In this document: positions 1 to 64,000 of the stretch, in pieces
Layout: each line of letters starts with the position of its first letter
Position numbering within the stretch: position 1 is the first letter of the stretch
DNA from: Corynebacterium glyciniphilum AJ 3170
GTDB taxonomy: Bacteria > Actinomycetota > Actinomycetes > Mycobacteriales > Mycobacteriaceae
Length of the DNA: 64,000 bases
Direction: 5' to 3'
Assembly: GCF_000626675.1 (NCBI RefSeq)
Contig: NZ_CP006842.1
Location: forward strand, 558,001-622,000
Made by a program: the position numbers and the translations under genes
Notes under the pieces: generated by a model
Database searches by the model: none
Seen by the model: the letters and a program-made list of their open reading frames with translations, nothing else
What the model was told of the DNA's origin: nothing

Positions 1-17
1 CACGTCGGACGCCACTT

Positions 18-836
18 TTAGCGACTAGGAGTATCCTCATCTTCTCCAGCTGCCTCGTCTGTCCGGTCGCGATCTTCCTGTTCCCGACGTTCCTCGCGCC
101 GACGCAGTCGCAACCGTCTCCGGCTCATGTCGCGGGCCAGCGTCATCGGTTGCCGGAGTTTCTTTTGCGTCGCCCATGACAGGTCCTGCATTCCGGGGAG
201 CACCCATCCCCGCCAGTAGGCGGTGATCATTAAGCCGGAGCCGAGGAAAGGGGCGATGATCAGACCAACCAGGAGCACCGGGAAGTCCCCCGCCACCCCA
301 GATGCGTCGAGGGAGTAGATCCCGACCATGACTGCGGCGGTGAGGACAGCCGGGGTGGCGTACAGTGTCGCCCCGCCGAAGATGGCGGGGACCGAGCCGG
401 TCATCACATCGCGGATCATGCCGCCGCCGACAACTGTCAGCACACCGAGGAAGAGGGCGGATGACCACGGCAGTCCGTTGGCCAGGGCCTTCGTTGAACC
501 GGTGGCGGCCCAGACGCCGAGGACGACAGCGTCACCGTGGACGCGGAAGATCTCCCACCCGCGCGAGTTCATATGGATCATCGTCGAGACCACAGCGCCC
601 ACCAGTGCCATGCCGAAGTACCGCATGTCCTGCATGGCCGCCGGCGGCCCGTTGTCGATGAGGACGTCACGGATCATTCCACCGCCCAGGGCGGTGATGA
701 TGGAGAGGAAGACGATTCCGATGAAGTCCAGGTTGCGGGCGCGGGCGATGATCGCCCCGATCATCCCGTAGAGCACCACCCCGATCAGGTCGAGGGTCTC
801 GTAGACCGTCCTGATCGACGGGTCGACAAAGTCCAT
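18..836 (-). CDS. TRIC-type / UPF0126 membrane channel protein
   Basis: A 272-residue integral membrane protein with two copies of the UPF0126 (TRIC cation channel-like) module. The duplicated signature GGGMIRDV is visible near residues 51-58 and again near 136-144, each inside a set of hydrophobic segments. Bacterial TRIC proteins form trimeric monovalent cation channels in the cytoplasmic membrane; that role is inferred from the family. After about residue 225 the protein ends in a highly charged Arg/Glu tail that is not part of the domain. It starts at ATG 834-836. The next gene, also leftward, begins some 65 bases upstream. Confidence 0.85.
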   Translation of the reverse strand: MDFVDPSIRTVYETLDLIGVVLYGMIGAIIARARNLDFIGIVFLSIITALGGGMIRDVLIDNGPPAAMQDMRYFGMALVGAVVSTMIHMNSRGWEIFRVHGDAVVLGVWAATGSTKALANGLPWSSALFLGVLTVVGGGMIRDVMTGSVPAIFGGATLYATPAVLTAAVMVGIYSLDASGVAGDFPVLLVGLIIAPFLGSGLMITAYWRGWVLPGMQDLSWATQKKLRQPMTLARDMSRRRLRLRRREERREQEDRDRTDEAAGEDEDTPSR

Positions 837-901
837 GCCGCCGAGAGTATCGTTTCCTGGACGATACTTGGCAACAGGGTCGGGTGGAGGTTACACCCTG
901 G

Positions 902-1759
902 CTATTCCACTCCCCGGCGTGACAACACGACCGTGGATACGATCATCACGACCAGCGCGCCCGCCATGATCAGCCACTGCGACCCCTCCACCTGGAAGCG
1001 TTCCCCGAGGACGAGATATCCCAGGACGAAGGCGACGATCGGCTCGGTGATCGTCATCGCGGGCAGGGAGTTCTTCAGCGCACCGGCATTGAAGCTGGCC
1101 TGTTGGACCAGAGTGCCGATGACAGCGCACGCAATGAGACCGTAGGCTTCCCAGCTCGTCAACAGGGCAGGGACGCCCTCCTGGTTGAAGATGTTGACGA
1201 CCGACTTCGAGAGGACGGCGAGGTATCCCATGATTGCGCCGGTCACTGCACCCAGAATCAGTGCGCGGGTGCGCAACCGGAGTCGGGTAGCCAACCACAT
1301 CAGGCCAAGCAGGATGACGACGCCAATCCCCAGCGTCACCATCCACCTGCTCAACGTGGGGAAATCATTTCCCGGTAGGGGGCGTCCCCAGACCACGACG
1401 ACGCCGACAGCGACGGTGAGCAGGGCCGCCCATGCCATTTCAGGCCGTGACACCCGTCGTCCGTCGAACCGGGCGGCCAACGGCAGGGTGAACATCAGCG
1501 ACAAAACGAGGATCGGCTGGACCACCAGCAGGGTCCCGAATCCGAGGGCCACGATCTGTAGCCCATAGGCCGACAGCGCGCAGAAGACGCCCGCCCACCA
1601 CTTCGGGCGGGCGACGGCGGCGAGAACCGGGGTTCCGTGGGCGTTGTCGCGATCGCCTGATGTCTGTTCGGCGACCTGGTGCCGGAGAATCGTTCCCCAG
1701 GCGACGGTGAGGGCTGACAGGAGGGCGAAGACGACAGCGAGCAGGTTGCTGTGCATCAT
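902..1759 (-). CDS. DMT/EamA-like membrane permease
   Basis: About 285 residues with roughly ten hydrophobic segments, which matches the drug/metabolite transporter fold (two five-helix repeats). The substrate cannot be read from sequence. Possible starts are GTG 1765, ATG 1759 and ATG 1756; the purine-rich GAGGTG lies just before the last two, so I used 1759 and regard 1756 as equally possible. The charged loop after the first helix (EQTSGDRDN) is unusual but compatible with the family. Confidence 0.75.
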   Translation of the reverse strand: MMHSNLLAVVFALLSALTVAWGTILRHQVAEQTSGDRDNAHGTPVLAAVARPKWWAGVFCALSAYGLQIVALGFGTLLVVQPILVLSLMFTLPLAARFDGRRVSRPEMAWAALLTVAVGVVVVWGRPLPGNDFPTLSRWMVTLGIGVVILLGLMWLATRLRLRTRALILGAVTGAIMGYLAVLSKSVVNIFNQEGVPALLTSWEAYGLIACAVIGTLVQQASFNAGALKNSLPAMTITEPIVAFVLGYLVLGERFQVEGSQWLIMAGALVVMIVSTVVLSRRGVE

Positions 1760-1817
1760 CAGCACCTCAGACTAGTCGCCGATTCACAGCGGCGTGCCAG
1801 CGGCCTTACTTCTGGGC

Positions 1818-2897
1818 TTACTTCTTGAAGTATTCCTCGATCTGGTCCAGCATCAGCATCGCGCTGTAGAAGTCGATGCGGAACGTCTCGGCACCGAACT
1901 CGAAGATGCGGTCGTTCTCGACTGCGTAGGTGTCACGGGCGGTGGGCTTCTCCTTGAGCTGCTCACTGACCGGATTGTCGGCGTCGGCATTGGTGGCGAA
2001 GATCGTCTTGCCGGTGAGACCCTTGTCCAGGTTCTCATCGGTCACCTGCACCACGTCAGTGCGTCCGGCGTAGTCGCCGTCGGTGCGCACCACGTCCTTG
2101 CCCGGGACGTCGAGGTCCCAGCCCAGTTCGGTGATGATGCGGCCCTGGGCGGACTCACCGGTCATGAAGTTCACGCCGCCGTCCTGGGCGGGCAGGATGA
2201 ACTGGACGGGCTGCTCCGGCTCCTCGATGTTCCCGGTGACCTCGGATGCGCGGTCCTTGAACTCCTGGATGGTGTCCTCGGCCTCTGTCTCATGACCGGT
2301 GATCTCGCCGAGCTGGGTGGTGACCTCGGTCCAGTCCTTGTCGGAGTAGTCCAGGACTACGGTCGGCGCGACCTCCTTCAGACGGTCCACCAGGTCGACC
2401 GCGGTGTCGGCACCGAAAGCGGAGACGATGATGAGGTCGGGGTCCTCGGCGGCGATCTTTTCGAAGTCCGGTTCCAACTGGCCGATCTCTTTGACGTCAC
2501 GTTCATCGGCGACGTCGGCCCACTGCTTGAAGAAGCCTTTGTCGTCCGAGGTCGGCCCCGGGGTCGCGGCACCGGAGGCGATCACCGGTGCGTCGATCGA
2601 CAGCAGACTGCCGGTGAGGGTCACCGAGGTGGAGACGATCTTCTCAGGCTTCGCCGGGATCTCGATCTCTTCGGTCTCGTCCGTGGGGCTGCCGTTGTCC
2701 ACCGCGATCGAGTCGACGGTGCGCGGCCACTCGCCCTGGGAATCCGAGGCCGACCCGGATGCTGACTCTGTGGCGGCACCGGTGGTGTCGGAGGATGAAC
2801 TGTCGTCGTCGCTGGAGCAGGCGGCGAGGCTGACGGCGACGCCCGAGGCGACGAGTGCGCCGACGATCCGGCGACGCATGGTGGGCAGGTGGGTCAT
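1818..2897 (-). CDS. Iron-siderophore ABC transporter substrate-binding lipoprotein
   Basis: A 359-residue FepB/FecB-like periplasmic-binding protein. The N-terminus is a lipoprotein signal peptide: RRR, a hydrophobic stretch, then lipobox LAAC with Cys27 as the predicted lipidated residue, followed by a Ser/Asp-rich linker. The binding core contains the usual PEKIVSTSVTLTGSL start and a DLIIVSAFG segment. It would capture a ferric siderophore outside the membrane, but no permease or ATPase gene is adjacent, so it must work with components encoded elsewhere. AGGGAG lies 7 bases before ATG 2897. It is divergent from the siderophore-interacting protein gene, and a DtxR-like box lies between them, so iron repression of both is likely. 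Confidence 0.88.
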   Translation of the reverse strand: MTHLPTMRRRIVGALVASGVAVSLAACSSDDDSSSSDTTGAATESASGSASDSQGEWPRTVDSIAVDNGSPTDETEEIEIPAKPEKIVSTSVTLTGSLLSIDAPVIASGAATPGPTSDDKGFFKQWADVADERDVKEIGQLEPDFEKIAAEDPDLIIVSAFGADTAVDLVDRLKEVAPTVVLDYSDKDWTEVTTQLGEITGHETEAEDTIQEFKDRASEVTGNIEEPEQPVQFILPAQDGGVNFMTGESAQGRIITELGWDLDVPGKDVVRTDGDYAGRTDVVQVTDENLDKGLTGKTIFATNADADNPVSEQLKEKPTARDTYAVENDRIFEFGAETFRIDFYSAMLMLDQIEEYFKK

Positions 2898-3001
2898 GGG
2901 TTCTCTCCCTTGAAATGAACAGGACGACGGCGAAACGACCGTCGCGCAGGTTGTGCGGGGAACATATTAGCCACCAGGGTCCGTCTGGGGTAGGGGGTAT
3001 T

Positions 3002-3020
3002 TCAGGTGATGCTAACCTCG
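3002..3020. promoter_or_regulatory. DtxR-like iron box
   Basis: TCAGGTGATGCTAACCTCG matches the corynebacterial DtxR consensus (TTAGGTTAGSCTAACCTAA) at 14 of 19 positions, including an intact right half-site GCTAACCT. It lies between the divergent iron-binding lipoprotein gene (start 2897) and the siderophore-interacting protein gene (start 3076), 56 bases upstream of the latter. Iron-dependent repression of one or both genes is inferred. Confidence 0.65.
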
Positions 3021-3075
3021 GTATCGTCATTTCCCGTCCGTCAACACCGCCAGCAACAGTGAGGACCTCCCCGAC

Positions 3076-5022
3076 GTGCCACGTATCAGCCGAGACACCG
3101 ACATTTACCCCATCACCATGCGCGAGCTGGAGGTGCTGCGGATCGAGGATGTCACCCCCGGAATGCGGCGCGTGGTCTTCGGTGGTCAGGGCCTACGGGC
3201 TCATGTCCGCGATGGTGAGGACGTTCCGGCGATCGTCTCCGACGGTTTCGACGACGACATGCGCATGATCTTCCCCCATCCTGTCACCGGGGAGCGCCCC
3301 TACCCGGTGTCTCTCGGTGACGGGCGCCTGGACTGGACGGCAGAAGTCAACGAACTCTTCCGTACGTACACGGTACGGAAGTGGGACCCGGAGGCAGGTG
3401 ACTTCGGGGAACTGGTCGTCGACTTCGCCCGCCACGGTGCAGGTCTCGCCGAGGGGTGGTCGGCAGCCGCCTCCGTCGGAGACCGGGTCTTCGCCGCCGG
3501 GCCGAAGAACTGCGCGTCACTGCCGGTGCACACGGACTGGCTGCTGCTCATCGGTGACGAGACTGCGCTCCCCGCCATCGGACGCTGCCTGGAGGAGGTG
3601 CCTGCGGGTCACCGGGTGGTCGCTGTGGTCGAGGTGGCTGAGCGTGCTGACATCCAGCCTGACCTCACCGAGGTCGCCTGCGCGGCGTCACTCGACCTGC
3701 GTTGGGTTGTCCGTGCCGAAGGCGGAGACTTCACCGAGGTGGTTGCCGCGTTGGGGGATGAGGGAGATGCACTGCCCGACGGCACCCCGTTCGTCTGGGC
3801 CGGAGGAGAGGCCGGACGACTGAAAGCTGTACGCCGTTTTGTCAAGGAACTCGGCGTTCCCCGTGAGCACGTGCAGATCACCGGATACTGGCGTCGTAAC
3901 GACGCAGTAGTGGCTGACACGGAGGCCGGTGATGCCGCCGCAGCGGACGCAGTCACAGGCACCTCCAGTATTTCCCCGTTGATGCAGCTGCACGAGCTCA
4001 GCGAGACTGCTCCGGGATTCGCCCTGCAGGCCGCGGCGCAGCTCGGACTGTTTGAGGCGGTCGACACGGTGGCTGATGCTGCGTCCGGTGACGGGGCACC
4101 CGTCGCCGCGGTCGCTGCTGCGGTACAGGTCCCCGCAGACCGACTGGTGAGGTTCCTGCGGTACCTGGAGTCGGTCGGGTTGCTCACGCTGCACGGGGAA
4201 TCTGCGGGCGGGGAACCCCTCGTGAGTCTCACCACGCTGGGTACGGAACTCGCTGACCCGGAGGGGCTTGTTACGGGCCTCACCGGACCGGGCGCGCTGC
4301 AGTCCCTGACGTGGCTGCACCTGGTGGAAGGACTGCGTGGCGAGACGCCGGTGCAGGTGGGCGCCTCGGGGAGTGACTGGGAAGGATTGCGTCGTCAGGA
4401 CTCGTCGCTGGGGGAGTCGTTGGCCGACAGTGAGGCCACCCGAGCGCAGTGGGTCGCCCCGGCACTGGCCACCCGGCTGGACAGCCTACCGGGGGGAGCA
4501 CCTGCCAGCATCGCCGTCCTGGGTGGGGCGGAAGGAGTCGCCGCCGCGGTGTACGCCGACGAACTGCTGCGTCGTAACAGTGACCTGCAGGTCACTGTCC
4601 TGGTGATGCCCGACGGGCGAGGAAACCCACGCTGCCCCCACGAGCGGTTGCTCGCCGAGGTCGGCGAGCAACGCCGTGACCGGGTCGAGATCAGGGACTG
4701 GTCCCGTGGCGGAATCGCGGCAGACCTCGTGCTGCTGTTGGACCCCTTCGCGTTGTGCGTCCCGGACGACGTACCTGAGCTGTTGTCGACCGCAGCGGCG
4801 GCGACAGGAGGGACGGGGAGGATCCTCGTGGTCACCCGGTTGCTCGCCGAGAGCGGTGACGAGGACCATGACTACGAGGAGGATCTCACCCGCATGCTCG
4901 TCTCCGGACGGAGTCTCCCCACTGCGCGTGACCTGTCCGGCGCGGTCGCTCAGGCGGGTTTGCGTGGGGTGGCAGACATACCGGTCGGTTGGGGCAGTCA
5001 CGCTGTCGTCATCGGCGCATGA
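3076..5022 (+). CDS. Siderophore-interacting protein fused to a methyltransferase-like domain
   Basis: A 648-residue two-part protein. Residues 1 to about 285 are a siderophore-interacting flavoprotein (SIP/ViuB family): the flavin-binding RTYTVRKWD segment near 96 and the NAD(P)H-domain GDETALPAIGRCLEEVP near 157 are visible. This family reduces or releases iron from ferric siderophores in the cytosol. From about residue 295 to the end is a region resembling the dimerisation winged helix (MQLHELSETAPGFALQAAAQLG) and Rossmann half of SAM-dependent O-methyltransferases, but its motif I is degenerate (AVLGGAEG). The fusion may be regulatory or structural rather than catalytic. It starts at GTG 3076, downstream of a DtxR-like box. 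Confidence 0.85.
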   Translation: MPRISRDTDIYPITMRELEVLRIEDVTPGMRRVVFGGQGLRAHVRDGEDVPAIVSDGFDDDMRMIFPHPVTGERPYPVSLGDGRLDWTAEVNELFRTYTVRKWDPEAGDFGELVVDFARHGAGLAEGWSAAASVGDRVFAAGPKNCASLPVHTDWLLLIGDETALPAIGRCLEEVPAGHRVVAVVEVAERADIQPDLTEVACAASLDLRWVVRAEGGDFTEVVAALGDEGDALPDGTPFVWAGGEAGRLKAVRRFVKELGVPREHVQITGYWRRNDAVVADTEAGDAAAADAVTGTSSISPLMQLHELSETAPGFALQAAAQLGLFEAVDTVADAASGDGAPVAAVAAAVQVPADRLVRFLRYLESVGLLTLHGESAGGEPLVSLTTLGTELADPEGLVTGLTGPGALQSLTWLHLVEGLRGETPVQVGASGSDWEGLRRQDSSLGESLADSEATRAQWVAPALATRLDSLPGGAPASIAVLGGAEGVAAAVYADELLRRNSDLQVTVLVMPDGRGNPRCPHERLLAEVGEQRRDRVEIRDWSRGGIAADLVLLLDPFALCVPDDVPELLSTAAAATGGTGRILVVTRLLAESGDEDHDYEEDLTRMLVSGRSLPTARDLSGAVAQAGLRGVADIPVGWGSHAVVIGA

Positions 5023-5145
5023 TGTGCGCAGTACGCGGGGGATAACCGCGGGTACCGGCCGGGCCGTCCACTCAGGTACTCTGTCTATGGTCTGAGCAAT
5101 AATATCGAGTTATCCCGTCAGCACGGGAAGGTGGAGCTGGGAACT

Positions 5146-7486
<2,341 letters not shown>

Positions 7487-7549
7487 TTTCTGGCCGGGCA
7501 GGCGGTGAGGATGCCTGTGCCGGTGCGCAGACATCGGCAGTGTGCGGAC

Positions 7550-8554
7550 CTAGCGCTCGGCGTTTGCCACCAGGTCGAGTACCAGCTCGGTGAATTCGGG
7601 CGTCGGGCCGGGCGTCGCCGCGCGGACCATCGTGACTCCCAGGTCGGCTGCGGTGTCCGCGGCTTCGTTGTCGAGGTCCCACATCACTTCCATGTGGTCC
7701 GAGATGAAACCGACGGGCACCAGCACGATCGGGCGGTCGTCACCGCGCTCGCCGGCGACGGTCTCTTCCAGGTGGTCGCAGATGTCCGGTTCGAGCCAGG
7801 GGATGTGCGGGGGGCCTGACCGGGATTGCCACACCAACTCGACATCGGTTCCGTCGTCGCCGTCGGAGGCGAAGCTGCTCAAAGCACGGATCTCCCGCGC
7901 CGCAGTCAGAACCTGACCTGAGTAGCGGTGGGTGGAGTCGACGGAGGAGGCCTCGTCGGCGGACAGCGGCACGGAATGGGCAGTGAACAGGAGGCGGGCG
8001 TTATCCTGCTGTTCGACGGGGAGGGACTGTCGTGCCTCGTCCACGAGCCTGGCGAATGCCGACAGGAACAGTGGGTGGTCGTGGAAGGGACGGATCTTCG
8101 TCATTGACGGTGGGGTGATGCCGACGTCGCGGCAGGACTGCAGGGCCCGTTCGATGTCCTCGCGGTACTGGATGTCGCCGGAGTAGCCGCCCCAGGCAGA
8201 CGTGGCGAAGACGATGGCCTCCGTGACGCCGTCTGCCGCCATCTGCTTCGTGGTGTCCTCGACATACGGCTCCCAGTTACGGTTGCCGAAGTACACCGGG
8301 AGATCCAGACCACGTGACTCGATCTCGGTACGGAGATGGTCGATGATGTCGAGGTTCTGGTCGTTGATGGGGCTCTTACCCCCGAAGCGGTAGTAGTGCT
8401 CGCCGACCTCGACGAGTCTCTCCCGGGGGATGCCTCGCCCCCGGGTGACGTTCTCGAGGAAGGGGACCACATCCTCTTCCTTCTCCGGCCCTCCGAAAGA
8501 GAGGACGAGCAGTGCCCTGCGGGCGGTGGTGCCAGACATGCCAGACTCAGCCAT
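7550..8554 (-). CDS. hemH: Ferrochelatase (probably coproporphyrin type)
   Basis: A 334-residue protein with the ferrochelatase N-terminus ALLVLSFGGPEKEEDVVPFLENV and the conserved FTAHSVP loop (catalytic His) near the middle. It inserts Fe2+ into a porphyrin; in actinobacteria the family acts on coproporphyrin III (CpfC), which is known for the family and assumed here. The start ATG 8554 is 10 bases after the stop of the upstream epimerase gene and has AGGATCAGGG before it; ATG 8539 is an alternative. Longer in-frame extensions upstream run through the neighbour gene and are not used. It converges on asd. Confidence 0.93.
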   Translation of the reverse strand: MAESGMSGTTARRALLVLSFGGPEKEEDVVPFLENVTRGRGIPRERLVEVGEHYYRFGGKSPINDQNLDIIDHLRTEIESRGLDLPVYFGNRNWEPYVEDTTKQMAADGVTEAIVFATSAWGGYSGDIQYREDIERALQSCRDVGITPPSMTKIRPFHDHPLFLSAFARLVDEARQSLPVEQQDNARLLFTAHSVPLSADEASSVDSTHRYSGQVLTAAREIRALSSFASDGDDGTDVELVWQSRSGPPHIPWLEPDICDHLEETVAGERGDDRPIVLVPVGFISDHMEVMWDLDNEAADTAADLGVTMVRAATPGPTPEFTELVLDLVANAER

Positions 8555-8564
8555 GTCCCTGATC

Positions 8565-9932
8565 CTACTCGTCGGGCAGGCCCAACTCGTGGACGAGGGC
8601 GGCACGCAGGGTGGGGTGACGGAAAGTGTGGCCGAGGGTCTCGAGGACAGAGGGGGCGACGTTCTGGTCAGCCAGGGCAAGCTCTTCTGCACCTTGTACG
8701 CCGAGGAGCAGTGCGGGAGCAGCGGCAGGAACCGGAAGACTCAGCGGTATGCGGACGCGCTGCAGGTCAGCGAGGGTCGCCGTGAAGTCGGCATTGGTGA
8801 TCATCTGTGGACCGACCGCGTTGACCGGGCCCGAAACCCCATCGTCGAGGATAGCCCGCACATACACGTCCACCAGATCGTCCACCGAGATCCACGGGAA
8901 ATGCTGGCGTCCAGAGCCCAGGACGCCGCCGCCGAGGCGACTCGACGCGCCCAACGCGGTCAGCAGCGGTGACCCGCCAGCCATGACGAGCCCGGTGCGG
9001 ACATTCACGACCCGGCGATCGGCGTTGGCGGCGGGGCCGCAGGCATTCTCCCACTCGGAGACGACGTCGGCGAGGAATCCTTCACCGGCACCGGCACGCT
9101 CGTTGACCCGTCCTGCACGGCTGTGGCCGTAGAAACCGACGGCCGACGCGCAGATGAAAGCCTGGACGCCGTCGGTGGCGGCCGCGAGCTCGGCGAGCCG
9201 CCAGGTCGGCCCGATGCGGGAGTCGCGGACCGCCGCCTTGTGCTTCTCAGTGAATCGTCCCGCGATACCGGCACCCGCGAGGTGGACTACCGTGTCCACA
9301 TCGGTGAGAAGATCGGGAGACGGGTTCCCGGGGGTCCAGACGCGGGCATCGGGCTCATGGGGGATGGGGGCGCGGGACAGGGGAACGACCGTGTGCCCGA
9401 GGGAACGCAGCAGTGCGACAAGCCGGGTACCCACGAGTCCTGTCGCCCCGGTCACGGCGACGGTGTGGTGTCCCGTCGCCGATGCGTCCCCCACCCGTGC
9501 CCGGTGCGCCAGGTCGGCGGCGAGCTGGCGGTGACGGTAATGGAAGACCCTGTCGAGGAGCGCCGCCGGAGCGGAACCCTCCACCGTGTCGGTGAGGAGG
9601 GTCCCGGGGGTGGTGGCGGTGTTGTCGTCGTGGAAAGCGTGGGTGTGTCTCCAGTGGGTGATCTGCCGCAGCGGGGAATTGGCGCATTCGTCGACGAAGA
9701 CGTGCCCGTCGACGAAGTCCGCGGGTTGATGGAGCGCCTGCCATTCCCGTAGCCCCGGTATCCTGCCCGGGAGGGAGAGCACCGTGGTGCCGTTCTTCAG
9801 TGAGGACGCTTCAGCGGCGACGCTGAGTAGAGAGAAGCCCGGCGTCAGGCGGGTCACGGCACCTGGGCGGGTGTGCCAGTCCCAGACGTCCTGGCGGGGA
9901 AAAGTGAGGTGTTGGTGGTAGCGGTGGGTCAC
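8565..9932 (-). CDS. TIGR01777 family epimerase with N-terminal SRPBCC domain
   Basis: A 455-residue protein of two parts. Residues 1 to about 150 resemble a START/SRPBCC ligand-binding domain (YHQHLTFPRQDVWDWHTRPGA). From about 155 there is a short-chain dehydrogenase/epimerase-like Rossmann domain beginning VAVTGATGLVGTRLVALL, ending in the DUF1731 C-terminal region (RIPLSLPVPAAAPALLLG). Family members (YfcH-like) have no well-established substrate. Its start overlaps the stop of sigC by 4 bases, so it is co-transcribed with sigC, and hemH follows after 10 bases; the three may form one operon. Confidence 0.88.
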   Translation of the reverse strand: MTHRYHQHLTFPRQDVWDWHTRPGAVTRLTPGFSLLSVAAEASSLKNGTTVLSLPGRIPGLREWQALHQPADFVDGHVFVDECANSPLRQITHWRHTHAFHDDNTATTPGTLLTDTVEGSAPAALLDRVFHYRHRQLAADLAHRARVGDASATGHHTVAVTGATGLVGTRLVALLRSLGHTVVPLSRAPIPHEPDARVWTPGNPSPDLLTDVDTVVHLAGAGIAGRFTEKHKAAVRDSRIGPTWRLAELAAATDGVQAFICASAVGFYGHSRAGRVNERAGAGEGFLADVVSEWENACGPAANADRRVVNVRTGLVMAGGSPLLTALGASSRLGGGVLGSGRQHFPWISVDDLVDVYVRAILDDGVSGPVNAVGPQMITNADFTATLADLQRVRIPLSLPVPAAAPALLLGVQGAEELALADQNVAPSVLETLGHTFRHPTLRAALVHELGLPDE

Positions 9933-10612
9933 GAACCCCAGTGTAGGGGTGGCCCGGCGTCTGTGTCGTTCGTGCCGTTCCTGTCCGAGTTCTTCTGCAG
10001 GCTGCCACGCCCCGATGCTTCGAGCAGGTCAGCCCGTGCACGGGCGACCCGGGAACGGATCGTGCCCACCCTCACCCCGCAGATGTCGGCGGCCTCGGCG
10101 TACGTGTGGCCGAGGATCTGGGTGAGGATCAGCGCTTCCCGCCGGTCCGGGGCGAGGTCGTCGAGCATGGCCCGGGCATCGACCAGTTCGGCCCAGGTCT
10201 GTCCGCCAGTGGTGTCCGGGGACGTGGTGAGTTCGGTGGCATCCTCCCACTGTTCAGTGGACTTGCGCGGACGGGCCATGTCGTGGCGCACGCTGTCGAC
10301 CCAGGTGTGCCTGGCGAGTGCGAGGATCCACGTCCGCGCTGAGGACCGGGCAGCGAAGCGGGGAAGTCCGCTCAACGCCCGGAGATAGGTCTCCTGGGTG
10401 AGATCGTCCGCACGGTCAGCGTCGGCGAGATGGGCGAGAAGACGCCAGACGTCACCGTGGGTGGCCTCGATGAAGTCGTTGAGGGCTTTCCGGTCACCGC
10501 CGGCTGCGCGCAGGGCGAGGTCGGTGACGGCTGTGTCTGCCTTCTCATCCGCACGGCCGCCGTCGCGTGCCGACTGCAGGGATCTTCTTCGCACGGTTGT
10601 GAAGTCTAGCAC
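9929..10612 (-). CDS. sigC: ECF RNA polymerase sigma factor, SigC type
   Basis: A 227-residue group 4 (ECF) sigma factor. Region 2 spans roughly residues 45-115 with the DDLTQETYLRAL segment, and region 4 about 150-205 with an LDDLAPDRREALILTQ helix followed by TYAEAADICGVRVGTIRSRVARAR. In C. glutamicum the ECF gene at this locus, between asd and katA, is sigC, which I recall controls respiratory oxidase genes in response to electron-transport or heme status; the neighbouring ferrochelatase fits that theme. The start is GTG 10612, with no strong ribosome-binding site, so a later GTG is possible. Confidence 0.85.
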   Translation of the reverse strand: MLDFTTVRRRSLQSARDGGRADEKADTAVTDLALRAAGGDRKALNDFIEATHGDVWRLLAHLADADRADDLTQETYLRALSGLPRFAARSSARTWILALARHTWVDSVRHDMARPRKSTEQWEDATELTTSPDTTGGQTWAELVDARAMLDDLAPDRREALILTQILGHTYAEAADICGVRVGTIRSRVARARADLLEASGRGSLQKNSDRNGTNDTDAGPPLHWGS

Positions 10613-10866
10613 CGTGCAGGGGTCCTGTGACCCCCGATGACCATTGCTTCTGTCGCTATTACTATCGCAGATCAGTTACAAATAGCGGTAACCACTTAAT
10701 ATCGCGATATTGATAGTGCGAACCTGAAGATGCGCGTGTATAACGGGAAGTGACGGCACAGCGCCTCCGTGACTGACGATCACGACCGCCGTGCGCCCCG
10801 CCGTCATCCACGACTGACATGTGCGCGATCCGTGCACTACACGGCAGCCTCCAGGAGGGTTTACAC
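10613..10866. promoter_or_regulatory. Divergent sigC/katA promoter region with palindromes
   Basis: This 254-base AT-richer region separates sigC (leftward) from katA (rightward). It holds a perfect 14-base palindrome AATATCGCGATATT at 10698-10711, and CGCTATT at 10654-10660 inverted relative to AATAGCG at 10681-10687. These look like operators for one or two regulators. No regulator can be named from sequence. The katA ribosome-binding site AGGAGGGT is at 10853-10860. Confidence 0.5.
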
Positions 10867-12504
10867 ATGAGCACCGACGACAACCGCACCACCGGAGCGC
10901 CCAGCTCCCCCAGCTCTGAGGACATCGCCGCCCGCGGCGTCTGCCCGTACTCCGGGCACTCCACCAACGCCAACGGTTCGCCTGTCACCACCGAGGAACA
11001 CTCGGTCACTGTCGGCGAGCAGGGGCCGATCGCCCTGACCGACGTCCATCTCGTCGAGAAGCACGCCCACTTCAACCGTGAGCGCATTCCCGAGCGCAAC
11101 GTCCACGCCAAGGGCTCCGGCGCCTTCGGGGAGCTCACGGTCACTGAGGACGTCTCGAAGTACACCAAAGCCGACCTCCTCCAGAAGGGGCGCGTCACCC
11201 CGATGCTCGCCAGGTTCTCCACCGTGGCCGGTGAGCAGGGCTTCCCGGACACTGTCCGCGATGTCCGCGGGTTCTCGCTGAAGTTCTACACGCAGGACGG
11301 CAACTACGACATCGTCGGCAACAACACCCCGGTCTTCTTCTTGCGCGATGGTATGAAGTTCCCCGACTTCATCCGCTCCCAGAAGCGCCTGACCAACGGC
11401 CTGCGCAGTGCAGACATGCAGTGGGACTTCTGGACCCGCAGCCCCGAGTCCGCCCACCAGGTCACCTACCTCATGGGTGACCGCGGAATCCCCAAGGACT
11501 TCCGCCACATGGACGGCTTCAGCTCACACACCTACCAGTGGATCAACGCCGACGGTGAGCGTTTCTGGGTGAAGTACCACTTCAAGACCCGTCAGGGCTG
11601 GGACTTCTTCACTGACGACGAGGCCGGCGAACTCGTCGGTTCCGGAGACTTCGACCACTCCCGTGCCGACCTTTACGAGGCGATCGAGCGGGGCGACTAT
11701 CCGACGTGGGACGTCAAGGTGCAGATCATGCCGCTGGACGAGGCTGAGGGCTACCGCTGGAACCCCTTCGACCTCACCAAGACCTGGTCGCAGAAGGACT
11801 ACCCGCTCATCGACGTCGGGCACTTCACTCTCAATGCGAACCCGCAGAACTTCTTCGCGCAGATCGAGCAGGCGGCGTTCGCCCCGTCCAACATCGTTCC
11901 CGGTGTAGGCTTCTCCCCGGACAAGATGCTGATGGCACGCGCCTTCGCTTACGCCGATACGCAGCGCTACCGTCTGGGCGCGAACTACCCGCAGTTGCCG
12001 GTGAACCGGCCCGTGGTGGAGGAGCGCAACTTCTACACGATGAAGGACGGTGCAGCGGCGTACGAGTTCCCCGCCGACGGCACCCCGGTCTATTCGCCGA
12101 ACCGTTTCGAGCGGGGCGAAGGAACCGCAGACGTCTCCGATGGTTCCGGTGCCGTCGAGAAGGGTGTCGAGCCGGGCGAGTCCACCTATGGATTCGGACG
12201 TGGACAGGAATCCGCCACCGGGCCCGCTGATGAGCTCGGTCTCTTCGACAACAATTACGGTGGCGACCTGACTCGCGGGGCCTATGTCCGGCACGCGGAG
12301 GACGATGACTTTATCCAGCCGGGGAATCTTGTTCGCGAGGTTCTGGATGATGCTGCCCGTGAGCGACTGGCAGGCAACATCGCCCGCGCCATGCAGGGGG
12401 TGTCCGAGCAGGTCGAAGGCCAGTGCTGGACCTACTGGGGACGGGTCGACGAGAATCTCCGCGACCGCGTCAAGGAGATCTACACCGAGCTCAAAGAGGG
12501 GTAG
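10867..12504 (+). CDS. katA: Monofunctional heme catalase
   Basis: A 545-residue catalase that dismutates hydrogen peroxide. The distal His is His80 in ERNVHAKGSGAFG, followed by RFSTVAGEQGFPDTVRDVRGF and YDIVGNNTPVFFLRD with the distal Asn. The proximal heme-ligand region FAYADTQRYRLGANY lies near residues 359-373. Length matches small- to medium-subunit catalases. It starts at ATG 10867, 7 bases after a strong AGGAGGGT. It is divergent from sigC, as in C. glutamicum. Confidence 0.97.
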   Translation: MSTDDNRTTGAPSSPSSEDIAARGVCPYSGHSTNANGSPVTTEEHSVTVGEQGPIALTDVHLVEKHAHFNRERIPERNVHAKGSGAFGELTVTEDVSKYTKADLLQKGRVTPMLARFSTVAGEQGFPDTVRDVRGFSLKFYTQDGNYDIVGNNTPVFFLRDGMKFPDFIRSQKRLTNGLRSADMQWDFWTRSPESAHQVTYLMGDRGIPKDFRHMDGFSSHTYQWINADGERFWVKYHFKTRQGWDFFTDDEAGELVGSGDFDHSRADLYEAIERGDYPTWDVKVQIMPLDEAEGYRWNPFDLTKTWSQKDYPLIDVGHFTLNANPQNFFAQIEQAAFAPSNIVPGVGFSPDKMLMARAFAYADTQRYRLGANYPQLPVNRPVVEERNFYTMKDGAAAYEFPADGTPVYSPNRFERGEGTADVSDGSGAVEKGVEPGESTYGFGRGQESATGPADELGLFDNNYGGDLTRGAYVRHAEDDDFIQPGNLVREVLDDAARERLAGNIARAMQGVSEQVEGQCWTYWGRVDENLRDRVKEIYTELKEG

Positions 12505-12591
12505 ATCCTGAGAGGCGCTGCCACCCCCGGGCTCGGGGAGAGCGGCGGGAGGCGTCGATGAGTCTCATGTACCGTGGTTTTCTGACAGAAC

Positions 12592-12611
12592 ATTCGAGAG
12601 TAGCCTCGAAT
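12592..12611. promoter_or_regulatory. Inverted repeat upstream of the cyclodeaminase-like gene
   Basis: ATTCGAG and CTCGAAT form a perfect 7-base inverted repeat with a 6-base spacer, 40 bases upstream of the start at 12651. Position and symmetry suggest a dimeric repressor or activator site controlling the amine/glutamine synthetase pair. The regulator is unknown and none is encoded beside it. Confidence 0.5.
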
Positions 12612-12650
12612 TTCGCGTGAGAAATCGCATAAAACATGAGAAGGGTCGGC

Positions 12651-13796
12651 ATGGCAGAAACCCGTATTGATTTTCGCTACCTCAACGAGCAGGAGATGAT
12701 CGAAGCCGGTGTCACGGACGTCGCCGCGTGCGTCGACACCATGGAGGAGACACTGATTCTCCTGGCCGACGGCGACTACCGTATGGCCGGGCAGTCGGCC
12801 AATTCCCACGGTGCGCAGATCAACTTCCCCGAGAATCCTGACCACGACGGCATGCCCGCCGACGGGCCCGATCGCCGCTTCATGGCGATGCCGGCCTACC
12901 TCGGCGGGCGTTTCCGTGCGTCGGGAGTGAAATGGTACGGGTCCAACACCGAGAACCGCGATCACGACTTGCCCAGGTCGATCCACCTGTTCATTCTCAA
13001 CGATGCCGTCACGGGCGCACCACGTGCGGTGATGTCCGCCAACCTGCTCTCGGCGTACCGCACCGGTTCTGTTCCAGGGGTCGGAGTCAAGCATCTGGCG
13101 GTGCAGGATGCCGAAACTGTCGGGATCATCGGGCCGGGCGTGATGAGCCGGACCATTTTCTCTGCGGCCGTGAGTCAACGACCGTCGATCCGACGCCTGA
13201 AGATCAAGGGCAGGTCGCCAGCCTCCACCGAGCGCGCCGCGCAGTGGTTCCGTGACCAGCATCCGCAGTTGGAGGAGGTTCGCGTCGTCGACAGTGAACA
13301 GGAAGCTGTTGAAGGATCGGACATCCTCATCGCCGGAACGTCGACGTCCCCTGATGGACCCGAGGGGTTCCCCTACTTCGCCACGGAGTGGCTCAAGCCC
13401 GGGGCTCTGTTGCTGATGCCGGCGGCCGCCAGGTTGGATGACGACTTCATCCGCAGCGAGCGGGCGAACCTCGTCGTCGACTACACCGGCCTCTATGCCG
13501 AGTGGTACGAGGAGAACGGTCCGGACGTGACGTATGAGCAACTCCTCGGTATCCCTGGAAACCGCTGGTGGGACATGTACAAGGAAGGAAGTCTCGACGG
13601 CGACAGACTGACCAACATCGGTGACATTGCCGCTGGGCGGGCTCGGGGCCGGACGAACGATGACCAGATCTTCTGCTACTCGATCGGAGGCATGCCGGTC
13701 GAGGACGTCGCGTGGGCGTCGGATGTCTATGACAATGCCGTCACGAAGGACATCGGGACACTCCTCAACCTCTGGGACACCCCGGAGCTCAGATAG
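12651..13796 (+). CDS. Ornithine cyclodeaminase-like protein (tyramine oxidase subunit B type)
   Basis: A 381-residue member of the ornithine cyclodeaminase/mu-crystallin superfamily. The N-terminal half carries the conserved HGAQINFP and [11 protein letters not shown] segments, followed by [12 protein letters not shown] and [22 protein letters not shown] Rossmann motif [12 protein letters not shown] lies near residue 152. Among relatives I recognise the subgroup annotated as tyramine oxidase subunit B, so a role in amine metabolism is likely, but substrate is not shown. The start ATG 12651 follows GAGAAGGG at 12638-12645. The next gene, a glutamine synthetase, starts 12 bases after the stop. 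Confidence 0.75.
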
Positions 13797-13807
13797 GAGC
13801 GATTGAA

Positions 13808-15259
13808 TTGACGACGATATCACCCGATGGTGATGATCCGCAGAGTCTCACCACATTCATCGATGACCAGGAGATACGCTGGATCGATGTGCGCTTCACG
13901 GATGTTCCGGGCACGGAACAACACCTGTCCGTCCCCGCTTCCTCGTTCGGTGCCGAGGCGATGGAGGAGGGGCTCGCCTTCGACGGGTCATCGATCAGTG
14001 GCTTCACCAGCGTCGAGAAATCCGACATGTTGTTGCTGCCCGACCTGAAGACCGCGTACGTCGATCCGTTCGTCGACTCCCGCACATTGAACATCCAGTT
14101 CTTTGTCCATGATCCCCGTACCAGGCAGCCCTTCTCCCGCGACCCTCGCAATGTGGCACGCAGCGCGGAAGAGTATCTGGTGTCGACCGGCGTGGCGGAT
14201 GAATGCTACTTCGGGGCCGAAGCGGAGTTCTACATCTTCGACTCGGTCCGGTTCGACTCGGCGTCCAACTCATCTTTCCATGTCGTGGACTCCGAAGAGG
14301 GCTGGTGGAGCACCGGCGCGGAGAAAGACCCGGATGGAACCACTAACCTGGGGCACAAGGTACGGCAGAAGCGTGGATACTTCCCGACCGCGCCCTACGA
14401 CCATCTGCAGAACCTGCGTAATGAAATCGCCGACAACCTCATTGATCTCGGTTTCGAGGTGGAGCGGGCCCACCACGAGATGGGCAGCGGAGGGCAGCAG
14501 GAGATCAACTACCGGTTCAATACTCTGCTGCATGCGGCCGATGCCCTGCAGACCTTCAAATACGTGGTGAAGAACACGGCGAAAGCGAACGGTAAATCGG
14601 CGACTTTCATGCCCAAGCCTCTCGCTGATGACGGCGGCTCGGGGATGCACATCCATCAGTCTCTGTGGAAGGACGGCCGCCCACTGTTCTACGACGAGTC
14701 CGGTTATGGCGGACTGTCCGAGATGGCGCGACACTACATCGGGGGGATTCTGGCGCACGCACCGGCTGTTCTCGCCTTCACCAACCCGACGATGAACTCG
14801 TACCACCGGCTGGTCCCTGGATTCGAGGCACCGACGAATCTCGTGTATTCGGCCGAGAACCGGTCTGCGGCGATTCGGATCCCCGCCACCGGGACAAGTC
14901 CCAAGGCCAAGAGAATCGAATTCCGGGCCCCCGACCCGTCCGGAAACCCCTACCTGGCTTTCGCTGCGGTGATGATGGCGGGGCTGGACGGGGTGCTCAA
15001 CCGCACCGAGCCCGCTGCGCCGGTGGACAAGGACCTGTATGAACTGCCGGCAGAGGAAGCGGAGGGAATCCCCACCACGCCGACGTCACTGGAGCAGACG
15101 TTGGACGCGTTGGCGGACGATCACGGTTTCCTCACGGCAGGTGGGGTGTTTACCGAGGATCTGATCGAGAGTTATATCGCCGAGAAAGTCGACAATGAAA
15201 TTACTCCGGCGCAGCTACGCCCGACCACCCTCGAGTATGAGCTGTACTACGACTGCTGA
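13808..15259 (+). CDS. Glutamine synthetase, GlnA type I
   Basis: A 483-residue type I glutamine synthetase, closely related to corynebacterial GlnA. It shows the beta-Grasp N-terminus with FDGSSI, the metal-binding [23 protein letters not shown], the ATP segment [16 protein letters not shown], and an adenylylation-site-like Tyr411 in [10 protein letters not shown]. The start is TTG 13808, preceded by AGGAG. Because it is coupled to an amine-metabolism-like gene, I infer it is a second, specialised paralogue that captures released ammonia or acts on an amine, rather than the housekeeping enzyme. The alternative is that it is the only GlnA; this window cannot tell. Confidence 0.85.
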
Positions 15260-15352
15260 GGTCTACCTGAGCTCATAGTTGCACAGTGGTGTGGGTTACG
15301 GTGGATTCAGCCCCTGTAACCACATCATTCACCACGCTGTGAGGAGACCGCC

Positions 15353-16246
15353 GTGACTGGCCGCCACAATAATACCCCTGCCCGTACCCGTTCATTCCGT
15401 CACCGCGTCCTTGCCGCAGGCACCGCCCTCCTGAGCGTGATCGGTCTCGGTGCCACCATCGTCCCGGCCGCCCAGGCAGACACCCGTAATATCGTCGCAT
15501 TGGGTGACTCGTTCTCGTCCAACCCGGACCAGGTCCGCAACACCTTGCGGGCTATTCCCGGTCCCATCGGTGACTGGGCGGACGACTACCCGCAGACCGC
15601 CGGCTGCCTGCAGGCACCGAACAACTTCCCGGCGAAGCTCTCGCAGGCCACCGACCGCCCTGTCGACGACTATTCCTGCACCGCCACGACCTCCGGGTCG
15701 ATGATGAACAGGATCAACCAGGCGATCGATGCCGGAGCTGTCCGTAACGACTCGACTGTGGTTCTCGCCGTAGGCATGAACGACTACGGATTGTTCGGCG
15801 CATTCGACAACGGGACGAACATCCTCGACCCGGGCAATGTCGCCGCAGCCTACCGTGACAACATGCAGAGGGCCGCCGACCGGATCCGGTCCGTCGCTCC
15901 AGAGGCACGGATCGTCGTTCCCGGGGCGCTGCCTACTGTTGACCGGAAGAACACCACGTTCTGCGCGTTAAACGTGGTCCCGGACTTCCCGATGGGTGTG
16001 CCGGTGCCGATTCTTCGTGACGTGGAGAACTGGAACCGTGACAATCAGCGTGCCGCAGCTGCCGACATCGACGCGACCTACGTTGAGGTCATGGACGGAG
16101 CCCGTGGACATGACACATGCGCCGCAGACAACGACCGTTATGTCGCAGGCATCGTCGACACGACCACGCCGAACTACAACATGATGTTCCACCCCTCGGA
16201 AAACGGCTCACAGTACCTGGCTGACACTGTTGCCCCGCATGTCTGA
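15353..16246 (+). CDS. Secreted SGNH/GDSL hydrolase
   Basis: A 297-residue exported esterase/lipase-like protein. The signal peptide is an Arg-rich N-region, a hydrophobic core LAAGTALLSVIGLG and a probable cleavage after AQA near residue 43. Block I, with nucleophile Ser, is ALGDSFSS near 49-56; the conserved Asn is in VGMNDYG and the His in FHPSENG near the C-terminus. The residue three before that His is Met, not the usual Asp. Natural substrates for this corynebacterial group are not known to me. It starts at GTG 15353 and is followed by a strong terminator. Confidence 0.85.
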   Translation: MTGRHNNTPARTRSFRHRVLAAGTALLSVIGLGATIVPAAQADTRNIVALGDSFSSNPDQVRNTLRAIPGPIGDWADDYPQTAGCLQAPNNFPAKLSQATDRPVDDYSCTATTSGSMMNRINQAIDAGAVRNDSTVVLAVGMNDYGLFGAFDNGTNILDPGNVAAAYRDNMQRAADRIRSVAPEARIVVPGALPTVDRKNTTFCALNVVPDFPMGVPVPILRDVENWNRDNQRAAAADIDATYVEVMDGARGHDTCAADNDRYVAGIVDTTTPNYNMMFHPSENGSQYLADTVAPHV

Positions 16247-16276
16247 CCGGTGAACAACAACGGCAGGGTATACGAG

Positions 16277-16308
16277 AAGAACCCCCGCAGCTGTGGGGGT
16301 TCTTTCTT
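16277..16308. terminator. Bidirectional intrinsic terminator
   Basis: AAGAACCCCCGCAG and CTGTGGGGGTTCTT form a 14-base-pair near-perfect hairpin (one G-T pair) with T-rich ends on both strands. It lies between the convergent SGNH hydrolase and the mrpG gene and can serve both. Confidence 0.85.
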
Positions 16309-16323
16309 CGTTCGGGGCCGGTC

Positions 16324-16746
16324 CTAGTTCGTTTCTTTGGCCCGTTCACCACCTGACAAGGGCACGGTGTGGTCCCACAGGGTGGCGTGCAGGGCACGTC
16401 CCATGACGTAGGAGCCTACGGCCTGGACCACGAGCAGCGCGAGAATGGCGACGATCCCCCTGACGAGGTAACCGACGACGAACCCTTCTGTTGCCCAGGA
16501 GTTCACGAAGTCGGCAGCGACGAGCAATGGAAGGCCCATCCCGAGGGCAGGGCCGAGCATGTTGACCTGGCTCAGGGCATCAGGGGCGAGGTACATCGCC
16601 ACAGCGGAAACGAGGACATAGAGAGCGCCGACGACGGCCAGGATGCTGACGATGATCGCGGGAATCCACCCGATATCGCTGGTTTCCTGCACAACGCTTC
16701 CCTCACCTGCGAGCAGGTGCACGGTGGACTGTGTCTGTGTAAGCAT
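16324..16746 (-). CDS. mrpG: Mrp cation/proton antiporter subunit G
   Basis: A 140-residue protein with about three hydrophobic helices. The PhaG/MnhG pattern is visible: ALYVLVSAVAMYLAPDALSQVNMLGPALGMGLPLLV. It forms part of the hetero-oligomeric Mrp Na+(K+)/H+ antiporter in the membrane. It is the last gene of the leftward Mrp operon and begins 8 bases after the mrpF stop. A hydrophilic N-terminal extension of about 25 residues precedes the first helix. Confidence 0.85.
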   Translation of the reverse strand: MLTQTQSTVHLLAGEGSVVQETSDIGWIPAIIVSILAVVGALYVLVSAVAMYLAPDALSQVNMLGPALGMGLPLLVAADFVNSWATEGFVVGYLVRGIVAILALLVVQAVGSYVMGRALHATLWDHTVPLSGGERAKETN

Positions 16747-16754
16747 CGTTTCTC

Positions 16755-17033
16755 CTACCTGCGTCCGCGGGTGATGATCCGGGCGAAGGCCATGGTACTG
16801 ATCGCGCCGCCAAGACCGGCGAGAAGCACGACATCATAGGTGATGGACGAACTGTAGAACAGGCAGTACACCAGGAACCCGGCGATGATGGTGAGGAAGA
16901 CCATATCGGCCAGAACGGCACGACGGGCGTCGTTGCGGGTAGACACTGCTCGCCACAGAACCAGCGCCATGGCAGCGGCGATGATCACCGCGGCCATCCC
17001 GGCGAAGATCCACAGGAATTGTGTGGGGGTCAC
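16755..17033 (-). CDS. mrpF: Mrp cation/proton antiporter subunit F
   Basis: A 92-residue protein with three predicted membrane helices, matching MrpF/MnhF in size. The helix-1 end and the RRAVLADMVFLTIIAGFLVYC stretch are typical: the family has a conserved Asp near the start of helix 2. GTG 17033 overlaps the mrpE stop by 4 bases, indicating translational coupling. Confidence 0.85.
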   Translation of the reverse strand: MTPTQFLWIFAGMAAVIIAAAMALVLWRAVSTRNDARRAVLADMVFLTIIAGFLVYCLFYSSSITYDVVLLAGLGGAISTMAFARIITRGRR

Positions 17034-18172
17034 TTCGACTCATCCTCTCTCTTGTCATTCTCGCCCGGTGGTGTCTTTTCCGGCGCAGAGTCGGTGCGAG
17101 GTGCCCCGTGGCGGCCCCGCAACCGGGACAACGGGGTGCCGGGGAGCCCTCGGCGACCACTGAGGTCCAGATCAGGCTGTGGCAGACGTGACCGGACCTC
17201 GAGTGCGTTGACAAGGGAGGCGATCGGTGAGGTGCGCCGTCCGCTGCGGGACGCCTTGGTGCCGCCGGTGGTTGGCGCGGGCTCCTGCGACTCAGAGAGG
17301 GCAGAGATGCCGCCGTCCTGGGACGGGGCGACCCGGGCAGGGTCGATGCCCTCCTCAGAATCCTCGGAATCGACGTCCTCGTCATCGAGGTCCAGGTCGG
17401 GGGGACTGAGTTCTTCGGCCAGCTTCCGGCGGCGCCGCTTCTCCTCCTCCTCGATTTTGCGCCGTTTCTCCTCCGCTGCTTTGCGGGCATTGGTCTTGGC
17501 GATTTTCTCGCGTTGCTCACGGGAAAGGCTGTCGAGATCCTTCTCGTCGAGATTGTCGTCCTGCCGCATAATTGCTGCGACGAAGGCGGCCGCATGCGGG
17601 GTCGAGTCGACCTTTTCGACGTCGAAGACCCCGTCCTCGCTGGCACGGCCACCACGGTTGCCGCGGTAGCCGCGGGGGCCGGGGACACCGCGCTCCACAA
17701 GGTGTTCCACGTCGAACTCGATCTTGCGCTTGCGTACGGACGGGGAGATCTTCGCCTCCATCACGGCCAGCGAGTGCAGCAGCTCCTGCGGGTCAGCACC
17801 GTACATGGCGTGGACCGCGAGGAAGCGTTGCACCCTGGTGAGCCCGTGCGTGCGGAACTCCGAGGTCGCCACAGAACTTGCGTCGTTGAGATTCCGCTTT
17901 CCTGCCGCAGCATCTTCATCGACCTCTTTGGGGCCGGTGACGCCGAGTGCGAGGGTGCCCGGAGTCATCGTGATGGAGGCGATGAACACGGCGATGTCCC
18001 TTTCCCGGGTCAGTCGCAGAGGATAGTAGATCATCACCGGAGCGATGTGACGACCAGTGGTGAAGGTGTCGTAGGCCATGATCGTGGACTCTTTGATGAT
18101 CTGGCCCACGAGCCAGACCGAGTATGAGGCCCCGTGGCTGATCTGGTGGAGTACGTTCTTCAGTCCCATCAC
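17030..18172 (-). CDS. mrpE: Mrp antiporter subunit E with long charged tail
   Basis: A 380-residue protein of which only about residues 1-150 resemble MrpE (YYPLRLTRERDIAVFIASITMTPGTLALGV). The remaining 230 residues are hydrophilic: a probable coiled coil rich in Lys/Arg/Glu (about 215-250), an acidic stretch DLDLDDEDVDSEDSEEG, then a basic, Pro/Gly-rich end. The usual two N-terminal membrane helices appear reduced. MrpE is needed for full antiporter activity in relatives; the tail has no known role. Start GTG 18172 or ATG 18169, overlapping the mrpD stop. Confidence 0.75.
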   Translation of the reverse strand: MMGLKNVLHQISHGASYSVWLVGQIIKESTIMAYDTFTTGRHIAPVMIYYPLRLTRERDIAVFIASITMTPGTLALGVTGPKEVDEDAAAGKRNLNDASSVATSEFRTHGLTRVQRFLAVHAMYGADPQELLHSLAVMEAKISPSVRKRKIEFDVEHLVERGVPGPRGYRGNRGGRASEDGVFDVEKVDSTPHAAAFVAAIMRQDDNLDEKDLDSLSREQREKIAKTNARKAAEEKRRKIEEEEKRRRRKLAEELSPPDLDLDDEDVDSEDSEEGIDPARVAPSQDGGISALSESQEPAPTTGGTKASRSGRRTSPIASLVNALEVRSRLPQPDLDLSGRRGLPGTPLSRLRGRHGAPRTDSAPEKTPPGENDKREDESK

Positions 18173-19830
18173 CGCGCTCCTTCCGTGGCGTCCGCCGTGT
18201 CCGGTGCGGCGGTGGTTGATCCGGAATCCGTGTGTGCCAGTCCGTACTCCTCAGACGGGAGCACGACGCCTACCGCCTCATCCGGGTCACCGATCACCGA
18301 GTGGACGTAGTCCGTGGTGTCGGTCAGGGAAGCGGCGGCATCCCCGGTGACCTGGGTGATTACTCCGATGAAGAGGAACATGCCGACGCTGATCACCATC
18401 ATCGTCGCGCTCGGGAGGGTGAGCCGCACGCTGACAGCGAGGCTGGGGTCCATGTCCTGCTTGTCCATCGGTTTTCCCCAGAAGCACTTCCGCCAGACAT
18501 GCAGCATGCTCAGCAGTGCGCCGATGGATGCCAGGATGACTGCGCCGACACCGACCCAGACCATGGGCCCGGAATCGCGCACCATGGCAAAGATAAGCAT
18601 GAGCTTGCCCCACAGGCCGGAGAACGGGGGGAACCCGATCAACGACATGGCGGCCGCGGCGAAGACGACGGAGATCATCGGGTCCCGGCGCATCAGGCCG
18701 GAGAGCCGTCGGAGTCTGCCGGTGCCGTAGGTTTCCTCGACGGCGCCGGCGGCCATGATCATCGCTCCTGCGGTGATCATGTGGTGGAGCATGTAGAAGA
18801 TCGCGGCGGACAACATCAGCTCGGCGCTGCCACCGAGGAAGGCCAGGGCTACGAGGATGAAGGGGATGCCGTTGACCATCTGGTAGGAGATCACACCACG
18901 CAGAGTGGTCTCACCAAGAGCTGCGAAACCACCGATCATCATGCCGATGACCGCAAAGACCAGGATCGGCAGGGCCCACCGCTGGTCGCCTTCGAAGATG
19001 GTCATGTAGACGCGCAGAATGGCGTAGACGCCGACCTTGGTGTGCAGGCCGGAGAACAGGGCCATCACCGACGGGGAGGTGGATCCGTAGGCCCGGGGAA
19101 GCCAGGTGTGCACCGGTGCGGCACCGGCTTTGACGGCCAGTGCGATCAGGACGATGCCAAGTGCGAGCCACAGCTGCCACTGGGTGCCGAAGACACCCTC
19201 GCCGAAACCGTCGGCACCGCGTTCCCCGGCTGCCCCCGCGAGGGCGGCCATGTTCGTGGTGCCCACGACTGCGTAGACGAGGGCGACACCGGACAGCAGG
19301 GTGAGAGAGGTGACCAGGTTGACCAGGACAAACGTCCGTCCCGCGGCAAGTCGGGCCCAGGTGCCGGTCATGGCCAACAGTCCGAAGGACGGCATGAGCA
19401 TGACTTCGATGAAGACGAAGAGGTTGAACAGGTCAGCGGTGAGGAAAGCACCCCAGACCCCGGACAGGAGCATCAGCGTCATCGCAGGGTAGAACCGTGC
19501 CCGGGATTCGCCGACCGCTTCGGCGAACCAGTTCGCGGTGACGGCGACGACGGAGGTCGCCACGATCATCACCGCTGAGAGCGTGTCGGCGGCCAGAGGA
19601 ATCGAGACACCGCCGACAAAGGAGCCGATGTTGTCCGCGACGACGGTGGTCTCCCCGCCACCGGACACCTGGGTCAACAGGAGTACGCCGCCGACGACAC
19701 CTGCCGCGGGGACGAGGAGGCCGAGGGTACGGCGGGGAAGACTCCAAGGAAGGATCGCGGCGATGCCGGACGCCATCAGCGGGACGACGACAAACAGGGC
19801 GAGAAGTGTTCCGACGGTGTCGGGGTTCAT
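18169..19830 (-). CDS. mrpD: Mrp cation/proton antiporter subunit D
   Basis: A 553-residue, roughly 14-helix protein of the MrpD/NuoN proton-pumping family. The conserved helix with VLIALAVKAGAAPVHTWLPRAY contains the key Lys of helix 7, and FNLFVFIEVMLMPSFGLL carries the key Glu of helix 5. It moves protons in exchange for Na+ or K+ with MrpA. Its ATG shares a base with the mrpC stop (TGATG). A hydrophilic C-terminal tail of about 60 residues extends past the last helix. Confidence 0.93.
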   Translation of the reverse strand: MNPDTVGTLLALFVVVPLMASGIAAILPWSLPRRTLGLLVPAAGVVGGVLLLTQVSGGGETTVVADNIGSFVGGVSIPLAADTLSAVMIVATSVVAVTANWFAEAVGESRARFYPAMTLMLLSGVWGAFLTADLFNLFVFIEVMLMPSFGLLAMTGTWARLAAGRTFVLVNLVTSLTLLSGVALVYAVVGTTNMAALAGAAGERGADGFGEGVFGTQWQLWLALGIVLIALAVKAGAAPVHTWLPRAYGSTSPSVMALFSGLHTKVGVYAILRVYMTIFEGDQRWALPILVFAVIGMMIGGFAALGETTLRGVISYQMVNGIPFILVALAFLGGSAELMLSAAIFYMLHHMITAGAMIMAAGAVEETYGTGRLRRLSGLMRRDPMISVVFAAAAMSLIGFPPFSGLWGKLMLIFAMVRDSGPMVWVGVGAVILASIGALLSMLHVWRKCFWGKPMDKQDMDPSLAVSVRLTLPSATMMVISVGMFLFIGVITQVTGDAAASLTDTTDYVHSVIGDPDEAVGVVLPSEEYGLAHTDSGSTTAAPDTADATEGAR

Positions 19831-20258
19831 CAGTAGTCCACCTCTCGGTCGCGGCGGCGCTGCGCCTGGGCTGAGTCTTCGTGGATGCGGTGAGCCGAGC
19901 GCCGGCCCACGGTATCCAGGGCACGGAACTCACGGCGGGCACGCTGGACGTCCTCACCGGAGCGGGTGTCGTCGTCGCGGCCGAGGGCGGCGAGGGCGAG
20001 CAACACGGCAGTGGTCGCCATGGAGATGACGATGGCGGTCAGGACGAAAGCCTGGGGGAGGGGGTCAGCAGCCTCTGCGGGCAGGGTTTTGTCAGCCAGT
20101 GGGTCCGAGCGCCAGGCACCGATGCCCGCTGCGAGGAGAAGCAGATTGACTCCGTGACTCATCAGCGTCGTGCCGATGATGACACGGACCATGCCGCGCT
20201 GCATCACCATGTAGACACCCGCCGCGACGAGGAGGGCGATGATTGCCGCGATGATCAT
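19830..20258 (-). CDS. mrpC: Mrp cation/proton antiporter subunit C
   Basis: A 142-residue NuoK-like protein. Three hydrophobic helices are visible, with the family pattern RGMVRVIIGTTLMSHGVNLLLLAAG and DPLPQAFVLTAIVISMATTAVLLALA. The last 35 residues form a charged tail. It overlaps mrpA upstream by 4 bases and mrpD downstream by one base. Confidence 0.9.
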   Translation of the reverse strand: MIIAAIIALLVAAGVYMVMQRGMVRVIIGTTLMSHGVNLLLLAAGIGAWRSDPLADKTLPAEAADPLPQAFVLTAIVISMATTAVLLALAALGRDDDTRSGEDVQRARREFRALDTVGRRSAHRIHEDSAQAQRRRDREVDY

Positions 20259-23200
20259 CGGTTGTCACCGTCCTTTCCCTTGTCGTTGCCGTCGTTACCG
20301 TCGTTGCCACCGTGAGTGTCCCGGTGTTCTCGTTTCGTCTTTTTCTTGTTGTTGCGTTGCTCCTCGGCGACAGCGGAGGGGTTCAACGGCACGGCGGATC
20401 CGCCAGCGGTGACCGCGACTTTTGAACCCGCTATCGCCTGGAGTTCGGGACGTTCTGCCATCGGTTTCGACGGCTCGACCGGGCTGGCCTTGGACGGCTT
20501 GCCGGCATCGGCCCCGGGACGGTCGCGACCTCCCAGAGAGTTGAGCACGATGGTGACGATGCCGATCACGGCGAGGTAGACACCGCCGTCGAAGAAGAGC
20601 GAGGAACTGAAGTGCTCGGACCCGATGTAGAAGTGGATCGGGGCGAGGAAGCTGCCCTCGAAGAAGCCGAAGAGACCCGTGACCAGCGCCAGTATGATGC
20701 CTCCGCCGACGAACTGGTAGCCGAGGTCAGCTCCTCCGATGCGCTTGGCGTTCGGTTGGACGAGGTACCAGAACACCAGCCCGAGGGCGAGCATCAGCGC
20801 AGCGAGGAAACCGCCGCCGGGTGCCTGGTGGCCTCGGTAGAGGGTGACCGCGGAGTAGACCACGAGCACAGCGAGGAAAGGCCAGATGACCTGGCGTCCC
20901 AGAATTGAGTTGAGGTGGGTGCTGCGCAGGTACTTCGAGTAGAAGGGGGCGAGCTCGGGAACCTTGTGGACATCGGGGAACTTCGTGGAGCCCTCCTTGC
21001 GGAAGAGCTCTGCCGTGGAACCGGGGCCGTATCCCGGCACCGGGGACTTCGGCACCGAAGAGACGATTGCGGCGATGACGATACCGGCCATTCCGAGAAC
21101 TGAAAGTTCACCGAGCGTATCCAGTGCACGGAACTCCACCAGGATTGCTGCCACGATGTTGTTCGCGCCGGAGACCTCCGGTGACTCACTGATGTACCAC
21201 ATGGCGAGTTCCGGACGCTCGTGGCGCCCGATGAGCAGCCAGACCCCGACGAAGACCACAAGACCGACGATCGCGGCCAGAGTGACGGCGAACTTCGTAC
21301 GGTTTTCACCTTCCTTGAGGTAGAGCCGCGGCTGATGACGTACGATCAGCATGAGGAAGACGGTCACGATGAACTCGACCATGAGGTTGGTCATGGCCAC
21401 GTCCGGGGCACCGAGGGTCAGCATGATCCAGGAGACACCCGCACCGGCCACACCGACCAGCACGACGGATCCCATCCTGGAACGTGTGGAGATGATCGCC
21501 ATGGTGACGAGGAACATGATGAGCAGTCCGGCGATGTCAGTGAGGTTGTCGATGCCCTCGACACGCGGCGGAAGGGCACCGAGCTGCTCGAGCCCACCGG
21601 GGCCGAAGAACGCGGAGACGGTGAGGACCAGGATCATGACGAAGATCCACAGCAGATGGCCGTTCGGGCTCAGGGTGGTTCCCAGGCGGCTGACGAGACG
21701 CCCCCACCTGCTGGCCAAGCGCAAGGTGAAAGCAATGAGCTCGTTGCCGGTGAAGGGGAACAGCCGGTGATCCTCCATCCAGTCCGTGTAGGCACGGTGG
21801 CGCAGGGCCACGAGAACGGCGCCGAGGATGATGACCGCGATGGTGATGTACAGCGGAATCCCGAACCCGTGCCACAACGCCAGGTGTGAATGAGACTCGC
21901 CGGCACCGATCGAACCGACGACCGAGTCCAGCGGGGAGTCCATTGTGGTGAGGAACAGGACGACAGGAAGGGAGAGGACACCGGGGATGGCGGCGGGGAG
22001 CCAGAAGGAGACGGGAGCTTCCTTGACCTCGTTGACCGGGACGACGTCGGCGGTGTCCACGGCGGATCCGGAATCGATGAAGGCCCCGATCAGGTACTTT
22101 GCGGAGTACATGAAGGTTGCCACGGCACCGACGCCGGCAGCGATGAGCAGGATGATCTCCCAGGATGGCAGCAGCGGAGACTCGGTGAAGGACTCGAGCA
22201 TGCCCTCCTTCGACACGAAACCGAGGGTCGGTGGGATGCCCGCCATACTTGCTGCGGCAATGGCTGCGGCGGTGAAGGTAGCGGGCATTCGGCGCCAGAT
22301 CGAACCGAGCTCGCGGATGTCACGGGAGCCGTTCTGATGATCGACGACGCCGATGACCATGAACAGTGAGGACTTGAACATCGCGTGAGCGGCGGTGTGA
22401 AGGACCGCGGCAGCGAGGGCGTAGGGAGTTCCGATGCCGATGGTGGCGACGATCCAGCCGAGCTGCGACACCGTGGAGTAGGCGGTCAGGCGTTTGAGGT
22501 CGGTCTGCTGGTAGGCGAAGACGGCGGCCATCACCGCCGTTGCCATGCCGGCGATGATCAGCATCAGGTTCCAGACCAGCACGTCCGAGAAGATCCCGGA
22601 GAACCGGAGCAGAAGATAGATGCCGGCTTTGACCACGGCAGCGGCGTGCAGGAACGCGGAGACTGGCGTAGCTGCCGCCATGGCTTCGGGGAGCCAGACG
22701 TGGAACGGCAGTTGTGCGGCTTTGGAGAATCCGGCGAGGGCCACGAGGACGGCGACGATAGTGGTGAGGGAGGCGTTTCCGCCCCAGACATCGCTGGCGA
22801 TGATCCCGGAGATGCTCGTGGTTCCTGTCGCCACGACGGAGATCCCCAGGGCGACCAGAAGGCTGAGACCACCGGTAAAGGTGAGGATGAGTGTCCGCAC
22901 GGCACCGGGTTCGCCGGTGTGCCCGGCACGGGCGATGAGGAAGAAGGAGGCCAGGGAGACGAGCTCCCACCCGATGAACAGTACGGAGACGTCATCGGCG
23001 AGGAACAGGAGCACCACCGAGAGCATGAATCCGGTCATCAGGACGTAGAAATTCATGATGTGCTCCCCGCGGTGAAGATACCGCGCGGAGTAGGCGAAGA
23101 CCGCTGCACCGATCAACAGGGCCAGCAGAGTGAAGAACATACCCAGCGAATCCATACGCAGGGCGAAATCGAGATTGGCCCCGTCACCACTGGCTCCGGG

Positions 23201-23401
23201 GACGATCCCTTCCACCCATGTGGCGGAGAAGACCGCGTCCTCCCCGTCTATGATGCCTCCGGCGTGGGAGAAGACGTAGGCGGCCACCCCGAGGAACACC
23301 GCGGCCAATGGCCAACCGGCGTTACGGTCGAGAGTTTTGACCAGGACCGGGGTTAGTGCGAGAGCTATGGCAAGCACCACAGGAACGACGATCAAGGTCA
23401 C
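20255..23401 (-). CDS. mrpA: Mrp antiporter subunit A fused to subunit B
   Basis: A 1048-residue membrane protein. Residues 1 to about 780 match MrpA (NuoL-like): TGFMLSVVLLFLADDVSVLFIGWELVSLASFFLI with the key Glu, and FSKAAQLPFHVWLPEAMAAATPVSAFLHAA with the key Lys. The last third, from about 780 on, matches MrpB (GHQAPGGGFLAALMLALGLVFWYLVQP), so the two subunits are fused as in other actinobacteria. A basic GND-repeat tail closes the protein. It is the first gene of the leftward operon and starts at GTG 23401. The complex would expel Na+ and support pH homeostasis. Confidence 0.94.
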   Translation of the reverse strand: MTLIVVPVVLAIALALTPVLVKTLDRNAGWPLAAVFLGVAAYVFSHAGGIIDGEDAVFSATWVEGIVPGASGDGANLDFALRMDSLGMFFTLLALLIGAAVFAYSARYLHRGEHIMNFYVLMTGFMLSVVLLFLADDVSVLFIGWELVSLASFFLIARAGHTGEPGAVRTLILTFTGGLSLLVALGISVVATGTTSISGIIASDVWGGNASLTTIVAVLVALAGFSKAAQLPFHVWLPEAMAAATPVSAFLHAAAVVKAGIYLLLRFSGIFSDVLVWNLMLIIAGMATAVMAAVFAYQQTDLKRLTAYSTVSQLGWIVATIGIGTPYALAAAVLHTAAHAMFKSSLFMVIGVVDHQNGSRDIRELGSIWRRMPATFTAAAIAAASMAGIPPTLGFVSKEGMLESFTESPLLPSWEIILLIAAGVGAVATFMYSAKYLIGAFIDSGSAVDTADVVPVNEVKEAPVSFWLPAAIPGVLSLPVVLFLTTMDSPLDSVVGSIGAGESHSHLALWHGFGIPLYITIAVIILGAVLVALRHRAYTDWMEDHRLFPFTGNELIAFTLRLASRWGRLVSRLGTTLSPNGHLLWIFVMILVLTVSAFFGPGGLEQLGALPPRVEGIDNLTDIAGLLIMFLVTMAIISTRSRMGSVVLVGVAGAGVSWIMLTLGAPDVAMTNLMVEFIVTVFLMLIVRHQPRLYLKEGENRTKFAVTLAAIVGLVVFVGVWLLIGRHERPELAMWYISESPEVSGANNIVAAILVEFRALDTLGELSVLGMAGIVIAAIVSSVPKSPVPGYGPGSTAELFRKEGSTKFPDVHKVPELAPFYSKYLRSTHLNSILGRQVIWPFLAVLVVYSAVTLYRGHQAPGGGFLAALMLALGLVFWYLVQPNAKRIGGADLGYQFVGGGIILALVTGLFGFFEGSFLAPIHFYIGSEHFSSSLFFDGGVYLAVIGIVTIVLNSLGGRDRPGADAGKPSKASPVEPSKPMAERPELQAIAGSKVAVTAGGSAVPLNPSAVAEEQRNNKKKTKREHRDTHGGNDGNDGNDKGKDGDNR

Positions 23402-23579
23402 GGTCTCATCAACACCTCACAGTTGTTCTGACTCGGTAGCCGCCCCGTGGTTCCTGCGGATCCAGCCTGGACCCCGGTAACCCTCATGCGACGGAGCCAG
23501 TTTATCAGGCGTGTCGCACACAGGTTTCGGCGGGACTTTGCAGTAGTGGCGGCCCGCGCAGGTTGTTACCATCGGGAGG

Positions 23580-24437
23580 ATGTCGCACACAGCATCATCC
23601 ACACCGACGTCACCGGCAATGCCCCTGGACCTTCCCGCACTCGGTTTCGGCACCTACAAACTTCGGGGCACCGAAGGTAGCGAGGCGGTCGCCGGAGCGG
23701 TGGAACTCGGCTACCGGCTCATCGACTCGGCCTACAACTACGAGAACGAAGGCACCGTGGGCGCGGGCATACGCGCAGCAGTTGAACGTGGGCACGCGTC
23801 CCGTGAGGAGATCATCTACACCAGCAAGCTCCCCGGTCGGTACCACGAGAGGTCCGCTGCCCTCGCCACGGTGGAGGAATCCTACTACCGTTCGGGCATC
23901 GGCCCGATTGACCTGTATCTGATCCACTGGCCCAATCCGAAACAGGGCCACTACGTCGAGGCGTGGAAAGCGCTGATCGAGGCCCGTGAACGTGGGCTGG
24001 TCAAGCACATCGGGGTGTGCAATTTTCTTCCCGAGCATCTGGACATCCTGGAGAAAGAGACCGGTGAGTTGCCGGAGGTGAACCAGATTGAGCTCCATCC
24101 TGCGTTCCCTCAGGTCGGTGCGTTGGAGTGGAATACGTCGCGCGGCATCATCACCGAAGGCTGGAGCCCCCTCGGACGCGGCGCAGCCCTGGATAGTGCG
24201 CCGGTGCGCAACGCTGCGCGGTCGCACGACGCCACCCCGGGCCAGGTGGTCCTGGCTTGGCACCGTGCGGTCGGGTCCCTCGCTATCCCGAAGGCTTCAA
24301 GCAGGAAACGACAGCAGGAGAACCTGGATTCCCTGAAACTGGACCTCACTGCGGATGAAATCGAGTCCATTACTTCGCTGGGCAATCCGGACGGCCGCCT
24401 GAAGGGGCAGGATCCCGCAACGTACGAGGAGTTCTGA
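23580..24437 (+). CDS. Aldo/keto reductase
   Basis: A 285-residue cytosolic NADPH-dependent oxidoreductase of the 2,5-diketo-D-gluconate reductase-like AKR group. LGFGTYKLRGTEG begins the barrel, and the tetrad residues are visible as Asp and Tyr in RLIDSAYNYENEGTVG, Lys in YTSKLPG and His in LIHWPNPK. The cofactor loop IPKASSRKRQQENLD lies near residue 240. Substrate unknown. It starts at ATG 23580, divergent from the Mrp operon. Confidence 0.9.
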   Translation: MSHTASSTPTSPAMPLDLPALGFGTYKLRGTEGSEAVAGAVELGYRLIDSAYNYENEGTVGAGIRAAVERGHASREEIIYTSKLPGRYHERSAALATVEESYYRSGIGPIDLYLIHWPNPKQGHYVEAWKALIEARERGLVKHIGVCNFLPEHLDILEKETGELPEVNQIELHPAFPQVGALEWNTSRGIITEGWSPLGRGAALDSAPVRNAARSHDATPGQVVLAWHRAVGSLAIPKASSRKRQQENLDSLKLDLTADEIESITSLGNPDGRLKGQDPATYEEF

Positions 24438-24510
24438 GTTCGTGAGTGCCTGACCCTCATCGAGGGAGAGGGCAACCAGTAGAACCAGTCGACCCAGTAG
24501 ACTCAGTGAC

Positions 24511-25209
24511 GTGACTACTCCTTTTTCGCCTCCCTACCGGCTCCGGCTGCTCAACGACTACGAGGTCGTCGTCGCAGGGCTCAGGACGATGCTTGCGCCC
24601 TACCAGGACAGGGTCCGCATCGTCGAGACGGATGTCGGCACCACCGGCCACCGTACGGCGGACCTGACTCTCTACGACACGTTCGGGCTGACTCAGGCCG
24701 ACGGCTGCGAGATCGACGAGGTCCTTCGCGACCCGGAGGCGGGCCACGTGGTGATCTACAGCTGGAACATGCAGGCGGACCTGATCCAGACTGCCCTGAA
24801 CAAGGGATGCAGGGGGTACATCGACAAGTCCATGGGTGCCGGTGTGCTGGTGGAATGCCTTGAGGCGATTGGTGCGGGAGAGGTGCTCGTCTCCGACACC
24901 GCGGAGATCATCGCTCCTGCGGAAGCTGTGGGTGTGCCCCCGACGGCGGCGGACCCGGCGCTCGCCCGGGGGACCTGGCCCGGCCAGGCCGAAGGGCTGA
25001 CCGCCAGGGAAGCGGAGATCGTCGCGCTGATCACGCGAGGCCTTACGAATGCGGAGATCGCCACCCGTAGCTACATCACCATCAACTCACTGAAGTCGTG
25101 TATCCGTTCCGCCTACCGGAAGATGGGCGTGGAACGTCGATCGCAGGCCGTGCGATGGGGGATGGAGCACGGTATGGTTCCGCCGAGAAGGGAAAAGATC
25201 GCGCAGTAG
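24511..25209 (+). CDS. LuxR-family regulator with atypical receiver domain
   Basis: A 232-residue DNA-binding regulator. Residues 10-130 resemble a response-regulator receiver domain: the phosphoacceptor-like Asp in LTLYDTFG and the Lys in YIDKSM are present, but the acidic pair at the end of strand 1 reads ND rather than DD. The C-terminal 65 residues are a GerE/LuxR helix-turn-helix (LTAREAEIVALITRGLTNAEIATRSYITINSLKSCIRSAYRKMGV). No histidine kinase gene is near, so it is an orphan. Start GTG 24511, followed by a strong terminator after the stop. Confidence 0.82.
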   Translation: MTTPFSPPYRLRLLNDYEVVVAGLRTMLAPYQDRVRIVETDVGTTGHRTADLTLYDTFGLTQADGCEIDEVLRDPEAGHVVIYSWNMQADLIQTALNKGCRGYIDKSMGAGVLVECLEAIGAGEVLVSDTAEIIAPAEAVGVPPTAADPALARGTWPGQAEGLTAREAEIVALITRGLTNAEIATRSYITINSLKSCIRSAYRKMGVERRSQAVRWGMEHGMVPPRREKIAQ

Positions 25210-25223
25210 GCTCAGAGACAGCG

Positions 25224-25271
25224 GAACCCCGCTCCCCGGACGCATACGGTGTCCGCGGGAGCGGGGTTCTT
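25224..25271. terminator. Strong intrinsic terminator
   Basis: GAACCCCGCTCCC pairs with GGGAGCGGGGTTC, with inner GGAC/GTCC pairing, and TT follows. It separates the LuxR-type gene from the convergent GlsB-like gene. Confidence 0.85.
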
Positions 25272-25297
25272 CTACTGCGCAGCAGGTGGATCTGCAG

Positions 25298-25597
25298 CTA
25301 CCTTTTGCGGGTGAGGAGGCCGACGATCCCCAGCAGGATCACCGCGCCGACCAGGCAGGTGATGAAGCTGAATATGATGCCGCCGCCGGCGACGTCTACG
25401 CCGAACAGTGTCAGCAGCCAGCCTCCGAGGAAGCCGCCGATGACACCGACGACGATGTTGAGGATGATCCCCATGGACGCGTCGGTGCCCATGATCTTCG
25501 AGCCGATCCAGCCGGCGAGACCGCCGACGATGATCCAGCCGATGAAGCTCAGCGCCGGTGCTGAGTCTGCCGCGAGGATTAGCGTGGTGGATTCCAT
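25298..25597 (-). CDS. GlsB/YeaQ/YmgE family small membrane protein
   Basis: A 99-residue protein with three glycine-rich helices typical of the transglycosylase-associated/GlsB family: FIGWIIVGGLAGWIGSKIMG, then IILNIVVGVIGGFLGGWLL and a final helix before a TRKR end. Family members are stress-induced membrane proteins of unknown mechanism. It lies 57 bases downstream of a CsbD-like gene on the same strand, another stress-type gene, so they may share induction. Confidence 0.88.
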   Translation of the reverse strand: MESTTLILAADSAPALSFIGWIIVGGLAGWIGSKIMGTDASMGIILNIVVGVIGGFLGGWLLTLFGVDVAGGGIIFSFITCLVGAVILLGIVGLLTRKR

Positions 25598-25654
25598 GTC
25601 ATTCTCCGTTCATGAAGCGTCAGATGGTGCCCACGGACGGATGTCCGCGATGCC

Positions 25655-25852
25655 CTAATTTCCGGTGACCTTATTGATTCCCTCGGAAACCTTGTCCTTG
25701 GCATTCTCGGCAGCGTCCTTAACGCTGGATTTTGCCTGATCGGTCTTTCCGTCGCCCTTGAGGCGATCGTTGTCAGTGGCTTCACCAGCAGCTTCCTTGG
25801 CTTTCCCGGTGGCGTCCTCTGCCTTGTTCTTGATCTTGTCGTCGAGTCCCAT
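25655..25852 (-). CDS. CsbD family stress protein
   Basis: A 65-residue hydrophilic protein rich in Lys, Ala, Asp and Gly with the CsbD pattern GLDDKIKNKAEDATGKAKEA and a second half-repeat KGDGKTDQAKSSVKDAAENA. CsbD proteins are made in large amounts under general stress control in other bacteria; the molecular role is unknown. GAAAGGAG lies before ATG 25852. The 220 bases upstream hold its promoter region and no other gene. Confidence 0.88.
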   Translation of the reverse strand: MGLDDKIKNKAEDATGKAKEAAGEATDNDRLKGDGKTDQAKSSVKDAAENAKDKVSEGINKVTGN

Positions 25853-26072
25853 GAGGGTTTCTCCTTTCGATCGTCGAAAACTATGTCAGTGCCCGAGTGT
25901 ACGTGAATAACACGGCGTTGTGGGAAATGGAAGGAAAGAAATATTTTCCATTGGTGCTGATCAAAGTGCGTTGACACATACGGAAACTGCCGATCCGAAT
26001 TTCGATAAAACGGGTCGACTGTGGCGGGTGATGCATGGAAATAACTAGACGATAATTCTGGGTTCTCCTTGC

Positions 26073-26843
26073 CTAGGTCTCGACCGTGGGTTCTCCGGTT
26101 GGTTCCGTCCGGGGCTCCTGGATGTCCATCTCGCGCAGATAGTCGGCGAAGCCGCCTGATACCCGGCTCGTCCGGCGGGCGGACGTGAGAACACGACCGC
26201 GGTCCGTCGCCGTCCACGGGACGCCGAGGTCCTTGAGCAGGCGTACCGTCGCCACATCCTCTCCCACCGGCAGCCCCGCGAACCCTCCGACGGCGAGCAG
26301 CCTGTCGAGTCGCACACCGAGATTCGCACCGTGCACGGCGACATGGTTCTCACCCAGGGTGTGCCGGGCCGACCACAACCGGACGGTCTCCGAATCAGGA
26401 GATTCATCAGGGGTCACCGTCCCGATGACCAGGTCGTGACCGGCATCTGCATCATCGCGCTGGCACGAGAGCCACTGGGGCGGGACCAGGGAGTCAGCGT
26501 CCGTGTGCGCCGTCCAGTGGCGTTCAAGCGCGATACCGGTGGACGCGCCCCAGGTCGTGGCATCTGCCACGCCGGCGTTGCGCACCGCACCGATGTGGGC
26601 GAAGTAGCCGGACAGGGTCCGGATTTCCAGGTCGGCGCAGCAGCCCCGTACGTCCTCCACCTGCTTCTCGCTGGAGTCTGTGCACCGGTCGAAGACCACG
26701 GTCAACGAGACCGGGAGATCCACCTGCCGTGCCGCGTCCGCGATTGCGTGGACGGCGGCACCAACGGTGGCGGCTTCATTGTGCACCGGCACGATGACGG
26801 ACATCGCCGCCACAGCACAGGAGGTCTCCGCTGCGTACGTCAC
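26073..26843 (-). CDS. Family 2 glycosyltransferase
   Basis: A 256-residue GT-A glycosyltransferase. The N-terminal MSVIVPVHNEAATVGAAV fits the nucleotide-binding strand; TAHTDADSLVPPQWL gives the metal-binding DxD-like DAD; and GLPVGEDVATVRLL matches the acceptor-side ED motif. It would transfer a sugar from a nucleotide donor, acceptor unknown. The start overlaps the stop of the PIG-L/methyltransferase gene by 4 bases, so the three-gene set is a coupled operon. Confidence 0.85.
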   Translation of the reverse strand: MTYAAETSCAVAAMSVIVPVHNEAATVGAAVHAIADAARQVDLPVSLTVVFDRCTDSSEKQVEDVRGCCADLEIRTLSGYFAHIGAVRNAGVADATTWGASTGIALERHWTAHTDADSLVPPQWLSCQRDDADAGHDLVIGTVTPDESPDSETVRLWSARHTLGENHVAVHGANLGVRLDRLLAVGGFAGLPVGEDVATVRLLKDLGVPWTATDRGRVLTSARRTSRVSGGFADYLREMDIQEPRTEPTGEPTVET

Positions 26844-28210
26844 CGGCCGTCACCCCTGTAGGATGGGTGAGACCACATGACGATCTCGACGTTCCGGTCC
26901 GTGATCCGTAGCGACTCCGGCAGGTCGAGGGTCTCGGCGAGGACGGTATGGACGGCCGTGGCATCCAGCGGCCAGCCGACGACCGGATGCCGCCAGTGGC
27001 AGGCGAGGACGACCGGCGCGCCTGAATCCCGGATTCTGCGTGCGAGGACCCGCATCCGTCCCGGGCTGAGGAAGTACCCTGTTTCCGAGAGCACCACCAG
27101 GTCGGGGTGCAGCTCACCGTCGGTGGAGCCCGGATCGGACGGCCACTGCTCCGGTACCCGGCACTGCCGAAAGTCCACCCGCGGATCCTGGATGGTGCGG
27201 CGGGCCTCGGCAAGGGCGGCCGGACTGTCGTCGGCAGCGATGACCCGGTCGCAGTGGTCGGCGAGCTCAGCGGCGAGGGTGCCGACAGAGCATCCGATCT
27301 CGAGAATCGTCCCGGTGTGACGGTGCGGCAGCGCAGCCACGGTGAGTGCCCGTTTGCGAGCCTCGTACCAGCTGTTCCGGGTGGACCAGGGGTCGCGGGA
27401 CTGTCGGTGCAGATCGTCGAGAGAGGAGTCTGCGCCAGAAATCGTCCGGATGAACGTCTCGGTCACGCGGGAGAAGTGTAAAAGTACCCCGTGGTTCAGG
27501 AGCGCCTCATTGCCGGGTTCCGGTCCGAGCGGTCGCACCTGAGACTCGTGGGTTGTGATCGCGGCCTGCTTGGATGCCCTGGCCGGCTCATCCAGTCTCA
27601 GCGAGAACAGTCCTCCGTCCTGGGAGAGCATCGGAAGGTCGGACGGGGACGCCCAATGCCAGAACCACAGCGGTGCTTCCAGATGAACGGCATCGGTGCG
27701 CCAGGCTGCCGTGGATGCGGCGAGTGCGGCTGCATGGTGGTCCGGATGACGGTCACCGCGCCACGTCGAGATGAGCAGGCAACCGGAGCCGTCGCCGACG
27801 GCCTCGACGACGGCCGCTGTCATCGAGTCGGTGTTCTGTGCGGTCTTTCCGTCCGGCAGGCCCAGGAAACGCAGGTGTGCCTGTGGAGCGAGGCGTGTCA
27901 CCGCCGAGGTGCATTCACAGCGACGAAGGGGTGCGAGGTCCTCCGGAGAGTGCGTGGGAGAGCCGGGATGGGAGGCTTCCCCGTCGGTGGCGACGACGAC
28001 GTTGACGGACATGCCCTGCGTGGCGGCCATCGCGATGAGACCACCGCACATGAGGGTTTCATCGTCCGGGTGTGCCGCCAACACCACGAGTCGGCTGAAC
28101 TCCATCAGCTCCAGCGGATCCGGGGGCCCGCAGGCGACCACGTTCGCCGCCTGCCACGCAGATTCGTCAGTGCCGCGGTCACGGTGGTCGAAAGACGCCA
28201 TCGTCATCAT
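26840..28210 (-). CDS. Fusion of PIG-L deacetylase and SAM methyltransferase
   Basis: A 456-residue bifunctional protein. Residues about 40-220 are a PIG-L/LmbE zinc deacetylase: AHPDDE at 46-51 and HPDHH at 155-159 supply zinc ligands. From about 270 a class I SAM-dependent methyltransferase follows, with motif I ILEIGCSVGTLAAEL near residue 305, of the NodS-like type. Deacetylating and then methylating an amino-sugar or similar group is inferred. Its ATG overlaps the stop of the acyl-CoA-dehydrogenase-like gene by 4 bases. Confidence 0.88.
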   Translation of the reverse strand: MMTMASFDHRDRGTDESAWQAANVVACGPPDPLELMEFSRLVVLAAHPDDETLMCGGLIAMAATQGMSVNVVVATDGEASHPGSPTHSPEDLAPLRRCECTSAVTRLAPQAHLRFLGLPDGKTAQNTDSMTAAVVEAVGDGSGCLLISTWRGDRHPDHHAAALAASTAAWRTDAVHLEAPLWFWHWASPSDLPMLSQDGGLFSLRLDEPARASKQAAITTHESQVRPLGPEPGNEALLNHGVLLHFSRVTETFIRTISGADSSLDDLHRQSRDPWSTRNSWYEARKRALTVAALPHRHTGTILEIGCSVGTLAAELADHCDRVIAADDSPAALAEARRTIQDPRVDFRQCRVPEQWPSDPGSTDGELHPDLVVLSETGYFLSPGRMRVLARRIRDSGAPVVLACHWRHPVVGWPLDATAVHTVLAETLDLPESLRITDRNVEIVMWSHPSYRGDGR

Positions 28211-29289
28211 CGCCCACCCCAGACCGTGGGAAGGCCGTCGAGGGTGTGGGAGCCCACGGTGGCGAGATCCTTCTCGGGTTTGTGCTGACGCAGGTAGACC
28301 TGGAGATCTGCGACACGGCGTGCGTAGTCGTCGTCACCGGTCAGCGGTGCGGGTCCGAGGGCGTGCAGAACGCTGGTGAGGGTCATCTCGCACGCGTCGT
28401 GGACGATCCCGCGGACGCGGAGCACTTCAGCCCATTCGGGACCGCGGCCGTCGTCTTCCCGGTCAGCCTGCGCGGCGACCTGGTCGAGAACGGCACCGGC
28501 AGCGGACAGCACGGAGTCGCAGCGGCCCAGGTGCCACAGACTGATCTGGTCGACTCCCGCTCCGGGAGTGCCCGAATCAGCAGTCTCGGCCCGGTGCGAC
28601 AGATGCATGTGCAGTGTCTGGGCCAGAGCCGTGGCGGCGCCCCACCACACCGCGGCAACGCCGACGCCGCCGAGGGCGAATCCAGGACGCGTCAGGTACC
28701 ACTCTTCGGGGCCGACGTCATGGGCATGGACCGTCTCGAAGTCCAGGGTGACTGTCTCGACGTCGCGCAGACCGCGAGAGACCCACGGTGCATCGGCGAC
28801 AGTCACCCCATCCTCGTCGAGACGGACAGCGAAAAGGGTGCGTCCGGTGTCCGAGGTCCAGGCACTGACGAGAGCATGACTCAGCGACCCCGCCAGCGAA
28901 CACCACGGCTTTCGGCCTGTGAGACGCCAACCGCCCTCCGGGTCGCGTTCGGCACGCAGCGGCACGTCGCCGCCTTCCGCGGCAAAGACACCCCAGGTTG
29001 ATCGTTCGGGGACGAAGATCACCGGATTGAATTCCCGTGCCTGATCGAGGATCCCGAGTGCATCGAGGTGTGGCTCCACGGCCCGTGCCACCGTCAGGTC
29101 AAGGGCACCGAGTTCGGCCAGACCCTGCCACAGCCGCCGCGCGTTACCGGGCGACTGCAGCCCGAGAGCTGTCCGGATCGAGGGCGCCAGGTCCAGGGCC
29201 TTGCGTGCATCCCCCCGTGCCCAACGGACCTTGGACTGAAGCGACACCGGAAGGACATGGTGTTCGCCGTACGGGGTGAAACGCGTCAT
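28207..29289 (-). CDS. Acyl-CoA dehydrogenase-like protein
   Basis: A 360-residue protein with acyl-CoA dehydrogenase features: FAAEGGDVPLRAERDPEGGWRLTGRKPWCSLAGSLSHALVSAW, the flavin-side strand in the middle domain, and an all-helical C-terminal half. The catalytic Glu cannot be placed with certainty. I set the start at ATG 29289, since an upstream in-frame extension would run into the tRNA gene. It heads a three-gene operon with the PIG-L/methyltransferase fusion and the glycosyltransferase. A role in fatty acid oxidation is not indicated by this context. Confidence 0.8.
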   Translation of the reverse strand: MTRFTPYGEHHVLPVSLQSKVRWARGDARKALDLAPSIRTALGLQSPGNARRLWQGLAELGALDLTVARAVEPHLDALGILDQAREFNPVIFVPERSTWGVFAAEGGDVPLRAERDPEGGWRLTGRKPWCSLAGSLSHALVSAWTSDTGRTLFAVRLDEDGVTVADAPWVSRGLRDVETVTLDFETVHAHDVGPEEWYLTRPGFALGGVGVAAVWWGAATALAQTLHMHLSHRAETADSGTPGAGVDQISLWHLGRCDSVLSAAGAVLDQVAAQADREDDGRGPEWAEVLRVRGIVHDACEMTLTSVLHALGPAPLTGDDDYARRVADLQVYLRQHKPEKDLATVGSHTLDGLPTVWGGR

Positions 29290-29373
29290 CCGTCCAACGC
29301 TAGGAGAACGCTGAGGCGCAGGACACACCCCTGAGGGTGGGATCGTGTGTAGCTTACAGCGGCATGTGGATGA

Positions 29374-29415
29374 GAAAAACACCCTCCGTCCTGCCTGCGC
29401 AGGTCGGAGGGTGTT
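29374..29415 (-). terminator. Terminator of the tRNA-Pro gene
   Basis: AACACCCTCCG and CGGAGGGTGTT form an 11-base-pair stem with further inner pairing; read on the minus strand it ends in a T run. It lies just downstream of the tRNA. Confidence 0.85.
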
Positions 29416-29425
29416 CCTCTGGCTG

Positions 29426-29499
29426 TCGGGGTAGCGGGATTTGAACCCACGACCTCTTCGTCCCGAACGAAGCGCGCTGCCAAGCTGCGCCATACCCCG
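29426..29499 (-). tRNA. tRNA-Pro (anticodon CGG)
   Basis: A complete cloverleaf can be folded on the minus strand: acceptor CGGGGTA/TACCCCG, a D arm with AGCTTGGCAGC, anticodon stem CTTCG/CGAAG with loop TTCGGGA (anticodon CGG), and a T arm with GGTTCAAATCC. The discriminator is A, and CCA is not encoded. It decodes CCG, a common proline codon at this GC content. A terminator follows. Confidence 0.95.
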
Positions 29500-29605
29500 G
29501 TCTGGAACGGCACACCTCATCCCTCGCGGGAATCACTGTGTCGCAACAGATAAGCACTATAGACCGACATCCGGCCTGCTGGCAAAACAGCTGTACACGC
29601 CGGTG

Positions 29606-30601
29606 TCAGGAGGAACGTTCCACGATCCTGAGTACCGTCGCCGACGGGCGGCAGAACGTCCTGAACGGGACGTACTTCGACGTCCCCAGGCCGTTGGTCA
29701 CGTGTAACCACATCCGCTCGGACCAGCGGGAGAGCCCCGACACCCGTGAGTGGTCGATCCCGCAGTTGGTGACGATCGCCCGTCCTCCGGGGAGGCAGAG
29801 CTGGCCACCGTGTGTGTGGCCCGACATCATCAACTGGTAGCCGTCCGCGGCGAACTCGTCGAGAACACGGGGCTCGGGGGAGTGCGACAGGCCTATGGCC
29901 AGATCGGCCTCCGGATTGGGGGCGCCGCCGAGTGCCGCGTAGTCGTCTCTGTCGAGGTGGGGGTCATCCACTCCACCGACCGCCAGTTTCACCCCGGCGG
30001 TGGCGAAGTCGACGCGACGATGGGTGGCGTCCTCCCACCCGTGTTCGACGAAGGCCGCACGCATGCCCCGCCACGGCAGGTCGACGTCACTGGGTTTGTT
30101 GCGCTTTCCCAGCAGATAATTGAACGGATTAACCGGGTGGGGCGCGTAGTAGTCGTTACTGCCGAAGATGAACACCCCCGGACGCCGCAGCAGGGGGCCC
30201 AGGGCGCGCAGGACGGCGGGTACGGCCTGTTCTTCGCCCAGATTGTCGCCGGTATTGACGACGAGGTCAGGTTCCAGGGCATCGAGACCGGCGACCCAGT
30301 TCTGCTTGAGTCGCTGACCGGCCAGCATATGCAGGTCGGAGATGTGCAGGACCGTGAAAGCGTCCTGACCGTCGTCCAGAGTGCCGGGATCCAGCACCGG
30401 CACGGTCACCTCGTGCAGGACGAATGCACGGGTCTCGATAAAGGCCGCCGCCGCCGTGGCAGCGCCGACCGCGGTCAACGCGCCAACAGAGGAGAGGGCC
30501 TTCGAAGCGATCCGGGACAACGCACCCCGGTTCCGTTCCTCGCGGGGCACGGTCTGACGGCGGGAAGCGGGCGGGTGTTCTGGGCTGCGTCGGTTACTCA
30601 C
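29606..30601 (-). CDS. Membrane-anchored metallophosphoesterase
   Basis: A 331-residue calcineurin-like phosphoesterase (YkuE-like group). A basic, Arg-rich N-terminus is followed by one hydrophobic segment (ALTAVGAATAAAAFI). The dinuclear metal motifs follow in order: HISDLHM, NTGDNLG, GSNDYY and SGHTHGGQ. The family hydrolyses phosphoesters such as lipid phosphates; the substrate here is unknown. It starts at GTG 30601, 32 bases after the stop of the leftward PBP gene. Confidence 0.88.
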   Translation of the reverse strand: MSNRRSPEHPPASRRQTVPREERNRGALSRIASKALSSVGALTAVGAATAAAAFIETRAFVLHEVTVPVLDPGTLDDGQDAFTVLHISDLHMLAGQRLKQNWVAGLDALEPDLVVNTGDNLGEEQAVPAVLRALGPLLRRPGVFIFGSNDYYAPHPVNPFNYLLGKRNKPSDVDLPWRGMRAAFVEHGWEDATHRRVDFATAGVKLAVGGVDDPHLDRDDYAALGGAPNPEADLAIGLSHSPEPRVLDEFAADGYQLMMSGHTHGGQLCLPGGRAIVTNCGIDHSRVSGLSRWSERMWLHVTNGLGTSKYVPFRTFCRPSATVLRIVERSS

Positions 30602-30633
30602 CCTGCCCAGTGTAACGGCGGGTACCCGACCCC

Positions 30634-32823
30634 CTACTCGAACTCGTCGAGTGTCATATTCCAGCCGGTAGTGGTCCGCTGCTGTGTCGCTGAGTTGCCG
30701 GCGCTCGCAGCGGTACCGGACGTGTCCGCAGCATTGCGGTACCGGGTGGGATTGCCCCGGTCGTAGTTGCGGTCGTACCGCGGCAGACCGGTGCCGCCGT
30801 AGCTGTCGATGATCGAGTTCGCTGCGGTGAAGAATGCCCGCGCCGGTTCATTGCCGCCGTACAGATCGCCGCTTCCGCACTGGCGCAGGGGAGAGGTGCA
30901 CAGCGGGGACGCCTGGGAACCGTCGTTGAAGGCGTAGGTGGCACCGGCCAGGCCCGGGGTGAAACCAAGGAAGCCGGCGGAGAGGCTGGTCTCCGTCGTG
31001 CCGGTCTTCGCGGAAATCGGGCCGCTCCACCCTGATGCGTCCGCAGCACCGGACGCCGTACCGTTACGCACGTCGCCGCCCATCCCGTTGGCCAGGGCAT
31101 CGGCGACACCGCGGGAGAGGGCCTGTTCACAGGGCGGGGTGTCCAGCACCACGTCCTGCCCGCTGCGGTCCTTGACCGACAGGACGGGGGACGGCTCGCA
31201 CCACCGGCCGTGGTCGGCGAGGCTGGCGGACACATTCGCCAACTCCAGCGGGTTGACCTCAAGTGGGCCCAAAACGAAAGACCCCAGGTTGCTGTCCTTG
31301 ATGAACTCGGACACCGAACTCTCTCCGTCGTAGGACCCTGGTGCACCGTAGGACCGCAGGCCGAGTTGCACGGCGATATCAGTCATCCGATCCGTGCCGA
31401 GTTTCTCCGCCATGGCCACGAACGGGGTGTTGGGGCTGGTGGCCAGTGCCTCCCGCAAGCTCATCCGGGGTTTGAAGTCGCCGGCGTTCTCCACGCAGTA
31501 GCGGTTCTCCGGACAACCGACGGCACCGCCGCTGCCCATGCCTGACACCTCGATGCGGGACGGGACGTCGAGAGTGGTGTCCAGGCCCATGCCGTTCTCC
31601 ATCGCCGCGGCAGCCGCGAAGATCTTGAAGACGCTGCCTGCACCGTTGCCTTCGGAGGTGTGGGTCACCGGGAGGACGGTCTCACTGACGTCGGCGTCGA
31701 GCCCGTAGGTCCGGGACGATGCCATCGCGACGACCTCGTGGGCGTCATCGGTGGGTGCAATGAAATTGGAGGTCAATGACACTCCGGGGGTGGAGGCGTC
31801 GGCCTGGGAGCGTACCGAGTTCACCGCGGCGTCCTGCGCGGCAGGATCCAGGGTGGTGCGCACCGTGTACCCGCCCCGGGCGAGCTCATCGGTGTCCAGG
31901 TCGTGATCCTCGAGATAGGAGAGGACGTAGTCGCAGAAGAAACCGGCGTTGTCGGCCCCGATGCAGCCGTTGGCTTGACCGACGGGGTTCTCGTTCACTC
32001 CGAGGGGCTCGTTGACGAAGCGGTCGCGCTCTGCGGGGCTGAGCGCGCCGGTCGACGCCATGGCGTTGAGAACGTCGTTCCGCCGTGTTGTGGCGCTCTC
32101 CGGGTTCGTCCACGGGTCGTGGGCGCTGGTGGACTGCACCATGCCGGCCAGTAGGGCGGACTGCGGGACGGTGAGGTCGGATGCGGTGGTGGAGAAGTAG
32201 GTGCGGGCGGCAGCCTCGATGCCGTAGGCACCGTTACCGAAGGAGATGAGGTTGAGATAGCGGGTGAGGATCTCGTCCTTCGAGTACCGCTTCTCGAGGT
32301 CGGTGGCCATCTTCATCTCCCGCAGCTTGCGGGTGGCCGAGGTCTCGGTCGCCGCGGCGCGTTCCTCGTCGTTCGCGGCATCGATGAGCAGCAGGTAATT
32401 CTTGATGTACTGCTGGTCGATGGTGGAGGCGCCCTGTTCCACACCGCCGCTGGAGAAGTTCGCGGCCAGCGCCCGCAGGGTGCCCCGCACGTCGACACCG
32501 TCGTGTTCATAGAACCGCCGGTCCTCGATCGCGACGATGGCCTGTTTCATGCTGTCAGCGATCTCGTCCTCACCGACCGAGTACCGACGCTGGTCGTAGA
32601 GGGTGGCGAGGGTATTCCCGTCGCGGTCCGTGATGGTGCTGACCTCGGGAAGCGACTCATTGTCGTCGATGTCGGCCAGGTCGCTGTCCACAGTGTCGGA
32701 CCCGGCGTTGACGGCGAAGCCTGCACCCCCGACCAACGGTATGGCGGCGAAAGCGGTCAGCACGCCGATCATGACGATGGCGAGAATGAGTGTGGCCGCG
32801 TTCCTGAGGTATGTCACACGCAA
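30634..32823 (-). CDS. Class A penicillin-binding protein
   Basis: A 729-residue bifunctional peptidoglycan synthase. One N-terminal membrane helix anchors it; the glycosyltransferase domain (about 65-240) shows AIVAIEDRRFYEHDGVD, GASTIDQQYIKN and KRYSKDEILTRYLNLISFG. The transpeptidase domain follows, with the active Ser in SVFK (about residue 396), SPN and KTGTTE. It polymerises glycan strands and crosslinks peptides outside the membrane. A disordered C-terminus follows. Starts TTG 32823 or GTG 32817 are both possible. It sits divergent from a WhiB gene, as pbp1a and whcA do in C. glutamicum. Confidence 0.92.
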   Translation of the reverse strand: MRVTYLRNAATLILAIVMIGVLTAFAAIPLVGGAGFAVNAGSDTVDSDLADIDDNESLPEVSTITDRDGNTLATLYDQRRYSVGEDEIADSMKQAIVAIEDRRFYEHDGVDVRGTLRALAANFSSGGVEQGASTIDQQYIKNYLLLIDAANDEERAAATETSATRKLREMKMATDLEKRYSKDEILTRYLNLISFGNGAYGIEAAARTYFSTTASDLTVPQSALLAGMVQSTSAHDPWTNPESATTRRNDVLNAMASTGALSPAERDRFVNEPLGVNENPVGQANGCIGADNAGFFCDYVLSYLEDHDLDTDELARGGYTVRTTLDPAAQDAAVNSVRSQADASTPGVSLTSNFIAPTDDAHEVVAMASSRTYGLDADVSETVLPVTHTSEGNGAGSVFKIFAAAAAMENGMGLDTTLDVPSRIEVSGMGSGGAVGCPENRYCVENAGDFKPRMSLREALATSPNTPFVAMAEKLGTDRMTDIAVQLGLRSYGAPGSYDGESSVSEFIKDSNLGSFVLGPLEVNPLELANVSASLADHGRWCEPSPVLSVKDRSGQDVVLDTPPCEQALSRGVADALANGMGGDVRNGTASGAADASGWSGPISAKTGTTETSLSAGFLGFTPGLAGATYAFNDGSQASPLCTSPLRQCGSGDLYGGNEPARAFFTAANSIIDSYGGTGLPRYDRNYDRGNPTRYRNAADTSGTAASAGNSATQQRTTTGWNMTLDEFE

Positions 32824-33242
32824 AGGGTATCGGATGCCGCCGGTGAGGGGGAGTCCCCGCCGAGATCACCGACAGGGGGAGTTTTCGGGGGTGGCGCCGG
32901 GCCGGGGATGTCGCCGGCATGAGGACGGGGTCATTCGCGGCCATGGTGCGTGCCCGATAACAGCGCCGATGGATTCCGGTGGCGGAATCGCCTATCGGTG
33001 ACGGACATCACAGCTTCTCGGCCCACGGGCTTCTTCATGTGATGACCAGCACATTTTCTGGGATGTTCGCTCCATTGGGCCACGGGAACCCGTCTGATGT
33101 GCTGCAGGACGGGGAAATCTCGCATCGGTACGTGTCGAGGTGCCCCGGTGGGCGGAAGCCGTCCGCCGTACGCTCGGGACGCCGCCCGGTGATGTGCCAC
33201 ACACTTTCTCGGAGCATGTGCGATTCGACACTTCTAAATCTG

Positions 33243-33258
33243 TGTGAATACACTTACA
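33243..33258. promoter_or_regulatory. Possible GlxR (CRP-type) binding site
   Basis: TGTGAATACACTTACA matches the arms of the corynebacterial GlxR consensus TGTGA-N6-TCACA at 9 of 10 positions. It lies 90 bases upstream of the WhiB gene start. GlxR itself is encoded at 37.2-37.9 kb. Binding is inferred. Confidence 0.5.
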
Positions 33259-33300
33259 TCCAGTTTGCTGATGATCACTTCCGGGGTCTCGATCTCCGGA

Positions 33301-33323
33301 GCCGGGGATCGTCAATCCCCGGC
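33301..33323 (+). other. Perfect hairpin in the WhiB gene leader
   Basis: GCCGGGGAT and ATCCCCGGC form a 9-base-pair stem with a 5-base loop, ending 24 bases before ATG 33348 and 13 bases before the ribosome-binding site. No T run follows, so a simple terminator is unlikely; a translational or stability element is possible. Confidence 0.45.
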
Positions 33324-33347
33324 CACTAACCACAGCGGAAGGACATC

Positions 33348-33761
33348 ATGACCGCATCACTCCGACACCCTGACAGCACCACCGGCGCCACCTGTACAGA
33401 CGCAGCTGCAACCCCCGAGGTTCGTAGCGGTAGCCAGGGCGTCCTGCACCGAACGGCGGGTCAGGTGACCACCCGCGAGTCCTTCAACAACCGGGGTGAA
33501 TGGATCACCCAGGCGCACTGCCGCAACATTGACCCCGAAGAGCTGTTCGTCCGTGGTGCGGCTCAGCGGAAGGCGGTGGCTATCTGCCGCCACTGCCCGG
33601 TGGTTCTCCAGTGCCGTGCGGACGCCCTCGACAATGACGTCGAGTTCGGTGTGTGGGGAGGTATGACCGAGCGTCAGCGCCGTGCCCTGCTGCGCAAGCA
33701 TCCCGACGTGGAGAGCTGGGCGGACTTCTTCGCCGGCCAGCTTGAGGCATCCCAGAGCTGA
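33348..33761 (+). CDS. whcA: WhiB family iron-sulfur regulator (WhcA type)
   Basis: A 137-residue WhiB-like protein. The four cluster-binding cysteines are Cys58, Cys80, Cys83 and Cys89 (C-x21-C-x2-C-x5-C), followed by the GVWGG turn and a basic ERQRRALLRK helix for DNA contact. Such proteins bind a [4Fe-4S] cluster and answer to redox or nitric oxide stress; C. glutamicum WhcA at this locus is a negative regulator of oxidative-stress genes. The symbol rests on synteny beside the PBP gene. It has GGAAGGA before ATG 33348. A disordered N-terminal extension of about 50 residues is present. Confidence 0.87.
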   Translation: MTASLRHPDSTTGATCTDAAATPEVRSGSQGVLHRTAGQVTTRESFNNRGEWITQAHCRNIDPEELFVRGAAQRKAVAICRHCPVVLQCRADALDNDVEFGVWGGMTERQRRALLRKHPDVESWADFFAGQLEASQS

Positions 33762-33831
33762 TTCCGCCTGGTCCTGCTGCTCCCGCTCCGGCCCTGTTCC
33801 GCGCGGCCGGAGCGTTTGTATACTCGTCGGC

Positions 33832-33984
33832 ATGACTCAATGGGAATACGCCACCGTTCCGCTCCTGACCCACGCGACCAAGCAGATCCTCGACAACTGG
33901 GGTGAAGACGGCTGGGAACTCGTGTCCGTCCTCCCCGGACCCACCGGCGAGCAGCACGTCGCCTACCTGAAGCGGGAGAAGTAG
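33832..33984 (+). CDS. Small DUF4177-like protein
   Basis: A 50-residue protein beginning MTQWEYATVPLL, with the WGEDGWELVSVLPGP core that marks DUF4177. These tiny proteins are conserved in actinobacteria but have no assigned role. The frame starts at ATG 33832 and ends 3 bases before the next gene, so it is likely co-transcribed with the RidA gene. Confidence 0.8.
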   Translation: MTQWEYATVPLLTHATKQILDNWGEDGWELVSVLPGPTGEQHVAYLKREK

Positions 33985-33987
33985 TAG

Positions 33988-34464
33988 ATGGCCGGCGATA
34001 CAGGCAAGGTCTCCGCCCGCCTCACCGAGCTGGCGATCACGCTTCCCCCCGTCGCGGCACCGGTCGCCGCCTACGTGCCTGCGGTCCAGGCCGGTGACCT
34101 GGTCTTCACCTCGGGCCAACTGCCGTTCACCGACGGTGCGCTGCCCGCCACCGGGGCTGTCGGCGAGGGTGCTGCCGTGACCCCGGCGGACGCCACGTCC
34201 TACGCCCGCACCGCCACCCTCAACGCACTGGCGGCGATCGATGACCTCGTCGGGATCGACAATGTCCGCCAGATCGTCAAAGTCGTCGGCTTCGTGGCCT
34301 CCGCGCCGGGCTTCGGTGGGCAGCCTGCGGTCGTCAACGGTGCCTCCGACCTGCTCGGCGAGATTTTCGGCGAGGCTGGTGCGCATGCCCGCAGCGCCGT
34401 CGGTGTCGCTGAACTGCCGTTGGGAAGCCCCGTCGAGGTTGAGCTGATCGTCCGCGTGGCGTAG
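33988..34464 (+). CDS. RidA (YjgF/YER057c) family protein
   Basis: A 158-residue protein of the RidA/YjgF group, with VQAGDLVFTSGQLPFTDG and a C-terminal AHARSAVGVAELPLGSPVEVELIV that places the conserved Arg in the intersubunit cleft. RidA proteins deaminate reactive enamine/imine intermediates from PLP enzymes. It starts at ATG 33988, 3 bases after the DUF4177 stop. Confidence 0.9.
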   Translation: MAGDTGKVSARLTELAITLPPVAAPVAAYVPAVQAGDLVFTSGQLPFTDGALPATGAVGEGAAVTPADATSYARTATLNALAAIDDLVGIDNVRQIVKVVGFVASAPGFGGQPAVVNGASDLLGEIFGEAGAHARSAVGVAELPLGSPVEVELIVRVA

Positions 34465-34530
34465 CTCCCCGCCCGGGGACCACCCCCGCCGGGCCTGTCG
34501 ATTGGCGTTCCCCACAGTAGGATCGGTGAC

Positions 34531-35355
34531 ATGGAGCACCCCGCGTACAGCCAGTTGCGTCCCGTCACCCCCTCTGTTGGAGTGGTTCTGTGTGACAACC
34601 CCAGCTACCAGGCCCTCGAGGGCACCAACTCGTGGGTCATCCGGGCTCCGGGTGACACGGCGAGCGTCATCGTCGATCCGGGTCCTCACGATGAAGGTCA
34701 CCTCAATGTCCTCCGGAGGAAAGCCACCGAGGACGGCGCAGAAGTGGCGCTGATCCTCCTGACACACCATCATCCCGACCATGCCGACGGGGCGGGTCGC
34801 CTGCGACAACTCGTCGGAGCCCCTGTGCGTGCCGTCGACAAACGCTACTGCATCGCCGGGGACCCCCTCGTCGACGGCGAAATCATCCGGTGTGACGGCT
34901 TGACCCCGAGTATCGACGTACTTGCCACGCCGGGTCACACCGACGATTCGGTCTGCTTCGCCGTGCACACCGACGGCGGAACATCCAGAGAGGACCTCGA
35001 GGGGATCCTCACCGGCGACACGATCGCCGGTCGACACACGACCATGATCTCGGAGACCACCGGCGACCTGGGGGACTATCTGGAGTCACTGAGACTGCTC
35101 GCACGGCGGGGATCAGGAGTACGGATGCTGCCAGGGCACGGTCCCGACCGCGATGACACCGCCCAGTTGGCGGTCAAGTACCTTCAGCGTCGTGAGCACC
35201 GGCTGCGGCAGGTCGCCGCGGCTGTGGCGACACTGGGCGAGGACGCGACCGTCGGACAGATCGTTGACGAGATCTACACTGACGTCGATCCGGTGCTGCG
35301 TGACTCGGCCAAGCAGTCCACCCGTGTCGCCTTACGGCATCTCGGCAAGCTGTAG
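34531..35355 (+). CDS. MBL-fold metallo-hydrolase
   Basis: A 274-residue metallo-beta-lactamase-fold hydrolase. The zinc site is visible in THHHPDHADG, later His in ATPGHTDDS, and Asp in LTGDTIAG. A C-terminal winged-helix-like region (HLGKL end) fits the LACTB2-like subgroup with its RxxT start PVTPSVGVVLCDNPSYQALEGTNSWVI. Substrate unknown. It follows the RidA gene in the same direction. Confidence 0.88.
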   Translation: MEHPAYSQLRPVTPSVGVVLCDNPSYQALEGTNSWVIRAPGDTASVIVDPGPHDEGHLNVLRRKATEDGAEVALILLTHHHPDHADGAGRLRQLVGAPVRAVDKRYCIAGDPLVDGEIIRCDGLTPSIDVLATPGHTDDSVCFAVHTDGGTSREDLEGILTGDTIAGRHTTMISETTGDLGDYLESLRLLARRGSGVRMLPGHGPDRDDTAQLAVKYLQRREHRLRQVAAAVATLGEDATVGQIVDEIYTDVDPVLRDSAKQSTRVALRHLGKL

Positions 35356-35368
35356 GTGGGTGTCGGTT

Positions 35369-36283
35369 TCAACGGCTCTCCGTCGAGGAGTGTGACCGGT
35401 CCGGGGAGACCGCAAGGATCAGCAGCACCAGGCCTATCAGTACGAGGCCGATCCAGCCCAACGGCGCGAGCCGCTCTCCGACGACGAGCACCGCCAGGAG
35501 GGCGGCGACGGCTGGCTCGAGCAGCGTCACCGTGGTCGCCGTGCTCGGGGAGAGACGGGTGAGTCCGTAACCGAATAACACGTATCCCAGGAACATGGGG
35601 ACCAGCGAGATATAGGCGGCCACACCCAGCGTCGTCGCGGAGTTCAGGAGAGGCGTACCGGTCACCAGCAGCACAGGTACCAGCAGGGCTCCGCCGACCC
35701 CGAAGACCGATCCCATCGCTGCTGCCCGTCCCGTCCCGGCGAGCATGAGGCGGAATGCCACCCAGGCATACAGTGCATAGGACACCCCGGCCAGCAGGCC
35801 GAGCGCGATGCCGGCGAGGGCCGCTGATCCGTCGGCGGTGGTGTCATCGCTGCCGGATGCCGCACTGATCAGAACGGCGCCGGTGATCCCGAGCCCGGCG
35901 GCACTGCTCCACCAGGGGCCCAGTGACGCTCCTCCGGTGAACTTCTCGACGACTCCGGCGGCCAGGGGTGCCGAGGCCAGGGAAATCACCGTCCCGACCG
36001 CCACCCCGGCCAGGTGCATCGAACTGTAGAACGCCAGCGGGTACGTGAACACGGCGAGCCCGCCCAGCACGACCAGGCCCCTGTGCTCCTTGAGCAGTGT
36101 GCGGGTGCTCCACAGATCAGGGGCCGCGATCAGTGCCTGCAGTAGGCCGCCGACGCCGAGGGACACGGCCCCGATTGCCAACGGACCGACATCCTCGGCG
36201 AGACTGGCAGCGGTGCCTGTCGTGCCCCAGAGTACGGCGGTGACGGTGACGGCCAGGAGTGCGGGAAAGCGGGAGGGGCTCAT
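35369..36283 (-). CDS. EamA/DMT superfamily exporter
   Basis: A 304-residue membrane protein with ten hydrophobic helices in two EamA repeats: LLAVTVTAVLWGTTGTAASLAEDVG at the start and TATTVTLLEPAVAALLAVLVVGERL in the second repeat. The two-repeat architecture suggests efflux of amino acids or metabolites. It overlaps the TetR gene stop by 4 bases, and so is likely a regulated target in the same transcript. Confidence 0.88.
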   Translation of the reverse strand: MSPSRFPALLAVTVTAVLWGTTGTAASLAEDVGPLAIGAVSLGVGGLLQALIAAPDLWSTRTLLKEHRGLVVLGGLAVFTYPLAFYSSMHLAGVAVGTVISLASAPLAAGVVEKFTGGASLGPWWSSAAGLGITGAVLISAASGSDDTTADGSAALAGIALGLLAGVSYALYAWVAFRLMLAGTGRAAAMGSVFGVGGALLVPVLLVTGTPLLNSATTLGVAAYISLVPMFLGYVLFGYGLTRLSPSTATTVTLLEPAVAALLAVLVVGERLAPLGWIGLVLIGLVLLILAVSPDRSHSSTESR

Positions 36284-36918
36284 GCGGTGCAGGGGGAGCC
36301 GGATGTTGCCCGCCGGACGATCTCCTCGGCGAGGTCACGCGCATGGTGCAGGTGCTCTGTCGTACCGTCCAGTCCCGAGCGTGTCATGGCGCCCTCCAAC
36401 AGGAAGGACAGGTGGCCGGCGGTCGCGCGGGCTGCGTCTTCGGTGTCTTCGGTGTCTTCGGTGTCCCCGGTGTCCTCGGCCAGGGGACCCGGTTTCAGTG
36501 CCGCCAGCAGGAGGTCTTCGATCTCCTTCTTGTGTCTGCTCACCTGGGCACGGGGCGGCGAGCCGGCCGGGAACTCGGCGGCACTGTTGAGGAGGCCACA
36601 GCCGCGGAAGCGCTGCCCGTCGGCCTCGGCGTGGTCGGTGTAGGCGTCGAACACGGCGAGGACCCGGTCCGTCGGTGCGGGCCCAGCGTGCCGGAGACGG
36701 GTGTCATAGAGGCCGAGCCACTGGTGGTGTCGTTGCTCGATGAAAGCCGCGATGAGCTCGTCCTTCGACGAGAAGTTGTTGTACAGGCTCTTGCGGGCGA
36801 CACCGGCGTGATCGACGATGGTGTCGATGCCTGTGGCGGCAATCCCTTGTTCATAGAACAGTTCCGTGGCAGCGGCGAGGATACGCTCGCGGGCAGGGCG
36901 GCGTCGGGTCTCGGGCAC
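36280..36918 (-). CDS. TetR/AcrR family transcriptional regulator
   Basis: A 212-residue repressor. The N-terminal helix-turn-helix is RERILAAATELFYEQGIAATGIDTIVDHAGVARKSLYNNFSSK. Within the C-terminal ligand domain is an unusual run GDTEDTEDTEDTEDAA, encoded by a 9-base tandem repeat at about 36433-36480. The downstream EamA-type exporter gene overlaps it, so drug or metabolite-induced derepression is likely. A candidate operator lies about 30 bases upstream of the start. Confidence 0.9.
   Translation of the reverse strand: MPETRRRPARERILAAATELFYEQGIAATGIDTIVDHAGVARKSLYNNFSSKDELIAAFIEQRHHQWLGLYDTRLRHAGPAPTDRVLAVFDAYTDHAEADGQRFRGCGLLNSAAEFPAGSPPRAQVSRHKKEIEDLLLAALKPGPLAEDTGDTEDTEDTEDAARATAGHLSFLLEGAMTRSGLDGTTEHLHHARDLAEEIVRRATSGSPCTA
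36433..36480. repeat. 9-base tandem repeat inside the TetR gene
   Basis: About five imperfect copies of the unit GGTGTCTTC (or variant) encode Glu-Asp-Thr repeats. Copy-number change would add or remove three residues without frameshift. The repeat sits in the ligand-domain loop. Confidence 0.7.
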
Positions 36919-36948
36919 TGTCGTCTCCTTCGTCGTCCGCGGACAGTT

Positions 36949-36974
36949 AAGTAGCCAGATCAGTCTACCTACTT
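36949..36974. promoter_or_regulatory. Candidate TetR operator
   Basis: AAGTAG and CTACTT form inverted arms 14 bases apart (with an internal GTAG/CTAC frame) upstream of the TetR gene start at 36918. Position and symmetry suit autoregulation, but the arms are short. Confidence 0.45.
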
Positions 36975-37013
36975 TTCCGGAGAGTTGAGACCCGGAGGTA
37001 CGGCAATGTCATT

Positions 37014-37068
37014 CAGGTGCCAGGATCGGTCGGCTCCACGGCGCTGTGGCGACAGATCCTGGCACCTG
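37014..37068. repeat. Perfect 14-base inverted repeat hairpin
   Basis: CAGGTGCCAGGATC at 37014-37027 is exactly inverted at 37055-37068 (GATCCTGGCACCTG), with the 27-base centre able to pair further (CCAC/GTGG, TCG/CGA). It lies between the glxR stop side and the TetR gene. Without a clear T run it may be a transcript-end hairpin or a dispersed palindromic element. Confidence 0.65.
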
Positions 37069-37103
37069 ATTCACAAGGATCCGGTAGCCCGGGGACGGCA
37101 AAA

Positions 37104-37176
37104 AGCGTGAGTTACCGTTCCGCCTTCCCGGGTGCCGGTGTGGCCGGGCCGGGAAAACGGGACGGTAACTCACGCT
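37104..37176. repeat. Perfect 15-base inverted repeat hairpin
   Basis: AGCGTGAGTTACCGT at 37104-37118 is inverted at 37162-37176 (ACGGTAACTCACGCT) around a 43-base GC-rich loop that can fold further. It is adjacent to the previous palindrome and lies 28 bases from the glxR stop. It may terminate glxR or represent a mobile or REP-like unit. Confidence 0.65.
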
Positions 37177-37203
37177 GAGACGAGAGTTGCCGTGAAGTCG
37201 GGG

Positions 37204-37887
37204 TCAGCGGGCGCGCTTGGCCAGCCGTTCGGTGTCGGAGATCAACACCGACTTGCCCTCCAGGCGGATCCAGCCACGGTGAGCGAACTCCGCCAGTGCC
37301 TTGTTGACCGTCTCGCGCGATGCGCCGACGAGCTGCGCGATCTCTTCCTGGGTCAGGTCGTGGTGGACGCGCAGTGCACCACCCTCCTGGACGCCGAACC
37401 GGTTCGCCAACTGCAGCAGTGCCTTGGCCACACGGCCCGGAACGTCGGTGAAGATCAGGTCGGCCAGCGTGTTGTTCGTACGGCGCAGGCGACGGGCCAG
37501 CACCCGGAGCAGCTGTTCAGAGATCTCGGGATGGTCCGAGATCCAGTCATGCAGCATCTGGGAGTCCATGGTGGCGGCGGTCATCTCGGTGACACACACG
37601 GCTGCGGAGGTGCGGGGCCCCGGATCGAAGATGGACAGCTCGCCGAACATGTCGGACGGCCCCATGATCGTCAGCAGGTTCTCGCGACCGTCCGGCGCGT
37701 GCCGGGCCAGCTTCACCTTGCCGCTGATGATGATGTAGAGCCGGTCGCCCGGTTCACCCTCGTCAAAGATGGTGGTGCCTCGTGGGAACGTCACCGACTC
37801 CAACTGCTCGATGAGTGCGTTGACCGCGGTGGCCTCGACACCCTGGAAAATTCCGGCGCGAGACAGGATCTCAGGTACTTCACCCAT
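37204..37887 (-). CDS. glxR: cAMP-responsive global regulator GlxR (CRP/FNR family)
   Basis: A 227-residue CRP-family regulator, almost identical in pattern to C. glutamicum GlxR (also 227 residues as I recall). The cAMP-binding barrel contains [32 protein letters not shown] and [15 protein letters not shown]; the C-terminal helix-turn-helix is [23 protein letters not shown]. It binds DNA with cAMP and regulates carbon metabolism, respiration and more. The adenylate cyclase that would supply cAMP is at 60.6-62.2 kb. I start at ATG 37887, restoring the family N-terminus [14 protein letters not shown]. It is divergent from nth. Confidence 0.96.
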
Positions 37888-38066
37888 TACTCGTCTGACT
37901 CCTGGTCTTGGTACTGTTCGTCTGCTGTTCGGTGGCAAGCTGGTGGTGCTGGCGATGCTCTGGCCGACCGTGACAGGTTGGTCACACCGGCCCCCGAAAA
38001 GGGTCACTCCACACAATACAGCGTAGGGGGCATCTTCTGTGGAACGCGGGTTAGACTGTCTCCACC

Positions 38067-38798
38067 ATGGTCGCCACATCACCCTCTCAATCCTCTCAAT
38101 CGCCGCACCCCGCTGCCCGTCGCCGCCTGTCCGGCGAGAGTCCGCTGGCGCTGACCCGGCGGACCCGCTGGGTCAACCGGACCTTGGCGCAGGAGTACCC
38201 GGACGCACACTGCGAGTTGGACTACTCCACGCCGCTGGAACTTCTCGTAGCCACGGTGCTGTCCGCGCAGTGCACGGACAAACGCGTCAACCAGGTCACT
38301 CCGGGGCTGTTCCGGGAGTTCCCGGATGCTGCTGCGTACGCCGGTGCCGACCGGGAACGGCTGGAGGAGGTCATCCGTCCGACGGGTTTCTTCCGGAACA
38401 AGGCATCGAGCCTCATCGGCCTGGGGGCCGCACTGTGCGACGAACACGGTGGTGAAGTCCCTGGAACGATGCAGGAGTTGGTCGCCCTGCCTGGTGTGGG
38501 CCGCAAGACGGCGAATGTCGTGCTGGGCAATGCCTTCAACGTGCCCGGTTTCCCGGTGGACACCCATGTCGGGCGGGTGGTCCGCAGGCTGGGACTGACC
38601 ACGCAGACCGACGCTGTCGCCGTGGAGCGCGAGATCACCGCGATGGTGGAGAAGAAGGAGTGGACGATGTTCTCACACCGGTTGATCTTCCACGGCCGAC
38701 GCGTGTGTCATTCCCGTCGGCCCGACTGCGCCAGCTGTGTCCTGGCGCCCAAGTGCCCGTCATTCGAAGCAGGAGACCAGGCGGGAGTGCGGGAGTGA
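38067..38798 (+). CDS. nth: Endonuclease III
   Basis: A 243-residue DNA glycosylase/AP lyase that removes oxidised pyrimidines. The helix-hairpin-helix [15 protein letters not shown] carries the catalytic Lys, and the catalytic Asp is in [17 protein letters not shown] [4Fe-4S] cluster motif closes the core: C-x6-C-x2-C-x5-C, beginning [11 protein letters not shown]. It is longer than the E. coli enzyme by an N-terminal Ser/Pro/Arg-rich extension of about 30 residues. GTG of the next gene overlaps its stop. Confidence 0.95.
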
Positions 38799-39538
38799 CC
38801 GGCTCGGACGAGACTGCTCAGGCCCCGGACGGTTCTGATGCCGTGAGTTCGCGGCTGCGTACCGTTCTACTGGTCGTGGTGGTTGTCGTCGGACTGGCGG
38901 TTGCCGCTGTGCCGATGATCATCTCGTTGACCGGTGGAGAGGACCCGGCGACCTCGGCTGCGCCGACGTCGTCCGTCCCGTCCGGCTCTGCGGAACCGGT
39001 GCCGGACGGGACCACCTCACCTGACCCGGCCGGCACGTCCTACGACGTTCCGTCGGACCAGCGCATGTCCTGCCCGTCGCCGGAGGGCAGTACCCCGCTG
39101 GCACCGGACGCCGAGCTCGCCGACGTCGTCCTGCCGTGCCTGACCGACGGCGGCGGGGAATCCACCGTGTCGGTGGCCGAACTCGTCTCGGGTCGCCCGA
39201 CCCTGGTCAATGTCTGGGCATGGTGGTGCGGCCCGTGCCGCCAGGAACTGCCGGTGCTCCAGGAGGCCGCCGAAAAGCATCCGGAGTGGAACATCATCGG
39301 GGTGCACGCCAATGAACGTGGGCAGGCCGGGGTGGACCTCCTGGCTGACCTGGATGTCCGGTTCGCCAGTTTCCAGGATTCGAACGGAGCCGTCGCCGCC
39401 GCGGCATCCCTGCCGGCCGTCGTTCCGCTGTCGGTGGTCTACAGTGCCGACGGTTCGCGTCTGGAGATGCATCCTGGCGAGCTGACCTCCGTGGAGCAGG
39501 TGGAAGAGCTGATGACACGTAGTATGGGGAACTCATGA
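38795..39538 (+). CDS. Membrane-anchored TlpA-like thioredoxin
   Basis: A 247-residue extracytoplasmic thiol-disulfide protein. A hydrophobic signal anchor lies at about 25-50 ([22 protein letters not shown]), then a Thr/Ser/Pro-rich linker, then a thioredoxin fold with the redox motif CGPC in [15 protein letters not shown]. It may reduce or oxidise cysteines in secreted proteins. GTG 38795 overlaps the nth stop (GTGA), and its own stop overlaps the NUDIX gene start, so translation is coupled along the series. Confidence 0.88.
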
Positions 39539-40422
39539 ACCGACCCATCGAGCGCCCAGACGAGTTTCCGGAACGGGACCACTCACTGGAGGACTGGCTG
39601 TATGCCGCCCAGGCGCAGCCGGAGCTCCCCGCTGACCTGCCGGGATGGGTCCGTGCTCTTGTCGGTGCAGCACGTACGGATGCCGGGGAGGACGCCGCGG
39701 CGGGGATCTTCAGCGAACCGGCGCGGACCGTTCCCGAAACAGGCCCGGACGGTACACCGCCGCGGTACTCGGCGGTGCTGGTGCTGCTCGGCGAGGACGG
39801 GGCAGGGGAGAAGACCGTCCTGTTGACCCACCGCAATCCCCGAATGCGCACCCACTCCGGGCAGATCGCCTTCCCCGGCGGTCGCCGCGAGCCCCAGGAT
39901 GCCGGTCCGGTGGACACCGCCGTGCGTGAAGCGGTGGAGGAGACCGCACTCGACCCTGCCTCTGTCGTACCGGTGATGGTGATGGACCCGTTGTACATCG
40001 ATCGGACGAACCACGCCGTCATCCCCGTCATCGCCTGGTGGCGGGCACCGGGGCCGGTGCACCCGGCGACGCAGGAATCGGACTGGGTGCGTGCCTACCC
40101 GGTGGCCCGCCTGGCGGAGCCCGCCCTCCGCACCAGGATCGGATTCCTCGGCTGGCACGGTCCTGCCTTCGACGTCGACGGGTATCTCCTGTGGGGATTC
40201 ACCGGTGGCGTCGTGGACGCCCTCCTGCAGATCGCCGGATGGGATCAGGCCTGGGAGGATCCGTGGACCGACGGGGAGCCTGTCGAGGTGGGTGACCTCT
40301 TCGCAGCACTCGAGGCGTCCCGGAACGGCGAGAACCTCGCCCCGGCTGTCCTCGGCGACCGTCTGGGTGGCGAGCTCGAGAACGACAACGGTGAGAACGA
40401 GAACGGGAAGGAACCCCGATGA
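39535..40422 (+). CDS. NUDIX hydrolase, CoA pyrophosphatase type
   Basis: A 295-residue NUDIX enzyme. The CoA-type motif is clear: LTHRNPRMRTHSGQIAFPGGR followed by the Nudix-box residues AVREAVEETAL. Such enzymes cleave CoA or related nucleotide diphosphates with Mg2+. N- and C-terminal extensions are longer than usual. Its ATG overlaps the thioredoxin stop, and its stop overlaps the MarP-type gene start by 4 bases. Confidence 0.87.
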   Translation: MNRPIERPDEFPERDHSLEDWLYAAQAQPELPADLPGWVRALVGAARTDAGEDAAAGIFSEPARTVPETGPDGTPPRYSAVLVLLGEDGAGEKTVLLTHRNPRMRTHSGQIAFPGGRREPQDAGPVDTAVREAVEETALDPASVVPVMVMDPLYIDRTNHAVIPVIAWWRAPGPVHPATQESDWVRAYPVARLAEPALRTRIGFLGWHGPAFDVDGYLLWGFTGGVVDALLQIAGWDQAWEDPWTDGEPVEVGDLFAALEASRNGENLAPAVLGDRLGGELENDNGENENGKEPR

Positions 40423-41615
40423 GCGGTTCGGTCATCGTCGATGTCGCCCTGGTCGTCATCGCACTGTTCGCCCTGCTCTCCGGCTGGCGACAGGGCGGTT
40501 TCTCCGCCCTGCTGTCGCTGGTCGGTGTGCTCGGTGGTGGTGTACTGGGCCTGCGGATCCTGCCGTGGGTGATGGGCTACGTCGACGGGGACACCCAGCG
40601 TTTCCTCGCTGCACTCGCCGTCGTCGCGGGGTCCGTCGTGCTCGGATACACGCTCGGATCAGTGATCGGCGGACGCCTGCGTGACCTCATCCGCACCCGG
40701 GTGGCCCTGCGCGCGGACTCTGTGGTCGGGGCGCTTGTACAGGTTGTCACCACCGTGGTGGTGGTCTGGCTGATCGTGGTTCCGGTGGCCGGCAACAACT
40801 CCGGGGACCTGGGCAAGTCGGTGCGCGGCTCGTCGATTCTCTCCGGGGTCAGCGACATCGCCCCGTCGTGGCTGGAGGCGCTCCCGCAGCAGACGGCGTC
40901 ATTCTTCAGTGACTCCGGGTTCCCCGTGATCACCGACCCGTTCGATGACGTCCCCTCGGCCGAGGTAGACGCACCGGACACTGCATTGTCGGACACTCCG
41001 GTCGTCGCCGAGACCCGTCCGTCACTGGTGCGTGTCTTGGGAGAGGCTGAACAGTGCAGTCGGATCCTGCAGGGATCCGGCTTCGCCGTCGAGCCGGACC
41101 TGGTCATGACGAACGCCCACGTTGTCGCCGGTACTGGACGGGTCGCACTGGAGACCGTGGACGGGGACGCCGAAGGCGAGGTGGTCTACTACAATCCGTC
41201 GGAAGACATCGCCTTGATCCGCACCACGGACGGGACGGCGCTTCCGCCGCTGGACTGGGCCGACCGTCCTGCGGCCCAGAATGACGATGCCATCGTCATG
41301 GGGTTCCCGCTCGGTGGCCCGTTCCAGGCCACTCCGGCGCGTGTCCGTGAGATGTTCACGGTCTCCGGACCCGACATCTACGCGGACACGCGCGTGGACC
41401 GTGAGGCCTACACGCTGCGCGGAACGGTGGTACAGGGCAATTCAGGCGGGCCGTTACTCGACAGGGACGGTCGTGTCCTGGGGCTCGTCTTCGGCGCTGC
41501 CGTCGGGGACTCCGATACTGGATACGCCCTGACCAAGAATGAAGTTCTCTCCCATGTCGGGGACATCGCGTCCTACCGCGACCCGGTGGACACGCAGAAG
41601 TGCGTGGTCAGCTGA
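40419..41615 (+). CDS. MarP-like membrane serine protease (CvpA plus trypsin domains)
   Basis: A 398-residue periplasmic protease with four N-terminal membrane helices of the CvpA type (about 1-125) and a chymotrypsin-like domain. Catalytic residues are visible as His in TNAHVVAG, Asp in SEDIALIRT and Ser in GNSGGPLL. A pair of cysteines (CSRILQGSG and the C-terminal DTQKC) could form the redox-sensitive disulfide known in the mycobacterial MarP, which protects against acid. The order nth-thioredoxin-NUDIX-MarP-hydrolase is also found in mycobacteria. Confidence 0.9.
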   Translation: MSGSVIVDVALVVIALFALLSGWRQGGFSALLSLVGVLGGGVLGLRILPWVMGYVDGDTQRFLAALAVVAGSVVLGYTLGSVIGGRLRDLIRTRVALRADSVVGALVQVVTTVVVVWLIVVPVAGNNSGDLGKSVRGSSILSGVSDIAPSWLEALPQQTASFFSDSGFPVITDPFDDVPSAEVDAPDTALSDTPVVAETRPSLVRVLGEAEQCSRILQGSGFAVEPDLVMTNAHVVAGTGRVALETVDGDAEGEVVYYNPSEDIALIRTTDGTALPPLDWADRPAAQNDDAIVMGFPLGGPFQATPARVREMFTVSGPDIYADTRVDREAYTLRGTVVQGNSGGPLLDRDGRVLGLVFGAAVGDSDTGYALTKNEVLSHVGDIASYRDPVDTQKCVVS

Positions 41616-41646
41616 GGCAGTCTGTCGGCTGCGGGATATGTCTAGA

Positions 41647-42504
41647 ATGGCTGTCGTGACCCGAGAGCCTGACAGCAGAATGCGCTCCTGGTGGAGACGT
41701 GGTTCCGCCGTCCTGGCGGCCACGGCCGTCGGTGCCGCTGTCCTCACGCCTGTGCTGATACGTGACGGGCGGGATGCCGACCCCTGTCCTCCCGAGGTCA
41801 GCGAGTTCCGCCACAAGGGGCGCAGCAGCCAGGTGTACACCTACAACTGCGGTGAGGCCGACGGGTCTGCAGCGCCGAGGGGCGTGCTCATTCATCTGCA
41901 CGGCGATGGGGCCGGGGAATTCGGACTCCCCGGAGACGGGGACCCTGATGAGGACGACACGGAACCGACCCTGGGGGAGCTGGCGCAGGTGGCAGGATCG
42001 CGCAACATGGTCCTCATCGCTCCCCGTACGCCTGATCACCGCCGGGGCGAGACGTGGTGGCGCAGACTCGACCGCAACGTTGACTGGCTGACGGCTCTGG
42101 TCGCTGACCGGGTGCGGGCGGACAGCGAGCTGGACGACGAGAATGTCTGGTGGTCGGGGTATTCGGGTGGGGCCGAGATGCTCAGCTACGGGATTCTGCG
42201 TAGCGTGCCGGGGTTAGTGACCGGCGGTGCGGTCATGATGGCGGGAGGCGGGGCTCCTGACGAGGATCCGGGGTCCTCCGGGGATACACTCACGGTGCCG
42301 CTACGTTGGTATGTGGGGGACCTCGACGACGGGACCCGGAGTGCCGACGGTTTCGACGCGCTCAGCGCCGCCCGGGAGGGGGCCGCCTGGTACCGCCGAT
42401 CAGGCGCCGATGGTGCCGAGATCCAGATTCTCCCCGGTGTTGCGCATCTGGACTTTCCCCAGGCCGATGTACTCGGCCGTGTGCTGCCCCGGGCAGAGAC
42501 GTGA
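41647..42504 (+). CDS. Exported alpha/beta hydrolase-like protein
   Basis: About 285 residues with a basic N-terminus and a signal-anchor helix (SAVLAATAVGAAVLTPVLI), followed by HLHGDGAGEFG, the nucleophile elbow GYSGGAEML and a catalytic His in GVAHLDFP. Two cysteines in the mature region (DPCPPEV, YNCGE) could form a disulfide outside the cell. Starts ATG 41647 or GTG 41656 are both possible; no strong ribosome-binding site is seen. Substrate unknown. Confidence 0.75.
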   Translation: MAVVTREPDSRMRSWWRRGSAVLAATAVGAAVLTPVLIRDGRDADPCPPEVSEFRHKGRSSQVYTYNCGEADGSAAPRGVLIHLHGDGAGEFGLPGDGDPDEDDTEPTLGELAQVAGSRNMVLIAPRTPDHRRGETWWRRLDRNVDWLTALVADRVRADSELDDENVWWSGYSGGAEMLSYGILRSVPGLVTGGAVMMAGGGAPDEDPGSSGDTLTVPLRWYVGDLDDGTRSADGFDALSAAREGAAWYRRSGADGAEIQILPGVAHLDFPQADVLGRVLPRAET

Positions 42505-42551
42505 GTGCACGGGGAATACAGGAAAGGGGCAGGTGAGGCTCGAGGGGAGGC

Positions 42552-43475
42552 TCAGTGCTCTTTCCGGTGGTCTGATACTGCCCGGATGATCGCGGCCACG
42601 GCCGGCGGGTCCTCGATGTGAGGGAAATGGCCCACCCCGTAGAGCAGTTCGGATGTTGATCCGTCCCCACCACGGGCAGCGGAGCGTCGGGCGATTCGAC
42701 GAGAATAGGCGGGATCCATCGATCCGTCGACGCAGACGGCGGGTGTGTCGGTACGCGCCGGGAACGTCCGGTTGAAGTCGCCGCCCTCGGGCCGCAGTCG
42801 GCTGCGTAGGGTCCATCGACGGTATTCACAGGACAGGTGCGCGACCTTGTCGATCTGCATGGCGTCCCGGCGGAGTTCCTCGTGCTCCCGGCAGGTGTCG
42901 GTGTCCCGGAACCCGGGCGCGACCTGGTGGCGGAAGGAGGTGGCCACCACGGCGGACCCGTTCTTGCGTAGCGCGTGTTCGGGCAGCCGGGGCAGCTGGG
43001 CGTAGAGCGAGGCGCGGACCCGCGGCCACTGGGACACCGGGTGCAGGAGAAGGGACCGGGCGAGTACCAGGGGGTGTGCGGAGGCGAGCGTGACAATGCC
43101 GCGGACGCGTTGTGGCTCGTGGGCTGCCATCGTCCAGGCGATCAGGCCGCCTTCACCGTGACCGACGACCAGGGCGTCGGTGTGGCCGAGCGCGCGGATC
43201 GCACCGCACATGTCCGAGGCTGCGGTGGTGAGATCGTAGCCGCGGGGCGTTTTGTCGGAACGCCCGTAGCCACGCAGGTCGACCGCAGCGACACGTACCG
43301 GCGGTGCATCGGCGCCGCAGAGTTCGGGCATGAGCTCGCGCCAGTCGAAGTGTCCACCAGCGAACCCGTGGATCAGCAGGACCAGGGGAGCATCGGACGG
43401 GCCCTGGATGAGGACATGCAACCGGATGCCCCGGGTATGGATGTAGCGGTGCGCCGCGTCGGGGGTGAGGGTCAT
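42552..43475 (-). CDS. Alpha/beta hydrolase with altered nucleophile elbow
   Basis: A 307-residue alpha/beta hydrolase fold protein of the epoxide-hydrolase-like group. HGFAGGHFDWRELMPEL provides the oxyanion-hole loop, and GYGRSDKTPRGYDL follows. The elbow reads VVGHGEGGLIAW: Gly occupies the position of the usual Ser or Asp nucleophile. A His is available near the C-terminus (YGVGHFPHIED). The protein may be catalytically inactive or use a different mechanism. It converges with the exported hydrolase gene at 41.6-42.5 kb. Confidence 0.8.
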   Translation of the reverse strand: MTLTPDAAHRYIHTRGIRLHVLIQGPSDAPLVLLIHGFAGGHFDWRELMPELCGADAPPVRVAAVDLRGYGRSDKTPRGYDLTTAASDMCGAIRALGHTDALVVGHGEGGLIAWTMAAHEPQRVRGIVTLASAHPLVLARSLLLHPVSQWPRVRASLYAQLPRLPEHALRKNGSAVVATSFRHQVAPGFRDTDTCREHEELRRDAMQIDKVAHLSCEYRRWTLRSRLRPEGGDFNRTFPARTDTPAVCVDGSMDPAYSRRIARRSAARGGDGSTSELLYGVGHFPHIEDPPAVAAIIRAVSDHRKEH

Positions 43476-43500
43476 CGCAGAACAGAGATGCCCGGCTGGG

Positions 43501-44007
43501 CTAGGTGAACATCCCGTTGTCGGCGGTGGAGTCCTTCTTGCCGGAGGGCACGACGGACTTCAGCTCGTTGACGGAGTCGATCGTCGCCTGCGGTTTCTTG
43601 ACGCCCTTGATGAACTTCACGCCGACGACGGCGAGAATCGCGACCAGCACGAACATGATGCCGAACACGATGAGGAACGCCGACCAGCGGGGCAGCCAGT
43701 TGTCCAGGAGCTCCGCGAGGAAGAAGAAGAAGAAAAAGGAACTGTAGGCCAGCACGACGCCGGCGGCACCGAACAGGCCGACGGCGATCCCGGCCTTTTT
43801 CGCGGTGCCGGAGATCTCGGTCTTGGCCAGTTCCACCTCAGAACGGATCAGGGAGGACACCTGGGCGGTGGCGTCTTTGACCAGGTCAGCGATGCTGCCG
43901 CCGCGACCGGCGGCCTGGGCATCCACGTCGGACAGCGGGATGGAGTTGACCTTGGGGTTGAAGCTGTCCTGGTCAGTGAACAGGCCGTTGCTGTTCTTGT
44001 CGCTCAC
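43501..44007 (-). CDS. Phage holin-like (Actinobacterial Holin-X) membrane protein
   Basis: A 168-residue protein with a charged N-terminal half, the SIADLVKDATAQVSSLIRSEVELAKTEISGTAKKAG helix typical of this family, and two membrane helices; one carries six Phe in a row. Holin-like proteins of this group are chromosomally encoded in actinobacteria and probably not lytic. I chose GTG 44007, which has AGGAGAG upstream; longer in-frame extensions lack support. Confidence 0.82.
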   Translation of the reverse strand: MSDKNSNGLFTDQDSFNPKVNSIPLSDVDAQAAGRGGSIADLVKDATAQVSSLIRSEVELAKTEISGTAKKAGIAVGLFGAAGVVLAYSSFFFFFFLAELLDNWLPRWSAFLIVFGIMFVLVAILAVVGVKFIKGVKKPQATIDSVNELKSVVPSGKKDSTADNGMFT

Positions 44008-44110
44008 TACGCACTCTCCTGGTCGATGGTCTAACTCGGATCCTACTGGTTGGTTCTCCACGCTATTGTGCCAGAGGCTCTTCCATGGTGAGGGAGAAGC
44101 CGTACTCTTT

Positions 44111-45055
44111 CTACTCGTCCTCGCGTCCCCGGAGCCAGACCAGCAGCCCAGCGGCGACGGTACCGACAAGGGCGACAGCCGCGGAGGTGCCCGCGATGGC
44201 GCCGGTGTGCTCGGGAAGTGTGAACAGCGGTTCGGTGCGTCCGAACTTGGCGATGGGCCAGTTACGGGTGGTCGCCTCGCGGCGCAGTGTCCGGTCGGGG
44301 TTCACGACGGTGGGGTGGCCGACGGCCTCGAGCAGGGGGAGGTCGGTCGCCGAATCGGTGTAGGTGTAGCTGGCGGTGAGGTCGTAGCCTTCCGACTCGG
44401 CGAGACGGTGGAGCCCCTCGACTTTTGCCGGGCCCTTGCAGAAGAACGGGACCTCGCCGGTGAACAGGCCCTCATCGTCGACGGCGAGTTCGGTGGCGAT
44501 GAGATGGTCGGCGCCGAGTTCGTCGGCGATGGGAGTCACCAGGACACGGGCGGATGCGGTGATGATCGCCACGTGGTGGCCCAGGGCGTGATGCCGGGCG
44601 ATGAGAGTGCGGGCCTCAGAGTAGATGACCGGGACGATCACGTCCTGGAGTGCACCGTGGGCGACGTCGGCGAGATCGGCCTGTCGACGGCCGCGGATCA
44701 TGGCGACCAGGGTGTCCCGTGTGGTGTTTAGGGAGTTGTCGTCGTGGCCGCTGATCATGTAGTTGCCGAGCATCATGAGCATACGCAGCATGTCGGTGGT
44801 GGTGATCAGGCCACGTTCGGCCAGGGGCTTGCGGTAGGCCATGGACGCCGAGGTGTCGATGATGGTCTTGTCCAGGTCGAAGACGGCGAGGACGGTTGAC
44901 GGGTCAACGCCGGGGTCGGTGGTGATGGACTCGATCAGCTCGGCGACGGGTGTGTTCTCGGCATGGGTGTCGTCCGGCTCGCGTGGTTCTCCCTGCGGCG
45001 TAGTCACATCTACACCATACGTCCCAATGGTCACGTTCGTTACCCTGCGCCTCAT
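44111..45055 (-). CDS. HAD-superfamily IB phosphatase (SerB-like)
   Basis: A 314-residue HAD-IB hydrolase. The catalytic motif is VFDLDKTIIDTS near residues 57-68, motif III is in FFCKGPAKVEGLH and motif IV is SDTATDLP-like (YTDSATDLPLLEAVG). One C-terminal membrane helix is visible (GTSAAVALVGTVAAGLLVWL). Phosphoserine is one possible substrate; it is more likely a lipid or small phosphoester. It starts at ATG 45055 with GAGAGGAA before it and is divergent from the Tad locus. Confidence 0.88.
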   Translation of the reverse strand: MRRRVTNVTIGTYGVDVTTPQGEPREPDDTHAENTPVAELIESITTDPGVDPSTVLAVFDLDKTIIDTSASMAYRKPLAERGLITTTDMLRMLMMLGNYMISGHDDNSLNTTRDTLVAMIRGRRQADLADVAHGALQDVIVPVIYSEARTLIARHHALGHHVAIITASARVLVTPIADELGADHLIATELAVDDEGLFTGEVPFFCKGPAKVEGLHRLAESEGYDLTASYTYTDSATDLPLLEAVGHPTVVNPDRTLRREATTRNWPIAKFGRTEPLFTLPEHTGAIAGTSAAVALVGTVAAGLLVWLRGREDE

Positions 45056-45076
45056 ATTTTCCTCTCGTGGCGAGCA

Positions 45077-45130
45077 TTGTCCACAGGGGCTGGGGACAAC
45101 GACGCAGAATCTGGTCCGAAGTTGTCCACA
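45077..45130. promoter_or_regulatory. DnaA-box-like repeats upstream of the Tad locus
   Basis: TTGTCCACAGG occurs twice, beginning at 45077 and 45122, and matches the actinobacterial DnaA box TTGTCCACA exactly. A shorter inverted copy GGACAA lies at 45094-45099, forming a TTGTCC/GGACAA inverted repeat with the first box. The repeats lie in the 138 bases between the HAD gene and the ssd-like gene. Confidence 0.5.
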
Positions 45131-45193
45131 GGTTCGTCTCCTGCTGGTCCGGCTCTACCGTCGTATTGGCCGGTAATGCCACTATCTACCGCC

Positions 45194-46174
45194 ATGAGGG
45201 GAACACGAGGTGTCAGGGGAGTGTCCGGCAGGTACAGCAGCGGCGATCGCCGGCAGAAGGGGGCCTCGCCGGTCCTGTTGATGCTCGATGATCCAGGGCT
45301 GGTGGACGAGGTCGCCATGATCGTCACGGTGACCGGGCGGCGCATTGTCCGGGAGGATGAGACCACCAACCTGCCCGGCCTGGTTGTGGTGACGGACTCC
45401 TTGGACCCTCACGTGCCGGAGACGGCAGGAGGCCGGTCTTCGGTGCGGATCATCCGGGTCAGTGGTACGCCGGTCGTCGGGTCTGACACCCTGCAGATTC
45501 CGGAGGCGGCGAATCAGTTGGCCGCGGCGATCGGCTGTCACGATCCACTCGATATCGCTGTCGCGGGTGTGGTCGGTGGAGCCGGGGCCAGCGTCTTTTC
45601 CGCCGCACTTGCCGGAGCGGCGGCGGATCCGGGACCGGACGGTACCGACGGCCCCGGTCAGGCACTGTTGGTGGACGACGACCCGCTGTCCCGTGCAGGG
45701 CAGCTCCGGCTGCTGCTCGGAGCCGAACGTGACGGGGAGGACGGTCCAGGCGACTCGGAGGTGACCTGGGTACAGGATGTCGGCGTGGTGGAGTCCCGGC
45801 GTTCCTCCGGTGTGTCGTGTGCCGCGCTGCCGTCACGCCCGGTCGTCAGGGACTGCGGACGCCGCGACCTGTCGGCACTACCGGAGACGGTGACGACCCG
45901 GGTTCTGGTTGTACCGCAGACCGTCCCGGCGGTCGTGGCGGCTCGGCATATCGTTGCGGTCTGCGGCCAGATACATGTTGTGCTACGCGAACTCCCGCGC
46001 TCCGGACTTACCTGGAACCAGACACTGAGTCTGCTGGGACGGGCACCCACGGTGACATGGGAGGACGACCCCTTTCTCACCGTGGATGTGGACCGCGGTG
46101 ACTTCCGGACCACAGGAAGCGCTGCAGGGACCGCCGGTACCGCAGCATTGCGGTTGTTGGAGGAGATTCGGTGA
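45194..46174 (+). CDS. Septum-site determining protein / CpaE-like protein
   Basis: A 326-residue protein of the actinobacterial Ssd (Rv3660c-like) group at the head of a Tad locus. N-terminal half resembles a receiver-like domain; the second half contains a degenerate ParA/MinD-like P-loop (VVGGAGASVFSAALAG) without the signature lysines, then LLVDDDPLSRAGQLRLLLG. It is thought to position or localise the pilus machinery or septum. I chose ATG 45194; upstream in-frame starts lie within the DnaA-box-like repeats. Its end overlaps tadA by 4 bases. Confidence 0.8.
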   Translation: MRGTRGVRGVSGRYSSGDRRQKGASPVLLMLDDPGLVDEVAMIVTVTGRRIVREDETTNLPGLVVVTDSLDPHVPETAGGRSSVRIIRVSGTPVVGSDTLQIPEAANQLAAAIGCHDPLDIAVAGVVGGAGASVFSAALAGAAADPGPDGTDGPGQALLVDDDPLSRAGQLRLLLGAERDGEDGPGDSEVTWVQDVGVVESRRSSGVSCAALPSRPVVRDCGRRDLSALPETVTTRVLVVPQTVPAVVAARHIVAVCGQIHVVLRELPRSGLTWNQTLSLLGRAPTVTWEDDPFLTVDVDRGDFRTTGSAAGTAGTAALRLLEEIR

Positions 46175-47340
46175 TCGGCCGGATGAAGGTGCGTCCTGCT
46201 GCCTCTGCCCGGTCGACTGACTCCGGGACACATTCCAGGCCTCCGGCGCTTGTCGACCGGGTGAGGGACGAACTGGTAGACCGTGCCGTGCTTCGACCCT
46301 CCCCGGGAGACATCGCCGGGGTCATCGGGACGATGGGTGGTGCGGACGGTGCCGGGGTCGAGCAGGTGCGGGTGCTCACTCGTGAATTCTCCGGGCTGGG
46401 GGACCTGGCGATTCCGCTGGAGGACCCGACGGTCACCGATGTCTTGATCAATGGCCCCGGGCCAGTGTGGATCGACCGCGGTCGGGGAGTGGAATCGACG
46501 GATCTGCGACTGTCGGACAAGGACGCCTGCCGGCACATCGCCGTGCGTCTCGCGGCGGCGTGCGGCGTGCGTCTGGACGACGCGTGCCCTTTCGCCGACG
46601 GTATTCTCACCGATCTGCCGCCGGGAGTGGCCGCGGCCGGGGTGCGTGTGCACGCCGTCCTGGATCCTCCGGCCGGCGCCGGCGCCTGTGTGAGCCTGCG
46701 GGCCCTGTCCAGCAGCCACCGCAGCCTGGAAGCATTACAGGAAACCGGCATGTTCCCGGATGACGGTGCCCGCTTGCTGCGTGAGCTCATCGAACAACGG
46801 CGTTCTTTCCTCGTCAGCGGTGGTACCGGTGCCGGTAAGACGACACTGCTTGCGGCCTTGTTGGGCCAGGTACCTGCCGAAGAGCGGCTGCTGCTCGTTG
46901 AGGACACCCCGGAGCTTCTCCCGGATCATCCCCACGCGGTGCGGCTACGTACCCGCGACGCGGGACCGGACGGCGCAGGTGGTATCGACATGCGGATGCT
47001 GGTGCGACAGAGTCTGCGCATGCGCCCGGACCGCATCATCGTCGGTGAAATCCGCGGCGCAGAGATCGCGGAGCTGCTGCTGGCCTTCAATACCGGACAC
47101 GGGGGGAGTGCGGGAACGCTGCACGCCAACAGCGTGTCTGCTGTGCCGGGACGCCTCACTGCGCTCGGGGCGCTGGCCGGTATGTCGGCGGACTCGGTGG
47201 CGCGTCAGGTTGTCGACGGAGTGGACACCGTGGTTCATCTGCACAGGGAGCAGGGACAGCGACGGCTCGCGCAGGTCGGACGGTTGACCGGCACGGGCGG
47301 CACTCTGACGGTGGAACCAGTGTGGGGCCGAACATGGTGA
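46171..47340 (+). CDS. Tad/Flp pilus assembly ATPase TadA (CpaF)
   Basis: A 389-residue type II/IV secretion ATPase. The Walker A motif GGTGAGKTTL lies near residues 216-225, and the Asp box and Walker B region (MRPDRIIVGEIRGAEIAELLLAFNTGH) follow. An N-terminal domain of about 150 residues contains NGPGPVWIDRG. It powers pilus assembly or secretion together with the TadB-TadC fusion encoded next. It starts at GTG 46171, overlapping the ssd-like gene. Confidence 0.93.
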   Translation: MIGRMKVRPAASARSTDSGTHSRPPALVDRVRDELVDRAVLRPSPGDIAGVIGTMGGADGAGVEQVRVLTREFSGLGDLAIPLEDPTVTDVLINGPGPVWIDRGRGVESTDLRLSDKDACRHIAVRLAAACGVRLDDACPFADGILTDLPPGVAAAGVRVHAVLDPPAGAGACVSLRALSSSHRSLEALQETGMFPDDGARLLRELIEQRRSFLVSGGTGAGKTTLLAALLGQVPAEERLLLVEDTPELLPDHPHAVRLRTRDAGPDGAGGIDMRMLVRQSLRMRPDRIIVGEIRGAEIAELLLAFNTGHGGSAGTLHANSVSAVPGRLTALGALAGMSADSVARQVVDGVDTVVHLHREQGQRRLAQVGRLTGTGGTLTVEPVWGRTW

Positions 47341-48503
47341 CGGTGATGGCGTTGATCGGAACCGGAGCCGTGGTGCTGTTCACCAGCGGTCGTGTCGTCA
47401 CCGCGGTTCTGGCACTGTCCAAGAGCAGGAGGAGGATGCAGGAGTACCGTGACTTCACCGATGCTTTCGCGGTGGAATTGCTGGTCGGCGCTCGCCCGGT
47501 GACAGCGGCAGAACAGGCGCTCACCCGAGAGCACGGTATCAGTGAGGGATTACGTCGGCAGATCCACCGGATCCGGCTCGGCGCGGCAGTCGACAGTTGC
47601 ACTGACCAGACGCATCCTGCAGGTGACAATCGGGATCCGGAACTTATCAGGCTTCTGTGTCTGTGGGCTACCGCAGAGCGCCATGGTCTGGCACTGGGCA
47701 GGATAATGGGACGGTTCGTCCAGGACCTGGACACCCGCCTCAGTTACCTCGGTCACGTATCCAGTGCACTGGCGGGCGCGCGAATGACCGAGGTGATTCT
47801 GCTGCTCTTGCCGGCAGGGGCGCTCGGCATCGGCCAGTCCATGGGGCTGGAGCCACTGACATTCCTTGTCGGTACCACTCTGGGCGCTCTGGTGTTGCTA
47901 CTCGGTACCGGGCTCGCCTGCGCCGGCGTGCTGTGGGTGGAGTCGCTGACCGTGACAGTGCTCGGCGGGGTCGGCGGTCGCGCCGGACCCGGTGGAAAGG
48001 CAGGGGTCTCAGGGAACTTTCGCATCCCGGGGGTCTCAGCGGAACCAGGTCTCGGAGCGATCGCCGCTGCCAGGGTTCTCGATGTCTTCGCCGCAGCTAT
48101 TCAGACAGGGCTCCCTGTCGTGACGGCCTGGCGGGCAGCGGTACGCGGGGCAGCGCAGGACACGCTGGATGACGGTGGCATGGCCCACGCAGTAGCCGAT
48201 CTGTTGCGCGTTGCCGCTCTACTTGATTTGGGGGCGGGGGCGGAAGCGTGGAAGCACCTGGCCACCGATCCGAACTTCGGCCCGGTGGCGCGCCGAGCCG
48301 GATCCCAGGTCAGAAACGGTGGACGGATGTCAGAGGCCGTCACGGCCCAGGCAGACCGGCTACGGACACAGGCCGACGACAGTGCACGGGCGGGTGCCGA
48401 ACGGGTGCTTGTCGCCGTTGCCGCACCGCTGACACTGTGCTTTCTCCCTGCCTTCGTGGTGGTGGGACTGGTTCCACTGGTCATCGGATTCGCCAGCGTG
48501 TGA
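47334..48503 (+). CDS. Fused TadB-TadC membrane assembly protein
   Basis: A 389-residue inner-membrane protein. Two T2SF-like halves are visible: residues 1 to about 200 (TadB-like, with an E-A-rich cytosolic loop and helices ALAGARMTEVILLLLPAGALGIG and LVGTTLGALVLLLGTGLACAGVLWV), and about 230-389 (TadC-like, ending in VAAPLTLCFLPAFVVVGLVPLVIGF). In mycobacteria these are two separate genes (Rv3658c, Rv3657c). A loop rich in Gly links the halves. Start ATG 47334 overlaps the tadA stop; GTG 47337 is an alternative. Confidence 0.8.
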   Translation: MVTVMALIGTGAVVLFTSGRVVTAVLALSKSRRRMQEYRDFTDAFAVELLVGARPVTAAEQALTREHGISEGLRRQIHRIRLGAAVDSCTDQTHPAGDNRDPELIRLLCLWATAERHGLALGRIMGRFVQDLDTRLSYLGHVSSALAGARMTEVILLLLPAGALGIGQSMGLEPLTFLVGTTLGALVLLLGTGLACAGVLWVESLTVTVLGGVGGRAGPGGKAGVSGNFRIPGVSAEPGLGAIAAARVLDVFAAAIQTGLPVVTAWRAAVRGAAQDTLDDGGMAHAVADLLRVAALLDLGAGAEAWKHLATDPNFGPVARRAGSQVRNGGRMSEAVTAQADRLRTQADDSARAGAERVLVAVAAPLTLCFLPAFVVVGLVPLVIGFASV

Positions 48504-48547
48504 CAACAACCGAGATTGACAACAATCGGAATTACGGAGGGGAAGAC

Positions 48548-48811
48548 ATGGAAGAAAACGGTATGGACAGGGACCGGGATGTCCGGCGGGACATCGATCA
48601 GGAGGAGGCCCCGGAGTCCGCAGAGGCTCCGGTGAAAGACGGGGTGATACTGTCGGTTATGGGGGATGACCAGGGGATGAGCACCATAGAGTACGCACTC
48701 GGATGTGTCGCGGCCGCGGCGCTTGGTGCACTGCTGTATCTCGTGGTGACATCCGACGCTGTAGAGGGTGCGTTGACGTCAATCTTCCAACGCGCGCTGG
48801 ATACCCAGTAG
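48548..48811 (+). CDS. Flp pilin-like DUF4244 protein
   Basis: An 87-residue pilin-like protein. It has a long acidic N-terminal leader (about 43 residues) and then GMSTIEYALGCVAAAALGALLYLVV, where the conserved Glu (residue 48) and Tyr (49) and the preceding Gly resemble a prepilin-peptidase site. Mature Flp pilins are about 50 residues, in line with this. GGAGGGGA lies before ATG 48548. No prepilin peptidase is seen in this window. Confidence 0.85.
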   Translation: MEENGMDRDRDVRRDIDQEEAPESAEAPVKDGVILSVMGDDQGMSTIEYALGCVAAAALGALLYLVVTSDAVEGALTSIFQRALDTQ

Positions 48812-48825
48812 ACGGTGGCGGCAGC

Positions 48826-49194
48826 GTGAGGGGGATCTACGGTGATGACGGGTACGTAACGGTCGAGGCGGCCATCGTTTTCACCGCCTTAACCGCCGTC
48901 ATCGGCACCGTCATCGCCGGGGTTCTCACAGTCGCGACGTACCTTGGCGCGGTGGGTATGGCCCGTGACGGCGCCAGAGCCGCTGCGCTGGGTGATCTAG
49001 CCGCGGCACGGTCTGTCGTCACGGAGCGTGAGCCGGACGCGTTGGTGACGGTGACCGCCGGCTCTCCTGGAGGTGCGCCGGATTCAGCCACCGGTCATCT
49101 GGTGTACCGGGTGCACGTTACCGTGCCGGGACGGTTGTTTGATGTGTCCGCGACGGCGGTGATCGTCGGTGAACCACAGGACGTGCAGGGATGA
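48826..49194 (+). CDS. TadE-like pseudopilin
   Basis: A 122-residue protein with the TadE N-terminus DGYVTVEAAIVFTALTAVIGTVIAGVLTVATYLG: a short leader, conserved Glu and one membrane helix. An extracytoplasmic domain follows with the repeated ARDGARAAALGD segment typical of this group. It probably joins the pilus as a minor pilin. It starts at GTG 48826, and the next gene overlaps its 3' end. Confidence 0.82.
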   Translation: MRGIYGDDGYVTVEAAIVFTALTAVIGTVIAGVLTVATYLGAVGMARDGARAAALGDLAAARSVVTEREPDALVTVTAGSPGGAPDSATGHLVYRVHVTVPGRLFDVSATAVIVGEPQDVQG

Positions 49195-49537
49195 GACCGG
49201 CTCTGTGACTGTCGCTGGCGCGGCAGTCATCCTGGCTGTGGTGGCGTTGGTATTGGTTATCGGAACCGGCGTGACGGGCATGCTCCAGAGGCATCGCGCG
49301 TCGGCGGCCGCAGACCTGACCGCCTTGTCAGCGGCGACGGTGATGCAACACGCGGGTGTGGATGAGGCATGTGTGGTGGCGGAGGATGTCGCCGTGGCGA
49401 ACAACGCCCGGCTCGTCTCCTGTGACCTGGTGCGTGGCGAGGATACCGACTACGGTCCCGCCGGGCTCGAGGGGATCGGGATCACTGTCGTCGTGGCAGG
49501 CAAGACTGCCGCCGCTGAGGCAGGGCCGGTGAAGTGA
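49169..49537 (+). CDS. Rv3654c-like TadE-family protein
   Basis: A 122-residue protein with the corynebacterial/mycobacterial Rv3654c pattern: DETGSVTVAGAAVILAVVALVLVIGTGV, QRHRASAAADLTALSAATVMQHAG, and two later Cys residues (ACVVAEDVA, VSCDLVR). It likely completes the Tad set as a second minor pilin. The GTG 49169 start overlaps the TadE-like gene by 26 bases; a slightly later start is possible. Confidence 0.75.
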   Translation: MNHRTCRDETGSVTVAGAAVILAVVALVLVIGTGVTGMLQRHRASAAADLTALSAATVMQHAGVDEACVVAEDVAVANNARLVSCDLVRGEDTDYGPAGLEGIGITVVVAGKTAAAEAGPVK

Positions 49538-49544
49538 CGCCGAC

Positions 49545-50858
49545 TCAGGCGAACAACGACCGCAGGAACGGGGTCGAATCCGCCATGGAGGCGACCATCG
49601 CACCACTGTGGTCCTCGGGGTACCAGTGCACGTCAACCTGCTCATTGGAACCAACGAACTGGTTGATCCACATCTGGGAGTTCAGGATCAACCCGATGGG
49701 ACTGGGCACATCAATGTCCAGGAGGCCATGTCCCACGAAGACCGGCTTGTCGTAACCGTCGGTCGGCGTCGCCATGTAGGTGCGTAGCGCAGGTTCCAGA
49801 CCAGGCACCGATTTGATGGGTGCGGTGAAGGCGCGGGACATGCCTACACCGTCGAGGGCATCAGCCAACGCGGGATAACAGGCCGTTTCCGCCATGTCGG
49901 CGATCCGCCGTCCTTCGTCCGACAGTACGGAATCCAGGTCGATCTCCGGGTGCGCCTCCCGGAATCCGGCGAGGATGTACGCGGTGTACACGTTCAGCCC
50001 GGTCGGAAGTACGACCGGAGGGAAGGACGGTGACCCGGCGAGCACTAATTCCTCGACATAGGCTGGGGCACCGGTAGCGACGCCGCCCCGGTAGTCCAGT
50101 CCAAGATCGTTGCTACGTTCCGTCGCAGCATGGGCGACGTGCAGCGCAGCTCCACCACCCTGAGACTGGCCGATCACCGCCCAGGAGGAGGACAAAGCCG
50201 GGCCGACCGAGTTGAGGGACTGCGCGGCAGCCACCGAGTCGATGACATTGGCAGCGCTGACCGGCCCGTTGAGGTACGACATCAGTCCCGGCGTTCCCAT
50301 TCCCGCATAGTCTGAGGCGACGATGGCGTAACCCTGCTCCAGCCAGTGGTTGAGGTAGGCGGCGTCCCGCTCCCCGCGGGGGAGTGCGGACGGAGTGCAG
50401 TCGTTGCCGAGGCCGACGGTACCGTGCGCCCAGGCCAGCACCGGCCACCCGACCTCAGGCGAGGGGCCCTGAGGCAGGAAAACCGCGGCTGTCGATGCTG
50501 CAATTTCTCCGTGCTGGTCCACGGTCGAGTACACGAACCGCTGTTGAGTGTCCGCCGAGCTCAGCCCGAGGTCAGGGCTGAGCGGTACCTCGTCGACGGG
50601 CTCGCCGACCCGGTCAGGAAGCCCGACACCGGCGGTGACATCCAGACCGGACCAGTCCGGGACCTCCTCGTTGGCAGCCGGCTGCCGTGGAGCATCACCG
50701 GAGTCGACCAGGCCAGCCGGCAGCGAGCCAACCACCGAACTGCCGGTCGCGGGCACTGGCATCGCGCCGGCGGACGGGACGAGACCGCCACCGACCAGCG
50801 CTAGCGCCGCCGTGGGAATCAGGAGACGCATCAGCGGGGACAGGACGGATCGGGACAT
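49545..50858 (-). CDS. Secreted LIP-type lipase/esterase
   Basis: A 437-residue exported alpha/beta hydrolase of the secretory lipase (LIP, PF03583-like) family. The signal peptide is MSRSVLSPLMRLLIPTAALALVGGGLV with cleavage near AGA. The nucleophile elbow is AVIGQSQGGGAALHVA, and the remaining residues of the triad lie in HGLLDIDVP and WYPEDHSGAM. Such corynebacterial lipases act on triacylglycerols or esters. It starts at ATG 50858. It converges with the Tad cluster at 49.5 kb. Confidence 0.88.
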   Translation of the reverse strand: MSRSVLSPLMRLLIPTAALALVGGGLVPSAGAMPVPATGSSVVGSLPAGLVDSGDAPRQPAANEEVPDWSGLDVTAGVGLPDRVGEPVDEVPLSPDLGLSSADTQQRFVYSTVDQHGEIAASTAAVFLPQGPSPEVGWPVLAWAHGTVGLGNDCTPSALPRGERDAAYLNHWLEQGYAIVASDYAGMGTPGLMSYLNGPVSAANVIDSVAAAQSLNSVGPALSSSWAVIGQSQGGGAALHVAHAATERSNDLGLDYRGGVATGAPAYVEELVLAGSPSFPPVVLPTGLNVYTAYILAGFREAHPEIDLDSVLSDEGRRIADMAETACYPALADALDGVGMSRAFTAPIKSVPGLEPALRTYMATPTDGYDKPVFVGHGLLDIDVPSPIGLILNSQMWINQFVGSNEQVDVHWYPEDHSGAMVASMADSTPFLRSLFA

Positions 50859-50975
50859 CGGACACCTCGGGTTCCTCAACAAACATCACCGGCAAAACTA
50901 TATTTTTCCTACAGTAGCCTTCGACGGGTGAGTGTGGATGGACGAACACCCTGCAGTGGGACCGGTCCCCGTCCT

Positions 50976-53357
50976 TCAGGCACGGGCTGGGTGCTCCGCG
51001 TGGGCGGAGGCATCCGCCAAGGCACGCAGCAGCACCGCGGCGCCGTGCTTGAACAGCGGGTCATTGCCGTTGCCGCACTTCGGTGACTGCACGCAGGACG
51101 GACAGCCGGATTCGCACGCGCAGGACTCCACCGTGTCCGCGGTCATCGACATCCACTGGGCGAACCGTTCGAACCCGGCCTCGGCGAACCCGGCACCCCC
51201 CTCGTAGCCGTCGTAAACAAAGACGGTGGGGAAACCCGTGTCGGCGTGCAGCACCGTCGAGACTCCGCCGATGTCCCACCGGTCGCAGGTGGCCAGCAAG
51301 GGAAGCAAACCGATGGCTGCATGCTCGGCGGCGTGCAGGGTGCCGGGCCACAGTGGCTCTTCGATACCGAGGTCGAACAGGACCGCCGGGTCCACGGTGT
51401 AGGCCACGGCGCGGGTGCGTAACCGTTGCGGCGGATAGTCCAACGGCACAGTCGTGAGCACCTCGCCGTCCAGGGTGCGCCGTTGGTAGCCGGTGACCTG
51501 GTGGGAGACCTCGACGTCCACGTCCGCGGTCCACACACCCGACGGCGCCGATTCCGTGCCGCCGATCTCCCGGGTGCGGCGGACACCGTCGACACGGATG
51601 GAGGTGGTCTCCTCAGGCCGGGTCGTCCACTCCGGGGACTCTGGATGTACCAGGGCAACGGAGTCCTGCAGGGACAGTGCGTCGACCAGGTAGCTTTCAC
51701 TCTGGTGGACGTACACGGCACCGTCATGGACCTCGCTGACGGCGCGCGCGGTGTCGACAGTGCCGAGGACCTGCCCGGAGTCCTGGTCGACGATGACCAC
51801 GTCGTCACCGGCCCCGCCCCGGATACTGACCCGACCATGCACTTCACCGGATATCTCCAGGTCACAGAACACCCCCCGGGGACGCTGACGTAGTGAACCG
51901 TCAGCCACAAGCGAGTCGACGACGCGCCGGGCTGTCGGGCCGAAGTTCTCGATTTCGCCGTCGGTGAGGGGAGCTTCGGCGGCAGCACACAGCAGATGGC
52001 CTGCCAGGATATAAGGGTTTGACGGATCGAAGACGCTGGCCTCCACCGGGGCGTCCAGCAGTGCCTCGGGATGATGGACGAGGTAAGTGTCCAGCGGATT
52101 GTCGCCGGCGACCATGACCACCAGACATCCCTGCCCTCGTCGGCCGGCGCGACCGGCCTGCTGCCGAAAGCTGGCGACCGTCCCGGGAAATCCACAGGAG
52201 ACTACTGCGTCGAGACCACCGACATCGATACCGAGTTCCAGAGCGCTGGTCGCAGCGAGGCCGAGCAGCTCACCGTTGTCGAGGCGCCGTTCCAGGTCGC
52301 GACGGGCTTCCGGGGTGTAGCCGGCCCGGTAGGAGGCGATGCGGGAGGCGTCCCCGGGGCGGCCTGCGGCGGAGAGATCCTCGGCGCAGGCCAGGGCCGT
52401 GATCTCGGCGCCGCGCCGGGAACGCACGAACGTCAGGGTGCGTGCACCTTCTCCGATGAGTCGAGCCATGATGCCTGCAGACTCCGTGGTGGCCGCGCGT
52501 CGGACGGGCGCGCCGTGCTCTCCGACGATGTCCTCGCGGAACCCCGGCTCCCACAGGGCCACGGTCCGCTCGCCCCGGGGTGAGCCGTCGTCGGTGACTG
52601 CGACGGTGGGGCGGCCGGTCAGTCGTTCGGCGTGGCGCTCCGGTTCCGCGGTCGTCGCACTGGCCAGGATGATCGTCGGCTCTGCACCTGCCCGCGCAGC
52701 CAGTCGCAGTAGGCGGCGCAGCACCAGCGAAACGTGTGCGCCGAAGACGCCCCGGTACACGTGGCACTCGTCGACGACGATGAAATGCAGGGACCGCAGT
52801 AAGCGGGACCACCGTTGGGACTGTCCCAGCAGCGAGGCATGCACCATGTCAGGGTTGCTGACGAGGATGCGCGCGTCGTCGCGGATCGTCCGGCGGGCCT
52901 CGGTCGGAGTGTCACCGTCGTAGGATGCGACCATCACACCGCGAAGCTGCGGGATCTGCGAACACATCCGGGCCAGCGTGGAGCGCTGGTCCTGTGCCAG
53001 CGCCTTGGTGGGGGAGAGGTACAGGCAGGACGCTGTCGCGCCGGACGCCAGATGCGACAGGACAGGCAACTGGTAGCCCAGGGATTTTCCGGACGCAGTG
53101 CCGGTCGCGACGACGACATCGTGGCCGTCCCAGGCATGCTGGGCGGTGGCGACCTGGTGTGACCATGGGGCGGTGATGCCGTTGTCGACAAGGTGTTCGC
53201 GAAGTGCGGGCAGTACCCACTCCGGCCAGTCGACCGGTGAGGACGGACGCGGGTCCTCGGTGCGTACGTGGGTCAGCGTGTCCGAATCGGCATCGCGACC
53301 GGAACCGGACGCGTGGCGCAGCGTCTCGAGGAGTTCACCGCCGAAAGATTCGCTCAT
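50976..53357 (-). CDS. DEAD/DEAH helicase with DUF1998 domain (MrfA type)
   Basis: A 793-residue superfamily 2 helicase. Walker A is GTASGKSLGYQ near residue 82, the DEAD-type box is VVDECHVYRG, and motif VI is QQAGRAGRRGQG. At the C-terminus a zinc-binding cluster CACESGCPSCVQSPKC supports the DUF1998 domain. In Bacillus subtilis MrfA (YprA) removes mitomycin adducts, so a repair role is plausible. As in C. glutamicum, it lies between the Tad locus and cspA. Confidence 0.92.
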   Translation of the reverse strand: MSESFGGELLETLRHASGSGRDADSDTLTHVRTEDPRPSSPVDWPEWVLPALREHLVDNGITAPWSHQVATAQHAWDGHDVVVATGTASGKSLGYQLPVLSHLASGATASCLYLSPTKALAQDQRSTLARMCSQIPQLRGVMVASYDGDTPTEARRTIRDDARILVSNPDMVHASLLGQSQRWSRLLRSLHFIVVDECHVYRGVFGAHVSLVLRRLLRLAARAGAEPTIILASATTAEPERHAERLTGRPTVAVTDDGSPRGERTVALWEPGFREDIVGEHGAPVRRAATTESAGIMARLIGEGARTLTFVRSRRGAEITALACAEDLSAAGRPGDASRIASYRAGYTPEARRDLERRLDNGELLGLAATSALELGIDVGGLDAVVSCGFPGTVASFRQQAGRAGRRGQGCLVVMVAGDNPLDTYLVHHPEALLDAPVEASVFDPSNPYILAGHLLCAAAEAPLTDGEIENFGPTARRVVDSLVADGSLRQRPRGVFCDLEISGEVHGRVSIRGGAGDDVVIVDQDSGQVLGTVDTARAVSEVHDGAVYVHQSESYLVDALSLQDSVALVHPESPEWTTRPEETTSIRVDGVRRTREIGGTESAPSGVWTADVDVEVSHQVTGYQRRTLDGEVLTTVPLDYPPQRLRTRAVAYTVDPAVLFDLGIEEPLWPGTLHAAEHAAIGLLPLLATCDRWDIGGVSTVLHADTGFPTVFVYDGYEGGAGFAEAGFERFAQWMSMTADTVESCACESGCPSCVQSPKCGNGNDPLFKHGAAVLLRALADASAHAEHPARA

Positions 53358-53731
53358 GGTGAACAGTCTAAGCGCGTCAGGGTCGGATACCTGCCGAGGT
53401 CCGTATCAGCAGGTCAAGCAACATTTCTTCGTGGAGAGGTATAAACAGACTCTGTGACAGGCCTGCGAATCCGGTATTTCGGGGGAGAAAATACCGCCGC
53501 CGGTATGGTGCTGCGGCGTGAAACGTGGAACACTGGTGGGCGGTCACAGTTTCTGTGCGTCGCTTTGCTCGCTGTATCACCGGTTAGACCCGCAGTCAGT
53601 AGGTAAAACGTTCGCGGGAGTTGTTTGCATGCGGACGGACCAACCTTTATCGGTGGTTCTAGCATCGGCCCGGTGGCCTCGCGAAAAGTTGGCGGGGCAC
53701 CGATCACCGAGAAGTAAGTAAGGGAAAGAAC
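53358..53731 (+). promoter_or_regulatory. Long leader of the cold-shock gene
   Basis: No convincing gene in these 374 bases: a 67-residue frame (53518-53721) resembles nothing known and lacks a ribosome-binding site. A perfect inverted repeat CGGTATTT (53472-53479) and AAATACCG (53489-53496) lies in the middle. The leader is AT-richer than its neighbours and ends with AGGGAAAGA before ATG 53732, so an RNA-based temperature response is plausible. Confidence 0.5.
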
Positions 53732-53935
53732 ATGGCACAAGGAACCGTCAAGTGGTTCAACGCTGAAAAGGGCTACGGCTTCATCGCACCGAACGATGGT
53801 GGCGCTGACGTCTTCGTCCACTACTCCGAGATCCAGGGCAACGGCTTCCGTACCCTCGAGGAGAACCAGCAGGTCGAGTTCGAGATCGGCGACGGCGCCA
53901 AGGGCCCCCAGGCTCAGGCTGTCACCGCTCTCTAA
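53732..53935 (+). CDS. cspA: Cold-shock protein
   Basis: A 67-residue single-domain cold-shock protein. RNP1 KGYGFIAP and RNP2 VFVHYSEI are intact, and the first residues are [16 protein letters not shown]. It binds single-stranded RNA/DNA and acts as an RNA chaperone. Its length is exactly that of the family. The symbol follows the homologous locus. Confidence 0.97.
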
Positions 53936-54058
53936 GAGCTGCGGCTGAACCCGCTGGCCCGGAGGTGACACTCCGGACCATGCAGTGAAACACCGACGCC
54001 GCCCGGCGTCCGCGGAAGATTCCGTGGACACCGGGCGGCGTTGTCGTATGCGAGGGGG

Positions 54059-54412
54059 TTACGTCACCTCGCGGTGCTCCACCACGTCCGACATGTGCGA
54101 GACCGTCCACTCGAACAGTGCATGGACCGGGGGTAGGGCGGACCGGCCGAGATCGGTGAGTTCATAGACCACCCGAGGGGGGATCTCAGGAAAAGCGGTT
54201 CGGGTGATCAGTCCGTCCGCTGCCAGGGCGCTCAGGCGTTGGGACAGGACTCGCACCGAGATGCCGTCCACCGCTGACTGGATTTCACCGTTACGCAGGG
54301 GGCCGGGCTCGAGGGAGAGCAGGATCAGCATGTTCCACCGGTCCCCGAGGGTGGTGAACAGATCGCGGCTGGGGCAGTCGCGTGCAGCAGGGTTCCAGGG
54401 GGCGTCCGTCAT
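54059..54412 (-). CDS. HxlR family transcriptional regulator
   Basis: A 117-residue winged-helix regulator. The conserved cysteine is in RDCPSRDLF, and the recognition region GEIQSAVDGISVRVLSQRLSALAADGLI follows. HxlR proteins answer to aldehydes or quinones through thiols. ATG 54412 gives the family length; ATG 54430 would add six residues. It is divergent from an NmrA-like gene, so the two probably form a regulator-target pair. Confidence 0.85.
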   Translation of the reverse strand: MTDAPWNPAARDCPSRDLFTTLGDRWNMLILLSLEPGPLRNGEIQSAVDGISVRVLSQRLSALAADGLITRTAFPEIPPRVVYELTDLGRSALPPVHALFEWTVSHMSDVVEHREVT

Positions 54413-54487
54413 GCTGAGGAACTCTACCATGACACTATTTCTGGAAGCCACTTTACAAATGGAAGTAGCAAGTTTATGCTTCCGGAC

Positions 54488-55117
54488 ATGGCTAACATCA
54501 CCGTTTACGGATCGACCGGCATGGTCGGCAGTGACATCACCCGCGAAGCAGTTTCCCGTGGACACCGGGTCACCGGCGTCTCACGTCATGAGAACCCGGA
54601 CAATCAGATGGACGGCGTCACCTATGTGACTGGTACGCTCCAGGACACTGCCGACGTGGTCTCCAAGGCAGAGAACGCAGACATCGTCGTCATCTCCGTC
54701 CCGGGACCACGCGACGGCAGCTCTGTCCAGCCCGTCATTGACGCCCACGCCGCACTGATCCCCGCCCTGGCGGACCAGGACGTCCGTGTCTTCGTCGTCG
54801 GCGGCGCAGGGGCAACCCTCACCGAGGACGGAACCAAACTCGTCGACACGCCGGACTTCCCCGAGGCGTACGCCGCCGAGGCCCGGTCTTTCGCCGAGGT
54901 GCTTGATCTCTACCGTGCCGCCCCCGCCGGCCTGGACTGGACGATGCTCGCCCCCGCCCCGGAGATCGCTCCCGGTGCACCGACGGAATCGTATGTTCTC
55001 GGTGACGATCATCCGGCCGGCGGCAGCGTCACGACCGGCACCTTCGCCCGTGCCGCCCTGGACGAACTCGAGAAGCCGGCGCACCGTCGTGCCCGCTTCA
55101 CCGTTGCCGACGCCTGA
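54488..55117 (+). CDS. NAD(P)H-binding NmrA/SDR-like protein
   Basis: A 209-residue protein with the NAD(P)-binding motif ITVYGSTGMVGSDITREAV and an atypical SDR fold ending VGGAGATLTEDGTKLV. The group includes NmrA-like and quinone/flavin-reductase-like proteins. It starts at ATG 54488, 75 bases from the divergent HxlR gene. Substrate unknown. Confidence 0.87.
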   Translation: MANITVYGSTGMVGSDITREAVSRGHRVTGVSRHENPDNQMDGVTYVTGTLQDTADVVSKAENADIVVISVPGPRDGSSVQPVIDAHAALIPALADQDVRVFVVGGAGATLTEDGTKLVDTPDFPEAYAAEARSFAEVLDLYRAAPAGLDWTMLAPAPEIAPGAPTESYVLGDDHPAGGSVTTGTFARAALDELEKPAHRRARFTVADA

Positions 55118-55276
55118 ATCGGCGTGAAACCCCCCATGGGGACGGGGTTTCCGCGGACTTGCTCTCGTGGCGTGTAGGGTCTCACCTCGAACCCCCTTGT
55201 GCGAATAGTTGGATCCATGCGCAAGGATGAGTACGGCGAAGTACTGGAACGACAGGAGAAGGTGGGAGCAGCACCG

Positions 55277-58276
55277 ATGGCAGCGCAGGAGACCCAGGGC
55301 GGCGGCGGGAAGAAACTCGTCATCGTCGAGTCCGCCACAAAGGCGAAGAAGATCCAGCGCTACCTCGGCGACAAGTACATCGTCGATGCGTCTGTCGGAC
55401 ACATCCGCGACCTCCCCCGCGGCGCCGCAGACGTTCCCGCCAAGTACAAGAAGGAACCGTGGGCCCGTCTCGGCGTGAACGTCGACGACGACTTCGAGGC
55501 TCTTTATGTCGTCAGTCCGGACAAGAAGAAGAAGGTGTCCGACCTCAAGACCAAGCTCAAACAGGTTGACGAAGTCTATCTCGCGACAGACCCCGACCGT
55601 GAGGGCGAGGCCATCGCCTGGCACCTGCTGCAGGTACTCAAGCCCAAGGTTCCGGTGCGCCGGATGGTGTTCCACGAGATCACCGAGGCTGCGATCAAGG
55701 AGGCTGCGGAGAATACCCGTGACCTCGATCTGGATCTCGTCGATGCGCAGGAGACCCGTCGCGTCCTTGACCGTCTCTACGGCTACGAGGTGTCCCCGGT
55801 GCTGTGGCGCAAGGTCATGCCGAGGTTGTCCGCGGGCCGGGTGCAGTCCGTCGCCACCAGGGTGATCGTGGAGCGTGAACGCGAGCGCATGGCTTTCGTG
55901 TCTGCGGAATACTGGGATCTCACCGCCACGCTCGGTATTACGGGTGCTGCGGATGCTGACACGTCGTCCGGTTCGGCCAACCCGACGTCCTTCGACGCGT
56001 CTCTTGTCGCCGTCGACGGTAAGCGGGTTGCCCAGGGTCGCGACTTCGGGGACGACGGCAGGCTGAAGTCCGGCAAAGCCCAGGCCAACGTCACGGTGAT
56101 CAACCAGCAGTCCGCCGAGACCCTGGCTGAGAACCTCACCGGTGCGCAGATGTCGGTGTCGAAGGTCGAGGAGAAGCCGTACACCCGGCGGCCCTACCCG
56201 CCGTTCATGACCTCCACGCTGCAGCAGGAAGCAGGGCGCAAGCTGCACTACACCTCGGAGCGCACGATGCGGATCGCGCAGCGTCTCTACGAGAACGGTC
56301 ACATCACCTACATGCGTACCGACTCGACGACCCTGTCGAAGTCCGGTATCGACGCCGCGCGTCAGCAGGCACGTGAGCTCTACGGTCCGAGCTTCGTCGC
56401 GGATGCGCCGCGTCAGTACAACCGTAAGGTCAAGAACTCGCAGGAGGCTCACGAGGCCATCCGTCCCGCCGGCGAGACTTTCGCCACCCCTGGGAAGCTG
56501 TCGAGTCAGCTCGACACCGAGGAGTTCAAGCTCTATGAACTGATCTGGCAGCGCACCGTTGCCAGCCAGATGGCGGACGCGCGCGGCACGTCGATGAAGG
56601 TGACGGTCTCCGGCACCGCCACCAGCGGTGAGAAGACGGACTTCCAGGCCAACGGCCGCACCATCACCTTCCCGGGTTTCCTGAAGGCGTACGTGGAGAC
56701 CAGTCAGCTGTCGGACGGCCGCAATGTCGCCGACAACGCGGAGAAGGCGTTGCCCGTCCTGACCGAGGGCGACGGACTGTCGACCGAGAAGGTCACCGCT
56801 GACGGTCACTCGACCAACCCTCCGGCACGTTTCACCGAAGCGTCCCTGGTCAAGACGATGGAGGAGCTCGGTATCGGGCGTCCATCCACGTACGCGTCGA
56901 TCATCAACACCATCAAGGCCCGTGGGTACGTGGTCTCCCGCGGCTCGGCGCTGGTGCCGAGCTGGGTGGCGTTCGCGGTGGTCGGACTGATGGAGCAGAA
57001 CTTCGGTTCTCTGGTGGACTACGAATTCACCTCGTCGATGGAGGACGAGCTCGACCGCATCGCCCGCGGGGAGGAGAACCGGTCGCACTGGTTGCGCGGC
57101 TTCTACTTCGGGGACGACAAGGCCTCGGACGCAACGGCGGAGACCATTGCCCGCCTGGGCGGGCTCAAGACGATGGTCGGCGACAACCTGGAGCACATCG
57201 ATGCCCGCAAGGTGAATTCCCTGCACCTGTTCGACGACTCGGAGGGGATCCCGGTGATCGTGCGGGTGGGTCGGTACGGTCCCTACCTGGAACGTATGAA
57301 ACCGGTGCCGGACGGGGCACCTGAGGGCACCGAGCCTGAGGTGCAGCGCGCGAACCTGCCGGAGACGATCACCCCGGACGAGCTGACCCGCGAAATCGCC
57401 GAGAAGCTGTTCGCCACGCCGCAGAGTGGTCGCGAGGTCGGCGTGAACCCGGAGAACGGCCGGATGATCGTCGCCCGGGAAGGCCGCTACGGTCCGTACG
57501 TCACCGAGCAGGTGAAGGACGACGAGGAAGCCCGCGTCACCGCTGAGGCGGAGAAGGCGGTCGAGGCCGAGCGCGACCAGGAGGACGCAGACCGCGCCGC
57601 GGAGGGCAAGAAGCCGCTCAGCAGGGAGACCAAGACTGCCGCGAACAAGAAGGACAAGCGGATCAAGGAGATTCTTCAGGAGACGCTGAAGCCGAAGACC
57701 GCGTCCCTGTTCGAGTCAATGGACCCGGCCACGGTCACCTTGGATGAGGCGCTCAAGCTGATGAGTCTGCCACGCGAGGTCGGTGTCGACCCGTCGGACG
57801 GGGAGATGATCACGGCGCAGAACGGCCGTTACGGCGCGTACCTTAAGAAGGGGTCGGACTCGCGGTCGTTGCAGAACGAGGAGCAGATCTTCACCGTCAC
57901 ATTGGATGAGGCGCGGCGTATCTACGCCGAGCCAAAGCGCCGAGGTCGGGCCGCAGCCAAGCCACCGTTGAAGCAGCTGGGCGACAATGACGTGTCAGGC
58001 AAGCCGATGACGGTGAAAGACGGCCGTTTCGGTCCGTACGTCACTGACGGGACGACGAATGCGTCGTTGCGTCGTGGCGACTCGCCGGAGACGATGACGG
58101 ACGCCCGCGGTAACGAGCTCCTCAGCGAACGGCGTGCCAAGGAAGCCGCGGACGGTACCGCGCCGGCGAAAAAGTCGGCGAAGTCCACGCGGAAGACTGC
58201 GAAGAAGGCTGTGAAGTCGACCACGAAGCGGACCGTGAAGAAGGGCTCGAAGAAGGCGGCGTCGAAGAAAAGCTGA
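55277..58276 (+). CDS. topA: DNA topoisomerase I
   Basis: A 999-residue type IA topoisomerase that relaxes negative supercoils. The TOPRIM domain opens with LVIVESATKAKKIQRYLG, the acidic triad lies in ATDPDREGEAIAWHLLQ, and the active Tyr is in ITYMRTDSTTLS. Four or so C-terminal repeats (GRYGPY, GRYGAYLKKG, GRFGPYVTDG) replace zinc fingers, followed by a Lys/Ala-rich tail, as in other actinobacteria. I chose ATG 55277, which has GGTGGGAG upstream; upstream starts (55199, 55217) add residues without family likeness. Confidence 0.96.
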   Translation: MAAQETQGGGGKKLVIVESATKAKKIQRYLGDKYIVDASVGHIRDLPRGAADVPAKYKKEPWARLGVNVDDDFEALYVVSPDKKKKVSDLKTKLKQVDEVYLATDPDREGEAIAWHLLQVLKPKVPVRRMVFHEITEAAIKEAAENTRDLDLDLVDAQETRRVLDRLYGYEVSPVLWRKVMPRLSAGRVQSVATRVIVERERERMAFVSAEYWDLTATLGITGAADADTSSGSANPTSFDASLVAVDGKRVAQGRDFGDDGRLKSGKAQANVTVINQQSAETLAENLTGAQMSVSKVEEKPYTRRPYPPFMTSTLQQEAGRKLHYTSERTMRIAQRLYENGHITYMRTDSTTLSKSGIDAARQQARELYGPSFVADAPRQYNRKVKNSQEAHEAIRPAGETFATPGKLSSQLDTEEFKLYELIWQRTVASQMADARGTSMKVTVSGTATSGEKTDFQANGRTITFPGFLKAYVETSQLSDGRNVADNAEKALPVLTEGDGLSTEKVTADGHSTNPPARFTEASLVKTMEELGIGRPSTYASIINTIKARGYVVSRGSALVPSWVAFAVVGLMEQNFGSLVDYEFTSSMEDELDRIARGEENRSHWLRGFYFGDDKASDATAETIARLGGLKTMVGDNLEHIDARKVNSLHLFDDSEGIPVIVRVGRYGPYLERMKPVPDGAPEGTEPEVQRANLPETITPDELTREIAEKLFATPQSGREVGVNPENGRMIVAREGRYGPYVTEQVKDDEEARVTAEAEKAVEAERDQEDADRAAEGKKPLSRETKTAANKKDKRIKEILQETLKPKTASLFESMDPATVTLDEALKLMSLPREVGVDPSDGEMITAQNGRYGAYLKKGSDSRSLQNEEQIFTVTLDEARRIYAEPKRRGRAAAKPPLKQLGDNDVSGKPMTVKDGRFGPYVTDGTTNASLRRGDSPETMTDARGNELLSERRAKEAADGTAPAKKSAKSTRKTAKKAVKSTTKRTVKKGSKKAASKKS

Positions 58277-58375
58277 GCTTTGGCTCGTTGCTCCGTGTGG
58301 GGGTGGAGCCTGGTGTTCTCCGTGACGCCTCGCCCCTGTCTGCCACGCGTATAAGCAGGATGACCTGCGATTCAG

Positions 58376-58389
58376 TACCCCCGGGGGTA
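58376..58389. promoter_or_regulatory. 14-base palindrome, copy 1
   Basis: TACCCCCGGGGGTA is a perfect palindrome; the same sequence recurs at 58553-58566. The C-rich/G-rich symmetric pattern with flanking TA is like operators of CsoR-family repressors. Confidence 0.6.
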
Positions 58390-58492
58390 TTACGCTCCCT
58401 TTTTACTTTCCGGTGGGATAGTGTTCAGCTTGTACGGGGAGTGATGACCTCCGCACACGGCCTATCTGGATGGGTCAACCTTTCGATGTGAG

Positions 58493-58530
58493 CGCGCACT
58501 TCGGCGAAGGATCTGCTGCTGAAGTGCGCG
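58493..58530. terminator. Probable hairpin between the palindromes
   Basis: CGCGCACTTC and GAAGTGCGCG form a perfect 10-base-pair stem with an 18-base loop followed by TTT. It may end the topA transcript or fold in a leader. Confidence 0.45.
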
Positions 58531-58552
58531 TTTGCCTTGTCTTGATACATGG

Positions 58553-58566
58553 TACCCCCGGGGGTA
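58553..58566. promoter_or_regulatory. 14-base palindrome, copy 2
   Basis: The second identical TACCCCCGGGGGTA, 177 bases from the first and about 108 bases upstream of the micro-peptide start. Identical repeats suggest one dimeric or tetrameric regulator binding at both. Confidence 0.6.
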
Positions 58567-58673
58567 ACTATGTTCACAGGGGGAATAGTTTTGCCGGGGA
58601 TGTCGATGTATTCTCCGAGTTGTAGTGGAAAACACCTGCTGCGCCCCCTTCCTTCTCAGAAAGAGAGACCATC

Positions 58674-58766
58674 ATGATCGAGGCTATTCAGACCATCATC
58701 AGCACCGTTGCCGGTGCCATCGTTGGCGTCTTCCAGGCCCTCGTGGGCTCCCTCCAGGGCTGGTAA
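58674..58766 (+). CDS. 30-residue amphipathic peptide (possible mini-porin), copy 1
   Basis: A 30-residue open frame from ATG 58674 (MIEAIQTIISTV, ending GSLQGW). AAAGAGAG precedes it, and a perfect terminator follows. It has no signal peptide and one acidic and no basic residues. Polar or small residues recur at 3, 7, 10, 14, 18, 21, 25 and 28, one face of an alpha-helix; the rest is hydrophobic. Known corynebacterial PorA/PorH cell-wall channel proteins are similarly short, acidic, signal-less amphipathic helices, so this may be a mini-porin. Alternatives are a leaderless bacteriocin or phenol-soluble-modulin-like peptide. Function is not established. Confidence 0.7.
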   Translation: MIEAIQTIISTVAGAIVGVFQALVGSLQGW

Positions 58767-58780
58767 GTCGCCCTAGTGCA

Positions 58781-58816
58781 GAAGAAGCCCCCAGGTCACG
58801 GCCTGGGGGCTTCTTC
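58781..58816. terminator. Terminator after micro-peptide 1
   Basis: GAAGAAGCCCCCAGG pairs perfectly with CCTGGGGGCTTCTTC (15 base pairs, 6-base loop), 14 bases after the stop. Confidence 0.9.
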
Positions 58817-58992
58817 CGTGTGGGACTGGGTTTTCCGGTGTTCGTGACTGTTCGGGGGAGTGAAGGAGTACCCGCAAGGACGTGCTGCTGATTTGCCTGC
58901 AACAGTGTTTTCCCAAAAGTAGGTAGGATACGGGGTGCGGCCTGGAACAGCTGGGCCGTGCAACATTGTCTTCCATCGAAAGGGCGATCACC

Positions 58993-59094
58993 ATGATCGA
59001 GACCATCCAGGGCATCATCACCACCGTTTCCGAGGCTCTCGTTGAGGTCTTCAACTCCATCGTCAGCTCCGTGCAGGGTGGCGGCGAGGCCTAA
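58993..59094 (+). CDS. 33-residue amphipathic peptide (possible mini-porin), copy 2
   Basis: A 33-residue open frame from ATG 58993 (MIETIQGIITTV, ending SSVQGGGEA) that aligns without gaps with the first peptide: the MIE-IQ-II-TV start and the VF and Q-G positions match. It has four Glu and no basic residue, and the polar stripe again falls at 3, 7, 10, 14, 18, 21, 25, 28. GAAAGGG lies at 58979-58985, and a TAGGAT -10-like element is near 58924, so it likely has its own promoter. A terminator follows. Tandem duplication of a mini-porin-like gene is the simplest reading. Confidence 0.7.
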   Translation: MIETIQGIITTVSEALVEVFNSIVSSVQGGGEA

Positions 59095-59113
59095 GTTGCA
59101 CTAGCGACTGCAT

Positions 59114-59145
59114 GATCCCCCACGCTACGGCGTGGGGGATCTTTG
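59114..59145. terminator. Terminator after micro-peptide 2
   Basis: GATCCCCCACGC and GCGTGGGGGATC form a perfect 12-base-pair stem with a 4-base loop, then TTT. Confidence 0.9.
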
Positions 59146-59308
59146 CGTGGTCCATCGATGCCTCGCGCGCCGATCGGCAATCTGTAGAGCAGGGTTTTCC
59201 TGAGGGGTAGGTGGAGTTGCCACGCGTCCGATGGTCGTTTGACCGAAACTTCACTCGCGCCTACGATAAAGTTCTTCTTGTTGAACTCGTGAACTACAGG
59301 TGGCGAAA

Positions 59309-60625
59309 ATGTCGGTTGATGCGGCGAAAGTCGATCTTGAAACGGGCGAAGACGGCCGCTCTGAGCGACCTGGACAGCCCCGGCTGGTCAGCCTCCTCGG
59401 GCCTGCTTTCGTCGCCGCTATTGCCTATGTCGACCCCGGGAACGTCGCTGCAAACCTCTCGGCCGGTGCCGAATACGGCTATCTGCTGCTCTGGGTGCTC
59501 ATCGTCGCCAACCTCATGGCAGCAGTCGTACAGTACCTGTCGGCGAAACTTGGTCTGGTCACCTCCAAGTCGCTCTCTGCAACCCTCGCGGACTGGTTTG
59601 ATGCGCGTGAGAAACGTGACACCGCGGCGCAGCGGCGGCGCGCGAAGGCCGGTCGTCTGGCCTACTGGGGGCAGGCGGAGGTCATCGCCGCTGCCACCGA
59701 CGTTGCTGAGGTCGTCGGTGGCGCTATCGCCCTGAACCTGCTTTTCGGAACGCCGCTCGTCCTTGGCGGGGTGATCGTCGGCGTGGTGTCACTCGGCATG
59801 CTGACTCTGCAGGGCGGGCGCACCCAGCGCCGTTTCGAGTTCGTGATCATGGCCTTCCTGCTGGTCATCACCATCGGTTTCCTGTCGGGACTGTTCGTCA
59901 CCGGCCTGACAGTGGGAGAGATGGTTGAGGGGGTTGTTCCGCGCTTTCAGGGCACACATTCGGTCGTCCTGGCGGCGAGCATGCTGGGCGCTACGGTGAT
60001 GCCACACGCTGTGTACCTCCACTCCGGTCTGGTGCGCGACCGTCGGTTCACCCCGCACGGCGACACCGGCATGAAGCGGCATCTCACGGCCACCAAGTGG
60101 GATGTGGGCACGGCTCTGGTGGTGGCGGGGACAGTCAATATCGCCATGTTGTGCCTGGCCGCCCAGGCACTGCGGGGAGTGGATGGTACCGACACGATCG
60201 AGGGAGCCCATGCTGCGGTAGAAGGTGCTCTGGGGCCGGTGATCGGCGTGCTTTTTGCGGTCGGCTTGCTCGCGTCGGGTCTGGCGTCGACGTCGGTGGG
60301 GTGTTACGCCGGTGACATGGTGATGAGGGATCTCCTGAAGATTCGCATCCCACTGTTGTTGCGCCGCTTCCTCACGATGCTGCCGGCGCTGGTGATCCTG
60401 GGCGCGGGAGTGGAGCCGACGTGGGCTCTGGTGATGAGTCAGGTCGTGCTGAGCGTGGGGATTCCTTTTGCCCTGGTGCCGTTGGTTTCTGCGACCGCCA
60501 GGGGCACGGTGATGGGACGCTGGGCGAATCCACGGGCGCTCACGGTACTGGCGGCGGTGATCTGCGCGGTCATCATCGTCCTGAACGTTGTCCTGATCTG
60601 GCTCACACTCACCGGGCAAGCGTAA
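59309..60625 (+). CDS. mntH: Nramp-type divalent metal transporter (MntH)
   Basis: A 438-residue, eleven-helix Nramp protein. Helix 1 carries the metal-binding YVDPGNVAANL, and helix 6 carries VMPHAVYLHSGL. It imports Mn2+ or Fe2+ with protons. ATG 59309 has AGGTGG just upstream; GTG 59300 is an alternative adding three residues. It follows the micro-peptide genes, though the terminator after them suggests separate transcription. Confidence 0.93.
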   Translation: MSVDAAKVDLETGEDGRSERPGQPRLVSLLGPAFVAAIAYVDPGNVAANLSAGAEYGYLLLWVLIVANLMAAVVQYLSAKLGLVTSKSLSATLADWFDAREKRDTAAQRRRAKAGRLAYWGQAEVIAAATDVAEVVGGAIALNLLFGTPLVLGGVIVGVVSLGMLTLQGGRTQRRFEFVIMAFLLVITIGFLSGLFVTGLTVGEMVEGVVPRFQGTHSVVLAASMLGATVMPHAVYLHSGLVRDRRFTPHGDTGMKRHLTATKWDVGTALVVAGTVNIAMLCLAAQALRGVDGTDTIEGAHAAVEGALGPVIGVLFAVGLLASGLASTSVGCYAGDMVMRDLLKIRIPLLLRRFLTMLPALVILGAGVEPTWALVMSQVVLSVGIPFALVPLVSATARGTVMGRWANPRALTVLAAVICAVIIVLNVVLIWLTLTGQA

Positions 60626-60640
60626 GCCGTTCCGTTACCC

Positions 60641-62167
60641 TTATCCCCGCTCCGCCAGCGTCGACCGGATGGGACGGGCCAGCTGGGTCATTTCCTTGCG
60701 TCCGCGCAGTTCCACGGACTTCATCAGCGTCCAGCGTGCCTGCTCTGCTTCATTGGCTTTACGCAGCGTCGACGCGTTGGTCAGGACGCGGCCCGGTGTG
60801 TCCTTCGCCAGTTCGGTCAACCGGGCGGCAGCGTTCACGGCGTCACCGATGACGGTGTACTCGAAGCGGTCGCTGGCTCCGATGTGTCCGGCAACAACCT
60901 CACCGACGGCAGCACCGATGCCGGCGGGGAGCTCGTGGTCGGCGAGCTCCTGATTGAGCTCCCGGGCCGCTGCGAGCGTATGACCGGCCATGTCGTCCAG
61001 GGGGATCGGCGCACCGAAGACTGCCAGGGCTGCATCACCCTCGAACTTGTTGATGATGCCCTTGTTCCGGTGCACGACCTCGACGACCTTGTCGAAGAAG
61101 CTGTTCAGTGCCTTGACCACGTGCTGCGGGGACGAGGAGACAGCGAAGCCGGTGGAACCGATGACGTCCACGAACAGCACACCGACGAACCGGTTCGCCC
61201 CGCCGAGCTCCGGTTTCTCCTCGATGGCGCGACGGGCGACCTCTGTTCCGACGTAGCGTCCGAACAGGGTGCGCACCTGCTCACGTTCGCGTAGCCCCTG
61301 CATCATCTCGTTGAAGCCTGCCTGCAGGACACCGATCTCGGTCGCATCGTAGATGCGGACCTGGGCGTGTGAGTCGCCACGCCGGACCCGGTTCATGGCG
61401 TACTGCAGTTCGCGAATGGGGTCGACCACGGTCATGGTGATCAGGCGTGTGCCCGAGAACCCGGTGAACAGGGCGGTGAGACTGAGCGCGAGAACACCCG
61501 GGAGGATCTCCCGGGCGTCACCGGTGAAGAAGTTCGTGGCCTGGGCAGCCACCATCAGCACCACGCCGATGACGGGGACGGCCGAGGTGAGGATCCACAC
61601 GCTGGTGATCTGGAGAGACAACGGGGAGATGCGTCCCTGCGGAGCACCCGTGCGGTTGAGGGCCTTCGCCGCGACGGGACGGACGAGTCGTTCGGCGACC
61701 ATGAAAGTCATCAGGACGACCATCGCCCCGCCGAGGATGGCGGTGACCGCCACCGAGAGCGCCCACCGTCCGGAGACCTGGGAGGCGACGACGGTGAAGA
61801 TGACCACGCCAATGCCCCACAGCACCGCACCCAGGATGGCCTGGAGAGCCGGGATACGCAGCACCAGGCGTCTGATCATCACAGGGTCCACGGGGTCGGG
61901 GTTGCGTTGCCACCTCAGCACGGGCGCGAAAAAGAAGAGGGTCGCGCTGATGCCGGTGACCAGAGCCACGATGAAGTACACGGTGTACAGCGTTGCGGTC
62001 ATGGTGTTGACCGTCGTCAGTTCCGTCGCACCCCCGAGGGGTACGAGGAAACGGAGGAAAGATGCCACCGCAAGTGACCCGACGACGTTGACCATGAACA
62101 CGGACAGGGCGTACAGCGGCCAGGTGGTGCCCCACGCCCACGCGATGTACTGCCCCAGTCTCTGCAT
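60641..62167 (-). CDS. cyaB: Membrane adenylate cyclase
   Basis: A 508-residue class III cyclase with about six N-terminal membrane helices, a HAMP domain (about 245-300, DPIRELQYAMNRVRRGDSHAQV) and a catalytic domain from about 310. Metal Asp is seen in VGVLFVDVIGSTGF, and the transition-state region NAAARLTELAKDTPGRVL follows. It makes cAMP, which GlxR (37.2-37.9 kb) senses. The symbol follows the C. glutamicum gene at this position. It ends 13 bases from the convergent mntH. Confidence 0.93.
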   Translation of the reverse strand: MQRLGQYIAWAWGTTWPLYALSVFMVNVVGSLAVASFLRFLVPLGGATELTTVNTMTATLYTVYFIVALVTGISATLFFFAPVLRWQRNPDPVDPVMIRRLVLRIPALQAILGAVLWGIGVVIFTVVASQVSGRWALSVAVTAILGGAMVVLMTFMVAERLVRPVAAKALNRTGAPQGRISPLSLQITSVWILTSAVPVIGVVLMVAAQATNFFTGDAREILPGVLALSLTALFTGFSGTRLITMTVVDPIRELQYAMNRVRRGDSHAQVRIYDATEIGVLQAGFNEMMQGLREREQVRTLFGRYVGTEVARRAIEEKPELGGANRFVGVLFVDVIGSTGFAVSSSPQHVVKALNSFFDKVVEVVHRNKGIINKFEGDAALAVFGAPIPLDDMAGHTLAAARELNQELADHELPAGIGAAVGEVVAGHIGASDRFEYTVIGDAVNAAARLTELAKDTPGRVLTNASTLRKANEAEQARWTLMKSVELRGRKEMTQLARPIRSTLAERG

Positions 62168-62260
62168 GCGCTCCAGACTATCGGAGCGCCACGTGCTTGT
62201 CCCCGTTGTGTCCTTTGTATCCCGAACGGGGGTTGGACACGGGGACTAGACTGGTTGCCT

Positions 62261-63514
62261 GTGAGTTCCTCGTCAGCGACCGACGCGCCTGCCGCCCCCG
62301 AGTCCGTCTTTTCTGCTGCGGTGCTCAGCCCGCATGTGACTGTCCCGTTAATCGCTGCGGTGGAGGCAGCGCGTGGGGGCGAACAGTCTGCGGCGATGAC
62401 GCATTCGTGGTTGTTCACGGGCCCTCCAGGATCCGGGCGATCAGTCGCTGCGAAGGCTTTTGCCACGGCGCTGGTGTGTGAGGATCCGGATGTGCCGGGA
62501 TGCGGCCAGTGTGACGGGTGCCGTTCGGCGGCAGCCGGGTCCCATCCGGACATCACCTGGGTGCACACCGATGGTGTGGTGATCCAGGTGTCGGAGGCGC
62601 GTGAGGTGATCAAGACCGCAGCGGCGATGCCGACAGTGGCACCGTGGCGGATCGTGGTGTTTGAGGACGCAGACCGCTTCAATGACAGCAGCGCCAATGC
62701 GTTGCTGAAGAGCATTGAGGAACCTCCGGAGCGGACCGTATTCATCCTGTGTGCACCGAGCACGGATCCCGAGGACATCGCGGTGACGCTGCGCTCGCGG
62801 TGCCGACATCTGTATGTTCCGACCCCGTCACGGGCGGAGGTGGAGGCGGTGCTGCTGGGTGACTCTGGACTGGGGTTGTCAGCGGAGCAGGCGTCGTGGG
62901 CGGCCGACGTTGCCGGCGGACACATCGGCCGGGCACGGCACCTCGCATCGGAGGAAAAGGCGCGGGCCAAGAGGGCGAGCGCCTTGAAGCTTCCTGGGCT
63001 CGTGTACGAGCAGGGGGAGTCCTACCGTTTCGTCACTGACCTGGTCTCCTCAGCGACCGAGGAGGCCACGGCTACGGTGGCTGGGCGCGAGGAGAAAGAA
63101 CTCGCCGACCTGCAGAGTTCCCTGGGCATGGGGGCGAAGGGACGAGGTGTGGCAAAGGCACAGTCGGGGGCTGCGGGGCAGATCAAGGAGTTGGAGAAGG
63201 AGCAGAAGAATCGCCGGACTCGGATGTTGCGGGATTCACTGGACCTGGCCCTGATCGACATCGCCGGTCTGTACCGTGATGCGATGATGATCGCGGCTGG
63301 GGCAGTCGAGGGGGAGGAGCCCGTCGGTGGTTTCCTGCACCCGGACAAGGAAAAGGTGTCGCGGGAACTGGCCCGACGCAATGCCCCGGAGAACCTGGTG
63401 CAGTGTATTGACGCCGTCTCCTCATGTCGGGAGACCCTCACGTTCAACGTGAAGCCGGAGGTGGCGTTGTCAGCGATGGTCGGTCGGCTGCGAGAATGCT
63501 GTGGACAGGTGTGA
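62261..63514 (+). CDS. holB: DNA polymerase III subunit delta'
   Basis: A 417-residue clamp-loader subunit. The P-loop-like GPPGSGRSVAAKAF has Arg in place of the usual Lys, followed by the zinc cysteines (PGCGQCDGC) and the SRC arginine-finger equivalent TLRSRCRHL. A long charged C-terminal region follows. It helps load the sliding clamp. I use GTG 62261; TTG 62255 would add two residues. It is divergent from cyaB. Confidence 0.92.
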   Translation: MSSSSATDAPAAPESVFSAAVLSPHVTVPLIAAVEAARGGEQSAAMTHSWLFTGPPGSGRSVAAKAFATALVCEDPDVPGCGQCDGCRSAAAGSHPDITWVHTDGVVIQVSEAREVIKTAAAMPTVAPWRIVVFEDADRFNDSSANALLKSIEEPPERTVFILCAPSTDPEDIAVTLRSRCRHLYVPTPSRAEVEAVLLGDSGLGLSAEQASWAADVAGGHIGRARHLASEEKARAKRASALKLPGLVYEQGESYRFVTDLVSSATEEATATVAGREEKELADLQSSLGMGAKGRGVAKAQSGAAGQIKELEKEQKNRRTRMLRDSLDLALIDIAGLYRDAMMIAAGAVEGEEPVGGFLHPDKEKVSRELARRNAPENLVQCIDAVSSCRETLTFNVKPEVALSAMVGRLRECCGQV

Positions 63515-63614
63515 CCTGCGATGGAAGTCGGCCTGATGACGCTTTTTGTGGAGGGTTGCGCCGTCCGCTAGGATTACCCGTCGTATGCAGCACCGTCCTC
63601 GGTGGTGCACATAC

Positions 63615-63687
63615 GCCGCCTTAGCTCAGTCGGTAGAGCGTTTCACTCGTAATGAAAAGGTCGCGAGTTCGATTCTCGCAGGCGGCT
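63615..63687 (+). tRNA. tRNA-Thr (anticodon CGT)
   Basis: Acceptor GCCGCCT/AGGCGGC, D arm with AGCTCAGTCGGTAGAGC, anticodon stem TTTCA/TGAAA with loop CTCGTAA (anticodon CGT, reading ACG), and a T arm with GTTCGATTC. Discriminator T; CCA is not encoded. A terminator follows. Confidence 0.95.
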
Positions 63688-63695
63688 CAGATATG

Positions 63696-63733
63696 AAAGA
63701 AGGCCCCGGCATGATGCCGAGGGTCTTCTTCTC
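63696..63733. terminator. Terminator of the tRNA-Thr gene
   Basis: AGAAGGCCCCGGCAT and ATGCCGAGGGTCTTCT pair with minor mismatches, followed by T-rich sequence. It may also serve the convergent membrane protein gene. Confidence 0.75.
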
Positions 63734-63736
63734 GTT

Positions 63737-64000
63737 TCAGGGTAACCTGCTGTGAGAGCCACTCTGTGGGACGACGGCGACGGAGACTCGGGTGAGCAGA
63801 CGCTCCAGTGGCCCCTTGCCGAAGAGAAGCAACCACAGGACACAGCCTCCCGTCACACAGAGCACCATTGGCCAGAACGGGTCGAGGGCGCGGAACCCGT
63901 CCATGGCGTCGGTGCCCGTCACGGTCCGGTCTTCCCCGAACATCCAGGCTGCCCAGATCAGGAGATGGGCGGTGTAGGCGGTGAGCGGCATCGAGCCGAC
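63737..64000 (-). CDS. DUF418-like membrane protein, truncated at the window edge
   Basis: The C-terminal part (about 88 residues visible) of a multi-spanning protein. Two membrane helices are present: MPLTAYTAHLLIWAAWM and FWPMVLCVTGGCVLWLLLFGKGPLERLL. These match the last helices of DUF418/acyltransferase-like proteins. The reading frame runs off the end at 64000, so the start is outside. Confidence 0.6.
   Translation of the reverse strand, partial: VGSMPLTAYTAHLLIWAAWMFGEDRTVTGTDAMDGFRALDPFWPMVLCVTGGCVLWLLLFGKGPLERLLTRVSVAVVPQSGSHSRLP

Follow-up and report, generated by a model that had tools for sequence, protein, structure and literature searches.

The PorA and PorH channel proteins of corynebacteria are acidic, and several other described systems resemble parts of the locus analysed here. 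Type I toxin-antitoxin systems such as ldr/rdl and ibs/sib are multi-copy pairs of a peptide and an antisense RNA, phenol-soluble modulins are leaderless, short, amphipathic helices encoded in multiple copies, and MicF and MicC are enterobacterial sRNAs that prevent translation initiation on mRNAs for outer-membrane channels, the gene for MicC adjoining a porin gene. Actinobacteria are not known to possess Hfq.

PorA and PorH are described as tiny, signal-less amphipathic helices encoded by paired genes in most species, and porA/porH and the genes for PorACj and PorACur are placed between groEL2 and ppk2 (PMC3792995, PMC5944148). PorACur of C. urealyticum, with 37 amino acids, is reported as the smallest pore-forming protein (PMC5944148). 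PorH and ProtX are reported to be linked to the cell wall, and an AlphaFold model has been presented in which five helices each of PorH and PorA form a pore belted by lipidated serines (PMC12632848). The sequence context of O-mycoloylation is given as Ser/Gly-rich and non-strict (PMC11066868). One source names six species said to have no mycolates; C. glyciniphilum is not one of them (PMC8733736).

The locus described here lies in the window, by which we mean the whole 64-kb stretch of Corynebacterium glyciniphilum DNA that was analysed. Judged from its sequence, it is best described as a system of mini-porin-like peptides with co-evolving antisense RNAs, a new variant beside PorA/PorH. To the whole reading, namely mini-porin-like peptides under antisense-RNA control, we assign a probability of roughly one half. 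Open-access titles and abstracts, a body of literature without the subscription journals, yielded no comparable Corynebacterium system, including any in which PorA/PorH is combined with an sRNA.

Two tandem peptide genes and an upstream RNA gene candidate

The features of the locus, in window coordinates and all on the plus strand, are the following.

58377-58388, plus strand: palindrome ACCCCCGGGGGT, candidate regulator site 5' of the RNA gene
58419-58424, plus strand: presumed -10 box TAGTGT of the RNA gene, placed by eye
about 58426-58534, plus strand: candidate antisense small RNA gene of ~110 nt with three hairpins, ends approximate, from fold, model match and complementarity
58492-58531, plus strand: terminator-like hairpin of the RNA gene, from fold and sequence, with a weak T-run
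58554-58565, plus strand: second palindrome ACCCCCGGGGGT, 5' of ORF1
58660-58667, plus strand: ribosome-binding site of ORF1, AAAGAGAG, by eye
58674-58766, plus strand: ORF1, 30-aa amphipathic peptide MIEAIQTIISTVAGAIVGVFQALVGSLQGW
58781-58816, plus strand: inverted repeat or terminator-like hairpin 3' of ORF1, by eye and as an opposite-strand self-match
58974-58983, plus strand: Shine-Dalgarno (SD) region of ORF2, CATCGAAAGG, nt -19 to -10, with 10 nt complementary to the small RNA
58978-58984, plus strand: RBS-like GAAAGGG before ORF2, by eye
58993-59094, plus strand: ORF2, 33-aa amphipathic peptide MIETIQGIITTVSEALVEVFNSIVSSVQGGGEA
59114-59141, plus strand: inverted repeat or terminator-like hairpin 3' of ORF2, by eye

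The first-pass annotation had reported two tandem genes for peptides of 30 and 33 residues, and both frames are present as it placed them. Consistent with its description, they align without internal gaps (57% identity), each is preceded by its own ribosome-binding site (AAAGAGAG and GAAAGGG, respectively), a signal peptide is absent from both as judged by eye, and positions 3, 7, 10, 14, 18, 21, 25 and 28 form a stripe of polar or small residues in both. Its perfect terminator after each gene stands for the stem, a long perfect inverted repeat in either case, and not for the terminator as a whole, since the T-runs are short and the terminator scan listed neither repeat. The helical hydrophobic moment over residues 1-27 exceeded 500 of 500 shuffles for each peptide, and AlphaFold, run on the single sequence of ORF2, gave one helix over residues 2-29 with a mean pLDDT of 91.3. 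A counterpart of ORF1 sits at the matching place in each of two further genomes, G194 and G003, and the ORF2 protein is identical at 33 of 33 residues across these two and the source genome, its gene differing by no more than one synonymous change. Among paralogues pN/pS was 0.79 and 1.03, and the synonymous-site test that the first-pass annotation had proposed as a refutation is uninformative here. The observation is confirmed and is larger than first noted, comprising further copies and the upstream candidate RNA gene. On the minus strand, 3' of an mntH-like gene, a 508-aa frame at window positions 60641-62167 resembles a membrane adenylate/guanylate cyclase by eye.

A lineage-specific family of acidic amphipathic peptides

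The source genome (G000) holds nine paralogues. Besides ORF1 and ORF2 there are seven copies, arranged as three further pairs and a lone gene and spread over four loci elsewhere, and 12 positions are invariant in the alignment of the nine. Profiles run against 242 genomes of the genus, followed by inspection of the loci, brought the family to 45 copies in five Corynebacterium genomes, with 9 in the source genome, 13 in G194 (matched to Corynebacterium sp. CNJ-954; a weak match, E 0.0387, inside a 118-aa frame is omitted), 7 in G003 (matched to C. glyciniphilum DE0385), 13 in G207 and 3 in G075, of which two were found by profile and one by inspection. G000, G194 and G003 are referred to below as the glyciniphilum group. 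G207 was a marginal match for the peptide profile A1 (E 0.0988), and it was the RNA model described below that pointed to this genome. One further copy in G024 stands outside the 45, as do weak peptide matches in other genomes. At E <= 0.001, an order-level sample of 397 genomes gave one match, the source genome itself.

In C. stationis (G236), tandem acidic amphipathic peptides of 41 and 46 aa are encoded downstream of an apparent tRNA end (L126, C1:225670-226643) in a genome that retains PorA/PorH; this pair is possibly a distant branch of the family.

The peptides are 27-46 aa long, mostly 27-33 aa. All 45 carry a net charge of -6 to -1, neither Lys nor Arg occurs in 35 of them, and Ser at position 26 and Gly or Ser at position 25 are each found in 44. 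For 48 of 48 peptides, a set that includes the single G024 peptide and the two of C. stationis, the hydrophobic moment over residues 1-27 was higher than in shuffles at the 5% level. Codons of the nine source-genome genes are skewed to GTT, GCT, TCC, ACC and GGC relative to the 45 long frames of the window, a reference other than known highly expressed genes. The G207 list used in the codon and pN/pS, moment, SD-complementarity, unpaired-segment and position-correlation analyses includes C61:10675, which the profile did not report, and lacks C61:9998-10087; the main tests were repeated with the corrected 45-peptide list and their outcome was unchanged.

Above cut-off, Pfam matched none of the peptides scanned with it (two from the window, three relatives, one from G075 and two from C. 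stationis), and NCBIfam none of its set (two from the window, one from G075 and two from C. stationis). A sub-threshold NCBIfam match of ORF1 to EscS/YscS (E 0.068) was ignored. Among 5.8 billion proteins, the 46-aa member of the family matched only itself, a hypothetical protein of CNJ-954. This is compatible with the earlier expectation that such genes are unannotated in related genomes, and only suggestive of it for the other copies, because this search needs shared exact words.

The leaderless amphipathic helices, the several similar copies and the codon skew would also suit secreted or surface surfactants of the modulin type, or bacteriocin-like peptides, whose output the RNA would tune. 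Phenol-soluble modulins likewise are leaderless, short amphipathic helices in several copies. However, the peptides scanned gave neither a modulin nor any other match in Pfam or NCBIfam, and no exporter, modulin-type or other, and no immunity gene was named among the 21 annotated frames of the partly annotated flanks. The acidic charge speaks against cationic bacteriocins in particular, so that the bacteriocin reading offered by the first-pass annotation fits poorly in its cationic form. We regard surfactant or bacteriocin-like peptides as improbable.

The main alternative is a type I toxin-antitoxin-like system, in which the peptides would enter the cytoplasmic membrane and arrest growth unless an RNA antitoxin blocks their translation. 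The small hydrophobic peptides, encoded in tandem and at dispersed sites, their occurrence in few species and the lack, by eye, of an export signal agree with such a system. Most type I toxins, however, are unlike these acidic, mostly Lys/Arg-free peptides, and the charge range and the composition given above argue against it, as does the codon skew of the peptide genes. A further counterargument comes from the neighbourhood of two clusters. A second ppk2 paralogue is kept beside a peptide cluster across two lineages (L133, L137, L146, L138), and a gene for a ~700-aa acyl-CoA dehydrogenase-like protein lies beside a cluster in two lineages (L136:9426-11519, L141:7264-9360), and such retention suggests vertical inheritance of the clusters and not mobility. 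ORF2 was also unmatched in plasmids and phages and the A1 pattern in viral contigs; a phage, plasmid or viral origin was rejected on the same grounds. Near the L136 and L141 clusters, no small RNA was recognised. Between the peptide cluster and the second ppk2, a 362-aa minus-strand frame is present (L133:9362-10447, L137:9932-11017), and its L133 copy has a weak match to the N-terminal domain of type I restriction R proteins.

Comparison with PorA/PorH

In size, charge, amphipathicity and the missing signal peptide, the peptides are like PorA/PorH, PorACj (40 aa, C. jeikeium) and PorACur, and most are shorter than PorACur (37 aa), the smallest proven channel. In contrast to PorA/PorH, they are mostly 27-33 aa long, match no NCBIfam profile, lie outside the groEL2-ppk2 interval in up to 13 dispersed copies and are linked to antisense-like RNAs.

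Five peptides scanned (two from the window, one from G075, two from C. stationis) gave no PorA/PorH match in NCBIfam, while C. glutamicum PorA and PorH sequences do match these profiles. Searched at E <= 0.1 with the profiles for PorA (NF033925) and PorH (NF033938), none of the six genomes G000, G003, G194, G207, G024 and G075 gave a match, their family peptides included; C. glutamicum, the control, and C. stationis were matched, the C. stationis PorA below its curated cut-off. Absence was assessed in seven chosen genomes, a sample too small for a genus-wide link, and with one of two PorH profiles (NF033938, not NF033937).

The groEL2-ppk2 gap held no porin-like frame in the five genomes in which it was readable (G000, G003, G194, G207 and G024; that of G075 was not readable); a single frame, of 34 aa in G003, came through the filter, and it overlaps into ppk2. 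The same gap in C. stationis keeps PorH- and PorA-like frames. No peptide cluster was found at the groEL2 locus. Porin-locus synteny of the L133 cluster was considered and rejected, the adjoining ppk2 being the other paralogue, 53% identical to the porin-locus ppk2. A groEL2 gene closely followed by the porin-locus ppk2 is seen at L149 (G000:C1:2959296-2960168 and upstream), L148, L150, L151 and L152.

The peptides are not filed as PorA/PorH, since two tested features, profile match and locus, fail. Of the earlier suggestion of extra mini-porins, the mini-porin part is retained as the most likely function, with chances of about even, and the word extra is probably wrong because the canonical pair was not found. 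The conserved Ser26, with Gly or Ser at position 25, is compatible with the Ser/Gly-rich context of O-mycoloylation, and Ser26 would also allow a lipid-belt arrangement, which by analogy is only a lead.

The same serine, together with the reported wall linkage of PorH and ProtX (PMC12632848), would fit peptides with a structural, non-channel role in the mycomembrane or cell wall, for example mycoloylated anchors, under RNA control. The continuous narrow polar stripe is what would be required of an oligomeric channel and argues against this explanation, which we hold to be improbable.

The candidate small RNAs

Upstream of ORF1, the window carries what appears to be a separate unit. In it a palindrome and a -10-like box are followed by two hairpins, then by the single-stranded CCTTTCGATG and a hairpin that resembles a terminator. 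The loop of hairpin 1 reads GTGATGA and that of hairpin 2 CTGGATGG. TAGTGT or TAATGT stands at the position equivalent to the -10 candidate in 8 of 13 other RNA copies of the glyciniphilum group; a sigma-70 scan of the window did not report the TAGTGT.

In total, 24 candidate RNAs were collected in three lineages, 14 in the glyciniphilum group, 6 in G207 and 4 in G075. Eight of the 14 form group A, first spotted by eye and by a loop motif; the other six, group B, came from a search with the pattern GATCATG, which is complementary to the start codon. Model R1 was built from the eight group A cores with a hand structure named from single-sequence folds; the window RNA is itself part of R1 and matches it at 58432-58488. 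R1 led to three G207 RNAs and R2 to a fourth, and two more were found in G207 by motif. Of the six group B RNAs, R1 recovered a single one, at E 0.1. Complementary 9-mers and inspection by eye led to the four G075 RNAs, which neither the R1 nor the R2 search reported.

An orphan RNA at L081 (G000:C1:21032-21089, minus strand) scored E 0.007 with R1 and E 3.0e-4 with R2, and no peptide gene was recognised near it. RNA matches in G224 and G226 (G224 at R1 E <= 0.01, both at R2 E <= 0.001) were not accepted because they looked coding-like by eye, and the RNA count leaves out R1 matches at E <= 0.01 in G093, G098, G112 and G115. No local RNA was recognised at clusters L075, L064 and L070 or at L128 and L129 of G207, nor near the tandem C. 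stationis peptides and the single G024 copy, all of which are left out of the pairing statistics.

In an 11-sequence alignment (A6), fitted to the hand structure and excluding the group B and G075 RNAs, 7 of 13 pairs had changed on both sides, against 1-5 in slid controls, with hairpin 1 paired in 92.9% and hairpin 2 in 70.9% of cells. RNAalifold on the 14 cores gave a consensus of 0 pairs, the MAFFT alignment having misplaced hairpin 2.

In a search of 12 loci and 2.4 kb of the window, no Rfam family, and among them no known type I antitoxin RNA, reached its gathering score, a further point against the toxin-antitoxin explanation; a match to rdlD, at 26.8 bits versus a cut-off of 50, coincides with the hairpin that follows a peptide gene.

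Complementarity between the RNAs and the peptide mRNAs

When 14 RNA cores were compared with positions -25..+33 of the peptide genes of the same genome, 98 complementary 7-mers were counted, as compared to a mean of 24.3 and a maximum of 46 in 500 shuffles. Control windows were in sum at shuffle level (-85..-27, 32 versus 27.8; +33..+91, 20 versus 21.4), with single high values for L072-2671 in the former (10 of 500 shuffles) and L065+3211 in the latter (16 of 500). Taken singly, 4 of the 14 RNAs were unremarkable (28, 208, 26 and 59 of 500 shuffles), and the counts for the group B and G075 RNAs are partly built in because these RNAs were found through complementarity.

The matched segments are mostly ordered, loop 1 falling on codons 4-10, loop 2 on the start codon or codons 4-6 and the tail on the SD. 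The correlation of positions is antiparallel in the glyciniphilum group (rho -0.80) and G207 (-0.83); in G075 (-0.28) the order is not consistently so, with two of four RNAs positive. Matched segments are more often unpaired in the predicted fold than the remainder, at 66% vs 25% in the glyciniphilum group, 57% vs 21% in G207 and 51% vs 33% in G075.

With the four source-genome RNAs, the nine peptide starts share a mean of 3.33 7-mers (lowest 2.0) and 79 control gene starts 0.28 (maximum 1.75); with 6-mers, 1 of the 79 controls equals the lowest peptide start. The two source-genome group A RNAs alone give 2.28 for the peptides and 0.34 for the controls, 2 of 79 controls reach the peptide mean, and for two of the nine starts, those of ORF1 and of the lone gene at L078, no 7-mer is shared. 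The window RNA, itself of group A, accordingly fits ORF2 and several paralogues and not ORF1, the start region of which is better matched by the group B loops. In the L075 cluster (C1:638777-639171), the SD of the first gene is complementary over 12 nt to the orphan RNA L081, which carries UCUACCUUUCGG. R1 also scores the antisense strand of the peptide starts just below the RNAs, in the window at 58974-59029 on the minus strand with E 0.058. On this complementarity, it is very probable that the RNAs pair with the peptide mRNAs.

A small hydrophobic peptide with an RNA complementary to the start of its mRNA is a toxin-antitoxin feature that is present here by computation. Type I systems are alike in their short hydrophobic peptides, repeated loci and RNA complementary to the translation start, the nearby RNAs complementary to both SD and start codon speak for such a system, and antisense control of dispersed copies suits it as well. 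They differ in that here the peptides are acidic, the RNA is mostly encoded on the same strand beside the gene, and pairing would proceed by several short segments and not by a long perfect overlap. Taking these points together with the peptide characters and the Rfam result, we consider a type I toxin-antitoxin-like system unlikely; if it were true, it would constitute a new, large type I-like family in Actinobacteria.

Loops and start codons change together between lineages

Most messages of the glyciniphilum group open with AUGAUCGAG, and the RNA loops of this group read CUCGAUCAUG or CUGGAUGG. Many G207 messages start AUGCUGGAC or AUGCUGCCC, and the RNA loops carry CAGCAUG, in most as CCAGCAUG, L106 having a different loop. 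Messages of G075 start AUGAUCGAC, and its RNAs carry GUGUCGA or GCGAUGG. The SD part is equally complementary in every lineage.

Co-evolution was assessed by counting 6-mers in the coding start (-4..+33) of the own and of the other lineages, with 200 shuffles. On their own lineage, group A RNAs scored 3.23 versus 0.98 in shuffles, group B RNAs 5.41 versus 1.04 (partly built in), the four model-found G207 RNAs 3.27 versus 1.06 and the G075 RNAs 2.42 versus 0.59 (partly built in), in each case with 0 of 200 shuffles reaching the value. The match to the own lineage holds for the four G207 RNAs, which were found without using complementarity to G207 messages. Across lineages, group A fell to shuffle level (0.44 on G207, 0.88 on G075), as did the G207 RNAs (1.25 on glyciniphilum-group messages, 1.08 on G075). 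Group B gave 3.00 on G075, AUGAUCGA being common to both, and the G075 RNAs were slightly raised on the other two lineages (1.33 and 1.00; 22/200 and 12/200). With 7-mers, the G075 signal in the coding start was weak (18/200 shuffles).

The shuffle counts overstate certainty and are not probabilities, because some control cells exceed shuffles too, for example group A on +33..+84 of G207 messages (1.66 versus 0.89, 1/200) and group B on +33..+84 of its own messages (1.30 versus 0.68, 3/200). That the loops have changed in step with the peptide start codons between lineages is supported by these sequence statistics.

A proposed mode of action

ORF1 and ORF2 are members of a family, multi-copy and restricted to certain lineages, of leaderless and mostly acidic amphipathic helices. 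These most likely oligomerise in the outer mycolate membrane into miniature channels and would take over the job of the PorA/PorH pair, which was not found in these genomes. Many clusters also have what appears to be an independent unit encoding a three-hairpin RNA of ~110 nt, which would pair via its two hairpin loops and a single-stranded CCUUUCG tail (CCUUUCGAUG) with the start codon, codons early in the frame and the Shine-Dalgarno sequence of peptide mRNAs. Such pairing would block ribosome loading on the neighbouring genes and, in trans, on paralogues, and the window RNA would act on ORF2, with 10 nt on its SD, rather than on ORF1. The peptide family, the RNA structure, the complementarity and the lineage change are supported by sequence statistics; transcription, repression, export, membrane location and channel function are inferred.

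MicF and MicC are similar in that an RNA acts at the translation start of a channel mRNA and, for MicC, in that the RNA gene lies beside a porin gene; the difference is that here several RNAs per genome lie beside the peptide genes and differ between lineages along with their targets.

Somewhat more tentatively, an undescribed family of ~30-residue mycomembrane pores may have replaced PorA/PorH in part of Corynebacterium, with dedicated antisense RNAs that co-evolve and by which the cell would choose its subunits. If the proposed reading is true, these would be pore-forming proteins smaller than PorACur; it would suggest how corynebacteria without PorA/PorH make their outer membrane permeable and provide a natural case of RNA-target co-evolution in actinobacteria. 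With either the mini-porin or the toxin-antitoxin explanation, about 45 genes for short peptides and 25 candidate genes for RNAs are revealed that one protein search and Rfam had missed.

A palindrome shared by RNA and peptide genes

With at most one mismatch, ACCCCCGGGGGT has two matches in the 64-kb window, both at this locus, where 0.53 are expected and two or more were obtained in 12 of 100 shuffles; the two matches in the window alone exceed chance by little. Across 205,944 bases of 13 loci, at the same stringency, 13 matches were found. These loci had been chosen for holding peptide genes, with L143 and L145 not among them, and 3 of the 13 are without a match. Each of the 13 matches has a peptide or RNA gene no more than about 340 bp away, and the palindrome, which presumably resembles RamA sites, may jointly control the RNA and the peptide genes.
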